Below, piece by piece: positions 1 through 64,000 of a stretch of 64,000 bases of DNA. Source of the stretch: Fusobacteriales bacterium (GTDB lineage Bacteria; Fusobacteriota; Fusobacteriia; Fusobacteriales; Fusobacteriaceae); the NCBI GenBank assembly GCA_020063625.1, contig JAICDD010000001.1, forward strand, positions 62,001 through 126,000, given 5' to 3'. Under the pieces are notes generated by a model. It did no database searches, was not told the origin of the DNA, and saw only the letters and a list, made by a program, of their open reading frames with translations. The translations under genes were made by a program, and so were the position numbers. Every line of letters begins with the position of its first letter. Position 1 is the first letter of the stretch.

Positions 1-767
1 TCATCTAAATATCCATTTTTTAATAAATATAGTGCTGAAAAAAACATGTTTTCTCTATTTATAAAAAATTTATCATTATCAAATAAAACAATACTTCCAT
101 CTAAATTTTTATTCATTAATATTTTTTTTATAAATATATCTTCTGTATTTTTAATATTAAAATATTTTGTGTTTTTTATCTTTCCAAAATCAATCTTTTC
201 TATAAATATATTTATTTCATCACTTTTATCAGTATTTATAATAACAATACTTTCTTCTACCTCTTTTACTTTTTCTTCTCCATTTTTTAATTTATTATTT
301 AAAAAATTTTCTATTGTAGTAAAATAAGCATTTAAATTATTTGAAAAAAAATAAAAATCATTATATTTAAAGTATTTTTCTTCATTTTGAAGTTTTGATG
401 TTTTTTCAGGTTTTATAAAAGTAATTAATTTTACATCTTTATTATATGTATTAGTTTTTATTTTCATTATTTTTCTATTTAAATATAAAAATATTTTTAC
501 ATTTACTTTATAATTGTTTTCAAATAAATAAACTAATTCTATATTATCTTTATTTTCTATTTTTTTTACTTCTTTTACATTTAAAAATTTATTTTTATAA
601 TATAGTTTGAAATTAATACTTTCAATAATTTTTTCATTTTCTTGTATATTATATATATCAACAATATTAAAATTATCAATTTTATACTGAAGTAAACTAT
701 TACTATATATATTTGTTCCAAAACTAATTGAATACATAAATAAAAAAATTATAACTATTTTTTTCAT
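1..767 (-). CDS. putative secreted/envelope protein, truncated by window start
   Basis: Open minus frame missing from ORF track because it runs off the edge; starts MKKIVIIFLFMYSISFGTNIYSN (signal-peptide-like) after RBS gaggtaaatt. Confidence 0.7.
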   Translation of the reverse strand, partial: MKKIVIIFLFMYSISFGTNIYSNSLLQYKIDNFNIVDIYNIQENEKIIESINFKLYYKNKFLNVKEVKKIENKDNIELVYLFENNYKVNVKIFLYLNRKIMKIKTNTYNKDVKLITFIKPEKTSKLQNEEKYFKYNDFYFFSNNLNAYFTTIENFLNNKLKNGEEKVKEVEESIVIINTDKSDEINIFIEKIDFGKIKNTKYFNIKNTEDIFIKKILMNKNLDGSIVLFDNDKFFINRENMFFSALYLLKNGYLD

Positions 768-795
768 AATTTACCTCACTATAAACAATAAAATT

Positions 796-822
796 GGGTG
801 ACCAAATTTCAAAGTCACCCAT
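796..822 (-). terminator. hairpin downstream of mreB
   Basis: gggtgac-loop-gtcaccc followed on minus strand by T-rich sequence. Confidence 0.6.
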
Positions 823-830
823 ATTTAAAA

Positions 831-1877
831 TTAATAATCTGTTTCTGGTGATATTATTACTTCTTTATATCTATCAAAATCATTTAGTAATTTTTCAATT
901 CCCATAACAACACAATTTAAAGGATTTTCAGCTATTATTACAGGTACATTTAAGCTTTCAGATATTTTTTTATCTAATTCTCTAATAAGAGCTCCTCCTC
1001 CAGCTAAAACTATTCCTTTTTGATAAATATCTGCTGATAATTCTGGTGGTGTTTTTTCTAATGTTAATTTTATTTCTTCTATTATCTGAGATATAAGCTC
1101 ATCTAATGCTTCTTTTATCTCATTAGCTTTTATAGTTATATTTCTTGGTAATCCATTTAATACATTTCTTCCTCTTACTTCACACTCTAATTCTTCTTCT
1201 AATTCCATTGCTGTAGCTACATTTAATTTTATTTCTTCAGCAGTTTTTTCTCCTATTAATAAATTATGTTTTTGTCTTACATATTGAACTATTGCTTCAT
1301 CAAATTTATTTCCTGCTATTCTTACAGAAGTAGTTTTTACTATCCCACCAAGTGATATTACAGCTATTTCTGTAGTTCCTCCACCAATATCTACTATCAT
1401 ACTACCTTCTGGCTCAAATATTTCAAGCCCTGCTCCTATAGCTGCTGCCATAGGTTCTTCTATAAGATATGCTTCTCTTGCTCCAGCTTCAAGTGTTACA
1501 TCCATAACTGCTCTTTTTTCTACTTGTGTTACTCCTGCTGGTACACATATTACTACTCTTGGTTTTGTTAAAAATCTTCTTTTATGAACAATTTTATAAA
1601 ATTCTCTAAGCATTTTTTCTGTAATTTCATAATCTGCTATAACTCCATTTTTTAGTGGTCTTATAGCTTCTATATTTGCAGGAGTTTTCCCTATCATTTT
1701 TTTTGCTTTTGCTCCTACTTCATAGATTTTTTTAGTTTTTACATTAATTGCCACTACTGATGGTTCATTTAAAACTATCCCTTTATTTTTTAAACATACT
1801 AATGTGTTTGCTGTACCTAAGTCTATCCCTAAATCTTCTGAAAAAACTCCAAATACGTTGTTAAATATTCTTTTCAT
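831..1877 (-). CDS. mreB: rod shape-determining protein MreB/Mbl
   Basis: LGIDLGTANTLV, VPAGVTQVEKRAV, IVDIGGGTTEIAVISLGG; ATG at 1877 after gaggtggcaa. Confidence 0.95.
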   Translation of the reverse strand: MKRIFNNVFGVFSEDLGIDLGTANTLVCLKNKGIVLNEPSVVAINVKTKKIYEVGAKAKKMIGKTPANIEAIRPLKNGVIADYEITEKMLREFYKIVHKRRFLTKPRVVICVPAGVTQVEKRAVMDVTLEAGAREAYLIEEPMAAAIGAGLEIFEPEGSMIVDIGGGTTEIAVISLGGIVKTTSVRIAGNKFDEAIVQYVRQKHNLLIGEKTAEEIKLNVATAMELEEELECEVRGRNVLNGLPRNITIKANEIKEALDELISQIIEEIKLTLEKTPPELSADIYQKGIVLAGGGALIRELDKKISESLNVPVIIAENPLNCVVMGIEKLLNDFDRYKEVIISPETDY

Positions 1878-1888
1878 TTGCCACCTCA

Positions 1889-2470
1889 TTATAAATTTTC
1901 TATTTGCAATAAATCATAAAATAATTTTTCTCTTAAATCAGTAATAAATCTTGATAAAGGAAATCCCATTACATTATAAAAATCTCCCTCTATCTTTTCA
2001 ACTAAAAGATTACCTTTTTCCTGTATTCCATAAGCACCAGCTTTATCTAAAGGTTCTCCTTGGTTAATATACCATTTTATAAGTTCATTGTCTAGTTTTT
2101 TAAATGTTACTTTTGTTGTTTCATAATTTAATATTTTTATATTTTTTTCTATATTTAAAAATGAATATCCTGTAATTACTTCATGTGTTTTTTCTGATAA
2201 CATTTTTAAATATTTTTTAGCTTCTTCTTTATCTTTTGGTTTTCCTAAAATCATATTATCATATACTACAACTGTATCTGCAGCTAATACATAACTTTTT
2301 TTATTATCTTTTGCTATTTCATATGCTTTTTTATTAGCTATATCCATTATCTGTTCTGATATTTTTTCTTTATCACTTATTTCTTCTACTTCACTTACTT
2401 TTACTTCAATATTTTTAAAAATTTTTTCCATTATTTCTTTTCTTCGTGGAGACTTAGAGGCTAATATCAT
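1889..2470 (-). CDS. maf: Maf-family nucleoside triphosphate pyrophosphatase
   Basis: LASKSPRRKEI, AADTVV, GKP, DKAGAYGIQ. Confidence 0.93.
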   Translation of the reverse strand: MILASKSPRRKEIMEKIFKNIEVKVSEVEEISDKEKISEQIMDIANKKAYEIAKDNKKSYVLAADTVVVYDNMILGKPKDKEEAKKYLKMLSEKTHEVITGYSFLNIEKNIKILNYETTKVTFKKLDNELIKWYINQGEPLDKAGAYGIQEKGNLLVEKIEGDFYNVMGFPLSRFITDLREKLFYDLLQIENL

Positions 2471-4122
2471 TTTTTTCCTCCTTCTAAATAATCTAATAAT
2501 TTTTTTGTCATAAATAATCCTACTTTATATTTTGTTTGTAAATAAATAATATCTTTTTGATTATTTCTAACTTCTAATAAAATTTTATTATATAATTCTT
2601 CTCCAAAAATATTTATAAAAAATTTTTCTTTTAAATTATCAACTTTTTTTACTTCTTCTTTTATTTCTTTTTTTTCTTCTGTTTGTTTATTCTTTTTTTC
2701 TATAACATTATTTTTAATTTCTTCTATTTGCTCAATATTTTTTTTTGAATCAAAATCTAATTTTATATTTTGATTCTCTTTTTTCTTTTCTTGTATATCT
2801 GGTTTTAGATTATTTTCTTCATTAAAAAGTGTCTGAACTTCGAGTTTATTTATATTAGCTAATTCTTTATACTCTTTTTCTATTATATCATTTTTTTCAA
2901 AAATTTTCTCTTGTACAAATTTTTTATTTTCTAATTCTTTTAATTCTTCATCTTTTTCTTGTACTTCTTTTATTTTCCCTTCTTTTTCTTTTGGGATTTC
3001 TTCAATTATTTTTTTCTCTTCAACTATATTCTTATTATCCTCTATTTTTTCATCATTAATATTCTTTTCCTCTTTTAATGATTCATCTAATATTTTTATT
3101 TCTATCTCTTTTTCTTCTTTTTCTTTTGATTTTTTAGACTCTATTTTTATTTCATTAATATTAATTTTCTCTTCTTTTCTATTTTTTATCTCTCTTATTT
3201 TTCTTTCTCTCTCTTCTCTTTCTTGCTTCAATTTTTCTTTATGTTTTCTTTTTAATTCTTTTATTTTTTTTCTTCTTTCAAAAAAATTCATTTTTTTTGT
3301 TTCTTTTTCTTCTGTTTTTACTTCTTTTTTCTGTTCTTTTTTTACTTCTTCTACTTTTTTTATCTCTTTTGCTAAATTTTGAATTTCTTTATTTTCTTTT
3401 TCTTGATTAGATTTTATATTTTCAAAAAAATCATTTTTAAAATATTTTTTACTAAAGTTAAAATCATATTTTATTCTTTTACTTTGTTTTTTTTCATTAT
3501 TTTTATTGCTTTTATTTTCTTCTTTTTCAAGTCTATCTTTTATCTGTTTTCTAAGTTTCTCTTTTTTATCATCTAAAAATATATCTTCATATTTATGATT
3601 TTTTATTTTTACTGTTTCTTTTTTATTTGTTTTTTTCTTTTTTATTGTTTTTATTTTTCTATATAAAAATCCTATTATTTTACCAAAAACTATTAAAAAT
3701 ACTAATGGAAATACTAAACTATTTAAAATAATAATAACTTTTTTATTTAATAAATTAAATAATGTTCCTAATAATACTGTAAGCAATATTCCTTTTCTTT
3801 CCCAGTAATTACTAAGAATATAATTAACAATTTCTTGTTTTGATATAATATTTTCAATATTAAAATATAAATTAAATATTTCTATTTGAAATAAAAATAA
3901 TAAAAAAAACTTCATTCTAAAAGATATCATTTCATATAAATCATCTTTAAAATTAATAATTATAGCAAAAATAATCAAATAAATAGTTAATAGATTATAA
4001 TAACTTCCTAAAAAATTATAGATTATTTTATAAATATTACTATTAACTAAACTAATGGAAAGTAAAAATAATGCCGATATAAGTAATGAAATACTAATAA
4101 TTTTTTTTCGTTCTTTACCCAT
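2467..4122 (-). CDS. FtsK-like membrane protein: N-terminal TM helices, long K/E-rich linker, C-terminal FtsK-gamma-like helix-turn-helix; no motor domain
   Basis: C-term GEELYNKILLEVRNNQKDIIYLQTKYKVGLFMTKKLLDYLE resembles FtsK/SpoIIIE gamma; no Walker A/B in 551 aa. Confidence 0.6.
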   Translation of the reverse strand: MGKERKKIISISLLISALFLLSISLVNSNIYKIIYNFLGSYYNLLTIYLIIFAIIINFKDDLYEMISFRMKFFLLFLFQIEIFNLYFNIENIISKQEIVNYILSNYWERKGILLTVLLGTLFNLLNKKVIIILNSLVFPLVFLIVFGKIIGFLYRKIKTIKKKKTNKKETVKIKNHKYEDIFLDDKKEKLRKQIKDRLEKEENKSNKNNEKKQSKRIKYDFNFSKKYFKNDFFENIKSNQEKENKEIQNLAKEIKKVEEVKKEQKKEVKTEEKETKKMNFFERRKKIKELKRKHKEKLKQEREERERKIREIKNRKEEKININEIKIESKKSKEKEEKEIEIKILDESLKEEKNINDEKIEDNKNIVEEKKIIEEIPKEKEGKIKEVQEKDEELKELENKKFVQEKIFEKNDIIEKEYKELANINKLEVQTLFNEENNLKPDIQEKKKENQNIKLDFDSKKNIEQIEEIKNNVIEKKNKQTEEKKEIKEEVKKVDNLKEKFFINIFGEELYNKILLEVRNNQKDIIYLQTKYKVGLFMTKKLLDYLEGGKK

Positions 4123-4278
4123 TTACAATCCCCTTTTAAAAAAATAATATAATAAGTAAATTCTATCATATCAAATTCTTTTTTTCAAGAATTGATAGTT
4201 AGATTTTTATACTATTTACAATATTTTTCTGATATGTTAAAATGTAAAATATTATAATTTTTAAAGGAGCGATAATCT

Positions 4279-4683
4279 ATGAAAAATAAAGGTCTTATTA
4301 CAAAAATAAATGGTAATGAAATAAAAGTATATTTATTTAAAGATAGTGCTTGTAGCCATTGTTCTGGATGTAGTGATAGTGACAAAATGTCATGTGAATA
4401 TACATTTAAAACAGATACTACAGGATTAAAAGAGGGAGATATAATAGACTTTGAAATGAATAATAACTCATTATTAAAGCTTGGACTTATTGTATATATC
4501 CTTCCTATATTTTTATTATTTTTTATGTATTATATTGGTAGCTTAATTAAACTATCACAAGGTGCTAATATTTTGTTTAGTTTTTTAGGTCTTATAATAT
4601 ATTTTATTATACTTTTTGTAATTGAAAAAGTATATGGAAAAAACTTTTTAAAACAAAACATCAAAATTTCAAAAGGTGATTAA
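4279..4683 (+). CDS. RseC/MucC-like (SoxR-reducing system) membrane protein
   Basis: N-terminal CSHCSGCSDSDKMSC followed by two TM segments. Confidence 0.75.
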   Translation: MKNKGLITKINGNEIKVYLFKDSACSHCSGCSDSDKMSCEYTFKTDTTGLKEGDIIDFEMNNNSLLKLGLIVYILPIFLLFFMYYIGSLIKLSQGANILFSFLGLIIYFIILFVIEKVYGKNFLKQNIKISKGD

Positions 4684-4684
4684 T

Positions 4685-5128
4685 ATGTCTAAAATAAAAA
4701 TAATCTTTTTATTTTTCCTCATAATCTCTTTTTCTGCATTTTCTGAGTATTATGCAATTGGAGCAAATTTAGGAAGTAATAAAGGATTAAATATTTTAAT
4801 TTATAACTCTCAAGAAAAAGCAATACAAGTTAATTCTTCTTGGAGTTTAAATAGTACCAATACAACTTTTATTTTTTCTTTTGATCAAGTATATTTTTCT
4901 TTAATGCCTGACGGAGTCACTCCTTTATATTACGGTGTTGGTATGAAAGTTTCAAATAAAGAAGAAGAATATATTGGAGTTAGAGGTGTTTTTGGTACAT
5001 CGTATTTCGCACAAGATATTGATGAAAATTTAGAACTTTATATTGAACTAGATCCTACATTTCATTTAGCTGCTACTACAGATTTTTTAGCATTAGAAAT
5101 TGGTTTAGGATTTAGATATTATTTTTAA
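4685..5128 (+). CDS. small predicted outer-membrane beta-barrel-like protein
   Basis: Signal peptide; ends in FRYYF; paralog of next ORF; ATG at 4685 after aaaggtgatta. Confidence 0.6.
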   Translation: MSKIKIIFLFFLIISFSAFSEYYAIGANLGSNKGLNILIYNSQEKAIQVNSSWSLNSTNTTFIFSFDQVYFSLMPDGVTPLYYGVGMKVSNKEEEYIGVRGVFGTSYFAQDIDENLELYIELDPTFHLAATTDFLALEIGLGFRYYF

Positions 5129-5140
5129 AAGGTGATAAAT

Positions 5141-5656
5141 GTGATTAAAAAAATTTTTGGGATTTACTTTTTAATTTTTGTATATAGTTTTTCTGCATAT
5201 GAAGAATTTAAAAATGATCCTAGCTATGAAGAAACTATAAATTTATATTCTGGAAGTTCTTATTTCAAAAATAATGTTACTTCTGCTATTGGATTAAATC
5301 TTGGTACCACTACTGGATTAAATCTTCTTTATAATAATATATCACTAACTTTAGATAGTAGAATTCTTAGTATTAATAATCCTACTTTATCTATTAGTAT
5401 TGATTCTTTAGTTGAAGATGATTTTTTTACTGTTGACTCTGGACTTCCATTTCATTATGGTGTCGGTATTAAATTAACTACCGAAGATAATACTAAAATT
5501 GGTTTTAGAGGTTTAGTTGGTAGCAATATAAGACTTTCAGATTTTGATGAAAATCTAGAGTTGTATGGAGATTTAATTCCTACTTTTTATTTCCCATCAT
5601 ATGGTAATTTTTTAAAATTTGAATTTGCAATTGGGCTTCGATATTATTTACCATAA
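5141..5656 (+). CDS. small predicted outer-membrane beta-barrel-like protein, paralog of preceding gene
   Basis: Shared GVG-K, GxRGxxG, DENLELY, PTF and terminal GLRYY motifs; GTG at 5141 after aaaggtgataaat. Confidence 0.55.
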   Translation: MIKKIFGIYFLIFVYSFSAYEEFKNDPSYEETINLYSGSSYFKNNVTSAIGLNLGTTTGLNLLYNNISLTLDSRILSINNPTLSISIDSLVEDDFFTVDSGLPFHYGVGIKLTTEDNTKIGFRGLVGSNIRLSDFDENLELYGDLIPTFYFPSYGNFLKFEFAIGLRYYLP

Positions 5657-5667
5657 ATAATAAACTA

Positions 5668-5699
5668 AAAACGAGTCCTTTAAAATTAAGAACTCGTTT
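5668..5699. terminator. conserved CGAGTTCTT-family hairpin, copy 1
   Basis: aaacgagtcctt-taaaatt-aagaactcgttt between convergent genes. Confidence 0.75.
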
Positions 5700-5709
5700 A
5701 ATTCTTTTT

Positions 5710-6573
5710 TTATATTCTAAAATCTTTTAATTGTGCTATAAATTTTTGTATCTCTTTCTTTTCATATTTATCTTTAGTTACTACTAATTGATATCCATCA
5801 TCATTATCAAACTCTTCTATTACTTTAAATTCCCCTTTTTCAATTTCTAAATAAACAGAATAATAAGGTAATACTGTATATCCAAATCCTTCTTTTACAA
5901 GGTTTTTTATTGTTTCAATACTCCCTTGAACTACAATCTTTTCATCTAAACTTACTTTATATTTTTTTTCAAAATTAGCAATATTTTTTCTTGTTAATGG
6001 ACTATCATTTCTCATAATTAATTTCTTTTCTGCTAGTTCTGTTGGGTCATTTATATCTTCATTATAAATAATTACAAAAGGATAATTAGCAATTTCTATA
6101 ACTTCTAATTCTTTATCTTTTATATAATATGTTCCCATTAATGCTACATCTACTTTTCCCTCTTTTAAATCTTTTATTAAAGGAGTTCTATCTTTTATTA
6201 TCAAGTCAAATTCTATTTCAGGATAATTTTCAGAGAATTTTTTTAAAATTCTTGGAAGTATTTGTTCACCAATAAGATGTGTTGACCCTATTACAATTTT
6301 TGCTTTATCATATACAACAATTCTTTCAATTTCTTTTTCTGCTCTTTTTACTTTTTGAAATATCTCTTCAGCAATTTTATATAATACCTCTCCAGAATAA
6401 GTAAGTTTTATTTTTTTCGAGCTTCTATCAAAAAGTTTTGTATTTAATAGCTCTTCAAATTTTTTAATTTGAATAGAGACTGCTGATTGATTTATGTATA
6501 ACTTATTTGCAGCTTTAGTAAAACTACCTTCATTTGCTACTTCATAAAATATTTTTAAATAATGTAAATCCAT
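5710..6573 (-). CDS. LysR-family transcriptional regulator
   Basis: MDLHYLKIFYEVANEGSFTKAANKLYINQSAVSIQIKKFEELLNTKLFDR HTH. Confidence 0.93.
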   Translation of the reverse strand: MDLHYLKIFYEVANEGSFTKAANKLYINQSAVSIQIKKFEELLNTKLFDRSSKKIKLTYSGEVLYKIAEEIFQKVKRAEKEIERIVVYDKAKIVIGSTHLIGEQILPRILKKFSENYPEIEFDLIIKDRTPLIKDLKEGKVDVALMGTYYIKDKELEVIEIANYPFVIIYNEDINDPTELAEKKLIMRNDSPLTRKNIANFEKKYKVSLDEKIVVQGSIETIKNLVKEGFGYTVLPYYSVYLEIEKGEFKVIEEFDNDDGYQLVVTKDKYEKKEIQKFIAQLKDFRI

Positions 6574-6636
6574 ATATAGTTCCCCCAAATTTGTTCTTTG
6601 TGTTTCATTATACTACTTTTTATTTAATAATTCAAG

Positions 6637-6662
6637 AAAAAAGAGGATTACTCCTCTTTTTT
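6637..6662 (-). terminator. valS terminator
   Basis: aaaagagga-ttac-tcctctttttt hairpin. Confidence 0.7.
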
Positions 6663-9317
6663 CTATTTAAAACTTTCTAAATTTTCTTTTAATTTTGAAA
6701 GTTTATCTTCATATTCTTTTTGTATTTTTTTCTCTCTCTCTATTATATTAGCTGGGGCTTTTGATACAAATTTTTCATTATTTAGTTTCCCATTTACTTT
6801 AGCTAATTCTTTTTCTATTTTTTCTATTTGAGTAGTTATTTTTTTGATTTCTGCTTCTATATCAAGTATTCCTTCTAATGGTACATATACTTCACTTCCA
6901 TTTGCTACTCTAAATCCTGAACTTGCTGGTCTTTCTATATCTTTACCATATTTTAGATTAGATAATTTAGCTAAATTTTTTATAAAAATACTATTTTCTT
7001 CTAATACTTTTAATTCATTTTCTACATTACTTTTTATTAAAACTTCTAATTCTTTTGCTGGAGATATATTCATTTCTGCTCTTATATTTCTTATTGAGCT
7101 TACTAATGTTTGAATATATTCAAAATCTTTTTCAATATTTTCATCTATTTCAGCTTCATTTAATACTGGATAAGCTTCTAACATAATTGTTTCTTTTCCT
7201 GTATTTAAATTTTGCCAAATTTCTTCTGTTATAAATGGCATAAATGGATGTAATAATCTAAGTCCTTTTTCTAAAATATCCCAAAGAACATATTGAGCTG
7301 TTTTTTTAGCTGCTTCATCATTTGAATTATATAATCTAATTTTAGCTATTTCCACATACCAATCACAGAAATCTCCTCTTAAAAATTCATATACTGTTTT
7401 AGCTGCTTCATCTAATATATGTTTTTCTAATTTTTCATTAACTTCTTTAATTGTAGTATTTAATCTTGAATATATCCATTTATCAACTAGTTCAAGTTTT
7501 AATTCATCTTGTTTTATGCTATTTTTATCAAATCCTTCAAGGTTCATAAGAACAAATCTTGATGCATTCCATATTTTATTAGCAAAATTTCTTCCCATTT
7601 CAATAAGTTTTTCAGAGAAAAATACATCTTGCCCTTGAGAAGTATTGTATATCATTGTAAATCTAATAGCATCTGCTCCATATTTCTCTATTAAATCAAG
7701 AGGGTCAGGAGAGTTTCCTAATGATTTAGACATTTTTCTACCTTTTTCATCTCTTACTATACCATGTAAGTATACTGTTTTAAATGGTACTTCTTTCATT
7801 TCATATAGTCCCATCATTATCATTCTAGCAATCCAGAAAAATAGTATATCTGCTCCTGTAACTATTGTTGCTGTTGGATAAAACATTTCTAATTCAGGAG
7901 TTTTTTCTGGCCATCCCATAGTAGAAAAAGGCCAAAGAGCTGATGAAAACCATGTATCAAGTACATCTGTTTCTTGAGTTAATTCTACTTCTTTTCCAAA
8001 TTTTTCTTTTGCTTTAGCTTTTGCTTCTTCCATATTTCTAGCTACAAACATAGTTCCATCTTCTGCATAATATGCAGGTATTCTATGTCCCCACCAAATT
8101 TGTCTAGAAATACACCAATCTCTTATATTTTCTAACCAATTAAAATATACTTTTTCCCATCTTTTAGGAATTATCTTAACTTCACCATTTCTTACTACTT
8201 CAAGTGCTTTTTCTGCTAATGGTTTCATTTTTACAAACCATTGTTTTGATACTCTAGGTTCTACTACTGTATCACATCTATAACAATGTCCTACAGCATG
8301 ATTATGTGTTTTACTTCCTACTAATAATCCAAGCTCTTCAAGGTCTTTTAATATAGCTTTTCTTGCTTCAAATCTATCAAGTCCAGCATATTTCCCACCA
8401 TTTTCATTTATTTTACCAGTATCAGTCATGATATTAAGAACTTCTAAATTTTGTCTTTCTCCTACTTCAAAGTCATTAGGGTCATGAGCTGGAGTCATTT
8501 TTACTACACCAGTTCCAAACTCCATATCTACATAATCATCTGCTACTATTGGTATTTCTCTATTTAATAATGGTAATATTACTGACTTACCTATAAGATG
8601 TTTGTATCTTTCATCTTCTGGATGAACTGCTACTCCTGTATCTCCAAGCATAGTTTCTGGTCTTGTAGTAGCTATTACTAGATAATCATCACTATCTTTT
8701 ATAGGATATTTTATCTCCCATATATGTCCTTCTTTATCTATATGTTCTACTTCATCATCAGCTAAAGCTGTAGTACATCTAGGACACCAATTTACCATAT
8801 ATTCACCTTGATAAATAAGTCCATCTTCATAAAGTTTTATAAAAATCTCTTTAACTGCATCAGAAAGTCCTTCATCCATTGTAAATCTTTCTCTATCCCA
8901 ATCAAGAGAAGCACCTAATTTTCTAAGTTGTTTTGTTATTATTCCACCATGTTCTTCTTTCCATTTCCATACTTCTTCTATAAATTTTTCTCTACCTAAA
9001 TCTTCTTTTGTTAAATTTTCAGCGGCTAATTTTCTTTCTACTTTATTTTGTGTAGCTATTCCTGCATGGTCAGTTCCTGGCATCCATAAAGTATTATATC
9101 CACTCATTCTTTTCCATCTAACTAATGTATCTTGAATAGAGTTATTTAATACATGCCCCATATGTAAAATTCCAGTTACATTTGGTGGTGGAATAACTAT
9201 ACTATATCCTTCTTTTTCACTATCAAGTGTAGCAGCAAAATATTTATTTTCTTCCCATTTTTTATACCACTTATCCTCTATCTCATTTGGAGAATAAGTT
9301 TTAGCCATATTTTTCAT
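6663..9317 (-). CDS. valS: valyl-tRNA synthetase
   Basis: PPPNVTGILHMGH, GRKMSKSLGNSPDPLDLI, full length. Confidence 0.98.
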   Translation of the reverse strand: MKNMAKTYSPNEIEDKWYKKWEENKYFAATLDSEKEGYSIVIPPPNVTGILHMGHVLNNSIQDTLVRWKRMSGYNTLWMPGTDHAGIATQNKVERKLAAENLTKEDLGREKFIEEVWKWKEEHGGIITKQLRKLGASLDWDRERFTMDEGLSDAVKEIFIKLYEDGLIYQGEYMVNWCPRCTTALADDEVEHIDKEGHIWEIKYPIKDSDDYLVIATTRPETMLGDTGVAVHPEDERYKHLIGKSVILPLLNREIPIVADDYVDMEFGTGVVKMTPAHDPNDFEVGERQNLEVLNIMTDTGKINENGGKYAGLDRFEARKAILKDLEELGLLVGSKTHNHAVGHCYRCDTVVEPRVSKQWFVKMKPLAEKALEVVRNGEVKIIPKRWEKVYFNWLENIRDWCISRQIWWGHRIPAYYAEDGTMFVARNMEEAKAKAKEKFGKEVELTQETDVLDTWFSSALWPFSTMGWPEKTPELEMFYPTATIVTGADILFFWIARMIMMGLYEMKEVPFKTVYLHGIVRDEKGRKMSKSLGNSPDPLDLIEKYGADAIRFTMIYNTSQGQDVFFSEKLIEMGRNFANKIWNASRFVLMNLEGFDKNSIKQDELKLELVDKWIYSRLNTTIKEVNEKLEKHILDEAAKTVYEFLRGDFCDWYVEIAKIRLYNSNDEAAKKTAQYVLWDILEKGLRLLHPFMPFITEEIWQNLNTGKETIMLEAYPVLNEAEIDENIEKDFEYIQTLVSSIRNIRAEMNISPAKELEVLIKSNVENELKVLEENSIFIKNLAKLSNLKYGKDIERPASSGFRVANGSEVYVPLEGILDIEAEIKKITTQIEKIEKELAKVNGKLNNEKFVSKAPANIIEREKKIQKEYEDKLSKLKENLESFK

Positions 9318-9362
9318 ATTAGCTCCTCCTTAAATATATTTTAAACTTTAATTATTAAACAT

Positions 9363-9391
9363 AAAAAAAACAGCTATATAGAATAGCTGTT
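9363..9391 (-). terminator. attenuator terminator in valS leader
   Basis: minus strand: aacagcta-ttctata-tagctgtt followed by T8. Confidence 0.8.
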
Positions 9392-9455
9392 AATTGACTA
9401 TTTGTAAATTTTGATAAAATCAATTTTTAGCATAAGTCATAACTATTCTATATTA

Positions 9456-9515
9456 TTATTTTGAAAATAATATATTATTTTTTACGACTTTGACCACTGC
9501 TAAAAATTTTATCAT
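9456..9515 (-). CDS. putative valS leader peptide MIKFLAVVKVVKNNILFSK
   Basis: aaggag RBS 6 nt before ATG; 4 Val of 19 codons in two pairs (GTG GTC, GTC GTA); precedes attenuator. Confidence 0.7.
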   Translation of the reverse strand: MIKFLAVVKVVKNNILFSK

Positions 9516-9634
9516 AATTATCTCCTTAAAATAAAAAATTTATACTAAAAGATAGTATCAGAATAACATTTTTTTGTTTTTTTGTCAAGTTTAGAAAGGT
9601 TATTATACATATTAATTTTTATTAAACAAATTAA

Positions 9635-9665
9635 AAACGAGTTCTTTAAAATCAAGAACTCGTTT
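9635..9665. terminator. conserved CGAGTTCTT-family hairpin, copy 2
   Basis: aaacgagttctt-taaaatc-aagaactcgttt. Confidence 0.75.
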
Positions 9666-9699
9666 AACTAATTTATTTTAATATTTTTATTAGAATCTA

Positions 9700-11712
9700 T
9701 TATCTTCTTCTCATCATCATATGCATTAATCCACCACCATTTTCAAGATTAGTGAATCCCATTCTTTCTAAAATTGATATTGCATATGAACTTCTAGCTC
9801 CTGAAGCACAATATAAAGTTATTTTTCTATCTTTTGGACCTAATTCATCAACTCTATTTAATAATTCATCTAAAGGAATATTTATAGCTCCTGGATAAGC
9901 CCCCATTAAAAATTCTCCTTCAGTTCTAACATCTACTATTAAAGGTTGATTTAAATCAATTTTTTTAGTTTCTTTTTTTTCATTTTTTGTTTCTGCTTCT
10001 TCTTTTTCTATATCATTTATATCTTTTTTCTCTATTTCTTCTAAATTTACATCAAAATTTTTAGGAGTTATTGCCACAGCATAATTAGCTATACTATTAA
10101 ATCCTCCACTTACATTAATAACATTTTTATATCCTGCTCCAATTAATGTTCTTAATGCTTGATGCCCTTTTTTACCATTACAATCATATACTACTATTAA
10201 TCTATCTTTAGGTATTTCATCTAATTTTGTAGCAAATACTTCAAGTGGTATATTTTTAGCACCTTGAACATTTGCTTTTTCATATTTAAATATATCTCTT
10301 ACATCTATCCAAAACGGATTTTTATCTTCTAAGTACTCATCTAATTCAGCTACTGTTAAAGATGGTGAATATCCAGATATTTTATTTTCTGCCACATATG
10401 CTGCCATATTAATTACATCATTAGCAGTTCCAAGTGGTGGTGAATATGCAAAATCTACATCTGCTAATTCATAAATAGTACGTCCTGTTGCTGTTGCTAT
10501 TGCAAGTACATCAAGTCTTCTATCAGCACCTTGATATCCAGCAGTTTGACCTCCTAATATTACTCCTGTTTCTTTATCATAAACAATAGTTACAGTTACA
10601 TCTTTTGCTCCAGGATAATATGATGTATGATGTTCTTTATGAACAGTAATTGCATCTGCATTTATTCCATATTTTCTAGCTGCTTTTAATGATAATCCTG
10701 TAATTCCTGCTACAGCTTCAAATACTCTTACTATTGATGTTCCTATAGAACCATTATATTTATGATTTCCACCTAATGCATTTTCTGCTGCTATTCTTCC
10801 TTGTCTATTTGCAGGCCCTGCAAGAGGAATTCTTACTTTTCTTCCACTTACTCTATGTTCTAATTCTACCATATCTCCTGCTGCGTATATATTTTCATCA
10901 CTTGTTTGTAATAATGAATTTACTAATAATCCCCCTGCTTCTCCAAGAGCAAGTCCAGCTTCTTGAGCAAGTTTTAATGTAGGTTTTACTCCTATTGACA
11001 TTATTACCATATCTGCATCAATTTTATTTCCATTATTTAAAACAACATTTTTTCTTGAAATTTCAGTTACACTTTTACTTGTATGAAGTTCTACTCCATA
11101 TGATATTAACTCTTTTTGAATAAATCCAGCTATTTCAGCTTCCATTATTGACATTACATGTGGTTGCATTTCCACTAATGATACTTTTAAACCTCTTTTT
11201 ACTAATGCTTCTGCCATTTCAAGTCCAATAAATCCTCCACCAACAACTACTGCTGATTTTGGCTCTTTTTCTTTTATATATGAATGAATTTTGTCCATAT
11301 CATCAAGAGTCCATAATTGGAATATATGATTCTCTTTTGCTCCAGGAATTGGTGGTACTATAGGACGTCCTCCTTGAGCAAGTATAAGTTTTGTATATTC
11401 ATATTGTTTTTTCTCACCTGTTCTTGCTTCTATTGCATGAACTATTTTATTTTCTCTATCAATTTCAGTAGCAGTAGTATGTGTGTATACGTTTACTCTA
11501 TATTTATCATAAAAGCTCTCTGGGCTTTCAAGTATTAATTTTGATCTACTTTTAATATCTCCACCAATATAATATGGTAATCCACAGTTTGCAAATGATA
11601 TATCATTTCCAGCTTCTAATATTGTTATTTCAGCATCACTTGACAATCTTCTAGCTTTTGCCGCAGCTGTAGCTCCTGCTGCTACTCCTCCAATAATTAA
11701 TATTTTTTCCAT
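9700..11712 (-). CDS. CoA-disulfide reductase-like FAD/NAD(P) oxidoreductase with two C-terminal rhodanese domains
   Basis: GGVAAGATAAAKARRL, SFANCGLPYYIGG; rhodanese segments FWIDVRD...YDCNGKKG and IVDVRTEGEF...YCASGARS. Confidence 0.9.
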   Translation of the reverse strand: MEKILIIGGVAAGATAAAKARRLSSDAEITILEAGNDISFANCGLPYYIGGDIKSRSKLILESPESFYDKYRVNVYTHTTATEIDRENKIVHAIEARTGEKKQYEYTKLILAQGGRPIVPPIPGAKENHIFQLWTLDDMDKIHSYIKEKEPKSAVVVGGGFIGLEMAEALVKRGLKVSLVEMQPHVMSIMEAEIAGFIQKELISYGVELHTSKSVTEISRKNVVLNNGNKIDADMVIMSIGVKPTLKLAQEAGLALGEAGGLLVNSLLQTSDENIYAAGDMVELEHRVSGRKVRIPLAGPANRQGRIAAENALGGNHKYNGSIGTSIVRVFEAVAGITGLSLKAARKYGINADAITVHKEHHTSYYPGAKDVTVTIVYDKETGVILGGQTAGYQGADRRLDVLAIATATGRTIYELADVDFAYSPPLGTANDVINMAAYVAENKISGYSPSLTVAELDEYLEDKNPFWIDVRDIFKYEKANVQGAKNIPLEVFATKLDEIPKDRLIVVYDCNGKKGHQALRTLIGAGYKNVINVSGGFNSIANYAVAITPKNFDVNLEEIEKKDINDIEKEEAETKNEKKETKKIDLNQPLIVDVRTEGEFLMGAYPGAINIPLDELLNRVDELGPKDRKITLYCASGARSSYAISILERMGFTNLENGGGLMHMMMRRR

Positions 11713-12001
11713 AAATCTCCTCCACTATTAAATTAATATATTACAATATTATAATATATTAATATTTTCTTTTTGTCAATATTTTTTTAATCCTTAACAT
11801 ATAATACGTTTATCTCTTGAATTTCCTTTTTAGAAATGATAAAATTTATATAATAAAAAAATGAGGTGTTTATGAAAAAAAGAATATCCAATACTATTAT
11901 CCGATACTTCAAATAAAAATATATACACATTAAAAAATCAAAATGAAACAAATATTTTCTTTAAAAATATAGATAAAATATAAACTACACAAGGAGGATT
12001 T

Positions 12002-12880
12002 ATGAATATAGACAAAAATATTATAAGAAAATTTATGCAAGAAGAGTATGAAGGTTATCTAGTTTACAAAAAATTAGCAAAATTTGAAAAAAATCCAGAA
12101 AATTCTAAAATATTAGATAATATTGGAGAAGAAGAGTTAAAACATTTAGATACTTGGAAAACACTTTTAAATGAAAAACCTAAAGCTAGAATTTTTAAAG
12201 TATGGTTCTATATATTTGTTGCTAGATTTTTAGGACTTACTTTTGGTATAAAGTTAATGGAACGAAATGAGGATAAAGGAAAAAACGCTTATTTAGATGT
12301 TTTAAAAAATAATTTAGATAAAGATTTAGCAAATAATATTCAAAATATGATTAATGATGAAGATAAACATGAAAATCTTCTTATTAATATGATAAATGAA
12401 GAAAAATTAGATTATATTGGTTCTATCGTTCTTGGACTTAATGATGCCCTTGTAGAACTTACTGGTACTTTAGCAGGACTTACTTTTGCTTTAAAAAATA
12501 CAAAATTAATTGCTATGTCTGGATTAATTACTGGTATTGCTGCTTCATTTTCTATGGCTGCAAGTGAATATTTAGCTACAAAAGCAGAAGGTGATGACGA
12601 TGCTTTAAAATCTAGCATCTATACAGGTATTGCATATATTTTTACTGTTATTATACTAGCATTACCATATCTTATAATAAAAAGTTATTCCTTAGCTCTT
12701 GTATTTACATTAATATTTGCTTTACTTATTATTTTAGTATTTAATTTCTATATATCTATTGCAAAAGATTATAATTTTATAAAAAGATTTTTAGAAATGG
12801 CATTTTTAAGTATGGGGGTTGCTGGATTATCATTTATTATTGGAATAATAGTAAAAAATTTACTTGGAGTAGAAATATAG
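12002..12880 (+). CDS. ferritin-like/rubrerythrin domain fused to VIT1/CCC1-type iron/manganese transporter
   Basis: N-term EEYEGYLVYKKLA..GEEELKHL, EDKHE; C-term GLNDALVELTGTLAGL..SMAASEYLATKAE. Confidence 0.85.
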   Translation: MNIDKNIIRKFMQEEYEGYLVYKKLAKFEKNPENSKILDNIGEEELKHLDTWKTLLNEKPKARIFKVWFYIFVARFLGLTFGIKLMERNEDKGKNAYLDVLKNNLDKDLANNIQNMINDEDKHENLLINMINEEKLDYIGSIVLGLNDALVELTGTLAGLTFALKNTKLIAMSGLITGIAASFSMAASEYLATKAEGDDDALKSSIYTGIAYIFTVIILALPYLIIKSYSLALVFTLIFALLIILVFNFYISIAKDYNFIKRFLEMAFLSMGVAGLSFIIGIIVKNLLGVEI

Positions 12881-12889
12881 GAGAAATTT

Positions 12890-13681
12890 ATGTCAGATAT
12901 TAAATTAATTGTTTGTGACCTTGATGGAACTTTATTAAATAGTAATCATGAAATTTCAGATTTTAATATTGAAATATTAAAAAAACTTAAAGAAAAAAAC
13001 ATTGAAATAATTTTAGCTAGTGGTCGAAGTTATGAAGCCATGCTTCCTACAATAAAAAAACTAGAATTAAATAACGAAGTTATTAGCTATAATGGAGCTG
13101 CTATTTATAAAAATAATAACTTAATTTACCAAAAAACTTTACCAAAAAATATTGCAAAAGAACTTATTCAAATTGGAAAAGAAAAAGATATATATTTTCA
13201 TGCTTTTCACAATTTTAAATGGCATATTGAAAAATTTACTAATGAAGCCAAAGAATATAAAGAACGTTCTGGACTACAAGAATATTATATTGATTTTTCT
13301 ACATTAGAAAACCCAAATTTCCTTAAGCTTATGTATATATCTTCAAAAGAAAATATTGATAATTTAGAACTATTTTTAAAAGAAAAATACAAAGATAAAA
13401 TTTATTTAGGACGTTCTAATGATAATTTCCTTGAAGTTATGCATAAAGATGTATCAAAAGCAAATGCATTAAAAGAAATATTAAAAAATAGAGATTTTAG
13501 TAATGAAAATATTATGGCTTTTGGTGATGGATTTAATGATTATGAGATGTTAAAATACTCTAAAATTGGTGTTGTTATGAATAATTCTAATGAAAATTTA
13601 AAATCTCTTATAACACATAAAGCGCTCTCAAATGATGAAAATGGTGTTGGAATATTTTTAAAAAATTTTTTTAATTTATAA
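12890..13681 (+). CDS. Cof-type HAD-superfamily hydrolase
   Basis: VCDLDGTLLNS, ILASGRSY, FGDGFNDYEML. Confidence 0.93.
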   Translation: MSDIKLIVCDLDGTLLNSNHEISDFNIEILKKLKEKNIEIILASGRSYEAMLPTIKKLELNNEVISYNGAAIYKNNNLIYQKTLPKNIAKELIQIGKEKDIYFHAFHNFKWHIEKFTNEAKEYKERSGLQEYYIDFSTLENPNFLKLMYISSKENIDNLELFLKEKYKDKIYLGRSNDNFLEVMHKDVSKANALKEILKNRDFSNENIMAFGDGFNDYEMLKYSKIGVVMNNSNENLKSLITHKALSNDENGVGIFLKNFFNL

Positions 13682-13694
13682 CATTAACTATAAA

Positions 13695-13727
13695 CAAAAA
13701 AGTGAGTATTTTTATACTCACTTTTTT
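13695..13727. terminator. bidirectional terminator
   Basis: aaaaaagtgagta-ttttt-atactcactttttt. Confidence 0.8.
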
Positions 13728-13767
13728 ATATTTTTTATTATTTTTCAAAATTATATTTTCAACTAAA

Positions 13768-14607
13768 CTATAATATAACCTCTTTATGTCTTGCTGCATG
13801 ACAGTTTATATTTATAGCTACAGGCATCGACGCTATATGACATGGATGTGATTTTATTTTTACAGCAAGTGCTGTGGTATCTCCTCCAAATCCCATAGGC
13901 CCTATATTTAATCTGTTTATCTCTTCTAATAATTCATTTTCTATTTTAGCTAATTCACTATCTTCATTAACATCATCTATCTCTCTAAGAAGAGCTTCTT
14001 TTGCTAATATAGCTGATTTTTCAAAATTCCCACCTATTCCAATTCCTACAATTATTGGAGGACAAGGATTTCCACCTGCATTTTTTACAAAATCAATTAC
14101 AAATTTTTTTATCCCTTCTATTCCGTCAGATGGTTTCATCATTTTAACAGTACTCATATTTTCACTCCCTCCACCTTTTGGAGCAAAAATAATTCTTAAT
14201 TTATCTCCAGCAACTAATTTTGTATGAATAATTGCTGGTGTATTAGTTTTTGTATTTTCTCTAAATATAGGACTTTTTACAACTGATTTTCTCAAATATC
14301 CTTCACTATAACCTTTTTTTACTCCTTCATTTATAGCTTCATATATATCAAAATCAAAATATATTTCTCTTCCTATCTCTAAAAATACTACTGCTAAACC
14401 TGTGTCTTGACACATTGCTACTTTTTCATTACTAGCAATTTCATCATTTTTTATTATTTCAGTAAGTACATCTTTACCTAATGTATTTCTCTCATTTTCT
14501 TTTGCTTTTTTTAATTTATTCATCACATCTTTTGGAATATTATAATTTGCTTCTATACAAAGTTTTGCTACTTCATCTATTATTAGTTTTTTTTCTATTT
14601 TTCTCAT
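13768..14607 (-). CDS. class I fumarate hydratase (fumarase/tartrate dehydratase) alpha subunit
   Basis: CQDTGLAVVFLEIG, PKGGGSENMS, GNPCPPIIVGIGIGG, MGFGGDTTAL; ATG 14607. Confidence 0.9.
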   Translation of the reverse strand: MRKIEKKLIIDEVAKLCIEANYNIPKDVMNKLKKAKENERNTLGKDVLTEIIKNDEIASNEKVAMCQDTGLAVVFLEIGREIYFDFDIYEAINEGVKKGYSEGYLRKSVVKSPIFRENTKTNTPAIIHTKLVAGDKLRIIFAPKGGGSENMSTVKMMKPSDGIEGIKKFVIDFVKNAGGNPCPPIIVGIGIGGNFEKSAILAKEALLREIDDVNEDSELAKIENELLEEINRLNIGPMGFGGDTTALAVKIKSHPCHIASMPVAININCHAARHKEVIL

Positions 14608-14619
14608 TTTCTTCTCCAA

Positions 14620-16080
14620 TTATCTTTGATAATTTGGTGCTTCTTTTGTTATACTTATATCATGAGGATGACTCTCTTTTAATCCTGCTCCTGTAATTTT
14701 TACAAATTTACCATTTTTAATAAGATCATCAATAGTTGGTGTTCCACAATATCCCATACCTGCTCTTATTCCTCCACACATTTGGAATATTACATCTGAT
14801 AAACTTCCTTTATATGCTACTTTACCTTCTATTCCTTCAGGTACTAATTTTTTTGCATTATTTTGAAAATATCTATCTTTACTTCCTCTTTGCATTGCTG
14901 CCATAGAACCCATTCCTACATATATTTTAAATTTTCTTCCTTCATATATTATTTCTTCTCCAGGTGCTTCATCTGTTCCCGCAAGTAATCCACCTACCAT
15001 TACACAGTTTGCTCCAGCTGCTAGAGCTTTTACTATATCTCCTGATAATTTTATTCCACCATCAGCTATTACACCTATTCCTGTTCCTTTTAAAGCTTCA
15101 TATACATCATTTACAGCTGTAAGTTGTGGTACTCCTACTCCTGCTACAACTCTTGTTGTACAAATAGAACCAGGTCCTACTCCTACTTTTACAGCTGTTG
15201 CTCCTGCTTCTACTAAGTCAAGTGCAGCTTCTTTTGTTACTATATTTCCTCCTATTATATCTAATTCAGGAAATTTTGTTCTTATTTTCTTTACAGTTTC
15301 AAGTACTCCTTTTGAATGTCCATGAGCAGAATCTACAGTAATTATATCTACACCAGCTTTTACAAGTGCTTCTACTCTATCTAAAGTATCTGCTCCTACT
15401 CCTACTGCTGCTCCTACTCTAAGTCTTCCTCTTTCATCTTTACATGCAAATGGAAACTCTTCAGCTTTATCTATATCTTTTATAGTTATTAATCCTTTTA
15501 ATTTATTATTTTCATCTACAATAGGTAATTTTTCTATTCTATTTTCTAATAAAATCTCTTTTGCTTCTTCTAAAGTAGTCCCTTCTGGAGCTGTTATTAA
15601 ATTTTCTTTTGTCATTACCTCTTCTACATTTTGGTCTAAATTTTTTCTATATTTAAGGTCTCTATTTGTTATTATTCCAACTAAAGTACCATCATCTTCT
15701 ACTACTGGTAATCCTGATATTTTGTATTTTCCCATTATAGTATCTGCATCTAAAAGAGTAGAATCTCTATGAAGTGTGATAGGGTCTGTTATCATTCCAC
15801 TTTCATTTCTTTTTACTTTATCTACCTCTGCAGCTTGCTCTTCTATAGTCATATTTTTATGTATAAATCCAAGTCCACCTTCTCTTGCAATTGCAATAGC
15901 TAATCTTGCTTCTGTTACTGTATCCATTGCAGCACTTAAAATAGGTATATTTAGCTCTATTTTTTTTGTAAGTTTTGTTTTTAATGATACTTCATGAGGT
16001 AATACCTCTGATTTTTGTGGCACCAATAATACGTCATCAAATGTTATTGCTTCTTTTATTATTTTCCCGTTTAACATCAT
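14620..16080 (-). CDS. guaB: inosine-5'-monophosphate dehydrogenase with CBS pair
   Basis: [41 protein letters not shown]. Confidence 0.98.
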
Positions 16081-16086
16081 TCCTCC

Positions 16087-16587
16087 TTAAATATCATCTT
16101 TTATTATTTTAAATTTTTCTCTCTCTAATTCTCTCAATATTGCGCAAAACTCTATTTTTTTATTCATTACAAGTGGAATTATATATTGTTTTTTCTCAGT
16201 TGTAATAATATCCAGACAAGCTTCTATTTTTTTTGTATTTGGAATAACCATTTTTTTCAATTCTATACTATCTATACTACTAATATTAAATTTAAATGTT
16301 TTAGTAATTATTTCATCATTTTTTATATCTATAATAAGTTTAAATGTAAACACTTCTTGTACTACTAATATTCCTGTATAAAATATAAGTGCTCCAAGTA
16401 TTCCAGCAAAAGATATTTTTTTATTTATTATTTCTGACATATAATATAATCCAATTAATATTAATGGTAATCCTGTTCCTAATTTTATTATTTTAGTTCT
16501 TAAATTCAAACTAAATTTATAAATATCTTTTTCTAATTTTATCTCTTTTTTCCCTATTGCTTTAACTAAATCTTCATAAAAAAACAT
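16087..16587 (-). CDS. hypothetical membrane protein, PH-like
   Basis: Two TM segments then soluble beta-rich segment; good RBS. Confidence 0.6.
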   Translation of the reverse strand: MFFYEDLVKAIGKKEIKLEKDIYKFSLNLRTKIIKLGTGLPLILIGLYYMSEIINKKISFAGILGALIFYTGILVVQEVFTFKLIIDIKNDEIITKTFKFNISSIDSIELKKMVIPNTKKIEACLDIITTEKKQYIIPLVMNKKIEFCAILRELEREKFKIIKDDI

Positions 16588-16649
16588 AGTATCACTCCTT
16601 TTATAATATTTTTTATATGATACTATATTTCATTATACTCTGTAAAGAA

Positions 16650-18188
16650 TTATTCCCATTCAATAGTTGCAGGCGGTTTAGAGCTTATATCATATGCTAA
16701 TCTATTTATTCCTTTTACTTCATTGATTATTCTATTTGATACTTTTTCTAAAAATTCATATGGTAAATGTGACCATGTAGCAGTCATAAAATCTGTTGTG
16801 TTAGCACTTCTTAATACTGCTGTATATTCATATGTTCTTTCATCTCCCATTACACCTACTGATTTTACTGGTAAAAGAACTACAAATGCTTGACTTATTT
16901 TATCATATAAATTATGTTTTCTAAGCTCTTCTATAAAAATATCATCTGCTTCTCTTAAAATATCTGCTTTTTCCTTTGTTACTTCTCCAAGTATTCTTAT
17001 TCCAAGACCAGGCCCTGGAAATGGATGTCTATCTATCATATATTCTGGTATTCCTAATTCTCTTCCTACTTTTCTTACTTCATCTTTAAATAATTCTCTA
17101 AGTGGCTCAAGTAGTTCAAACTCCATCTCTTCAGGTAGTCCACCTACATTATGATGTGATTTTATTGTTGCTGAAGGTCCTTTTATAGATTGTGATTCTA
17201 TTACATCTGGATAAATTGTCCCTTGTGCCAAGAAATCAGCATCTTTAAATTTTTGTTTTTGCTCTTCAAATATGTCAATAAACTCTTTCCCAATAATTTT
17301 TCTTTTTTGCTCTGGGTCTGTAACCCCTTTTAATTTACTTAAAAATCTATCTTCTGCATTTATACATTCAATATTCATTTTAAAGTTTTTACCATATGTT
17401 TCCATTACTTTTTTTGCTTCATCTTTTCTCATAAGTCCTGTATCTACAAAAAAACAGTTTAAATTATCTCCAATAGCTTTATGTATAAGTACAGCTGCTA
17501 CTGATGAATCTACTCCTCCAGATAGAGCTAAAATTACTTTTTTATCTCCTACTTTTTCTCTTATCTCTTTTATTGTTTTCTCTATATAATTTTCCATTGA
17601 CCAGTTTTTTTCACATTTTGCTATTTCAAATACAAAATTTTCTAATATATTTTTACCATATACAGAATGTGTTACTTCTGGATGAAATTGTACAGTATAT
17701 ATTTTTTTTTCTTCATTAGCAAGAACTGCTATTGATGAGTCTGTATGAGCTAATTTTTCAAATCCTTTCGCTATTTCAACTACATGATCTGCATGACTCA
17801 TCCATACTTGTGATTTTTCTGGAACATTTTTAAAAAATCTACTTTCTTTTTTATCAATTATTAATTCTGCTTTCCCAAACTCTTGTTTATCTGCTCTATC
17901 TACTTTTCCTCCAAGTAGATGCATAGTAAGTTGCATTCCATAGCATATTCCAAGTATAGGTATATTTAACTCATATATCTCTTTTTCTATTGTAGGTGCA
18001 TCTTCTAAATATACTGATGCTGGTCCACCTGATAAAATAATTCCTTTTGGTTGCATAGCTTTTATCTCTTCAAGTGGTGTAAAATAAGGTACTATTTCAG
18101 CATATACTCCCATTTCTCTAATTCTTCTAGCAATAAGTTGGTTATATTGAGAACCAAAATCTAAAATTACTATACTATCTTTATACAT
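16650..18188 (-). CDS. guaA: GMP synthase (glutamine-hydrolysing)
   Basis: [39 protein letters not shown]-term PPATIEWE. Confidence 0.98.
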
Positions 18189-18226
18189 CTATTTTCTCTC
18201 CTTAAATTAAAATTGTTTATAACAAA

Positions 18227-18274
18227 AAACCTAAGCATATACTTATCCTATGGCGAAAGTATATACTTAGGTTT
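18227..18274 (-). terminator. riboswitch-controlled terminator upstream of guaA
   Basis: minus strand: aaacctaagtatatactt..aagtatatgcttaggttttttt. Confidence 0.85.
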
Positions 18275-18293
18275 AACTAAATATAAAAACTTT

Positions 18294-18361
18294 CACTCAT
18301 AGAAGATTGATTTACGGTCAATCGTAGAGACACCAATCCATATTATTGGCTTATATGAATG
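18294..18361 (-). ncRNA. purine riboswitch aptamer, guanine class predicted
   Basis: minus strand: cattcatataagccaataatatggattggtgtctctacgattgaccgtaaatcaatcttctatgagtg; P1/P2/P3, ATATGG, TCTAC and C at the specificity position (CTATG). Confidence 0.92.
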
Positions 18362-18394
18362 AACTATTCATTATTCTATTTTTAAATTTACAAG

Positions 18395-18423
18395 ATAATA
18401 TCACAAAAACAAAATATTGTCAA
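18395..18423 (-). promoter_or_regulatory. sigma70-like promoter for guaA riboswitch transcript
   Basis: TTGACA-17-TATTAT on minus strand. Confidence 0.75.
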
Positions 18424-18455
18424 TACTTTGGATTGCCAAAATTCATTTTATAATA

Positions 18456-20507
18456 TTATTTGAGTTTGAAAAATTTTAATTCATTATCTAAATCTTTATT
18501 TTTTTCAAGTATATCTCTAATAATTTCTAATTTATCTCTAAGTACTAAACTAATGTTTTCTCCTAATTCATCTGTTTTTATTCCGTATGACTCTATAGTT
18601 GTTGAATTAGTTGCAATATTCTCTACAGCTTTTGCTATCTCTTCTATTGCAAGCATTTGTTCATTTAAATTTGTATCTATATCTTTTATTTTATCATCTG
18701 TTGATTCAGATAACTCTACTACTTTACTTAAATTTTCTACTAAATCTGAAATTCCTTTTTCTGCATAGATTATTTTTTCTTTTACTACTTCATTTTCTTT
18801 TGCTACTATTTCTACTTCTTTTTGTATTGTAGTAGTTATTTCATCTATTTTTTTAGTTTCACTACTTGTTTGTTCTGCTAGTTTTCTTATCTCTTCTGCT
18901 ACTACACTAAATCCTCTTCCTGCTTCTCCTGCTCTTGCTGCTTCTATTGCTGCATTTAGTGCTAATAAATTTGTTTGTTCTGAAATAGCATTAATTGCAA
19001 CTGTAATATTCCCTATATCTTTTGATATATTTACTAAATCTTTTACTTTTTCATTAGTTTCTATTACTTTATTAGTGACTTCGTTCATATCAGTTTTTAC
19101 TACAATTCCAAAATCTATTCCTTTTTTAGCTGTTTCTAAAGTAACACTAGAATTTTTTAAAATCTCTTTATTAAAATCTGTTACTGTTTTTACTGATGAT
19201 GATACTTCCTCTACACTTGCTAATGTTTCTTCTGTACTTGCTGTTTGGTCTCTTACTTGGTCTAATATATTCTCTATCATATTTTTTAGTATTAATATAC
19301 TATCTTTTTCTTCATTTGCTATTATATTTGTCATATCCTCTTCTAATTCAATGTTTTGTGTATTTATATTTTGTGATAATCCATGTGTTTTATTTATTAT
19401 AATATTTAATTTTTCTATTAAATTATTAATACTATTAGAAATGTCCTTTATTTCATCTTTTGTTTTTATTTTACTTTCAAATGTTAAATCTCCATTTGAT
19501 AATTTATCTATATCTGTTGTTATTAATTTTATTGGTTTTGAAATTGCTCTTCCTATTATACTAGAGCTTATACCCACTATTAGTAATATAAATATATTTA
19601 TTATTAATAGTGAATTTCTAAATTTTATAATTGGTCCCATTATCTCCTCTGTATAAGTTCCACTTACTATATACCAATCTAAATCTTCATAATATTTTGA
19701 ATTAATTATTTTTTCTCTTGCTACTTTATCACTTGGATTTTTCCAATAATATATAGTATTTCCTTCTTTTTTATCTATTATCTCTTTAGCAAACTCTTTA
19801 CCATTTATATCTTTAGTGTTTAATATGCTTTTACCTTCTAAAGCTGGATGTACTACAAGTACTCCTTTACTATCCATTATATAAGTATATCCTGTTTTTC
19901 CTATTTTTACTGATAATATTTTATCTCTAAAATCATCTTTTCTAATTAAATCTTTAAATTCATCTTTATAACTTGTTGCACTAATTAAAAGATCCCATGG
20001 TTCAAAATATACTCTATACAAAGCTTTCATTTTACCTTTATATTCATATTCAGTATATTCATTTTTTGCTTCTTCTCTTCCTTTAATTCCATTATACAAT
20101 GAAGATACTTTCCCAATAGTAGTCTTTGTTGGATGCATTAATATCTTACCTGTTTTATAAGACATTACATATGGATATCCTGTTTTTCCTATTTTTTGAC
20201 TTAATATAATTTCACTTAATTCTTTTTTTGCTTCTTCTTCTGTTATTTTTCCATCTTGTACTTTTTTATAATATTCTTTTACAATGTCTAGATCCTTTTC
20301 TGCTATCCCTCTCAAATAGCTTTTTATAGATACATTTACACTTGTATCTACCATGTTATAAGTTAGCTCATTAATTCTTTCGATATCACTTATTATTTGT
20401 TTTCTTAATAATGTTTTACCAAATTGATAAACTAAAATATTAATTAATAATAATACAAATACTGTTATACTAACAAAAATAATACTAATTTTTTTACCAA
20501 TTTTCAT
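18456..20507 (-). CDS. methyl-accepting chemotaxis protein with Cache-type sensor and HAMP
   Basis: [38 protein letters not shown]; two IGKTGYxYxM Cache repeats. Confidence 0.95.
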
Positions 20508-20646
20508 TTTTACCACACTCCTTATAATATAAACATAATCTCGAACTCTTTCTTAGTAAAAAGATTGTTTAAGTAAGCTTGAGCCTCGAATCCACACAAC
20601 AACAAAGTTTTTCCTCGATTCTTATTTTTAATAACCAAATAAAAAA

Positions 20647-20669
20647 GGGCATCCAAAAATTGGATACCC
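20647..20669 (-). terminator. glpX terminator
   Basis: gggcatcc-aaaaatt-ggataccc hairpin. Confidence 0.65.
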
Positions 20670-20688
20670 TAAAATAATGCTAATTAAA

Positions 20689-21711
20689 CTATATTAATAA
20701 CTCTTTTACTGCATCATCTTTATAATCAAGATTATGTATAGAGTTAATATATCTAATAGTTTTTGTCTTCCCTCTAATTAAAAGAGTTTGAGTTCTAGCT
20801 ATGTTTCCAGATCTTTTTATCCCTTCTAAAAGATCTCCTTTTGTTATTCCTGTTGCTGAAAAAACTATTTCATCATCTTTTACCATATCATCTATAGTTA
20901 AAACTTTTGTAATATCTATTCCCATTTCTTCACAACGCTTTTTCTCAAAATTACTTATTTTATCATTTTCTAATGAGATGCCTTTTACTTCTCTTCTTAA
21001 TTTAAGTCTTGCATTCATATCCCCACCAAGAGCTTTTAATGCTGCTGCTGATACTACTCCTTCTGGCGCTCCACCTATTCCATATAAAAAATCTATTCCT
21101 GAGTCAACTATTGCTGTAAGTAATGACCCTGCTACATCACCATCAGGAAGTGCATATATACTTACTCCCATTCTTTGCAAGTCTTCTATTACTTGATAAT
21201 GTCTTGGTTTATATAATATAATTCCTTTTAATTCTGATACTTTTTTATTCATTTTTTCTGCTATATTATTTATATTTTCCATAAGTGGTAAATTTAAATC
21301 TATTGCACCTTTTGCTGCTGGTCCTACTATAAGCTTTTCCATATACATGTCTGGTGCTTTTAAAAAACTTCCTTTATTTCCTGCTGCAAGTACTGCTATT
21401 GCATTTGCTTGCCCTTGTGCTACCATTCTTGTTCCTTCTACAGGGTCTACTGCTATATCTACTTGAGATATGTTTTCAATTCCTTTATATTTCCCTACTT
21501 TTTCCCCAATATAAAGCATTGGAGCTTCATCAATTTCTCCTTCTCCTATTACAATTTCTCCTTCAATTTCAATTTCATTAAGCATATTTCTCATTGCATC
21601 AACTGCTGCTTGGTCTGCTCCTTCTTTATCTCCTTTTCCTATCCACTTGTATGCTGCAAGAGCTGCTGCTTCTGTTATTCTAGCAAACTCCAACGCTAGT
21701 TCTCTTTTCAT
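20689..21711 (-). CDS. glpX: class II fructose-1,6-bisphosphatase
   Basis: GEGEIDEAPMLYIGEKVG, DIAVDPVEGT, GIGGAPEGVVSAAALK. Confidence 0.96.
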   Translation of the reverse strand: MKRELALEFARITEAAALAAYKWIGKGDKEGADQAAVDAMRNMLNEIEIEGEIVIGEGEIDEAPMLYIGEKVGKYKGIENISQVDIAVDPVEGTRMVAQGQANAIAVLAAGNKGSFLKAPDMYMEKLIVGPAAKGAIDLNLPLMENINNIAEKMNKKVSELKGIILYKPRHYQVIEDLQRMGVSIYALPDGDVAGSLLTAIVDSGIDFLYGIGGAPEGVVSAAALKALGGDMNARLKLRREVKGISLENDKISNFEKKRCEEMGIDITKVLTIDDMVKDDEIVFSATGITKGDLLEGIKRSGNIARTQTLLIRGKTKTIRYINSIHNLDYKDDAVKELLI

Positions 21712-21719
21712 TATTCCTC

Positions 21720-22007
21720 CTACTCTATTATTCTATAAATTTTTTCATTTTCCTTTTTCATATCTAATAAATTTCTAGCTTTTTTTTCTATAATCTCTAA
21801 ATTCTCTGTATTTTCTAACTCTAATTGTAATTTTGAATATTTTTTTTCTAGTTTTTCTATTTTTATTTCATTACTTTTTATCTGTGAATTAAGCTTACTT
21901 ATATCATATAACATATTTACTATAGGAAACAACCACCATTTAAGCATAAGTATAATTAATAAAGCTATAAAAAGTATTTTTAATTTAATTTTTGTTTTGA
22001 CTAGCAT
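21720..22007 (-). CDS. FtsB/DivIC-type septum formation initiator
   Basis: One TM, coiled coil, C-term IEKKARNLLDMKKENEKIYRI; ATG 22007 after gaggttt. Confidence 0.75.
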   Translation of the reverse strand: MLVKTKIKLKILFIALLIILMLKWWLFPIVNMLYDISKLNSQIKSNEIKIEKLEKKYSKLQLELENTENLEIIEKKARNLLDMKKENEKIYRIIE

Positions 22008-22677
22008 TTGAAACCTCATTTTTTTTAGTCATTGTTTCAACTATCTCTTTTACTCGAAGTGGATTTATTTTTGACAATTCATCAAGTATAAGTGCTACTT
22101 TTTTTTCATCCATTTTTTCAAATATTCTCGAAACAATATCTAGTTCCATGTTATTAACAGAAATTGCTACAGAATTTGGCTGCATTTTAGCATATATATT
22201 TGAAAATTTTGTTATATTTTCATCTTTTGCTAAATACTCAGCATTTAATTTTTTTAATTCTTCCTCTTTTTTTAATAATTCCTCTTCTTTTTGTTGTAGA
22301 TTTTTTTCTTTTGTTAATAATTCTTTTTCTAGCACTTTTACATCTTCTTCTCTTTTCGTTACAGCTAGTTCTTTTAATTCTATCTCTTTTCTTTTATTTT
22401 CAAGAATTTCTTGATATTTTAACATTGTATTTTTTAATCTTTCTTCTTCTGTTAAATGAATATTATAACTATAATTAATATAATTTCCTATATATGGTAA
22501 TTTTGCTATATTAGAATCTTTAGATATTACTTTACTTATATTTAGTACACCAATTATATCTAAAAATATTATTCCTCCTGTTAATGTAAGAAGAAAAATT
22601 AAAAACATTATTATTGTTAATATCAAATATTTCATTCCATTATTTTTTTTCTTTATCTCTTTTTTACTTTCAGCCAT
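21985..22677 (-). CDS. MotE/YlxF-like flagellar-operon protein
   Basis: TM + coiled coil + MgtE-N-like segment (VSRIFEKMDEKKVALILDELSKINPLRVKEIVETM), directly after fliJ. Confidence 0.7.
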   Translation of the reverse strand: MAESKKEIKKKNNGMKYLILTIIMFLIFLLTLTGGIIFLDIIGVLNISKVISKDSNIAKLPYIGNYINYSYNIHLTEEERLKNTMLKYQEILENKRKEIELKELAVTKREEDVKVLEKELLTKEKNLQQKEEELLKKEEELKKLNAEYLAKDENITKFSNIYAKMQPNSVAISVNNMELDIVSRIFEKMDEKKVALILDELSKINPLRVKEIVETMTKKNEVSNASQNKN

Positions 22678-22679
22678 TA

Positions 22680-23117
22680 TTAGTTTCTCCTATTATATAA
22701 ATTATTACTTAATTCATCTATTAGCTTATCCTCTTTTTTCTGCATATCTTTTTTGTATTCTTCAAGTTGTTTCTCTTTTAATTTTTCAAATATTTTTCTT
22801 TCTTTACGTATTTCAAAAAATTCTGCTCTTGCTTTTTCAAGCTCTTTTTCTATAATTTTTAATTCTTTATTATATTCGTCTATATCTTTATTTATTTTTA
22901 ATATAAAATTATTATAATTTTTTAAACTATTTATATCTATATTTCCAACTTTATAAGCTTTAAACTCTTGATGTAATCTATTTTTTTTATTAATTAACTC
23001 TTCTTTTTCTTCTAATTTTTTATTTTTCTTTTCTTGAATTCTAAAATATATATCTTTTGCTTGATGCTCTTCTTCTAATTTATAATCCAATGCTTTTTGA
23101 AATTTAAATTTAAACAT
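22680..23117 (-). CDS. fliJ: flagellar export protein FliJ
   Basis: FKFQKALDYKLEEEHQAKD, coiled coil, position after fliI. Confidence 0.8.
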   Translation of the reverse strand: MFKFKFQKALDYKLEEEHQAKDIYFRIQEKKNKKLEEKEELINKKNRLHQEFKAYKVGNIDINSLKNYNNFILKINKDIDEYNKELKIIEKELEKARAEFFEIRKERKIFEKLKEKQLEEYKKDMQKKEDKLIDELSNNLYNRRN

Positions 23118-23130
23118 TTTTTATCCTTTT

Positions 23131-24441
23131 TTAATTAAAAAGATTTATTAATATATCTTTTGTTTCTTCAAAATTACTCTCTTCATATATACCTTGTTTT
23201 AAAAAATTATTTACTTCTTCTATTTTTGATATTGCATAATCAACTTTTGGATTACTTCCTTGCTTATATGCACCAATACTAATAAGGTCTTCTACTTCAT
23301 TATATGTAGCTAATACTTCTCTTAATTTTTGATTAGCTTCTAAATGTTCTTTTGACACTATATTATTTATAACCCTTGATACACTTGCAAGTACATCTAT
23401 TGCAGGATAATGATTTTTTTCAGCCATTTTTCTAGATAAAACTATATGTCCATCTAATATACCTCTTACTGTATCTGCTATTGGGTCATTTAAATCATCA
23501 CCATCAACTAGTACTGTATAGAGTCCTGTTATTGTTCCTTTATCAGAATTTCCTGTCCTTTCTAAAAGCTTAGGAAGTTCTGCAAAAACACTAGGAGTAT
23601 AACCTCTAGTAGCTGGTGGTTCTCCTACAGCAAGTCCTATTTCTCTTTGTGCCATAGCAAATCTAGTAAGTGAATCCATCATAAGCATTACATTATAACC
23701 TTTATCTCTAAAATATTCTGCTATTGCAGTTGCTGTGGATGCTCCTTTAAGTCTTACTAGTGCTGGTTGGTCAGATGTAGCTACTACTACTACTGTATTT
23801 TTCATTCCTTTTTCACCAAGGTCTTTTTCTATAAACTCTCTTACTTCTCTTCCCCGTTCTCCTATTAGTGCTATTACATTTATATCTGCTGAACTATTCC
23901 TTGATATCATTCCAAGTAAAGTTGATTTCCCTACTCCAGATCCAGCAAATATACCTATTCTTTGACCTTTACCACAAGATATATTAGCATCTATTGCTCT
24001 TACACCTATATTAAGTGGTTCTTTTATTCTTTTTCTAGCCAAAGGATTTGGAGCTTGATTTTCTAGTGGGACATATTTTTCTATCTCTATTTTACCTTTA
24101 TCATCAATAGGATTTCCAAGTCCATCTATTACTCTTCCAAGTAGTTTTTTACTTACTCCTACACTAAGACTTCTACCACTAGGAATTACTTCGCATCCAT
24201 GACCAATTCCTTTCATATCACCAAGTGGCATTAAAAGTACTTTATTGTCATTAAATCCTACTACTTCTGCATCTATTTTTTTATTTGAATTTAATAGCTT
24301 TATATAACAATGTTCTCCTAAATGTACAAGTGGTCCAGAAGATTCTATAGTTAAACCTACTACTCTTACTACTCTTCCAACAGATTTAATAGTTTGTGTA
24401 TTTTCAACTATTTCATTATATCTATTAAAATCTAATTTCAT
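23131..24441 (-). CDS. fliI: flagellum-specific ATPase FliI
   Basis: GIFAGSGVGKSTLLGMI, LIGERGREVREFIE, PPATRGYTPSVFAELPKLLERTG. Confidence 0.96.
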   Translation of the reverse strand: MKLDFNRYNEIVENTQTIKSVGRVVRVVGLTIESSGPLVHLGEHCYIKLLNSNKKIDAEVVGFNDNKVLLMPLGDMKGIGHGCEVIPSGRSLSVGVSKKLLGRVIDGLGNPIDDKGKIEIEKYVPLENQAPNPLARKRIKEPLNIGVRAIDANISCGKGQRIGIFAGSGVGKSTLLGMISRNSSADINVIALIGERGREVREFIEKDLGEKGMKNTVVVVATSDQPALVRLKGASTATAIAEYFRDKGYNVMLMMDSLTRFAMAQREIGLAVGEPPATRGYTPSVFAELPKLLERTGNSDKGTITGLYTVLVDGDDLNDPIADTVRGILDGHIVLSRKMAEKNHYPAIDVLASVSRVINNIVSKEHLEANQKLREVLATYNEVEDLISIGAYKQGSNPKVDYAISKIEEVNNFLKQGIYEESNFEETKDILINLFN

Positions 24442-24449
24442 CTTCTCTC

Positions 24450-25271
24450 CTACTCTTCATGCAATTTATCTATTATAGTTTCAAGTTGTGTTTCAATACT
24501 TGCATCTACTCTTCCCATTTGTGTTTCTATTACACATCCACCAGGAGTCAAACTTTTATCTTCTAAAATATTAAATTCTTCTATATTATAAAATTTACTT
24601 TTCATCTCTTCTTTTAATTCTTTTGCATACTGTACTTGTTCCCAATTTACATAAATAGTAATTTTAGGAGAAACAGATATGTTTTTTAATGCTTCTAATA
24701 GATTTTGTTTTAATATTTCTTTATTTTTTACTTCTACTTTTATAACTTTTTCTGCTATTTTTATTATTAAGTTTATTATTTCTTCTTTAGAGTTGTTTAA
24801 CATAATCTCTTTTTCATTCATAGCTTCTTCTAATACTCTTTGAACATTAGAAAAAACATTACTAGAATTTAATAAAACTTGATTTTTACCAGCTTCATAT
24901 CCTTCTTTGTACCCTTCATCCCAAGCTTTTGCTTTTATATCATTACTTTCTTTTTCTGCTTCTGCTCTTGCTTCTTCTATTATTCTATAAGCTTCATTTT
25001 CTGCTTCATTTTTTAAGCTTTCCATTTGCATTTCTAATTCTTTTAGTTCTTGTCGTTTTGCAAGTAATATTTCATCTAATTCAAAAGTATCAAGTTCATC
25101 TTTTTCTTCAAATTCTTCATATTTTTCATCTTCATATTCTAATTCGCTATCTATATTTTGTAAACTTTTTTCTATTTTTTCATTTTCTTGTGTAGCTATA
25201 TGTTTTTTATGTTTAATCACTACAGGTTCTGTATTTTTTTTTACAAAATTCCCCTTAATTACATTAAACAA
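24450..25271 (-). CDS. fliH: flagellar assembly protein FliH
   Basis: Glu-rich helix, AKAWDEGYKEGYEAG, C-term GGCVIETQMGRVDASIETQLETI. Confidence 0.88.
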   Translation of the reverse strand: MFNVIKGNFVKKNTEPVVIKHKKHIATQENEKIEKSLQNIDSELEYEDEKYEEFEEKDELDTFELDEILLAKRQELKELEMQMESLKNEAENEAYRIIEEARAEAEKESNDIKAKAWDEGYKEGYEAGKNQVLLNSSNVFSNVQRVLEEAMNEKEIMLNNSKEEIINLIIKIAEKVIKVEVKNKEILKQNLLEALKNISVSPKITIYVNWEQVQYAKELKEEMKSKFYNIEEFNILEDKSLTPGGCVIETQMGRVDASIETQLETIIDKLHEE

Positions 25272-26268
25272 TTAGCTCATCCTCACTTCCTCTAGCTATT
25301 TGAATTTCACCTGATTCTTCAAGTTTTCTTACAACAGCAACAATTCTTTGTTGAGCTTCTTGTACATCTCTTACTCTTACAGGTCCAGTGTATTCCATAT
25401 CTTCACGTAAGTTATCTGCTGCTCTTTTAGACATGTTTTTAAATATTTTTTCAGCTACTTCTTCACTTGCACCTTTTAATGCCATAGTAAGATCTTTATT
25501 TTCTACATTTTTAAGTACTTGTTGTACTGATTTATCATCAAGTAAGATAAGGTCTTCAAATACAAACATTTTCTTTTTAACTTCTTCTGCTAACGATGCT
25601 TCTGCCTCTTCTAATCCTTCTATAATAGTTTTTTCAGTTGTTCTATCTACATTATTTAATATTTCAACTAATGCATCTATACCACCTGTCATAGTATAAT
25701 CTTGACCCATAACAGTTGAAATTTTTCTCTCTAAAATTCTTTCTACTTCTCTTATCATTTCTGGAGATGTTCTTTCCATTTGTGCTATTCTTCTAGCTAT
25801 ATCTATTTGCTTTTCTGAAGGTAAATGAGACATTATCTCTCCAGCTTTATCTGAAGGTAAATACGATATAATTAATGCTATAATTTGAGGATGTTCCCCT
25901 GATATAAAGTTAAGTATTTGTTCTGATTCTGTTCTTTGAATAAAGTCAAAAGGTCTAACTTGTAGATTTGATGTAAGTTTTGTAATAATTTCTACTGCTT
26001 TACTTTCACCTACAGCTTTTTGAAGTAACTCTCTTGCATAATTTATACCACCTTGTGATATATATTGCTGAGCTACCATCATCTCATTAAACTCTTCATA
26101 TACTTTTTCTTTTTGATCTAATTGTACTTTATTAACTTTTGCTATTTCAAATGTTAAGTCTTCTATTTCATCAGGTTTTAAATATTTAAAAACTTCAGCA
26201 GCTGCATCTTGTCCCAAAGCTATCATAAGTATTGCTGCTTTCTGTTTCCCTGTTAATTTTTCTGCCAA
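25264..26268 (-). CDS. fliG: flagellar motor switch protein FliG
   Basis: LTGKQKAAILMIALGQDAAAEVFKYL, EHPQIIALIISYLP, MFVFEDLILLDDKSVQQVL. Confidence 0.97.
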   Translation of the reverse strand: MAEKLTGKQKAAILMIALGQDAAAEVFKYLKPDEIEDLTFEIAKVNKVQLDQKEKVYEEFNEMMVAQQYISQGGINYARELLQKAVGESKAVEIITKLTSNLQVRPFDFIQRTESEQILNFISGEHPQIIALIISYLPSDKAGEIMSHLPSEKQIDIARRIAQMERTSPEMIREVERILERKISTVMGQDYTMTGGIDALVEILNNVDRTTEKTIIEGLEEAEASLAEEVKKKMFVFEDLILLDDKSVQQVLKNVENKDLTMALKGASEEVAEKIFKNMSKRAADNLREDMEYTGPVRVRDVQEAQQRIVAVVRKLEESGEIQIARGSEDELIV

Positions 26269-26280
26269 TTTTCTTTCCCC

Positions 26281-27882
26281 CTAATCTTCCATTAACCAAT
26301 TTCTTAATAAATTGGCTACTTCTTCAGGTTTTTGAATTGCTATTTGTCTAATTTGATTTTCTTGATCTGCTCTCTCTTGCTCTTCTATACTTAATGCTTC
26401 CTCATTTAAATTTATATCATCTAGTTGAGGTAATAGATCAGCAATTGCTTTTTCTTCTTTCTCTTTAATTCTTTTATTTTCAAGTCTTCTAAATAATAAG
26501 AATGCTCCTGCAGCTATTATTAAAGTAATAATAACAAAATAAATACCTATTAATTGATATTTTTTCCATTTTTCTTCTTCTGCAATAGAAGCGTTATATC
26601 TTTTTGCTATTTCAAAGTTAAATGGTAAAATTGTAACATTTATTTTATCTCCTCTAGTTTCATCAAAACCTACTGCAGTTTTTACCATATTTTCAAATTG
26701 AGTTATTTCTGCTTGTGTTATATTTTCTTTATCTTTAAAATATACAGAATCTTTATTCAGTGTAACTGATACTGTCATTCTTTTTATATTACCAGTTGAT
26801 TTTTCATAAACTGTATTCTTTTTGTCTAATTCATAATTTTTTACAATATTACTTTCTTTATAATTACTACTGCTACTGCTTTGTTCTTCTCCCACGTATC
26901 CTGGTATATTACTTGTTGTTCCTGGTACTCCACTAGCTGTATCATCTCCACTACCAGTTACCTCTTTTAAGTTATTTTGCTCGCTTCTTACTAATCCTTG
27001 TGTAAGTTGTTCTCCTGATACTGTTGGTGTTGTATAGCTTTCTGTTTGATAAGTTTCTTTATTAAAATCTAACTCTACACTTACTTTTACTCTATAATTT
27101 CCACCACCAAGAACATTTAATACTCCATTAGCACTTCTTTCTAATTTTTTTTCTATTTCTTGTTGCAATTCTATTCTTTTTTTAGAAGCTAAAGACCCTT
27201 CTTCTGAAAAATCAACCATATCTGAAAGTATATTTCCTGTTGTATCTACTACTTCTACATTTTCTTTTGGTAAGTTTTCAATAGCTCCTGCTACTAATAC
27301 AATAATACTTTTAATATTTTCTTCTTTTAATGTCTCAAATGGCTCTAATTCTATTAATACAGATGCTTTTGCTTCTGTTTTTTCATCAGCAAAAGGACTG
27401 TTATTTGCTGGTGTTATATTTACTACTGCTCTTTTTACTTGACTAAGTGATTTTATAGTCTTTTCTAATTCTCCTTTTTGTGCTCTTAAAAACATCATTT
27501 GTTTATCAAATTCAGTAGCTCCTATTTTTGAACTGTCAAATATTTCAAAACCTACTGCTGAATCTGGTAAAACTCCCTCTTTACTAAGGTCTAATCTAAT
27601 AGAATATTTTTGCTCTTTAGGTACTTCTATTACTGTGCCATTACCTGTAATTCTATATGTAACACCTCTTTTATCTAAACTTGCTTTTATTTTTGCAGCA
27701 TCTTTTGATTCTAATTCAGTAAATAAAGGTTCGTATGATACTTTACTACTTAACACAAAAAATAAAATTAAAAAAGTCAATAAACTTCCTAACAAAAAAA
27801 ATATTGTAATCTTTTGTATTTTAGTTAAATTTTTCCAAATTGTTGTAAACTGATTTTTTATTCTTTCGAAAAACTCATTCAT
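26281..27882 (-). CDS. fliF: flagellar MS-ring protein FliF
   Basis: YEPLFTELESKDAAKIKASLDKRGVTYRITGNGTVIEVP, LRAQKGELEKTI. Confidence 0.96.
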   Translation of the reverse strand: MNEFFERIKNQFTTIWKNLTKIQKITIFFLLGSLLTFLILFFVLSSKVSYEPLFTELESKDAAKIKASLDKRGVTYRITGNGTVIEVPKEQKYSIRLDLSKEGVLPDSAVGFEIFDSSKIGATEFDKQMMFLRAQKGELEKTIKSLSQVKRAVVNITPANNSPFADEKTEAKASVLIELEPFETLKEENIKSIIVLVAGAIENLPKENVEVVDTTGNILSDMVDFSEEGSLASKKRIELQQEIEKKLERSANGVLNVLGGGNYRVKVSVELDFNKETYQTESYTTPTVSGEQLTQGLVRSEQNNLKEVTGSGDDTASGVPGTTSNIPGYVGEEQSSSSSNYKESNIVKNYELDKKNTVYEKSTGNIKRMTVSVTLNKDSVYFKDKENITQAEITQFENMVKTAVGFDETRGDKINVTILPFNFEIAKRYNASIAEEEKWKKYQLIGIYFVIITLIIAAGAFLLFRRLENKRIKEKEEKAIADLLPQLDDINLNEEALSIEEQERADQENQIRQIAIQKPEEVANLLRNWLMED

Positions 27883-27904
27883 TTTTTATTTCCTCCAAAT
27901 AATA

Positions 27905-28201
27905 TTAAATCTGCATTTTTGCGAACTCTTGATATCCTTCAATAACTTTGTTTCTTACTTCTGTTACAAATAATAATGCTATTTCAGCTTTTTGACTTGC
28001 TATCATGACCTCGTGCAGATTATCTGTTTTCCCTGTTAAAAAATCAGTTGTTAAATTATCTGATTTAATTTTTAATTCATTAGCTTCATTAATTGCATTT
28101 TTTAGATAATCGCTAAATTTTTCTGTCCCTGTTTTTGTATTTTTATTTAATTCAGTTTGATTAAAAACCCCATTTATTTTATTTGTAGACTTTACTATCA
28201 T
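27905..28201 (-). CDS. fliE: flagellar hook-basal body protein FliE
   Basis: FSDYLKNAINEANELKIKSD, LHEVMIASQKAEIALLFVTEVRNKVIEGYQEFAKMQI. Confidence 0.92.
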   Translation of the reverse strand: MIVKSTNKINGVFNQTELNKNTKTGTEKFSDYLKNAINEANELKIKSDNLTTDFLTGKTDNLHEVMIASQKAEIALLFVTEVRNKVIEGYQEFAKMQI

Positions 28202-28212
28202 TTATACCCCTC

Positions 28213-28665
28213 CTACTTACCTATTTGAAGTGCTGCTGTAGCCATACTTTTAGCATTTGTTACTACAGTAGCATTTGCTTCATATGCTCTTTGTGCAGTA
28301 ATCAAGTCTACCATTTCATTTATTGTATTTACATTTGGCATAGCAACATAACCTTTTTCATTTGCATTTGGGTGATTAGGATCATATACATATCTAAAAG
28401 GTGTTTTATCTTCTACTACTTTTGCTACTCTTACACCTTCACTTTTTGATATAGTTGCACTTTTACTATCTATATTTATATTCATTGGTACTTTTAATTC
28501 TTTTTTTAGTTTTTCTTCAAATACAACCATTTTTCTTCTATAAGGTCCACCGTCTTCTGTTACAGTTGTATTAGCATTAGCTATATTATCTGCTATAATA
28601 TCCATTCTAAATCTTTCTGCTGTCATTCCTGAAGCAGCTTTATTCATAATATTAAATACACCCAT
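28213..28665 (-). CDS. flgC: flagellar basal-body rod protein FlgC
   Basis: ASGMTAERFRMDIIADNIANANTT, MVDLITAQRAYEANATVV. Confidence 0.96.
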   Translation of the reverse strand: MGVFNIMNKAASGMTAERFRMDIIADNIANANTTVTEDGGPYRRKMVVFEEKLKKELKVPMNINIDSKSATISKSEGVRVAKVVEDKTPFRYVYDPNHPNANEKGYVAMPNVNTINEMVDLITAQRAYEANATVVTNAKSMATAALQIGK

Positions 28666-28683
28666 ATTTATTTCCTCCTATTT

Positions 28684-29088
28684 CTACTTAGATTTTATAA
28701 CAGATTTTAACAATGAAAAATCTTGTGATATTCTTGTAATAGCTGTTTGATATCTAATATTATTTTTTGCTTGTTCTACTTTTTCTTTTTCAATATCCAC
28801 ATTATTTTTATCATTTCTCATAATAGTATTTTTTTCTACTACTTCTACTGGTTTTACATCATTTAAACTCACTGTGTTAATTTTTATATGTTTTGAATTT
28901 GTTGTTGTTCCTTCTAGAGCTTTATTTTCTCCAAGAGCTGTATTCAGATATTTTTCAAACTCTACATCTTTTCTTTTGTAATTAGGTGTGTTAACATTTG
29001 CAATATTATTTGCTATTGCTTCAGCTCTTTTATTATATGCGTCTAATCCTTTTTCTAATATAGTAAATCTGTTGTCAAAAAGTTTCAT
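28684..29088 (-). CDS. flgB: flagellar basal-body rod protein FlgB
   Basis: AYNKRAEAIANNIANVNTPNYKRKDVEFEKYL. Confidence 0.94.
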   Translation of the reverse strand: MKLFDNRFTILEKGLDAYNKRAEAIANNIANVNTPNYKRKDVEFEKYLNTALGENKALEGTTTNSKHIKINTVSLNDVKPVEVVEKNTIMRNDKNNVDIEKEKVEQAKNNIRYQTAITRISQDFSLLKSVIKSK

Positions 29089-29119
29089 GACTTTCCTCCT
29101 TAAAGATTCTTATCTACTT

Positions 29120-29923
29120 TTAAGAAATTTTATATACAATAAAACTCCCTAAAATAATTGCTATAATATCTAAAATAATCATTGAAAAAGTAATTCCAGG
29201 ATAAATCTCTATTATAGATGCTAAAATAAGTCCAATTATAAATAAAATAGTTTGTTCTCTGTATTTTTTTAATAAGAAATCAATAACTCTTGCAAATATA
29301 ACTATCCCTAATACAGCTCCTATCGCAATCACTGATAATGGTAATATTTCAAGATTATTTACAAATCCTATTACATTATGATATTCTCCTAATAATAGTA
29401 ATATTAACGAACCTGATACCCCTGGCATTACCATTGTTCCTGCAGCTATTATACCACAAAAAAACAGTTTAATTAAGTATATCATACTCATATTAATTAT
29501 ACTACTTTCAATTCTTTGAAAACCCTTAAAATATCCTAAAGCCGTTACAATAATTATTCCTGCTAATAAAAATATAAAATTAATACTTTTTAATTTTACT
29601 TTTTCTTTTTTAAAAATAAAAAAAACAGATGGTATTATAAGTCCTATAAAGAAAAAATTTGTTGCTTCACTATAATTATTATACATATATTCAATAATTT
29701 TTGAAAAAATTAATATTCCAATAATGACTCCTATACCTATCTGAACTAAAAATTTAATAAATTCTATTCTTTTTTTGTTATCTACTTCAAAAAATTCACC
29801 TATTGCTTCTGTTAATTTATCGTAAATTCCTAATATAAAAGCTAAGGTTCCTCCTGATACTCCAGGAATAATATTTGCTGCTCCTATTGCACTTCCTTTT
29901 AGTATGTTTTTAATGTACTCCAT
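29120..29923 (-). CDS. DUF368-family polyprenyl-phosphate transporter
   Basis: LKGSAIGAANIIPGVSGGTLAFILGIYDKL and second GTMVMPGVSGSLILLLLGEY repeat. Confidence 0.88.
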   Translation of the reverse strand: MEYIKNILKGSAIGAANIIPGVSGGTLAFILGIYDKLTEAIGEFFEVDNKKRIEFIKFLVQIGIGVIIGILIFSKIIEYMYNNYSEATNFFFIGLIIPSVFFIFKKEKVKLKSINFIFLLAGIIIVTALGYFKGFQRIESSIINMSMIYLIKLFFCGIIAAGTMVMPGVSGSLILLLLGEYHNVIGFVNNLEILPLSVIAIGAVLGIVIFARVIDFLLKKYREQTILFIIGLILASIIEIYPGITFSMIILDIIAIILGSFIVYKIS

Positions 29924-30362
29924 CTATATTCCCCTCATTTTCTTTTATGTATTCTATTGCCATTAAATATCCAATATCTCCAAATCCAGATAGCTTTCCT
30001 ACCACAATATCTGAAATAACAGACTTATGTCTAAACTCTTCTCTTTTATACACATTTGTCATATGTACTTCTATTGTTGGAATTTTCACAGATAATAAAG
30101 CATCTCGAATAGCAATACTATAATGTGTAAACGCACCTGGATTAAATATTATATAATCTATGTCTTCAAAATATGCTTGTTGAATTCTATTTACAATTTC
30201 TCCTTCAATATTTGATTGATAATCTAAAATTTCATAATTATATTTTTGAGCTCTAATTTTTATTCTATTTATTATATCGTCTAAAGTCTTATCTCCATAA
30301 AGACTCTTTTCTCTTTTTCCTAAAAAATTTAAATTAACTCCATTAATAACTAGTATTTTCAT
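29910..30362 (-). CDS. aroQ: type II 3-dehydroquinate dehydratase
   Basis: ILVINGVNLNFLGKRE, YIIFNPGAFTHYSIAIRDAL, EVHMTNVYKREEFRHKSV. Confidence 0.95.
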   Translation of the reverse strand: MKILVINGVNLNFLGKREKSLYGDKTLDDIINRIKIRAQKYNYEILDYQSNIEGEIVNRIQQAYFEDIDYIIFNPGAFTHYSIAIRDALLSVKIPTIEVHMTNVYKREEFRHKSVISDIVVGKLSGFGDIGYLMAIEYIKENEGNIDGVH

Positions 30363-30373
30363 AACATTATCCC

Positions 30374-30826
30374 CTATTTCTTTATAGTTTCTATCTCTTT
30401 AATAAAAGATTTCAAATCATCAAATTTTTTATACACTGAAGCAAATCTTACATATGCTACTTCATCTATTTTTTTTAATTTCTCCATTATTAATTCCCCT
30501 AAAAAAGAGCTCTTTATCTCTCTTTTATTTGATTTTTCTTCTATTTCCATCTCTATTTCATCTACTATTTTTTCTAACTCTTCTCTTTTTATATCTCTCT
30601 TTATTGTCGCCCTTAAAAGTCCTCTTAAAACTTTATCTCTATCAAAATCTTCTTGACTTCCATCTCTTTTTACTACATGTATTGGCAATCTTTCTACTCT
30701 TTCATATGTAGTAAATCTTTCTCCACAATTTATACATTCTCTTCTTCTTTTTATAGAAAAACCTTCTTGATAATTTCTACTATCTATTACTTTACTATCT
30801 TCTGATTTACAATATGGGCATCTCAT
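30374..30826 (-). CDS. nrdR: transcriptional regulator NrdR
   Basis: MRCPYCKSEDSKVIDSR, RRRECINCGERFTTYERVE. Confidence 0.97.
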   Translation of the reverse strand: MRCPYCKSEDSKVIDSRNYQEGFSIKRRRECINCGERFTTYERVERLPIHVVKRDGSQEDFDRDKVLRGLLRATIKRDIKREELEKIVDEIEMEIEEKSNKREIKSSFLGELIMEKLKKIDEVAYVRFASVYKKFDDLKSFIKEIETIKK

Positions 30827-30834
30827 ATAATCAC

Positions 30835-31302
30835 CTATGCTTTTTCTTCTATATCAATTAATTCTAATATTTCTTTTGAAGTTTTTGCATTAATAAGTTT
30901 ATTTCTAAAGCTCTCTTCTCTTATTAATCTAGATATTCTAGCTAATATTTTTAAATATATTTTACTTTCTGATGAAGGTGAAGCAAAGATAAAAAACAGT
31001 TTTACTTTTTCTCCATCTAATGATTCATACTCTATTGGATTTTTTACTCTAACAAAAGCAATAGTTAACTTATTTGCAGCTTTAGTTTTTGCATGTGGAA
31101 TAGCTACTCCTTTTCCTATTCCTGTTGTACCTAATAATTCTCTTTCATTTAAATCCTTATAACACTCTTCTTTATCTGTTATATTATTTGAAAGTGATAA
31201 TATTTCTGAAAATTTATTTAATGCATCTTTTTTATTCTCTACTTCTAAATCTAATTTTATAAGCTTCTCTTCCATAAAATCAGTAATTTTAACTAACTCC
31301 AT
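30835..31302 (-). CDS. PTS EIIA (fructose/nitrogen family)
   Basis: GIGKGVAIPHAKTKAANKLTIAFVRVKNPIEYESLDGEKVKLFFIFASP. Confidence 0.92.
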   Translation of the reverse strand: MELVKITDFMEEKLIKLDLEVENKKDALNKFSEILSLSNNITDKEECYKDLNERELLGTTGIGKGVAIPHAKTKAANKLTIAFVRVKNPIEYESLDGEKVKLFFIFASPSSESKIYLKILARISRLIREESFRNKLINAKTSKEILELIDIEEKA

Positions 31303-32014
31303 TTAAAAAATTCCTCCTCATTAACTGCGTAAAATCAATTTTTATATGTAAGTGATAATTAATATATTTTTCTAATATAATAATTATTGTAATTATCTCT
31401 TTTTCATCAAATTTTAACTTATTTATTCCCTCAATGTCAACATTAAATAACTTTTTAAAATATTTTACTTGCTCTTGGTTTAATTTTATTGCGTTATAAT
31501 TATTAGAATTTGCTATTTTACCATTTATAATATCAAATATATTTCCTTTTTCTATATCAAACATAATTCCTTCATATTTTATTATATTAAATAAATACAC
31601 TGTAATCATTATATATATATTTATTAAATTTTCTTCTTTGTTTAGATATATTAAAGCTTTTTTGCTCATATTATAGAATTTTTTTATTAAATTTTCTTCT
31701 ATATTAATAGAATTTAAAACAAATAATATATAGTAAAGTAAATTAATTTTATCTAAATCCATATAGATTTTATTTAAATATTTATTTATTTCAAAAGATT
31801 TTAAGTTATATTTATTATTATTTTGATAAATACAATATTCTGCTATAACACCTAATTCTGTTGCATTTATATCTCTATTTTTACTTTTTCTTATTCCTTT
31901 TACAAATATTTCTAGTACTCCCAAATCTTTTGAAAACAATTTTACAATTCTATCAGATTCATTAACATCTGTTTTTTTTATTACTATACATTCTGTATTT
32001 ATTCTTTTTTTCAT
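31289..32014 (-). CDS. recO: DNA repair protein RecO
   Basis: TECIVIKKTDVNESDRIVKLFSKDLGVLEIFVKGIRKSKN. Confidence 0.85.
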   Translation of the reverse strand: MKKRINTECIVIKKTDVNESDRIVKLFSKDLGVLEIFVKGIRKSKNRDINATELGVIAEYCIYQNNNKYNLKSFEINKYLNKIYMDLDKINLLYYILFVLNSINIEENLIKKFYNMSKKALIYLNKEENLINIYIMITVYLFNIIKYEGIMFDIEKGNIFDIINGKIANSNNYNAIKLNQEQVKYFKKLFNVDIEGINKLKFDEKEIITIIIILEKYINYHLHIKIDFTQLMRRNFLNGVS

Positions 32015-32031
32015 TGTTTTTATTATTTTTC

Positions 32032-32553
32032 CTATTCAAATATTTTTTCATCAATACTACTATCTATTTCTATATTAAAAAATTTTATTTTTTTTATAAG
32101 AACATTTTTTTCATATATTTCAATTAATTTAGGAAATTTTATTTCTGATATTTCTGATACCTCTCTAATTAAAATACTATATCCATTATCATATTCAACT
32201 TTAACATTTATATTTTCTTCTATATTAAAATCATTTTTTATAAAATTAATATAATCTAATATAGTATCTTCTTCAATAGGCTCTTCTATATATTGGTCAA
32301 ATAAAGGATAATAAGTTTTTTTGATTTTATCATTATAAATATATTTCTCACCTTTATTTACTTCTGGGAAAGTAATTTCCTTATATAATTTATCTGGAAA
32401 TTTTACAATTAAATTATATTTTTTTACTTTTATATCTTTTTCTAAATAAGTACTTTCTTCTACAAAACTTTTAAAGCTTTTTAAATTTTTTAATTCATTA
32501 CTATAAATAAACGTACTAAAAATTATAAATAATATAAAAAATATTTTTTTCAT
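32032..32553 (-). CDS. LolA-like outer-membrane lipoprotein carrier
   Basis: Signal peptide; GEKYIYNDKIKKTYYPLFDQ; location recO-mreC. Confidence 0.55.
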   Translation of the reverse strand: MKKIFFILFIIFSTFIYSNELKNLKSFKSFVEESTYLEKDIKVKKYNLIVKFPDKLYKEITFPEVNKGEKYIYNDKIKKTYYPLFDQYIEEPIEEDTILDYINFIKNDFNIEENINVKVEYDNGYSILIREVSEISEIKFPKLIEIYEKNVLIKKIKFFNIEIDSSIDEKIFE

Positions 32554-32565
32554 AAGTATTCTCCT

Positions 32566-33360
32566 TTATTTTATGACTATAACTTCATATAATTCAAAAA
32601 TATTAAATGGAATTTTCACATAAATTGTTTTAAAAACTTCATTCTTTTTGTCTTCTACTTTTACTACATCACCTATATATATTCCTTTTTTATAAATATC
32701 GCTTATTCCTGAAGTATATACTTTGTCTCCAACTTTAATATCAATATCACTTGTTACATCTTCAATCTCTAATAGTTCTGATTTTGTTCCTTTTAATACT
32801 CCAAGTATACTGTTTTCTCCAATAATTACACTTGTATATATATTTTCTTTAGTTATCATTTCCACTACTGAGTTATTTTTATATACTTTTTTCACTTTTC
32901 CTAAAAGATTATTTTTATACAAAACAACTGAATCTTCTTTTATCCCATCATCTGACCCTTTATTTATAAAAAATTCATCATAAACACTTAATGCATCTCT
33001 AAAAGAAACATTTGCAATTAAAAAATCTTTTTTTATTTCTGTTTTTATATTTAATATTTTTTTTAATCTTTTATTTTCTTCAACAACATTTTTTAAATTA
33101 TTATTTTCTAAAATTAATTTATAATTTTCACTTTGCAATTTTTTATTTTCTTCAAGAATTAAATTTATATTTTTTATATTATCTACAGTATTTTTTGCTC
33201 CTCTAGAAACTTTATAAAAAAATATTTTAAAAGGTAATACTACTCCATTTATACTATTTTTTAATGTATTTAAAGGCATTTGAAATAATAATATAATTAT
33301 AACAAATAAAAATAAAAGTAATCTTAATCTTTTTCTTCTTTTTATGTCTTTTATTTTCAT
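32566..33360 (-). CDS. mreC: rod shape-determining protein MreC
   Basis: TM + coiled coil, FINKGSDDGIKEDSVV, GDKVYTSGISDIYKKGIYIGDV. Confidence 0.9.
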   Translation of the reverse strand: MKIKDIKRRKRLRLLLFLFVIIILLFQMPLNTLKNSINGVVLPFKIFFYKVSRGAKNTVDNIKNINLILEENKKLQSENYKLILENNNLKNVVEENKRLKKILNIKTEIKKDFLIANVSFRDALSVYDEFFINKGSDDGIKEDSVVLYKNNLLGKVKKVYKNNSVVEMITKENIYTSVIIGENSILGVLKGTKSELLEIEDVTSDIDIKVGDKVYTSGISDIYKKGIYIGDVVKVEDKKNEVFKTIYVKIPFNIFELYEVIVIK

Positions 33361-33433
33361 ATAATTTGTTCTCCCAATTTAAGTTTATAATATTATATAA
33401 TAAATAAACCCTTTTGTAAAGTTTGCCTATAAA

Positions 33434-33455
33434 AAAAGGGAGTTTCCTCCCTTTT
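33434..33455 (-). terminator. groESL terminator
   Basis: aaaagggag-tttc-ctccctttt. Confidence 0.75.
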
Positions 33456-33468
33456 AATTTCTCTATTT

Positions 33469-35121
<1,653 letters not shown>

Positions 35122-35135
35122 TTAATTAAAACAAA

Positions 35136-35405
35136 TTATTCAACTACAGCTAATATATCATCAATATTTAATAATAAATATTTTTCTTCTCCATCTTTTA
35201 TTTCAGTACCAGCATATTTTGAGTATACTACTTTATCATTTACTTTTAAATCTTCTAATTTTTCACCTTTTCCTAAAGCAATAACTTCTCCAATAGTAGG
35301 TTTTTCTTTAGATGATGAACTTGGTAAGATTAATCCACTTGCTGTTTTTTCTTCTAATTCAACAGGTTTTACTAATACTCTTTCACCTAATGGTTTAATT
35401 GTCAT
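35136..35405 (-). CDS. groES: 10 kDa co-chaperonin GroES
   Basis: [31 protein letters not shown] 35405 after aaggagggt. Confidence 0.98.
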
Positions 35406-35433
35406 TTTTAAAACCCTCCTTTTCATTTTTTTA

Positions 35434-35460
35434 TTAGCACTCACTTCATAAGAGTGCTAA
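35434..35460. promoter_or_regulatory. CIRCE element (HrcA operator)
   Basis: TTAGCACTC-N9-GAGTGCTAA, perfect inverted repeat upstream of groES. Confidence 0.97.
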
Positions 35461-35594
35461 ATACTCACAACTGTATAATATTATATTTTTAATCTATTGT
35501 CAATAATTTTTTGAAAAAATTTTTAAAAATTTTATTGATTATTTTAAAGTTTTATGATAAAACAAATTGTTTATTTTAATATGGGAGGATATAT

Positions 35595-36716
35595 ATGAAA
35601 TTAAATGAAAAAATTTTAAACTTTTCAAAATCTCAAGAAGATGCATTTTTTGTGTTTGATACTAGTATTATTGAAGAAAATTATCATTTATTAAAAGATA
35701 ATATTAATCATTCAAAAATATATTATGCTGTAAAGGCTAATTCTCATGAACGAATAATTAAAACATTAGTATCATTAAATTCTTGTTTTGATGTAGCATC
35801 AATTGGAGAATTAGATTTAGTACTAAAACTTGGTGCATCTGCTGAAAATATTAGTTATGGAAATACAATAAAAAAAGAAAAACATATAAAATATGCATAT
35901 GATAAGGGAGTTCGTTTATTTGTTGCTGATGAATTTGCTGAAGTCGAAAAAATAAGTCGAGTTGCTCCAAATTCTAAATTATTTATAAGAATTGAAATGA
36001 GTGATTCTGATTCTGATTGGCCTCTTACAAAAAAATTTGGTACTAATATTGAAAAAGCAAAAGATTTATTAAGATATGCAAAAAAATTAAACCTTATTCC
36101 TTATGGTATATCTTTTCATGTAGGTTCTCAATGTTATGATAAATATATGTGGAAAAAAGCTTTACTTGAAGTTTTTGATATATTTGAAACTTTAAAGCAT
36201 GAAGAAATTTTTTTAAGTTTTATAAATACTGGTGGAGGAATGCCTGTACAACATCTTAGAGAAATACCAGAAATAAAAGATATTTGTGATATAATAAATG
36301 AAACTATTAATGAATATTTTTCTGATTATCCAAATCTTGTGGTAGCTGTTGAACCAGGTCGTTCTATGGTTGGAAATAGTGCTATTTTATGTAGCAATGT
36401 TGTATTAGTTTCTCAAAAAGAAAAAAATGACTGGGTTTATATCGATACTGGAATTTTTCATTCTTTAATGGAAGCTATAGAAGGTTTTCAATATGAAGTT
36501 GTTTGTCCTTTTAATAAAAGAAAAAATAAACTCTATACATTATCTGGTCCTACTTGTGATAGTGTAGATACACTTTATGATGAGATACATTTACCTGATG
36601 ACATAAAAATAAATGATAAAATATTTTTTATTAATGCAGGTGCATACACTACTGGATATGCAAGTAAATTTAATGGTATCTTACCACCAAAAATATTTTT
36701 TATTGATGAGATATAA
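35595..36716 (+). CDS. fold-type III PLP ornithine/lysine-type decarboxylase
   Basis: YYAVKANSHERIIKTL, FDVASIGELDLVL, SFHVGSQ, EPGRSMVG, GPTCDSVD. Confidence 0.92.
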   Translation: MKLNEKILNFSKSQEDAFFVFDTSIIEENYHLLKDNINHSKIYYAVKANSHERIIKTLVSLNSCFDVASIGELDLVLKLGASAENISYGNTIKKEKHIKYAYDKGVRLFVADEFAEVEKISRVAPNSKLFIRIEMSDSDSDWPLTKKFGTNIEKAKDLLRYAKKLNLIPYGISFHVGSQCYDKYMWKKALLEVFDIFETLKHEEIFLSFINTGGGMPVQHLREIPEIKDICDIINETINEYFSDYPNLVVAVEPGRSMVGNSAILCSNVVLVSQKEKNDWVYIDTGIFHSLMEAIEGFQYEVVCPFNKRKNKLYTLSGPTCDSVDTLYDEIHLPDDIKINDKIFFINAGAYTTGYASKFNGILPPKIFFIDEI

Positions 36717-36743
36717 AAAGACCTCAAATTTTGAGGTCTTTTT
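36715..36743. terminator. bidirectional terminator
   Basis: aaaaagacctcaaattttgaggtcttttt. Confidence 0.85.
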
Positions 36744-36751
36744 ATTTTAAA

Positions 36752-37021
36752 TTAGTTATTTTTTTTAGCTTCTTCGAATTTAGCCCATACACCAGATTTA
36801 ACTAAAATATTTTTTACAGTTCTTGTAGGTTGTGCTCCATTTTTTAAAAATCTAATGATTTCTTCTTCATTTAAAACAACTCCATTTTCTTCAACTAATG
36901 GATTATAAGAACCTAAATAAGCGATAGCTTTACCATCTCTTTTAGTTAAAGCTTCCATAGCAGCGATTCTGTAAAAAGGTGCTTTTTTTCTTCCTAATCT
37001 AGTTAATCTTAATTTTACCAT
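36752..37021 (-). CDS. rpsP: 30S ribosomal protein S16
   Basis: MVKLRLTRLGRKKAPFYRIAAMEA. Confidence 0.98.
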   Translation of the reverse strand: MVKLRLTRLGRKKAPFYRIAAMEALTKRDGKAIAYLGSYNPLVEENGVVLNEEEIIRFLKNGAQPTRTVKNILVKSGVWAKFEEAKKNN

Positions 37022-37064
37022 TCTGTTTATCTCTCCTTTATTCTTATTTATTTATTATATTTAT

Positions 37065-38387
37065 TTAAAAAGGAAATTTCATACCAGGAATTTTTGGCAT
37101 GTTTCCTCCACTAAACATTTTCATCATTTTTTTCATTTGTTCAAATTGTTGAAGTAACTTATTTACTTCATGAACATTTGTTCCACTTCCCTTTGCAATT
37201 CTTTTCTTTCTACTAGCATTAATAATTTTTGGTTTACTTCTTTCTTCTTTTGTCATTGATTGAATTATAGCCTCTACTTTTTTCATCTCTTTTTCAGCAG
37301 GTGCTAAATCTCCAAGTTGATTTGCTCCGGGAATCATTTTTAATAAATTAGTAATTGGTCCTAATTTTTTTATATTTTGTAATTGTTTTAAAAAATCTTC
37401 TAAATCAAACTCTTGTTTTTTTATTTTTTCTTCAAGTCTTTTAGCTTCATCTTCATCGATAGCTTCTTGAGCTTTTTCTACTAGAGATACTACATCTCCC
37501 ATACCTAATATTCTTGAAGCTAATCTATCTGGATGAAAAAGTTCTATATCTTCTAACTTTTCTCCAACTCCAATAAATTTAATTGGTTTTCCTGATACTG
37601 CTTTTATTGATAAAGCAGCTCCTCCTCTAGCATCTCCATCTAATTTTGTTACAACTACACCATCTATATTAAGTGTTTCATTAAATTTTGAAGCTACATT
37701 TACCGCATCTTGACCAGTCATAGCATCTACAACTAGTAAAATTTCTTGAGGTCTTGCTATTTTTTTTATTTCTTTTAATTCATCCATTAAATTTTCATCT
37801 ATATGAAGTCTTCCTGCAGTATCTAATATAACATAAGTTGCATATTCTTCTTTTGCTTTAGCTATTCCTTCTTCACATATATTTACAGCATCTTGGCTTC
37901 CCTCTATAGTAAAAACTCCTACTCCTATACTTTCACCAAGAACTTGAAGTTGTTTCATAGCAGCAGGTCTATATATATCTGCTCCTACTAAATAAGGTTT
38001 TTCACCTTTTTTCTTTAAAAACTTTGCTAATTTTGCTGCAAAAGTTGTTTTTCCTGCTCCTTGAAGTCCTGCAAGCATTATTATTGTAGGTGGTTTATTT
38101 GCTTTTGTTAGTCTTGCATTTGTTCCACCTAATAGTTCTACTAATTCGTCATGAACTATTTTTATAAATTGCTGTGCTGGATTAATTCCTTTTAATACAG
38201 TTTCTCCAACAGCCTTTTCTTTTACTTTTGCTACAAATTCTTTTACTACTTTATAGTTTACATCTGCTTCTAATAAAGCAAGTCTAACTTCTTTTAATGC
38301 ATCTTTTATATTATTTTCGTTAAGTACTCCATTTCCACGTACTTTTTTAAATATTTCTTGAAATCTATTTCCTAAATTATCAAGCAT
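37065..38387 (-). CDS. ffh: signal recognition particle protein Ffh
   Basis: GLQGAGKTTFAAKLA, DTAGRLHID, KLDGDARGGAALS. Confidence 0.98.
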   Translation of the reverse strand: MLDNLGNRFQEIFKKVRGNGVLNENNIKDALKEVRLALLEADVNYKVVKEFVAKVKEKAVGETVLKGINPAQQFIKIVHDELVELLGGTNARLTKANKPPTIIMLAGLQGAGKTTFAAKLAKFLKKKGEKPYLVGADIYRPAAMKQLQVLGESIGVGVFTIEGSQDAVNICEEGIAKAKEEYATYVILDTAGRLHIDENLMDELKEIKKIARPQEILLVVDAMTGQDAVNVASKFNETLNIDGVVVTKLDGDARGGAALSIKAVSGKPIKFIGVGEKLEDIELFHPDRLASRILGMGDVVSLVEKAQEAIDEDEAKRLEEKIKKQEFDLEDFLKQLQNIKKLGPITNLLKMIPGANQLGDLAPAEKEMKKVEAIIQSMTKEERSKPKIINASRKKRIAKGSGTNVHEVNKLLQQFEQMKKMMKMFSGGNMPKIPGMKFPF

Positions 38388-38400
38388 TAAAACACCTCTT

Positions 38401-38718
38401 TTATTGAGCTTCTAATAGTTCTATAATTTCCTTTATCTCATCTATTTTATATTTCTTTTCTATTTCCCTTAGCATCTTTAAAAGCTTTTTATCTCTACTA
38501 AAAATACCTAATTTTTCTTCATAATCTTCAAGTATTTTTATTCCTCGTTTTATATTATCATATACAGCTTGTCTACTTACATTATATTCTTTAGCAATTT
38601 CAGATAAAGAATAATCTTCTTCAAAATGTTTTATCATATATTCTTTTTGTCTATTACTCAATAAATTTTTATAATAACTAAGTAATAAAGAAGTTTCCAT
38701 AAACTCTTTTAATTCCAT
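38401..38718 (-). CDS. ylxM: YlxM-family HTH protein
   Basis: LLSNRQKEYMIKHFEEDYSLSEIAKEYNVSRQAVYDNIKRG; upstream of ffh. Confidence 0.92.
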   Translation of the reverse strand: MELKEFMETSLLLSYYKNLLSNRQKEYMIKHFEEDYSLSEIAKEYNVSRQAVYDNIKRGIKILEDYEEKLGIFSRDKKLLKMLREIEKKYKIDEIKEIIELLEAQ

Positions 38719-38777
38719 TTTTTGCTCCTATATTATAATATTTTTACTTTTTTTTGTCAAGTGTTTTTTCTTTACAA

Positions 38778-39452
38778 CTAACTTAATTTTTCTATTTCTA
38801 TATACTTAGTTTTTATACCTTTTTTTGTAAAAAGTTCTTCAAATTCAGTTCTAATATTTTCTATTCCTTTTTCATCATTATGTAAATCATCTGTATGATA
38901 AATAACTTTATATCCATCTACAGACTTTAATAATTCTAAAGTATCTTTATAATATCCTTCATGGTCTGTTTTAAAAAATAGTTTTCCACCTTTTATCATT
39001 ATTTTATCTATTATATCTGTAAATAATGTTTTTTGTATAATTCTATTTTTTTCTCTCCCATCCCATGGGTCTGGAAAATTAATATACATTCCTGATATTT
39101 CGTTTTCACCAATAAACTCTGGTATTTCTTGTCCCCATCTACGTATAAACAATATATTGTTTAAATCTCTTTTTTCAGCTTTTCTAGCTGATAATACTAA
39201 TCTTTTAAATTTTAATTCTAACCCTATAAAATTTTTATCTCTATATTTTTCTGCATTTCTTACAGTAAAATTACCATTACCACTTCCTATTTCTAAATAT
39301 ATAGGGTTTTCATTACCAAAATATTCTTGCCATTTATTTTTTCTATTATTAATTTCGTTTTTATCAAACATTATATATCTTGGATAATCCTTCATTTTTT
39401 CCATATATGGATTGTAGTTTTTTTTAGGATTATCAAAAAAATTTTGCCACAT
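38778..39452 (-). CDS. trmB: tRNA (guanine-N7-)-methyltransferase
   Basis: LEIGSGNGNFTVRNA, NFIGLELKFKRL, NFPDPWDGREKNRI; ATG 39452 after ggaggaat. Confidence 0.94.
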   Translation of the reverse strand: MWQNFFDNPKKNYNPYMEKMKDYPRYIMFDKNEINNRKNKWQEYFGNENPIYLEIGSGNGNFTVRNAEKYRDKNFIGLELKFKRLVLSARKAEKRDLNNILFIRRWGQEIPEFIGENEISGMYINFPDPWDGREKNRIIQKTLFTDIIDKIMIKGGKLFFKTDHEGYYKDTLELLKSVDGYKVIYHTDDLHNDEKGIENIRTEFEELFTKKGIKTKYIEIEKLS

Positions 39453-39536
39453 TATATTCCTCCAAATTATATTACACAATAAATTTCTTGACCTATATTT
39501 TATTAAAATTCTATTATTTTGTCAAGGATTCTATCT

Positions 39537-40733
39537 TTACTTAAATGTTAAATTAAAAATTTCATTAACTGCATTTACATTTTCTTTGAAAAATTTTTCT
39601 ATTTTTTCTCTAACATCTTTTTCATTTTGATTTTCTATATTATTTATACTTTCCAAAAACTCTTTTTCAGATTCTACTTTATATCCTATATCATAGTCTA
39701 ATATTTTTTCAGATATATATTTTACATTTTGTAAATATTTCCCAAATATTGGAGTTTTATTATAGCCAAGTGGCTCTAACAAACTATGCCCTCCAATATT
39801 TACCAAAGTTCCTCCTACAAAACTAATATCACTAAGAGCATAAAATTTTCTAAGAACTCCCATTTTGTCTACTATCACTATATCTACATCTTTATTCTCT
39901 TTTTTACTATATAAACTATATTTCCTATTTTTTAATAACTCTTCAATCTCTTTTACTCTCTCAAGATGTCTTGGCACAATAAATAAAATTGTATTTTCTA
40001 ATTTATCAAATATTTTTAATAAAATTTCTTCTTCTCCATCTCTAGTACTTCCTGCAACAAATATTTTTCTATTTTCTATTTTATACATATTTTTTATTTC
40101 ATTTAATTCTTCTTCACTATATTTCTCTAATTCTATATTAAATTTTAAATTTCCTGTACTCACTACTTTCTCATCTTTTGCTCCTAATTTAATAATTCTT
40201 TCTTTATCTATCTCACTTTGCATACAGAATAGTTCAATTTTATTAAATATTTTTTTTAAAATAAATTTAAATTTTAAATATGTTTTAAATGATTTATCTG
40301 ATATTCTTCCATTTATTAAATATATTTTTATATTATTTTTATGTGCAATATCAATAAAATTTTTCCATATTTCTGTTTCTATTAAAAATATTTTTGTTAT
40401 TTTTATTTTTTTAAATATTTTATTTAGTATAAATGGATTATCTAAAGGAAAATATTCTATTTTTATTCTACTATCTGTATATTTTTTTTTAGCATTTTCA
40501 TATCCTGTATCAGTAATAACTGTTAAAAGTATATTTTTATTTGTATTATCTAGTATTTTATTTATAAATGGTTTTATTAAATTTGTTTCACCAACAGATG
40601 CACAATGTATCCAAATATATTCTAAATCTTCTTCAAAAAATTTAAAATTAAATCTTTTTAAAAGAAATTTTCTATTTTTTTTAGAAATCATTCCTATTCC
40701 ATATACTAACATTAGAAAAAAATTATATATCAT
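39537..40733 (-). CDS. kdtA: 3-deoxy-D-manno-octulosonic acid transferase
   Basis: IWIHCASVGETN, FVAGSTRDGEEE, VPRHLERV, FVGGTLVNIGGHSLLEPLGYNKTPIFG. Confidence 0.94.
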   Translation of the reverse strand: MIYNFFLMLVYGIGMISKKNRKFLLKRFNFKFFEEDLEYIWIHCASVGETNLIKPFINKILDNTNKNILLTVITDTGYENAKKKYTDSRIKIEYFPLDNPFILNKIFKKIKITKIFLIETEIWKNFIDIAHKNNIKIYLINGRISDKSFKTYLKFKFILKKIFNKIELFCMQSEIDKERIIKLGAKDEKVVSTGNLKFNIELEKYSEEELNEIKNMYKIENRKIFVAGSTRDGEEEILLKIFDKLENTILFIVPRHLERVKEIEELLKNRKYSLYSKKENKDVDIVIVDKMGVLRKFYALSDISFVGGTLVNIGGHSLLEPLGYNKTPIFGKYLQNVKYISEKILDYDIGYKVESEKEFLESINNIENQNEKDVREKIEKFFKENVNAVNEIFNLTFK

Positions 40734-41590
40734 TTTTCCTCCACTTTATTAATATTTAATATTAATATCGCTAAAAAAATAAGTGTTCCACCAAAAAAAA
40801 TTGTAAAATTATTTGGTTCATTTAAGAAAAGTATTCCTATTATAGACGCAATAAATATTCGTGTTGCTGAAAGTACACTTCCTTCTACTGCTGATACATA
40901 TTTATACCCTTTAGTTATTGTGTATTGACCTAAAAATGACAATACACCCATTATTATTAGTAAAATAAACTCATTTATATTTGGCATTTTAAACATATAA
41001 AAAAACATTACTAGTGTAACAACAGTTCCTGTATTCATTAAATAAAAAAGTATTGTACTTGGTTTATCTGTAAGTCTTGCTGCTCTTAATGATACTATTG
41101 CAAGTCCCGCTACAACTCCCATTAAAATCCCAAATATATCTGCTATATCAAAACTATTTAATTTTATCCCTGATATAAGATATGTCCCATAAAAAGCTAA
41201 AATTACTGCAAACATTTTTTTTATATTAAAAGTTTCATTTTTTAAAAATATTGGAGCAAATATAGCAACAAATATAGGATATGTCATATTATATATATTT
41301 GCTTTTGTTGTAGTTGTTAGTTGTATTGTTACAAAAAATAATATTACTGCAAATGTATTTAAAAATGCTCTTGCAAATACAGCTTTTTTATTAACTGGTT
41401 TTATATCTTGTTTATATCTTATTTTATTTGTCCATACAATAATCATTCCTATTAAAAACCTAAAAAAAGATACCTCTACTCCTGGAATATTCCCATTTTT
41501 TGTTATAAGTTTTACTGAAACTGACATTAAATAAAAAAATATTACTGAAAGTAAAATATATCCGTATCCTTTTAATTTATCAAAATTCAT
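40730..41590 (-). CDS. DMT/EamA-family transporter
   Basis: Ten TM segments, two EamA repeats. Confidence 0.88.
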   Translation of the reverse strand: MNFDKLKGYGYILLSVIFFYLMSVSVKLITKNGNIPGVEVSFFRFLIGMIIVWTNKIRYKQDIKPVNKKAVFARAFLNTFAVILFFVTIQLTTTTKANIYNMTYPIFVAIFAPIFLKNETFNIKKMFAVILAFYGTYLISGIKLNSFDIADIFGILMGVVAGLAIVSLRAARLTDKPSTILFYLMNTGTVVTLVMFFYMFKMPNINEFILLIIMGVLSFLGQYTITKGYKYVSAVEGSVLSATRIFIASIIGILFLNEPNNFTIFFGGTLIFLAILILNINKVEEK

Positions 41591-41616
41591 TTTTTTCTCC
41601 TAACTATAAAAAAATT

Positions 41617-41645
41617 GAGATTCAAAAGTTTTACCTTTGAATCTC
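41617..41645. terminator. terminator after HU gene
   Basis: gagattcaaaag-ttttac-ctttgaatctc. Confidence 0.7.
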
Positions 41646-41654
41646 TATAAATCA

Positions 41655-41930
41655 TTATTTTTCTACTTTTTCTGCTAATTTTTTACCAACTTTAAATTTA
41701 ACTACTTTTCTTGCTGGTATTGTCATTGCTTCCCCTGTTTGAGGATTTCTTCCTATTCTTTCTTTTGTTTGTTTTACTTCAAATGTTCCCCAACCAACAA
41801 ATTGAACAGCTCCTTTATCTATTAAGGCAGTTTGTACAGCTTCTAAAAATCCTTCTACTTGTTTTGTAGCTTCTTTTTTCCCTAATTCTGCATTTTTCGC
41901 GTAGATTTCAATAAGTTCTTTTTTAGTCAT
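41655..41930 (-). CDS. hup: HU-family DNA-binding protein
   Basis: VQFVGWGTFEVKQTKERIGRNPQTGEAMTIPARKVVKFKVGKKL. Confidence 0.97.
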   Translation of the reverse strand: MTKKELIEIYAKNAELGKKEATKQVEGFLEAVQTALIDKGAVQFVGWGTFEVKQTKERIGRNPQTGEAMTIPARKVVKFKVGKKLAEKVEK

Positions 41931-42000
41931 CTTTTTCCTCCTTAAGTCTTTGTCACAGTTTCTTATTATACTTATTTTTTTTATTTTGTAAAGCTTTTTT

Positions 42001-43023
42001 TTATTCTAGCACCTCATCAATACTTACAATTTTAATATTTTCTTTCTCTATTTCATCAATACTTTCTTTTATTGCTTTAGCTACATTTGGATGATAATGT
42101 GCTATAAAAGCTCCTTTTTTTCTTTGTTTTGTTATTTCTATAGCTTTTTTTATCTCTTTTTTTATAGCTTCCACATCTTTATTATTATCTAAAAAATGCA
42201 TACAATAATTTGTTTTAATCCCCATTTCTTTAGCTAATTCATACCCTTTTGATTTTGCTGTGGTCCTACTATCAAAATAAAATAATCCTTTTGATTTTGC
42301 TTCGTTTAATACTACTTCCATTTTTTCACTTGAAGTTGTAAATACTGAGCCCATATGATTATTAAATCCTGATACTTCTCCTACATTTTCAAATGCTTCA
42401 TCAAATTTTTCTTTTATTAATTCATTACTCATATTTTTATATATAAGTCCTTTAGTATTATCATTAAGCTTTTCTAATGACCCTTCCATAGGCATATGTA
42501 AAATCGTCTCATACCCTAATTCTTTAAGTTTTTCATTTGATTCTTTTGATTTTGATAAAAAAGGTATTATTGCAAAAGTTAAAGGTCTATTTATGCTTTT
42601 AAAATCATCTATATATCTTAAATGATTACCTACATCATCTATAACTATTGCCATTTTTATTCTTTCTAAGATATTAGTATTAATAAGTATTTTTTTCTCA
42701 TTTTTACTATTTATAAATGTTATTTGTTTATCTTTTTTATCTATTTTAAATATATTTGAATGTAATACTTCATTAAACTTTTCTTCATTATCATCATAAA
42801 ATTCTATATCAAATTCTAATTTATCTATTTCTGTTATTCTTTTTATTTGTATTAAATTATTTTTTTCTAGAAATGATAAACTTGATTTGATATTTTCAAT
42901 TTCTTTATTTTCTAATGTTATTCTCTCTTTTTCTTTTTTCATTACATTATAATTATACATAAAAAAAGATAGCAATAAAAAGAATAGAATACTCCCTAGA
43001 ATATAAATTTTCTTTTTCCCCAT
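42001..43023 (-). CDS. divergent polysaccharide deacetylase family protein
   Basis: MAIVIDDVGNHL, PLTFAIIPFLSKSKES, ILHMPMEG, NNHMGS. Confidence 0.85.
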   Translation of the reverse strand: MGKKKIYILGSILFFLLLSFFMYNYNVMKKEKERITLENKEIENIKSSLSFLEKNNLIQIKRITEIDKLEFDIEFYDDNEEKFNEVLHSNIFKIDKKDKQITFINSKNEKKILINTNILERIKMAIVIDDVGNHLRYIDDFKSINRPLTFAIIPFLSKSKESNEKLKELGYETILHMPMEGSLEKLNDNTKGLIYKNMSNELIKEKFDEAFENVGEVSGFNNHMGSVFTTSSEKMEVVLNEAKSKGLFYFDSRTTAKSKGYELAKEMGIKTNYCMHFLDNNKDVEAIKKEIKKAIEITKQRKKGAFIAHYHPNVAKAIKESIDEIEKENIKIVSIDEVLE

Positions 43024-43035
43024 AGTTTCACCTCA

Positions 43036-43689
43036 TTAAAGTTTCATATATGACAATATTTTTTCTACTACTTCGTCTATAGTTAATCTACTTGTATCTA
43101 GTTCTATTGCATCTTCTGCTTTTTTTAATGGACTCTCTTCTCTTTCACTATCCAGTTTATCTCTTTTTATTATTTCATTTAAAGTTTCATTATAATCTGC
43201 TTTTATTCCTTTAGATTCATAATCTTTTACTCTTCTACTTGCTCTTTCTTCTGGAGAAGCAATTAAAAATATTTTTAATTCTGCATCTGGAAAAACTACT
43301 GTTCCTATATCTCTTCCATCGATTACTATTTTTTTCCCTTTAGATATTTTTCTTTGTATATCTACTAATTTTTCTCTAATTATTTTCACAGCTGCATATT
43401 TAGATACATTCGAAGTAACTTCTTTTGTTCTAATTTCAAAGCTAACATCTCTATTATCTAAAAAGAATTTATCCTCTTTTATATCAAAATTAGTCTCTTC
43501 TAATAATTCTTTTATTTTTTCAATATCTTCTGCTTGAATATTATTTTTTAAACATTTATATGTAATCATTCTATACATTGCACCAGTATCAAGATAAACA
43601 AACCCATCTAATTTTTTAGCAAGTAATTTTGATACAGTACTTTTTCCACTTCCTGCAGGTCCATCTATTGCTAATACATATCTTTCCAA
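43036..43689 (-). CDS. cmk: cytidylate kinase
   Basis: LAIDGPAGSGKSTVSKLLA, YLDTGAMYR, IDGRDIGTVVFPDAELK. Confidence 0.97.
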   Translation of the reverse strand: MERYVLAIDGPAGSGKSTVSKLLAKKLDGFVYLDTGAMYRMITYKCLKNNIQAEDIEKIKELLEETNFDIKEDKFFLDNRDVSFEIRTKEVTSNVSKYAAVKIIREKLVDIQRKISKGKKIVIDGRDIGTVVFPDAELKIFLIASPEERASRRVKDYESKGIKADYNETLNEIIKRDKLDSEREESPLKKAEDAIELDTSRLTIDEVVEKILSYMKL

Positions 43690-43710
43690 ATCTTTTACAT
43701 CCTTTCTTTA

Positions 43711-44643
43711 TTAATTACTCTTAACTGCAAATGCTATCCAATCTTTTGATTCATTTCTATCAACTACTTTAAGATTTTGATTCTTAATAGCATTTAATAT
43801 ATCTTGCTCTTTATCCTTTATTATTCCTGATAAAATTATAATTCCATTTTCTTTTAATACTTTTGAAATAGAATCTAATAAAATTACTAAAACATCTGGT
43901 AAAATATTAGCTACAACTACATCAAATTTTTTATTTTCTACTTTTTGTAATAAATCACCATGTATAACCTTAACTGTATCATCTATCTCTATATTATTTA
44001 ACTCTAAATTTTCTTTTGCAGCTTCTACTGCATCTTCATCTATATCTATTCCCCATACTTCTTTTGAACCAAGCATTTTAGCCACAATCATAAGTATTCC
44101 AGAACCTGTTCCTACATCTATTACATTTACATTCTTATCTATATATTTTTCCATAAGTTGTACACACAAATATGTTGTAGGATGACTACCTGTACCAAAT
44201 GCTCTTCCTGGGTCAATCTCTATTACTTTTTCATTTTCATTAGCTTCATACTCTCTCCAAGTAGGTTTTACTACAAAATGTTCACTAATTTTTTCTGGAT
44301 ATAAATATTTTTTCCAATTTTCTAGGTAATCCTCATCATCTAATTCATAAAAATCTAAATTATATATTAAATCTTCTCTTTCAGAAAATTTTTCATTAAA
44401 TGATTCTATAATCAATTTTTTCTTTTTTTCAAAATAATAATTTTTAGGAAAATATGCTGAGACAGAATATGTATCAAGTAAAAATTGTTTTTCATCTGAA
44501 TAATAATCTAATGGATTTCTTTCAAATGGCTCATCAATTTTTACTCCTTGTATTCCAAATTCATATAAAAAATTTATAATCTCCTCTTTTGCTTTTTCAT
44601 AATTATCTGCTTCATATGCTACTTTTAATTCAACTAATTTCAT
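43711..44643 (-). CDS. prmA: ribosomal protein L11 methyltransferase
   Basis: IDPGRAFGTGSHPTTYLC, DVGTGSGIL, VVANILPDVL. Confidence 0.96.
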   Translation of the reverse strand: MKLVELKVAYEADNYEKAKEEIINFLYEFGIQGVKIDEPFERNPLDYYSDEKQFLLDTYSVSAYFPKNYYFEKKKKLIIESFNEKFSEREDLIYNLDFYELDDEDYLENWKKYLYPEKISEHFVVKPTWREYEANENEKVIEIDPGRAFGTGSHPTTYLCVQLMEKYIDKNVNVIDVGTGSGILMIVAKMLGSKEVWGIDIDEDAVEAAKENLELNNIEIDDTVKVIHGDLLQKVENKKFDVVVANILPDVLVILLDSISKVLKENGIIILSGIIKDKEQDILNAIKNQNLKVVDRNESKDWIAFAVKSN

Positions 44644-44651
44644 TTTATCAC

Positions 44652-45401
44652 CTAATCTAACAATTTTCTAAATTCATCTGAATACATATCAAGTTTTATG
44701 GGAGTTATTGAAACAAATTTTTCTTTTACTGCTACAAAATCTATTTCTAATCCCTCTCCTTTTTCAGAAGCTTCTCCACCTAACCAATAATATTTTTTAC
44801 CTTGAGTATCTATTCTTTCTACTATATTATCAAGATATCTTCTGTCTCCTTGTTTTGTATATAAATATCCTTTTACCTCTTGTTTTGGTATATTAGGAAC
44901 ATTTATATTTAATAAACTATCTTTCGGAAATTTAATATCTTTTATTTTATTAAAATACTCAATTATAAAATTTGCTGCTGTTTCAAAATGATTTTTTTCT
45001 GATATATCACATAAAGATAAAGCTATTGATTTTATTCCTAATAAACTTCCTTCTGCTGCTGCTCCAAAAGTCCCTGAATAAAATATATCAGTTCCTAAAT
45101 TTGTTCCTTTATTTATTCCAGATATTACAAGATCAATATCTTTATCTTTAAATAATTTTAATAACCCTATTTTCACACAATCTGCAGGTTTACCATTTAC
45201 TCCATATCCAAAAAAAGTTCCATCTCTTTCTATTTTTTTTATTCTTAATGGTGAATGCAGTGTTATCCCATGTCCACTTCCACTTTGTTCATCTAATGGA
45301 GCTACTATATATGTTTTGTGCCCAGATTTTTCTAAAAATTCTTTTAAAATTTTTATTCCTTCTGCATATATTCCATCATCATTTGAAATTAAAATATTCA
45401 A
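44652..45401 (-). CDS. surE: 5'/3'-nucleotidase SurE
   Basis: ILISNDDGIYAEGIK, APLDEQSGSGHGITLH, SGINKGTNLGTDIFYSGTFGAA. Confidence 0.97.
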   Translation of the reverse strand: MNILISNDDGIYAEGIKILKEFLEKSGHKTYIVAPLDEQSGSGHGITLHSPLRIKKIERDGTFFGYGVNGKPADCVKIGLLKLFKDKDIDLVISGINKGTNLGTDIFYSGTFGAAAEGSLLGIKSIALSLCDISEKNHFETAANFIIEYFNKIKDIKFPKDSLLNINVPNIPKQEVKGYLYTKQGDRRYLDNIVERIDTQGKKYYWLGGEASEKGEGLEIDFVAVKEKFVSITPIKLDMYSDEFRKLLD

Positions 45402-45832
45402 TTATTTTCTTCCTTTCTAATCCAAATATCTAAAAAGTTTTCTATGTATATTAAAAGTGTATTAAATAATATTATAAATCCAAAAATTATATAAACAATT
45501 TTTATCTCTTCTTTTATTTCAAACATATTCATATAAACAAATAAAACTATCCATATTATAGGAATAAATATTCCACTAATTAAATAGTTAAACCCTCTTA
45601 TTATTTTCCCTTTTAAAAGTTTATTTATTCCAGGAAATATCGTTGAAAAAATCTTAAGTACTATTTTAAAAAAACTAGGGATTTCTTCATTATTATGTTC
45701 ATCTAGTTCAAATTCTAAGTCTTTTTCAGTTAAATTCATCATTTTAAGACTACAAGATTTACAATAAAATACTTTATCTGGCTCTTTTGAAATAACATCT
45801 ATTTCTTTTCCACATCTAATACACTTTTTCAT
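45398..45832 (-). CDS. zinc-ribbon membrane protein, unknown function
   Basis: CIRCGKE..FYCKSC then TM segments. Confidence 0.7.
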   Translation of the reverse strand: MKKCIRCGKEIDVISKEPDKVFYCKSCSLKMMNLTEKDLEFELDEHNNEEIPSFFKIVLKIFSTIFPGINKLLKGKIIRGFNYLISGIFIPIIWIVLFVYMNMFEIKEEIKIVYIIFGFIILFNTLLIYIENFLDIWIRKEENN

Positions 45833-45844
45833 ATATCCTCCATT

Positions 45845-46633
45845 TTATATAAAATCTAGTTCTTCCAAAGATATATCTATTCTATTAAACTCTTTTACAT
45901 TTTTATTATTATCTAAAATTAATTCTACTCCATTTAATCTTATATTATTTTTTCCAATTTCAAATTTTGAAGGTAAACTGTTTAAAAATTTAGGTAAAAT
46001 GGTCTCTACTGTCATTCCTATAACACTATCATGAGAACCTGTCATTCCTATATCTGTAATATATGCTGTACCTTCATTAAGTATTCTATTGTCAGCTGTT
46101 TGTATATGTGTATGTGTACCATATACTGCTTTTACTTTCCCATCTAAAAACCATCCTAAAGCTACTTTTTCAGATGTTGCTTCAGCATGAAAATCTACTA
46201 TTATAATATCTGTTTCTTTTTTTATTTCATTTAATGCACTTTCAACTATTTCAAAAGGTGAATCTACAAGTGGCATAAAAACTCTTCCTTGTAAATTTAC
46301 TACTGCTATTTTTTCTCCAGTTTTAGATTCTTTTATTACATATCCACTTCCTGGTACTCCTTTTGGATAATTTAAAGGTCTAAGAAGAGAATTATTTTCA
46401 TCTAAATATTTATATATCTCTTTTTTATCCCATATATGATTTCCACTAGTTATAACATCTACTCCATGTTGAAAAAATTCATCTGCTATTTTAATTGTAA
46501 TTCCAAATCCTGCTGCAGCATTTTCTCCATTAACAATTATAAAATCATATTCCTCTTTTTTTCTTTCTAAAAATTCATATAATATTTTTCTTCCTGGGTT
46601 TCCTATTACATCTCCTATAATTAATATCTTCAT
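45845..46633 (-). CDS. ymdB: YmdB-family metallophosphoesterase
   Basis: ILIIGDVIGNPGRK, VNGENAAAGFG, TSGNHIWDKKE; adjacent to rny. Confidence 0.93.
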   Translation of the reverse strand: MKILIIGDVIGNPGRKILYEFLERKKEEYDFIIVNGENAAAGFGITIKIADEFFQHGVDVITSGNHIWDKKEIYKYLDENNSLLRPLNYPKGVPGSGYVIKESKTGEKIAVVNLQGRVFMPLVDSPFEIVESALNEIKKETDIIIVDFHAEATSEKVALGWFLDGKVKAVYGTHTHIQTADNRILNEGTAYITDIGMTGSHDSVIGMTVETILPKFLNSLPSKFEIGKNNIRLNGVELILDNNKNVKEFNRIDISLEELDFI

Positions 46634-46668
46634 ATAATACCTTTCTAATGTTAGTTTGTAGAATTATA

Positions 46669-46694
46669 AATGGCGACCAAGTAAGTCGCCATTA
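46669..46694 (-). terminator. rny terminator
   Basis: aaatggcga-ccaagtaag-tcgccatt. Confidence 0.6.
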
Positions 46695-46698
46695 TTAT

Positions 46699-48264
46699 TT
46701 ATTTTGCATATTCTACAGCTCTAGTTTCTCTAACAACTGTAACTTTAATTTGTCCTGGATATTGCATTTTTTCTTCTATTTTTTTAGCTACTTCTCTAGA
46801 CATTATAGTTGCTTTATCATCATCAATCTCTTCTGCGTTTACAATTATTCTTATTTCTCTTCCTGCTTGTATCGCATATGAGCTTTCTACTCCTTCAAAT
46901 GATGTTGCAATCTCTTCAAGATTTTCTAATCTTTTTAAATATGTTGAAAGAGTTTCTCTTCTTGCTCCTGGCCTAGAAGCTGATATAGCATCTGCTGCTT
47001 GAACTAAAACAGATTCTACACAACTAAATTCCTCTTCTCCATGATGTGATGCAGCTCCATTATATACATCTTCTTTTTCTCCAAATTTTTTAAGGAATTC
47101 TGCTCCTATTATAGCATGTGATCCTTCTATATCATGGTCTAATGCTTTTCCTATATCGTGTAAAAGTCCAGACCTTTTAGCTAATTCTACATTACATCCA
47201 AGCTCAGCTGCTAGTGTAGAAGCTAAGTTAGCTACTTCAATAGAATGAACTAATACATTTTGTCCATAACTTGTTCTATATTTTAATCTTCCTAAAGTTT
47301 TGATAATTTCTGGATGCATATCTGTAATTCCTAATTCAAATAATGCTTGCTCTCCAGCCTCAACAATAGCTTGATTTACTTCTTTAGTTGCTTTATCAAC
47401 ACTTTCTTCTATTTTAGCAGGATGGATTCTACCATCTTGAACTAATTTTTCTAAGGCTAATTTTGCTATTTCTCTTCTTACTCCATCAAAACTAGATACA
47501 ACTACTGCTTCAGGAGTATCATCTATAATTACATCTACACCTGTTAATGCTTCTATAGCTCTTATATTTCTTCCTTCTCTACCTATTATTCTACCTTTCA
47601 TCTCTTCATTAGGTAATTGTACAACTGATATTGTAGCATCTACTACATATTCTGAAGCAGCTTTTGATATTGCTGTAGAAAGTATTCTTTTTGAGATTCT
47701 TTCTTTATTATCTTCTAACTTACTTTCATACTCTCTTATAACAACTGCTGTTTCATGTGTTAATTCTTCTTTTATTTTATCTAAAAGAATCTCTTTAGCT
47801 TCTTGTTTTGATAATTCTGCTATTCTTTCTAATTCTAACTCTTGTTTTTCTCTTAATTTATCTACTTCTTCAATTTTTATATTTAACTCTTTTGTTTTTT
47901 CTTCTAATTGTTTTTCTTTTAATTCTATTTTTTCTAATTTATTATCTATATTTTCTTCTTTTTTTAGAATTCTTTGTTCTTTTTTATCTATTTCAGATTT
48001 AGCAGCTTTTATCTCCTTTTCTGCTTCCTCTTTCATTTTATAAATTTTTTCTTTTGTTTTTATTTCTGTTTCTCTTTTTATTTCTTGAGCTTTCTTTTTT
48101 GCAGTTTCCACTATATCTTCTGCTTCAATTTTAGCATTTTCTAATTTTTTTATATTTTCTTTTAATTGTTCTAATCTAGTATCTATATTTTTCTTTTTAT
48201 AGTAAAGTGCTAAAAATATTCCGGCAACCAATATTGTAGCGGAAGCTAATAATACTATACTCAT
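46699..48264 (-). CDS. rny: ribonuclease Y
   Basis: TM + coiled coil; [46 protein letters not shown]. Confidence 0.98.
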
Positions 48265-48284
48265 AACTTCTCCCTCTTTCTGTA

Positions 48285-49376
48285 TTAGTTTATTATGTAT
48301 TCTTGATCTACTTCTACAACTGCATATTCTTCTATTATTTCAAATGTAGCTAATTTTTGATCAAGTCTACTTATTCTTACCCTTGCAACAGGTAATGTTC
48401 TAGTTGCCAGTTTTTCTCCTGTTCTATTATCAAATACACTTGGTAATACACTACTTAATATGTAAGTATCTCCTAGTGTCGCATTGGGAATTATTCTTCT
48501 ATCTACCGTTACTTGAGTATTCCATCTTGTGATAATTCTAACTCTTGTATAATCATCTTTTTGTTCATAATACATAGATTTTAATATTTTTCTTACTTCT
48601 GGAAGGTGTGAAATAGTTCTAGACATCTCATATACTTTATCATATTTTTTCTGATCATAGTAAAGTTTTAACAAACTTAATTTTATTTCTTCAGAATCAT
48701 TATATTCTAAAGCTTTATTAAAATTATATTCTGCTAAAACAAAATTTTTATTATCCGCATAGACTTTCCCTATTTTAAAATAATATATATAATTTTCAGG
48801 ATATGTTTCTATTGCTTTTTTCATAAGCACCATAGCTTCATTAGTACTATTGTTTTTTAATAAACTTATAGCCTCATAATAATAATTATCTGCTTTTTGT
48901 TTATCTTTTTCTATTCTTTTCACATATTCTATTAACGGATATTTATTTAAAATAATATTATATTCTTTGTTTAAATATAGGTATTCTAAAAATATATTTT
49001 GAAGAGCTTCCTTATTTTCTAAAGTATCGTATATTTGTAAAAGTGCTGTAGTCTCATTATGTAGCATTAAATAATTAAACAACTTTACTCTTACATCATC
49101 ATCTGTTGTGATTAGCTCTTTAAATAATTTACTTACTTTTTCACTATTATTTAACTCATAATTTATTTTAAAATAAAGAAGTTTTGCTTCTTCATAGTCT
49201 GGAACTTCATTTAATACAAGTTCTAAACTATACATAGCTTTTTTATAATCTTTTTGATTGTAATACTCTTTAGCATTTTGATATTCTTCATATATATTTG
49301 CTGAAAAAATATTTATTACTAAAGTGAAATATATAATTATTAAACTAATTTTTTTTGGATTTTTCATAACATCCAC
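48285..49376 (-). CDS. secreted/anchored TPR-repeat protein
   Basis: Signal/TM then TPR-like repeats. Confidence 0.75.
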
Positions 49377-49391
49377 CTATTTTAATTTTTT

Positions 49392-49736
49392 TTAAAAGCT
49401 TTCTAAAGCCTCGTTTTCATTATCATAAATATCAAATAATTCATCTAATCCAACCATTTCAAAAATTGTAGAAATATGAGAGTTTAAGTTTATTAATTTT
49501 AAATCTCCATCATTTTCTCTAATCTCTTTTAATCTACCTCTTAGTATCCCCATTGCTAAACTATTAATGTGTACTAATTCTTTAAAATCAATTATAATTT
49601 TTTTTACCCCATTTTCAGTTAATTTTATTAACTTATCTTTTAATTGAGGTGCAACTAACGCGTCTAATTCTCCTTTTACCCTAAGTATAATAGTATCACC
49701 TATTTTTTCTTCTAGTATTTCAAAGTTAGTTAGCAT
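49392..49736 (-). CDS. STAS-domain anti-sigma factor antagonist-like protein
   Basis: ILRVKGELDALVAPQLKDKL..IIIDFKELVHINSLAMGIL. Confidence 0.85.
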   Translation of the reverse strand: MLTNFEILEEKIGDTIILRVKGELDALVAPQLKDKLIKLTENGVKKIIIDFKELVHINSLAMGILRGRLKEIRENDGDLKLINLNSHISTIFEMVGLDELFDIYDNENEALESF

Positions 49737-49749
49737 ATACTTCCCCTCC

Positions 49750-50136
49750 TTACAATATTTTTAAAGCTTCTATCCTAGTTCCTTGATTTTTCACTATAAT
49801 TTCTAAACTATTAACAAGTCCTCGAACTATATTTAGACCCATTCCACCTTCTTCTTTGCTGTGTCCTTCACCTTTAAAACCTTCTCCAAAATCTTCAACA
49901 ACGATAAATATTTTGTCCTCTTTAATTTCTAGTCTTAATTCTAATTCTCTTTTGTCATTATTTGAAAAATATGCATGCTCTACTACATTTGTGCATAATT
50001 CATCAATTATTGATATTAGTTGAAATATATTTTTTTCATTTAATTTATTGTCTATTAAAAATTTTTTTACGGCATTTCTTATTTCACTCAAAAATTCATA
50101 TTTTGCTTCTACTTTTAAAAAAAAATTTGTATTCAT
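49750..50136 (-). CDS. RsbW/SpoIIAB-like HATPase anti-sigma/serine kinase
   Basis: IIDELCTNVVEHAY, VEDFGEGF, GGMGLNIVRGLV. Confidence 0.9.
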   Translation of the reverse strand: MNTNFFLKVEAKYEFLSEIRNAVKKFLIDNKLNEKNIFQLISIIDELCTNVVEHAYFSNNDKRELELRLEIKEDKIFIVVEDFGEGFKGEGHSKEEGGMGLNIVRGLVNSLEIIVKNQGTRIEALKIL

Positions 50137-50142
50137 TTATGC

Positions 50143-50646
50143 TTACCCTCTTTCAACAAAAGAGATAAATACCCATTTTTCATTAACAAGTCTACTCTGT
50201 ATTTCAAAATAAAAACTATCATCAAAATAACTTATTATCAATGGAATTTTTGTTATATCTCTTCCAAAATTTATTTTTCCAAAGTAAATTTTAGCTTTAG
50301 TAATATCATATTTTTTCATATTTTTAATTAAGATTTCATTCTCCAAAGTATTTAGACTATTTTCTTTTAGCAAATCATACTTTGAATTTTTCAAATCATT
50401 TTTCACATTACTAAGAAGCTCTTTTAACTCTTTTTGTTTTTCGAGTTTATAATCTAATTTTTGCCGTAACTCTTTTTGTTTTTCGTTCCCTTCAATATAC
50501 TTCAACATTTTTTCTGCGTTTTCAAGTTCCCAATTTTCATAGTAATAATAGAACTTTTTTTCATAAACTGGCATTTCTTGTTTTTTCTCTAAATTACTAC
50601 AACTTATTATAAATAAAGTTATAATAAAAATAAATGTTTTTTTCAA
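50143..50646 (-). CDS. putative lipoprotein
   Basis: MKKTFIFIITLFIISCSN lipobox. Confidence 0.65.
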   Translation of the reverse strand: MKKTFIFIITLFIISCSNLEKKQEMPVYEKKFYYYYENWELENAEKMLKYIEGNEKQKELRQKLDYKLEKQKELKELLSNVKNDLKNSKYDLLKENSLNTLENEILIKNMKKYDITKAKIYFGKINFGRDITKIPLIISYFDDSFYFEIQSRLVNEKWVFISFVERG

Positions 50647-50705
50647 ATCTACCCCCTAAGGTATCAGTTTATTTTATCATACTCTGATTAAATACGCAAG
50701 TTGAA

Positions 50706-51602
50706 TTAAATATTATATATCTCTAATATTTTCTCTAATATTTCATCTTCACTTTGCTTATCTAAATCAAACCATATAATATCTTTTTCCTTATTAAACC
50801 AAGTAAATTGTCTTTTAGCATAACGTCTTGTTTCTCTTTTTATCATCTCTTTTGCTTCTTCTAGTGTAATTTTACCTTCAAAGTATAAAAATAACTCTTT
50901 ATAACCTATAGCTTTTATATTTTCTATACCATTTTTATAATTTTTATATAAAAATTCTGCTTCATTTAACAGTCCTTCTTTAAACATAATATCGACTCTT
51001 TTATTAATTCTATTATATAAAATTTCTCTATCTCTTTTTAAACCAATTTTAATAAAGCTATAATTGTTATTTTTTATATTTTTATTTTTTAGTGTAGAAT
51101 ATTTATCATTTGTAATCAAACAAACTTCTACTGCTCTTTCTACTCTTACTCTATTTTTCAAATCAATACTTTTATATGCTTCTATATCTAATTCTTTTAA
51201 TTTTTCACATAATTCTTCTAAAGTCAAAGTTGATAACTCTTTTCTTATTTTTTCATTACCTTCTGGTAAGCTAGATAAACCTTCTGTTATACTTCTAATA
51301 TAAAGACCTGTTCCACCAGCTAATATTATATCTTTTCCATTAAGATTATTTAATATCTCATTAACACGATTATAATACTCTCCTACACTGTATTTATGTG
51401 TTGGTTCTATTTCATCTATTAAATAATGTTTTACTCCTTGCATCTCTTCTTTTGTTATTTTAGCTGTTCCTACATCCATATATTTATATACTTGCATAGA
51501 ATCACTAGAGATTATATCTGCATTAATTTTTTTTGCTAACTTTATTGAAAGAGCTGTTTTCCCTACTCCTGTAGGCCCAGCTATAACTATCCCTTTATTC
51601 AT
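50706..51602 (-). CDS. miaA: tRNA dimethylallyltransferase
   Basis: IAGPTGVGKTALSIKLA, ISSDSMQVYKYMDVGTAK, GGTGLYIRS. Confidence 0.97.
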   Translation of the reverse strand: MNKGIVIAGPTGVGKTALSIKLAKKINADIISSDSMQVYKYMDVGTAKITKEEMQGVKHYLIDEIEPTHKYSVGEYYNRVNEILNNLNGKDIILAGGTGLYIRSITEGLSSLPEGNEKIRKELSTLTLEELCEKLKELDIEAYKSIDLKNRVRVERAVEVCLITNDKYSTLKNKNIKNNNYSFIKIGLKRDREILYNRINKRVDIMFKEGLLNEAEFLYKNYKNGIENIKAIGYKELFLYFEGKITLEEAKEMIKRETRRYAKRQFTWFNKEKDIIWFDLDKQSEDEILEKILEIYNI

Positions 51603-51639
51603 AATTCACCTACCTTATAATTTTATTAGTTATAATTTA

Positions 51640-51801
51640 AAATTCCCTTAGATAAACTAAAACAATTGAAAAATAATATAAAAGAGATTGAAAAGATTTC
51701 TAAAAAATAACTTAAACAATTATTCAATAGAAATTATCTTTTCATTCTCCAATAATAAAATTTTATTTTTCAATCTCAAAGTTTTATATCTAAGGGAATT
51801 T
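51640..51801. repeat. long nested imperfect inverted repeat (about 160 nt)
   Basis: AAATTCCCTTAGATA...TATCTAAGGGAATTT outer arms; inner arms attgaaaaataa/ttatttttcaat and gattgaaaagat/atcttttcattctc. Confidence 0.75.
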
Positions 51802-51802
51802 A

Positions 51803-53083
51803 TTATTCTACATACTCAAATTCAAATCCTTCTATTCTAATTACATCTCCATTTTCTATATCATATTTTCTTAATTCTTCTTCTAATCCTAAATTTTTAA
51901 GCATTCTAATAAAGCTAACCATTCCAGCTTCTCCATTAAACACATAAGTATTTAATACATTATCTATAATTTTTCCTGTTACTTCAAATACACCATTTTC
52001 ATCAATTGTTACTTCCCAATCTTTTTTATCTTTTTCTATCTCTGCTATTACATTTTCCACTTCTACTTCTTCTTCTAATGGTTCTCTTTCGATTTTTTCT
52101 AGCATAATTAATGTTTCATCAAGAACTTCTTTTAATCCATCATTTAATAATACTGATACTGGAAATAATTTTAATCCTTTTTCTTCTATATATTTTTTAA
52201 ATTTTTCATATTTTTCTTCATCATATATCATATCCATTTTATTTGCTAACACTATTTGAGGTTTTTTAGATAATTTTTCACTAAATTTTTGAAGTTCATT
52301 ATTTATTTTTTCAAAATCATCTATTGGTTCTCTTCCTTCTAATCCTGCGGCATCAACTATATGATAAATCATTTTACATCTTTCTATATGTTTTAAAAAT
52401 TTATCTCCAAGTCCTACTCCTTCATGAGCTCCTTCAATAAGTCCTGGAATATCTGCAATAACAAATGAAGTGTCATGATGTTTTACTACTCCTAGTTTTG
52501 GTGCTAAAGTAGTAAAATGATAATTTGCTACTTTTGATTTTGCTGCTGATACTTTATTTATTAAGCTTGATTTCCCTACACTTGGATATCCTACAAGAGC
52601 TACATCTGCTAACAATTTAAGCTCTAATTTTACTTTTAATTCTTTTCCATCTCTTCCTTTTCCTGCTAATGTTGGAGCTTTTCTAATAGAAGACTTAAAA
52701 TGAACATTTCCAAGTCCACCTTTTCCACCTTTTAAAAGAACTCTTTTTTCTCCTTCTTTACTTAAATCTAATAATAATTTTCCTGTTTCAACATCTCTTA
52801 CCATTGTTCCTACAGGTACTTTAATTATTAAATCCTCTCCACATTTACCATACATTTTCTTTTTTGCACCATTTTTACCATCTTCAGCTTTAAATAATTT
52901 TTGATATTTAAAGTCAATTAATGTATTTATATTGTTATCTGCTACAAATATAATACTTCCACCATCTCCACCGTCCCCACCATCTGGACCTCCAAATTGG
53001 ACGTGTTTTTCTCTTCTAAATGTAGCAGCTCCATCTCCACCTTTTCCTGCTTTTACTGTTATTATAGCTTCATCTATAAACAT
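51803..53083 (-). CDS. obgE: GTPase Obg
   Basis: GGDGGDGGSIIFVAD, GYPSVGKSSLINKVSAAK, DIPGLIEGAHEGVGLGDKFLKH. Confidence 0.98.
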   Translation of the reverse strand: MFIDEAIITVKAGKGGDGAATFRREKHVQFGGPDGGDGGDGGSIIFVADNNINTLIDFKYQKLFKAEDGKNGAKKKMYGKCGEDLIIKVPVGTMVRDVETGKLLLDLSKEGEKRVLLKGGKGGLGNVHFKSSIRKAPTLAGKGRDGKELKVKLELKLLADVALVGYPSVGKSSLINKVSAAKSKVANYHFTTLAPKLGVVKHHDTSFVIADIPGLIEGAHEGVGLGDKFLKHIERCKMIYHIVDAAGLEGREPIDDFEKINNELQKFSEKLSKKPQIVLANKMDMIYDEEKYEKFKKYIEEKGLKLFPVSVLLNDGLKEVLDETLIMLEKIEREPLEEEVEVENVIAEIEKDKKDWEVTIDENGVFEVTGKIIDNVLNTYVFNGEAGMVSFIRMLKNLGLEEELRKYDIENGDVIRIEGFEFEYVE

Positions 53084-53238
53084 ACTTCCTCCTTAAATTA
53101 CTGCTCTTTTTCATTTCTTTAAATTTTTTAGATAAAATTAATACAAAAATAAAATCTTTATTTTATTATATATAATTTTATTACTAATTTAAACAATTTT
53201 ATTTTTTCTATTTATTCTATCTCTTTTTTAATAAAAAA

Positions 53239-53257
53239 ATCCCGGGCTCGCCGGGAT
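53239..53257 (-). terminator. rpmA terminator
   Basis: atcccgg-gctcg-ccgggat, minus strand followed by T7. Confidence 0.85.
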
Positions 53258-53263
53258 AATTAA

Positions 53264-53545
53264 TTATTCTGCAGGATATACAGATACTTGTTTTTTATCT
53301 CTTCCTAATCTTTCAAATTTTACATATCCATCAACTAAAGCAAACAGAGTAAAATCTTTACCTTGTCCCATGTTTGTTCCTGCGTAAAATTTGTTTCCTC
53401 TTTGTCTAACAATTATATTTCCAGCTTTTACAAATTGCCCATCATATCTTTTTACTCCAAGATATTTAGGATTTGAATCTCTTCCATTTTTTGTAGAACC
53501 CGCCCCTTTTTTAGACGCGAATAATTGTAAATTTATCATTAACAT
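53264..53545 (-). CDS. rpmA: 50S ribosomal protein L27, with Prp-type N-terminal extension
   Basis: [32 protein letters not shown]. Confidence 0.97.
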
Positions 53546-53895
53546 TAGTTTGCCTCCTTTTCAACAACTTTTAAAAACTTTGGATACTGCTTTTCTATCT
53601 CTTTTAACATTATACACATAGATTCTAAAATAGCATCTATCTCTTTTCTATGTTGTACTACTTTTTTTTCTATTTTTTTCGAAGATAAATCAAGTTTTAA
53701 ATAACCTGTATCTCCATCTATTTTTATAGCTGCTGGAATTTTAAGATATTCTGTTATTCCAATAGCTGATTGTTGGCTTATAGCTGAAATAGCCGAACAT
53801 ACAATATCTTCTCCACTATTTGCGTATCCACTATGCCCTTCACCATAAAATTTAATAATTTTATGATTCTTTCTAACAATTGTAAATTTTGTCAT
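53545..53895 (-). CDS. prp: ribosomal-processing cysteine protease Prp
   Basis: [22 protein letters not shown]; between rplU and rpmA. Confidence 0.93.
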
Positions 53896-54206
53896 TATGC
53901 TTCTATTGATTTTATTTCTAATTCAGTAAATAATTGTCTATGTCCCATTTTTCTAGCAGAAGCTTTTTTAGGTTTGTATTTAAAGTTTATTACTTTTTTC
54001 CCTTTACCTTGAGCTAATACAGTTGCTACAACTTTAGCTCCTTCTACGAAAGGTTTTCCAACTTTAACTTCACCTTCATTTGCTACTAATAATACTTCAT
54101 TTAATTCAACTTCTTGATTTAATTCAGCATTTATTTTTTCTACTCTTATTTTATCTCCTGCCGCTACTTTGTACTGTTTTCCTCCAGTTTTTATTACTGC
54201 GTACAT
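53895..54206 (-). CDS. rplU: 50S ribosomal protein L21
   Basis: [48 protein letters not shown]. Confidence 0.97.
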
Positions 54207-54228
54207 GTTTTCACCTCCAAAATATTTT

Positions 54229-54264
54229 CGCTAACCTAAGGCTGCTGAAAGCCTTTGTTATGCG
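54229..54264 (-). ncRNA. structured rplU (L21) leader candidate
   Basis: minus strand: cgcataac-aaaggct-ttcagc-agccttag-gttagcg bulged hairpin in rplU 5' UTR. Confidence 0.5.
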
Positions 54265-54275
54265 TTAACCGTCTT

Positions 54276-54304
54276 ATTTTATACTTTTTTTTCTATTTTG
54301 TCAA
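54276..54304 (-). promoter_or_regulatory. rplU operon promoter
   Basis: TTGACA-17-TAAAAT. Confidence 0.7.
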
Positions 54305-54319
54305 GTAATTTTGCTTTTA

Positions 54320-54760
54320 TTATACAATATTTTTTAAGTATCCTATTATTATTGAAATAATAGCAAAAATAATCAGACTATTTCTTTCAAAAGGTTTAAC
54401 CTCTTTTATTATTTCTTTTATAAAATAATAAAAAGAAATATGTAGTATCAATAATATACTTAAATTTATAAAATCATTATTTTCTATTAATAAAAAAGGT
54501 GTTATTAAAACAGGTAAAGTTAAAAAATTTATTTTATATTTTATAATAACTGATAATATTAAAAACAATAAAAAATAAACTAAAAATGATATCTCTATAT
54601 TATTATTTAATATTTTATAAAATATAGGTGTAATTAAAAATAAACTAATCTCTTTTTTATTTAAAAACTTACTTTTCTTATCTAAAAAAAATTCTATTCC
54701 TATTAAATATAAAAAAAGATAAGAGTTCCCTAAAATTATTTGATAAATATATTCTCTCAT
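54320..54760 (-). CDS. RnfA-like membrane protein, divergent
   Basis: N-term EYIYQIILGNSYLFLYLIG and C-term EVKPFERNSLIIFAIISIIIGYLKNIV fit RnfA; conserved Cys absent. Confidence 0.5.
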   Translation of the reverse strand: MREYIYQIILGNSYLFLYLIGIEFFLDKKSKFLNKKEISLFLITPIFYKILNNNIEISFLVYFLLFLILSVIIKYKINFLTLPVLITPFLLIENNDFINLSILLILHISFYYFIKEIIKEVKPFERNSLIIFAIISIIIGYLKNIV

Positions 54761-55209
54761 ATCTTATTCTCCTTTTTTATAAATAAAAAGCTCTCCATAA
54801 TTTGATTTATTATAAAAAAAAGTATAATCCCAACACCTACATTTTCTATATACTTTATTTCAAAAAACATTAATAAATTTTCTCTCAAAAATCCTAAAAA
54901 TAGTATCATTAATATATTTTTCAATACATTTTTTTCTGAAAATTTAAAACTATATAATAAAGATAATAAAGATATCATTAATAAGTTTTTATCTATAGAA
55001 AAAGTATAAGTTGAAGAAACTAGTTCAATTACTACACAAATAAAAATACTTAATATCAGTTTAATTTTATGTTCATCTTTAAAAATTTTAGTTAAAATTA
55101 TATTAAAAATATATAATATCAAAAAACTAAAAACTGAATCTAAGCTCGTTCCTAAATTTATACTTCCTATTATTACTAACATAACTGCATATTCTGAAAA
55201 TATTTGCAT
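54757..55209 (-). CDS. RnfE-like membrane protein, divergent
   Basis: SFKFSEKNVLKNILMILFLGFLREN fits RnfE ..AFA.KN..LGAIREIL; conserved Cys absent. Confidence 0.5.
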   Translation of the reverse strand: MQIFSEYAVMLVIIGSINLGTSLDSVFSFLILYIFNIILTKIFKDEHKIKLILSIFICVVIELVSSTYTFSIDKNLLMISLLSLLYSFKFSEKNVLKNILMILFLGFLRENLLMFFEIKYIENVGVGIILFFIINQIMESFLFIKKENKI

Positions 55210-55218
55210 TTAAACCAC

Positions 55219-56547
55219 CTATTCAATATATTTAGTTGCTCCTGCATTTTCTATATCTTTTTTTAAGTCTTTTCTATACATATATGTATATTTTTCAAAG
55301 TCCTTTAAAATTTTTAATAAAACCTTATCAACTGTTACTTTTTCTTTATTTTTTAAGATACGTAAAAATAATTTATTTTTATCTGCCATTTTATACTCAT
55401 TTAATAATTCATTTTTATTTTTATCTTGAATCAGTACATTATATATTTTTTTATATAATGATATTCCTACTAATAACTCTTTATCTTTAAACTTAATTTT
55501 TGTAATATAACCTATCTTATCCCCAAAAATATCTTTTACACTGTAATAAATAACTTCTCCCTCTATTATATCTTGTTTATCTACATACACTGTAGTTTCA
55601 AATATTTTATTTAAATCACTAGATGTTACTTTTGAAAAAATAGGGATTGAAATCATTAAAAATAGTATTAATATTTTTGCAACTTTTTTATAATTTATCT
55701 TTTCTCCAAAGCTTATCGGAATACTATTTTCTTCAAAAAATGGAACTAATAAATTTGCAATTAAAATTGCTATAAATATCGAATCTATATTTTTTGTATA
55801 ATAAAACAGATAAAAATTTAAAAGTGCTATAAAAATAGAGTAATAAATTTTTCCTATTCGAGAATATGGTGAATAAACTGTATCAGACGCTAAATATACT
55901 AACGAAAATAAAAAAGGCCCATACATAATTATTAAATCTCCATCATATCCTTTTAATATAAACAAAACATATGTAAGAATTACTGCTACTAGTGGAATTC
56001 TTATTTTTATATCATCTTTAAGTTTTAAATAAAAAAGTGCTAGTATTAAAAATATTATACTAAAATTTTCTTTACCTAAAATTCCTAAAAATAGATCTTT
56101 TTTTAATTGAAAATTATCTATATTATACCTAAATATATCTAAATTTATTTTATTAAAATCTAAAATAAAAATAGAAAAAAATAGTTTTACTATAATTATA
56201 GGATTTAATATGTCTCCTAATAAAAAATCTAAAAAAGGAAGCATTATTCCACTTAGTAAATAATATTTTATATTTAAATTAGAAGGTAAAACTAGCATTA
56301 GTATAGTTACTTGATTTAATATTAAATTTATATTCAATATATCTTTTTTTATAATTTTTTTTATAAACAAACTAAATAAAAAATGCATTAACAACATCAA
56401 ACTATATGGATATAAAAATTTTTCTTTAAAGTAAAATAACTTTATTATAATAAAAGGAATTAATGTAATAAAAATATCTCCTAATATATTTCGGTATGTA
56501 TGTTTTGTTCTTATAAAAGGAGCTATTGATACTTTTAATTTATTCAT
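55219..56547 (-). CDS. RnfD-like membrane protein with RnfG-like C-terminal domain
   Basis: SPYSRIGKIYYSIFIALLNFYLFYY..IANLLVPFFE (RnfD); C-term IGYITKIKFKDKELLVGISLYKKIYNVLI...NAGATKYIE. Confidence 0.65.
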   Translation of the reverse strand: MNKLKVSIAPFIRTKHTYRNILGDIFITLIPFIIIKLFYFKEKFLYPYSLMLLMHFLFSLFIKKIIKKDILNINLILNQVTILMLVLPSNLNIKYYLLSGIMLPFLDFLLGDILNPIIIVKLFFSIFILDFNKINLDIFRYNIDNFQLKKDLFLGILGKENFSIIFLILALFYLKLKDDIKIRIPLVAVILTYVLFILKGYDGDLIIMYGPFLFSLVYLASDTVYSPYSRIGKIYYSIFIALLNFYLFYYTKNIDSIFIAILIANLLVPFFEENSIPISFGEKINYKKVAKILILFLMISIPIFSKVTSSDLNKIFETTVYVDKQDIIEGEVIYYSVKDIFGDKIGYITKIKFKDKELLVGISLYKKIYNVLIQDKNKNELLNEYKMADKNKLFLRILKNKEKVTVDKVLLKILKDFEKYTYMYRKDLKKDIENAGATKYIE

Positions 56548-57808
56548 CTACTTCCTCCAACTTCTTTTTTAAGTAATATATTTTTTCTCTAAGTGGTTGA
56601 TTTGTAGGGCATATATATTGACAATTTCCACAACTTATACATTTATTAAAATTATATTTTTTTATTTTTTCTGTTTCATTTAAAGATAAATCTAAAAATT
56701 TTAATGATGCTAAATTCATTGGACAAACATTTACACATTTTCCACAATTTATACATTTATACGGCTTTATTTTTTCTGTTTCATTTTCATTAAGTGCTAT
56801 TATAGCTTTTGTTCCTCTAAACACAGGTAGCTCTATATCAAAAATTGCTTCACCTTCCATTGCGCTATCTAATATTATCTGTCTACATTTATTGTTATAA
56901 TAAAAACAATATTCTAATATATCCTTTATTTTCATTCCCAGTGGGACTAATAAAACTGAAGGTTTTTCCACTCCTTTCCCATTTACAGTTATTATTTTTT
57001 CAATAAAAGGTTTATTCTCTATAACAGCATTATAAATATCTAAAATACTTAAAAAATTTAACATAAGTATTTTATGTTTTGTCAAATCTCTAGAATATTT
57101 CTTTTTAAATAGATATTTTATAATTAAATTTTCTTTTTGTAATGGATATAATTTAGGGACTCTTTTTATAATTATATTTTTATCTAAATGTGATTTTAAA
57201 AAATTTGAAAGTTCTTTATTATTTTCTATAATAATTAGAACATTCTCTAATTTAAATAATTTTAAAATAAAATCTATTATTTTTTTAAATTCTTCGATTT
57301 TTTCATAAATTATTGTATTAGTCATATTTAAATATGGTTCTGTTTCTAACCCATTTATAATAAAATACTTTATTTTATCATCTTTTAGCTCTTTAAATTT
57401 TTTATATATAGGTGTATACTTTTCATTAAAATCTATAAGTCCATAATCTTTTAAGATTTTTAAAAATTCTTTTTTTGTAAGTTTTTCATAATTTTTTCTA
57501 GATTTAAAAATAGCTTTATTATTTTTTTTATCAACTTTTATTTTTATAAATTTTATTTTTTTATCTTTTTTATAAAATTTTTCTACTATTTCAATAAAAA
57601 TACCTGATACACTTGAAAATATAGGAAAATTATTAATATCTTTTGCTATAACTTCTCCAATATGAATATAATCACCTTTTTGCTTATAAATACTATATTC
57701 CTCTTGAAAGTCTAGTGGAATAAGAACTTCTTCTACATCAAAAAAATGCTCTATTTCAATGTCATTCTTTTCTTTTTTTAAATAATGAAAATCTAAAAAA
57801 TTTCTCAT
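56540..57808 (-). CDS. RnfC-like protein with two 4Fe-4S motifs, flavin loop missing
   Basis: KCINCGKCVNVCPMNL, KCISCGNCQYICPTNQPL; YFIINGLETEPYL; ATG 57808 after aaaggtga. Confidence 0.75.
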   Translation of the reverse strand: MRNFLDFHYLKKEKNDIEIEHFFDVEEVLIPLDFQEEYSIYKQKGDYIHIGEVIAKDINNFPIFSSVSGIFIEIVEKFYKKDKKIKFIKIKVDKKNNKAIFKSRKNYEKLTKKEFLKILKDYGLIDFNEKYTPIYKKFKELKDDKIKYFIINGLETEPYLNMTNTIIYEKIEEFKKIIDFILKLFKLENVLIIIENNKELSNFLKSHLDKNIIIKRVPKLYPLQKENLIIKYLFKKKYSRDLTKHKILMLNFLSILDIYNAVIENKPFIEKIITVNGKGVEKPSVLLVPLGMKIKDILEYCFYYNNKCRQIILDSAMEGEAIFDIELPVFRGTKAIIALNENETEKIKPYKCINCGKCVNVCPMNLASLKFLDLSLNETEKIKKYNFNKCISCGNCQYICPTNQPLREKIYYLKKKLEEVDE

Positions 57809-57925
57809 AAAATCACCTTTATATTTGTATTCAAATAAATTATACCACAATGTTTTATTTTAAATAAATATATTTTTTGATATAATAAATTTAAAACTGT
57901 TTAATTTTTATAGAAAGGATTATTT

Positions 57926-58777
57926 ATGAAATACAATTTATTAGGCAACTCTGATTTAAAAGTTTCAAGAATAGGTTTTGGATGTTGGGCTACTTCAAAA
58001 CATGGTTGGAAAGATGTAAATTTAAATGATGCAATAAAAACATTAGAAACCTCTTTTGAATATGGTATAAATTTTTATGATACTGCTCCAATTTATGGTT
58101 TTGGAAAATCTGAAGAAATTTTAGGAAATACATTTAAAAGTATACGAAAAGATATTATAATTGCTACAAAATTTGGTTTACGTTGGAATGAATTTGGAAA
58201 AGTTACACATAACCTTTCTAGAGATAGTATAATGTATGAGATAGATGCTAGTTTAAAAAGACTTAAAACTGACTATATAGACCTTTATCAACTACATTGG
58301 CCTGATTATAAAACTGATATTATAGAAGTAATAGATACACTAAAAGATTTAAAATCTCAAAAAATTATACGACATATTGGTGTGTCGAATCTTGATATTA
58401 ATACTTTAGAAAAAATATCACCTTTTATTGTTTCTACTCAAAATAAATATAATTTATTAGAAAAAGATGTTGAAAAAGATATTTTACCTTTTTGCAAAGA
58501 AAAAAATATTGGGTTTATAGCTTACAGTCCATTAGCTCAAGGGTTGTTATCTGGAAAAATCGATAATACTTATAAATTTTCAAAAAATGATATTCGTAGA
58601 TTTAATCCTTTATTTAAAGATAAAGAGTTATTTAATAAAATTGAAAATATCGATAAACCTCTCATTAATAGTGCTCTAAAATTTCTTTTAGAAAAAAAAG
58701 AAGTTTCTTCTATTTTAATTAGTATGACAAAATTAAATCATTTAATAGAAAATATAAAAATAGCAGAAAGCATATAG
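57926..58777 (+). CDS. aldo/keto reductase
   Basis: MKYNLLGNSDLKVSRIGFGCWATSKHGW, FYDTAPIYGFGKSEEILG. Confidence 0.94.
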   Translation: MKYNLLGNSDLKVSRIGFGCWATSKHGWKDVNLNDAIKTLETSFEYGINFYDTAPIYGFGKSEEILGNTFKSIRKDIIIATKFGLRWNEFGKVTHNLSRDSIMYEIDASLKRLKTDYIDLYQLHWPDYKTDIIEVIDTLKDLKSQKIIRHIGVSNLDINTLEKISPFIVSTQNKYNLLEKDVEKDILPFCKEKNIGFIAYSPLAQGLLSGKIDNTYKFSKNDIRRFNPLFKDKELFNKIENIDKPLINSALKFLLEKKEVSSILISMTKLNHLIENIKIAESI

Positions 58778-58792
58778 CTCTCTGCTATTTTT
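58756..58792. terminator. bidirectional terminator overlapping the 3' end of the aldo/keto reductase gene
   Basis: aaaaatagcaga-..-tctgctattttt. Confidence 0.8.
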
Positions 58793-58870
58793 AGTGTATA
58801 AAGGGAACTACCATTTCTGGTAATTAAGAGTCAATCAAGCTCTAACTTGATTTGTGGAAAGGGATATTCC
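58756..58870 (-). ncRNA. candidate sRNA 1
   Basis: TTGACA-17-TATATT at 58877-58905; stem-loops uggaa-uauccc u-uucca, aucaag-cuugau, uacca-gaaa-uggua; terminator. Confidence 0.6.
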
Positions 58871-58876
58871 ATTAGT

Positions 58877-58905
58877 AATATATCATATCTCAATAAGTAT
58901 GTCAA
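58877..58905 (-). promoter_or_regulatory. promoter of candidate sRNA 1
   Basis: TTGACA-17-TATATT. Confidence 0.75.
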
Positions 58906-58961
58906 TATTTTTATTTAACTTTTTATTATAAGTCATCATTTTAAATGACTTAAATCTATAT

Positions 58962-59073
58962 TTAATTAACCGGCTAGGGGTTACTAGCCGGTTAATTAAA
59001 GGGATTTAAATTGCTTTAAGCAATTTTAGGGGTTAATCTAGGGTTATTCGATAGGAAAGGGATATCTTCCTAT
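58962..59073 (-). ncRNA. candidate sRNA 2 (3' end uncertain)
   Basis: TTGAAA-17-TATAAT at 59080-59108; ataggaa-gatatccct-ttcctat, aaattgctt-aagcaattt, 15-bp ttaattaaccggcta/tagccggttaattaa stem with gtaacccc loop. Confidence 0.6.
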
Positions 59074-59079
59074 GTTCTT

Positions 59080-59108
59080 ATTATAGAATATATTATAAAA
59101 AATTTCAA
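59080..59108 (-). promoter_or_regulatory. promoter of candidate sRNA 2
   Basis: TTGAAA-17-TATAAT. Confidence 0.75.
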
Positions 59109-59205
59109 CCTTTTTTTGAGAATTTTAATAAAAAAAATAATTGTCTTTCTAACAAAATATCTGGTATAATTTTATATATAATTATTAGTTTTAGGAGTTG
59201 CATAT

Positions 59206-61386
59206 ATGAATATTATAAGTTTTAGAGTTGCGATAATATATTTTATTTTTAGTTTTTTATGGGTGTTTTATTCAGATAAATTTATTTTAAACATAACTAC
59301 CGACCCTGTTATTCTTACACAAATACAAACTTATAAAGGTATTTCTTTTATTTTTATTAGTTCACTTTTAATATATTTATTAATTTATTTTGAATTAAAA
59401 GTCCGAAAAAAAATAACTAATGAAAAAATAAAAAACGAGTTATTAATGGAAAATATTATTAATAATAGCTCCTCTTTTATATTTGTAAAAAATTTAAACG
59501 GTGACTACATTTTAACAAATAAAATTTATAATGATATTTTAATTAATCACAAAGATTTTTTTAATGAAGATGTTTTAAATAAAATTCATTTAACTGATGA
59601 AGAGGCTAAAATAAAAAAAGAAAAAGTTTCTATAGAGATCTCTGTAAATAATCAAACTTTTTTAATTGAAAAATTTCCTATTTTTGATAACTCTGGAAGT
59701 TTTAAATATATTGGTGGTATTGGTACTGACATTACTACAATTAAGCAAAATCAATTAAATAACGAAGTAAAATCTCTTGTTTTTGAAAAATCCTCTGAAG
59801 GAATTATTATTTTTAATAAAAATGGTAAAATCTTAGAAACAAATAACGCTTTTAAAAATATTTTTTCATCTGATAATAAAATTAAAACTATTGATGATTT
59901 TAAAAAGTTTTTTAGCGATAAAAATGAATTTTTTTATTTAATAAATTCTAAAGAACCTCTTTCAAGAGAATTTTGGATGAAAAAAGATAGTAATAAACTT
60001 TTTTCTACTTGGATAAATTTTATGCCAATAGATAATAATACTTTTATTATGTTAATAGAAGATATTTCTCAAGATAAAATAGATGGATTAACTAATAAAG
60101 AAGTTAGTAATATTGACAAACTTACTGGCTTACCAAATAGATTTTTATTTAGAGATAGGCTTTCTCAGACTATTATAAATAGCAAACTAAATAATCTTAA
60201 ATTTGCTTTAATTTATTTAGATATAGATAATTTCAATTCAATCAACACTTACTATAATTTTTCTATAGGAGATAGACTTTTAAAAGAGATAAGTAATAGA
60301 ATTTTAGCTATTATAGAACCAAATTATACTTTTTCACGAATAAGTGGTGATGAATTTGGATTAATTATTCCTGGTTTTAAATCATTAACTGAATTAAATA
60401 ATTCCTTAGAAAAAATTCAAAATCTATTTAATAAAAATTTTTATATTAACAATCATGAAATAAATATCTCTATTAGTTTAGGAGTATCTATTTATCCAGA
60501 TAATGGGTTAACTATTGATACTTTAGAAAAAAATAGTATTTTTGCACTTAAACATGTAAAAAATAATGGTAAAAATAGTATTTATTATTTTAATGATATA
60601 TTAAATAAGCAAAATATTGAAAGAATTGAAATATCAAATCATCTAAAAAATGCATTAAAATTTAATGAATTAAAACTGTATTATCAACCACAAGTTGATA
60701 TATCTAGTGGTGAAATAATTGGGGTAGAATCTTTAATTCGATGGAAACATTCTACACGAGGATTTATTTCTCCAGCTATTTTTATACCAATTGCTGAAGA
60801 AAATGGTATGATTCATCAAATTGGAGAATGGGTTATTGATACTTCACTTAATAGTCTAAAAGAGTGGAATAATCTATTTAATAAAAAAATAGAAATTTCT
60901 ATAAATTTATCACCTCTTCAATTTAGTGGTGTTAATATTGTCGAATCAATTTATAAAAAAGCAAAAAAACTAAATTTAGATCCTGAATACATCACCTTTG
61001 AAATTACAGAAGGAATTCTTATTGAAGATGTAAATAAAGCTAATGACATAATAAATAATTTTAAAAAATATGGTTTTAAAATAGCACTTGATGATTTTGG
61101 TACTGGATATTCATCTCTAAACTATTTAAGACTTTTTAAAATTGATAAATTAAAAGTTGATAGAATATTTATTGCTGATTATCCAGAAAAAGATGAAGGG
61201 AAACTACTTGAATTAATTATTGATCTAGGAAAATATTTAAATTTTGAAATAATTGCTGAAGGTGTTGAAACTTCTGAACAATATGAATTTATTAAAGATA
61301 AAAAAGTTGATACTATTCAAGGATATTATTTTTATAAACCTATGCAAAAGTATAAAATAGAAGAATTATTAAAAAATAATTCATAA
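59206..61386 (+). CDS. membrane PAS-GGDEF-EAL cyclic-di-GMP protein
   Basis: DKLTGLPNRFLFRDRL, SRISGDEFGLI, GVESLIRWKH, ALDDFGTGYSSLNYL, AEGVET. Confidence 0.95.
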   Translation: MNIISFRVAIIYFIFSFLWVFYSDKFILNITTDPVILTQIQTYKGISFIFISSLLIYLLIYFELKVRKKITNEKIKNELLMENIINNSSSFIFVKNLNGDYILTNKIYNDILINHKDFFNEDVLNKIHLTDEEAKIKKEKVSIEISVNNQTFLIEKFPIFDNSGSFKYIGGIGTDITTIKQNQLNNEVKSLVFEKSSEGIIIFNKNGKILETNNAFKNIFSSDNKIKTIDDFKKFFSDKNEFFYLINSKEPLSREFWMKKDSNKLFSTWINFMPIDNNTFIMLIEDISQDKIDGLTNKEVSNIDKLTGLPNRFLFRDRLSQTIINSKLNNLKFALIYLDIDNFNSINTYYNFSIGDRLLKEISNRILAIIEPNYTFSRISGDEFGLIIPGFKSLTELNNSLEKIQNLFNKNFYINNHEINISISLGVSIYPDNGLTIDTLEKNSIFALKHVKNNGKNSIYYFNDILNKQNIERIEISNHLKNALKFNELKLYYQPQVDISSGEIIGVESLIRWKHSTRGFISPAIFIPIAEENGMIHQIGEWVIDTSLNSLKEWNNLFNKKIEISINLSPLQFSGVNIVESIYKKAKKLNLDPEYITFEITEGILIEDVNKANDIINNFKKYGFKIALDDFGTGYSSLNYLRLFKIDKLKVDRIFIADYPEKDEGKLLELIIDLGKYLNFEIIAEGVETSEQYEFIKDKKVDTIQGYYFYKPMQKYKIEELLKNNS

Positions 61387-61394
61387 AACTATTG

Positions 61395-61422
61395 AACGAG
61401 TTCTTAAGTTAGAGAACTCGTT
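61395..61422. terminator. conserved CGAGTTCTT-family hairpin, copy 3
   Basis: aacgagttct-taagttag-agaactcgtt + T run. Confidence 0.8.
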
Positions 61423-61546
61423 TTTAAATTATTTAATAAATAAAAAAGATTTTTTATTTTTTAACGTATAATATAGATATAATGATGTATTATTTTAATA
61501 AAAATTTTTATTTTATATTAGTATCAACTTAGAAAAAAGATTTCTA

Positions 61547-61590
61547 TTTTTTTATCAAAAAATAAGATTTTGTTTTTTTATCAAAAAATA
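61547..61590. repeat. two direct copies of TTTTTTTATCAAAAAATA, 26-bp period
   Basis: 61547-61564 and 61573-61590, just before the next gene's RBS. Confidence 0.85.
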
Positions 61591-61603
61591 TGAGGTGATT
61601 AAA

Positions 61604-62977
61604 ATGTTATTATTATCTATTTTATTTAATAGTTTAGCTGGACTTGGAGTATTTTTATATGGTATGAGAATTATGTCAAAAAGTATACAGCAAACATCAA
61701 ATAAAAAACTCAAAAATTTTATTTCAAAATCTACTAACAATCCATTTTTAGCATTAATTATAGGAATTATTATAACTCTTGTTACACAATCCTCCTCTAT
61801 AACTACTGTAATGGTTGTGGGTTTTGTTGATGCTACTTTAATGACTTTAAAACAAGCTATTGGTATTATTTTAGGAGCTAATATAGGAACTACTATTACT
61901 GGATGGATACTTGCTCTTAAAATAGGAAAATATGGATTTATTATTTTTGGTGTATTCGCACTAGTCTTTTTATTTAGTAAAAATTATAAATTAAAAAACA
62001 TTGCTAAAATATTTATGGCTTTTGGTTTAATTTTTATAGGACTTGAATATATGAAAGAAAGTATAATTCCCATTAAAAATAGTACAAATTTTATAAAATT
62101 ATTTCAATTATTTAATGCAAGTAATTATTTTGGAGTTATTCTTAGTATATTTTTAGGAGCTTTTTTAACTGCTATTTTACAAGCATCTGCAGCTACAATA
62201 GGAGTAACTATAGCTCTTGCATCTCAAAATCTTATCACACCATATACTGCTATTGCATTAGTTTTAGGTGAAAATATAGGGACTACTATTACTGCATATT
62301 TAGCTTCTTTAGGGGCTTCTAAAAATGCAAAATCTACTGCTTATTCTCATATTTTAATTAAAATAATTGGAGTTGCAGTTATTATTCCTTTATTTTATAT
62401 TTACTCTAATTTTATAAATTATATTTCACCATTTTCAAATGGAATTAAGTATATTCCACTTGCTCATACTATATTTAATGTTACTAATTCACTTATTTTT
62501 ATCCCTTTTATACCTAAATTTATATTATTATTAAATAAATTTATTAAAATTGATGAAAATGAAAAAAAATCTACTATTATTCAGAAAAAACTTTTTGAAT
62601 CACCATTTATAATTTTAGAAAAATCTAATATCCAACTAAAAAAAATGAATAAACTATTTTTAAACAGTCTTAATAATTATAATTTACTATTAAATAATAA
62701 AGACTTAAAACTATTAGATATTATTTTAAAAAATGAAAAAAAACTAGATACCCTTGAAGAAAAACAAAATATTTTGTTAACTTCATTTGTAAATTATAAT
62801 CCATATGATAATAGTATAATTGATATTCAATATTATTTAAGATTATCAAGTATTTTAGAATCTATGGGGGATTATATTGCAAGTCTTGGTAAAATAACTC
62901 AAAAAGCTTATAATAATAAAATAAATTTTTCTGAATCACAAATACATAAAATAAATTCTATTCATAAAAAAGTATAA
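61604..62977 (+). CDS. Na+/phosphate cotransporter (NptA/YjbB-like), PhoU-like tail cut by in-frame stop
   Basis: LFLYGMRIMSKSIQ, VTQSSSITTVMVVGFVDA, GANIGTTITGW; second ASAATIGVTIALA..GENIGTTITAYLAS repeat. Confidence 0.88.
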   Translation: MLLLSILFNSLAGLGVFLYGMRIMSKSIQQTSNKKLKNFISKSTNNPFLALIIGIIITLVTQSSSITTVMVVGFVDATLMTLKQAIGIILGANIGTTITGWILALKIGKYGFIIFGVFALVFLFSKNYKLKNIAKIFMAFGLIFIGLEYMKESIIPIKNSTNFIKLFQLFNASNYFGVILSIFLGAFLTAILQASAATIGVTIALASQNLITPYTAIALVLGENIGTTITAYLASLGASKNAKSTAYSHILIKIIGVAVIIPLFYIYSNFINYISPFSNGIKYIPLAHTIFNVTNSLIFIPFIPKFILLLNKFIKIDENEKKSTIIQKKLFESPFIILEKSNIQLKKMNKLFLNSLNNYNLLLNNKDLKLLDIILKNEKKLDTLEEKQNILLTSFVNYNPYDNSIIDIQYYLRLSSILESMGDYIASLGKITQKAYNNKINFSESQIHKINSIHKKV

Positions 62978-63202
62978 AAAGTAGCATTTAAAGTAGCTAT
63001 TTTATTTGAAAGTAATCAAAACAAAGAACTAATAATTGAATGTAAATATATAATCAATAAAAATAATAAAATATTAAATAATAATATTAAAATCTCTAAA
63101 AAAAATTCTGCTGATTTTATTTATTCTGAAATTTTGGCTAAATATCGTAGAATAAATAGACACCTTTTATATATTACAGAAATTTTAGAAAATTATAATT
63201 AA
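62978..63202 (+). pseudogene. in-frame continuation of the PhoU-like domain after TAA at 62975-62977
   Basis: KVAFKVAILFESNQNKELIIECKYIIN..FIYSEILAKYRRINRHLLYITEILENYN*. Confidence 0.7.
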
Positions 63203-63230
63203 AAAAGATTGAAAAATCCCCATAAAAAAT

Positions 63231-63263
63231 AAACGAGTTCTTAGTTTTTAAAGAACTCGTTTT
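63231..63263. terminator. conserved CGAGTTCTT-family hairpin, copy 4
   Basis: aaacgagttctt-agttttta-aagaactcgttt + T run. Confidence 0.85.
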
Positions 63264-63294
63264 TGATTATTTTTTTAATCTCTCAGATTTTATA

Positions 63295-64000
63295 TTAATG
63301 TCCTGTTACTACAAAGTTTAATAATGATAATAATGCTATTATCCACATTGTAGGTTTTATTTTCTTAATATCTCCTGCAGCTACTGTTACTACAACATAA
63401 GAGATAAATCCTAAACTAATTCCAGTACTAATAGAATAAGTTAAAGGCATCGCTACTATTGTAATAAATGAAGGTACTGCTACTTCAAAATCTTTTAAAT
63501 CAATGTTTTTTACATTTTTAAACATATACACTCCAACTACTATAAGTGCTGGTGATGTTGCAAATGCTGGTACTATTCCTATAATTGGTGTAAATATTAA
63601 TGCTAATAAAAATAACAGTCCTGTTATAATAGAAGCAAGCCCTGTCCTAGCTCCTGCAGCTATTCCTGATGATGATTCTACATATGTAGTTGTTGTACTT
63701 GTTCCTAGTAACGAACCTACTACTGTAGCTATTGCGTCAGCTTCTAATATTTTACCTATTTTGTCTATTGTCCCATCTTCTTTTACTAGTTCTGCTTCAT
63801 ATGCACATGCCATAATTGTACCAACTGAATCAAATAAATCTACAAACATAAATGAAAATATTGCTCCAAGCATACTTACTTGTAATGCTCCCATTATATC
63901 AAGTTTAAATGCTATTGATGAAATAGCAGGTGGTGTAGATATAATTGCTGTTGGTAATGCTATCTGTTTTGTTAGTATTCCTAAAACTGTTGTTGCTAAT
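63295..64000 (-). CDS. AzgA-type NCS2 purine permease, truncated by window end
   Basis: MFVDLFDSVGTIMACAYEA, TVVGSLLGTSTTTTYVESSSGIAAGARTGLASI; frame stays open to 64000. Confidence 0.9.
   Translation of the reverse strand, partial: LATTVLGILTKQIALPTAIISTPPAISSIAFKLDIMGALQVSMLGAIFSFMFVDLFDSVGTIMACAYEAELVKEDGTIDKIGKILEADAIATVVGSLLGTSTTTTYVESSSGIAAGARTGLASIITGLLFLLALIFTPIIGIVPAFATSPALIVVGVYMFKNVKNIDLKDFEVAVPSFITIVAMPLTYSISTGISLGFISYVVVTVAAGDIKKIKPTMWIIALLSLLNFVVTGH

What the first reader, a model, noticed from the sequence alone, without database searches (positions are those of the whole stretch)
58756..59108. Two tandem minus-strand sRNA candidates with repeated unpaired CCC motifs
Seen: in the gap between the aldo/keto reductase and GGDEF/EAL genes, the minus strand carries TTGAAA-17-TATAAT and TTGACA-17-TATATT. 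Each is followed within about 10 nt by a hairpin presenting AUAUCCCU in its loop (ataggaa-gatatccct-ttcctat; tggaa-tatccct-ttcca). RNA 2 has five C-runs (UAUCCCU, AACCCU, AACCCC, AAUCCCUUU, GUAACCCC) mostly in loops or linkers; RNA 1 has UAUCCCU and UUCCCUU and ends at an intrinsic terminator. No ORF explains this. Established knowledge: C-rich loop motifs (UCCC) in Gram-positive sRNAs such as RsaE/RoxS pair with G-rich Shine-Dalgarno regions. Inference: sibling duplicated sRNAs that target GGGA-containing ribosome-binding sites.
Basis: partly seen in the sequence, partly recalled or inferred. Interest (0 to 1): 0.8.

Follow-up and report, generated by a model that had tools for sequence, protein, structure and literature searches.

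The report
Twin C-rich small RNA genes
Two neighbouring small RNA genes in a fusobacterium genome, one of them conserved letter for letter in its only sequenced congener, expose repeated CCC stretches that probably stick to the ribosome-binding sites of other messages; it is a new, genus-specific example of a known kind of bacterial regulator.

Summary
On the minus strand between the aldo/keto reductase and GGDEF/EAL genes of a Fusobacteriota genome there are two strong sigma-70-type promoters, each followed after 5-6 nt by a 5'-terminal hairpin with a UAUCCCU loop. The upstream RNA (59073-58963) is 111/111 identical in the only congener held. Neighbouring genes keep just 56-67% of fourfold-degenerate sites, and no longer identical non-coding run turned up in about 0.8 Mb sampled. 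The downstream RNA (58871-58757) keeps its promoter boxes, CCC loop, three hairpins and one compensatory pair, and is a diverged paralogue. All C-runs are predicted unpaired. No ORF, Rfam family, cis-leader role or repeat element explains the locus. No homologue was found in the other 96 Fusobacteriota genomes searched, so the pair looks genus-restricted. Most likely these are Hfq-independent trans-acting sRNAs whose redundant C-rich sites occlude G-rich Shine-Dalgarno sequences, as in Listeria LhrC, RsaE/RoxS and F. nucleatum FoxI/FoxJ. The specific claim of GGGA targets is not supported: seed complements are not enriched at start codons. The best conserved candidates pair AACCCC with AGGGGTTA upstream of a diguanylate cyclase, a histidine kinase and a chemotaxis receptor; none is significant alone. 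Transcription is untested.

The parts
59080..59108 (-). Promoter of RNA 2: -35 TTGAAA (59108-59103), 17-nt spacer, -10 TATAAT (59085-59080)
   Evidence: 11/12 match, one of the two best sites in 2 kb; both hexamers and the spacing conserved in congener G001 although the spacer differs
58963..59073 (-). RNA 2 gene body (upstream sRNA), 111 nt; predicted +1 at about 59073
   Evidence: 111/111 identical to G001 with both ends of the identity at the predicted +1 and at the end of the last hairpin; longest identical non-coding run in the sampled stretches
59051..59073 (-). RNA 2 hairpin 1 at the very 5' end, CCC (59061-59059) in the loop
   Evidence: Fold
59027..59050 (-). RNA 2 unpaired linker 1 with AACCCU and UUAACCCCUAA
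   Evidence: Unpaired probability of the C-runs 0.99 and 0.89; complementary to AGGGGTTA at candidate target start sites
59008..59026 (-). RNA 2 hairpin 2
   Evidence: Fold
58999..59007 (-). RNA 2 unpaired linker 2, AAAUCCCUU
   Evidence: Unpaired probability 0.98; counterpart AAUUCCCUUUA in RNA 1
58963..58998 (-). RNA 2 hairpin 3, 15-bp stem with UAACCCC in the loop; probable intrinsic terminator with weak U-tract
   Evidence: Fold; no second copy elsewhere in the genome
58877..58905 (-). Promoter of RNA 1: TTGACA-17-TATATT, extended -10
   Evidence: 11/12 match; boxes conserved in G001 (TTGACT, TATATT) while the spacer differs
58757..58871 (-). RNA 1 gene body (downstream sRNA), about 115-120 nt
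   Evidence: Conserved in G001; model R1 of RNA 2 also finds it, E 0.0094 in 82 kb
58855..58871 (-). RNA 1 hairpin 1 at the 5' end, loop UAUCCCU
   Evidence: Identical in G001 within a 27-nt identical run that starts at 58872; TATCCCTTTCC is shared with RNA 2
58806..58852 (-). RNA 1 hairpins 2 and 3 with linker GACUCUUAA (AACCCUUAA in G001)
   Evidence: Hairpin 3 has one C-G to U-A compensatory change and one U-G to U-A change; hairpin 2 keeps its stem although the loop changes length
58794..58807 (-). RNA 1 linker UUCCCUUUAUACAC with an unpaired C-run
   Evidence: Identical in G001, unpaired probability of the C-run 1.0
58755..58793 (-). RNA 1 intrinsic terminator, overlapping the convergent aldo/keto reductase stop codon (58777)
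   Evidence: in G001 RNA 1 has its own terminator plus a second, reductase-side hairpin

Best explanation
The locus encodes two tandem, paralogous, independently transcribed small regulatory RNAs of about 110-120 nt. Each begins with a stem-loop at its exact 5' end that presents UAUCCCU and carries further CCC runs in unpaired linkers (and, in RNA 2, in the terminator loop). They most likely act in trans without Hfq: a C-run makes first contact with the G-rich Shine-Dalgarno region of a target mRNA, the pairing extends into the flanking letters, and ribosome loading is blocked. Several redundant C-sites per molecule would allow different targets, or more than one mRNA, to be bound. Shown here by sequence: predicted structure, conservation, paralogy, promoters, absence of a conserved ORF, no downstream gene on the same strand before the convergent reductase. 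Inferred: transcription, trans-action, Shine-Dalgarno occlusion and target identity.
For: RNA 2 is 111/111 identical in the congener, against 56-67% identity at fourfold-degenerate sites of three neighbour genes; it is longer than any other identical non-coding run found in about 0.79 Mb vs 0.82 Mb sampled, including tRNA genes. Identity begins 5-6 nt after each -10 box, and the boxes are conserved while spacers drift. Stable folds, z -9.2 and -8.0. All C-runs unpaired in both species. Ordered paralogy of the two RNAs. No conserved ORF: the 24-26 aa frames diverge after a 1-nt indel. The next gene downstream is on the opposite strand, so it is not a leader. Hfq not found, as in F. nucleatum (PMC11005410). 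C-rich sites pairing with G-rich target sites are experimentally shown for FoxI/FoxJ in the same phylum (PMC11005410) and for LhrC, with sites in loop A, linker and terminator loop as in RNA 2 (PMC4132741).
Against: No transcript data. Only two genomes carry the locus, so covariation is thin: one clean compensatory pair in RNA 1 and none in RNA 2, whose sequence does not vary. Seed complements are not enriched at start codons over C-run-preserving controls, in single genomes or in 158 orthologue pairs. RNA 2's terminator lacks a strong U-tract in the window.
Confidence: 0.66

Rival explanations
1. The two RNAs are real but work by binding a protein (a decoy for a C-rich-RNA or hairpin-binding protein such as a KH-domain or cold-shock protein) rather than by base pairing with mRNAs.
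For: Several similar unpaired C-runs per molecule; complete identity of linkers as well as stems in RNA 2; no enrichment of complements at start codons.
Against: The letters flanking the C-runs differ from site to site (UAUCCCUUU, UAACCCUAG, UUAACCCCUAA, AUUCCCUUUAU), more like different pairing seeds than one protein site; characterised C-rich sRNAs of low-GC bacteria pair with mRNAs (PMC4132741, PMC11005410).
Confidence: 0.15
2. One long RNA of about 320 nt is made from the upstream promoter through both units, with the second promoter internal, and is processed; the two units are domains of one regulator.
For: RNA 2 lacks a strong terminator U-tract in the window, and the scan finds only the terminator after RNA 1.
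Against: The roughly 57 nt between RNA 2 and the RNA 1 promoter diverge apart from a short hairpin stem; the congener has a U-rich tail after hairpin 3; the RNA 1 promoter is conserved.
Confidence: 0.1
3. The conserved stretch is a DNA element (a protein-binding or recombination palindrome, or control region of the divergent GGDEF/EAL gene), not an RNA gene.
For: Hairpin 3 is a perfect 15-bp inverted repeat in DNA; the region lies upstream of the divergent GGDEF/EAL gene.
Against: Identity starts at the predicted +1 of a conserved promoter and covers single-stranded linkers; a C-G to U-A compensatory pair in RNA 1; no further copies in the genome; the GGDEF/EAL promoter-like site (59141-59170) lies outside it.
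Confidence: 0.05
4. RNA 1 is a short leaderless mRNA (MEYPFPQIK...) or the locus is a type I toxin-antitoxin module.
For: ATG at 58872-58870 opens a 13-codon frame in the window and a 15-codon frame in the congener.
Against: A 1-nt indel shifts the frame after codon 9 while the hairpin stem stays intact; RNA 2 has no such frame; no small ORF typical of a type I toxin is conserved between the genomes.
Confidence: 0.03

Closest known systems
LhrC multicopy sRNAs of Listeria monocytogenes (PMC4132741)
   Same: Multicopy sRNAs with redundant UCCC sites in a 5' loop, a single-stranded linker and the terminator loop; the same plan as RNA 2
   Different: No Rfam similarity; different phylum; LhrC answers to envelope stress through LisRK, the trigger here is unknown; here hairpin 1 sits at the exact predicted 5' end
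FoxI and FoxJ of Fusobacterium nucleatum (PMC11005410)
   Same: Same phylum, Hfq-less host, C-stretch seeds (linear in FoxI, hairpin loop in FoxJ), overlapping targets
   Different: sigma-E promoters there, sigma-70-type here; foxJ lies upstream of ylmH, between der and the 4.5S RNA gene, whereas here the 4.5S RNA is on another contig without those neighbours; one C-stretch described there against two to five here
RsaE/RoxS of Staphylococcus and Bacillus
   Same: UCCC motifs in unpaired regions that pair with G-rich ribosome-binding sites (established knowledge; PMC4132741 cites it)
   Different: No match to the Rfam model even at E 10; single gene, different architecture
Sibling sRNAs such as NgncR_162/163 of Neisseria (PMC13104608, abstract)
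   Same: Sibling sRNAs acting as post-transcriptional regulators
   Different: Unrelated sequence and targets

Membership tests
Trans-acting C-rich (UCCC) sRNAs as a functional class | Free-standing intergenic transcription unit with promoter and terminator | tested here: met
   By sequence only; RNA 2 terminator weak in the window; transcription itself could not be tested
Trans-acting C-rich (UCCC) sRNAs as a functional class | C-runs unpaired and conserved | tested here: met
Trans-acting C-rich (UCCC) sRNAs as a functional class | Complementary targets at ribosome-binding sites | tested here: inconclusive
   Individual conserved candidates, no overall enrichment
RsaE/RoxS family (Rfam) | Match to the family covariance model | tested here: not met
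   not listed even at E <= 10
LhrC family | Match to a family covariance model | tested here: not met
   Not among the Rfam matches at E <= 10; only the plan is alike
FoxI/FoxJ | sigma-E dependent promoter | tested here: inconclusive
   Both promoters fit the sigma-70 consensus 11/12; the fusobacterial sigma-E motif itself was not scanned for
FoxJ | Gene order der - foxJ - ylmH next to the 4.5S RNA gene | tested here: not met
   The 4.5S RNA is on contig C24, this locus on C1

The most novel reading that the evidence does not exclude
A genus-specific pair of sRNAs whose several C-rich sites separately tune sensory and c-di-GMP genes (diguanylate cyclase, histidine kinase, chemotaxis receptor), with the pair itself set beside a GGDEF/EAL gene.
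Probability: 0.12. Interest if true: 0.55.

Novelty: new member of a known kind. Interest (0 to 1): 0.4.

Why it matters
Little is known of sRNAs in Fusobacteriota outside F. nucleatum. A 111-nt RNA gene frozen between two species that have lost about 35-45% of their fourfold-site identity must be under strong constraint over its whole length, linkers included. Its recurrence of the LhrC plan in another phylum without Hfq would be a clean case of convergent design: several interchangeable C-rich contact sites per sRNA in AT-rich genomes. Its apparent restriction to one genus illustrates how fast such regulators turn over.

Tried and rejected
Rfam at gathering score and at E <= 10: nothing near a family cut-off. 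Pattern GGAA-N0-6-TATCCCTTTCC in 98 Fusobacteriota genomes: three hits outside the genus, all inside or antisense to protein genes. Covariance models of each RNA over the same 98 genomes: only the genus; the weak other matches that I aligned are terminators or lack the CCC motifs. Linker pattern AACCCYTAA-N10-40-TCCCTTTA: five hits outside the genus against about 15 for the reversed control, taken as chance. Viral contigs: none. The apparent compensatory pairs in the RNA 1 terminator were discounted because that hairpin is probably not orthologous: the window's terminator matches the congener's reductase-side hairpin better. The 12-nt complement (AAAGGGATTTAA with RNA 2 linker 2) before a 501+ aa sensor-like gene (no Pfam match) was discounted because it also reads as the coding end (..KKGI-stop) of the preceding frame, which would explain its conservation. 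The SIMPL-protein candidate was dropped as a conserved target because the congener's similar hit belongs to another gene.

Full report
What is there. The window lies in a Fusobacteriota genome (relatives of the neighbouring aldo/keto reductase at 60-61% identity are an Ilyobacter polytropus MAG and Fusobacteriaceae UBA2433). Between the reductase (57926-58777, +) and a GGDEF-EAL gene (59206-61386, +) the minus strand carries two promoters matching the sigma-70 consensus in 11 of 12 positions. Such sites are common in this AT-rich DNA (18 found, 17.0 expected), so alone they mean little.

Conservation. One congener is held (G001). It has the same gene order, and the region aligns at 86% overall. 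Within it RNA 2 is identical over 111 nt, from 6 nt after the -10 box to the last bases of its third hairpin. Fourfold-degenerate sites of the three neighbour genes are 67, 64 and 56% identical. In about 0.79 Mb of this genome compared with about 0.82 Mb of the congener (a sample of stretches), no longer identical non-coding run was found; tRNA genes gave 76-82 nt. RNA 1 is also conserved: a 27-nt identical run opens at 58872, the linker UUCCCUUUAUACAC is identical, hairpin 2 keeps its stem although its loop changes length by one base, and hairpin 3 has a C-G to U-A compensatory change. In both promoters the boxes and spacing are kept while the spacer letters change.

Structure. Both RNAs fold far better than shuffles. 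Each begins with a hairpin at the predicted 5' end. All runs of three or more C are predicted unpaired in all four sequences; few shuffles do as well. RNA 1 and RNA 2 share, in order, the loop UAUCCCUUUCC, GAUUAACCC(C)UAA, a hairpin, and A(A/U)UCCCUUUA. The second element has decayed to GAUUGACUCUUAA in the window's RNA 1 but is intact in the congener. The local alignment of the congener's RNA 1 with RNA 2 beats 1000 of 1000 shuffles (990 of 1000 without hairpin 1); the window's own RNA 1 beats 975 of 1000 with hairpin 1 and is not above shuffles without it. I read the two genes as duplicates.

The 3' ends. RNA 1 ends at a good intrinsic terminator that overlaps the convergent reductase's stop codon. 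In the congener there are two hairpins here, one for RNA 1 and one by the reductase; the window's single hairpin resembles the second, so a small deletion has probably fused them. RNA 2's third hairpin is the likely terminator, with a weak U-tract in the window and a better one in the congener.

What it is not. No ORF is conserved. No gene follows on the minus strand before the convergent reductase, so it is not a riboswitch or attenuator. It is not a dispersed repeat. No Rfam family fits. Other Fusobacteriota lack it by every search made.

How it probably works. Hfq was not found in either genome, consistent with F. nucleatum, which lacks Hfq and ProQ (PMC11005410). In that phylum FoxI and FoxJ use C-stretches to pair with target mRNAs (PMC11005410), and in Listeria LhrC uses three UCCC sites, in a loop, a linker and the terminator loop, to bind the G-rich region upstream of the lapB start codon (PMC4132741). 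RNA 2 has that same plan. I infer the same mechanism. The target side is weak. Ribosome-binding sites here are mostly AGGAG/GGAGG. AAGGGAT before ATG is not above a reversed control. In 656 genes and 158 orthologue pairs, complements to the C-rich sites are about as frequent as for controls with shuffled flanks. Candidates that keep the complement in both species are a diguanylate cyclase (10-nt AGGGGTTAAT, -19.7 and -16.9 kcal/mol), a PAS histidine kinase (AGGGGTTAA, -15.8 in both) and a chemotaxis receptor-like gene (AGGGGTTAT, -16.5 and -14.5; the congener's copy has MCP domains, the window genome's frame is read for 203 aa). That all three are signalling proteins is suggestive only.

Verdict. 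Very probably real RNA genes, genus-restricted in the genomes held, of a known functional kind; targets and trigger unknown.

Noticed in passing
window 4146-4220: 75 nt identical in the congener, in the divergent intergenic region between a 551-aa minus-strand gene (2467-4122) and a cysteine-rich RseC-like gene (4279-4683), with a palindrome-like AATTCTTTTTTTCAAGAATT; possibly a shared operator.
   Followed up: partly
window 18280-18378: Purine riboswitch on the minus strand (Rfam RF00167, 68.6 bits).
   Followed up: no
window 58755-58793 and L023 3000-3110: The congener has two terminator-like hairpins between RNA 1 and the reductase where the window has one, which looks like a deletion that fused the sRNA terminator with the reductase terminator.
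   Followed up: partly
window 58925-58950: A further hairpin (AAGTCAT...ATGACTT) lies between RNA 2 and the RNA 1 promoter; in the congener it is longer (CTATTTAAAGTCATT...AATGACTTTAAATAG) and is not followed by a U-tract. Role unknown.
   Followed up: no
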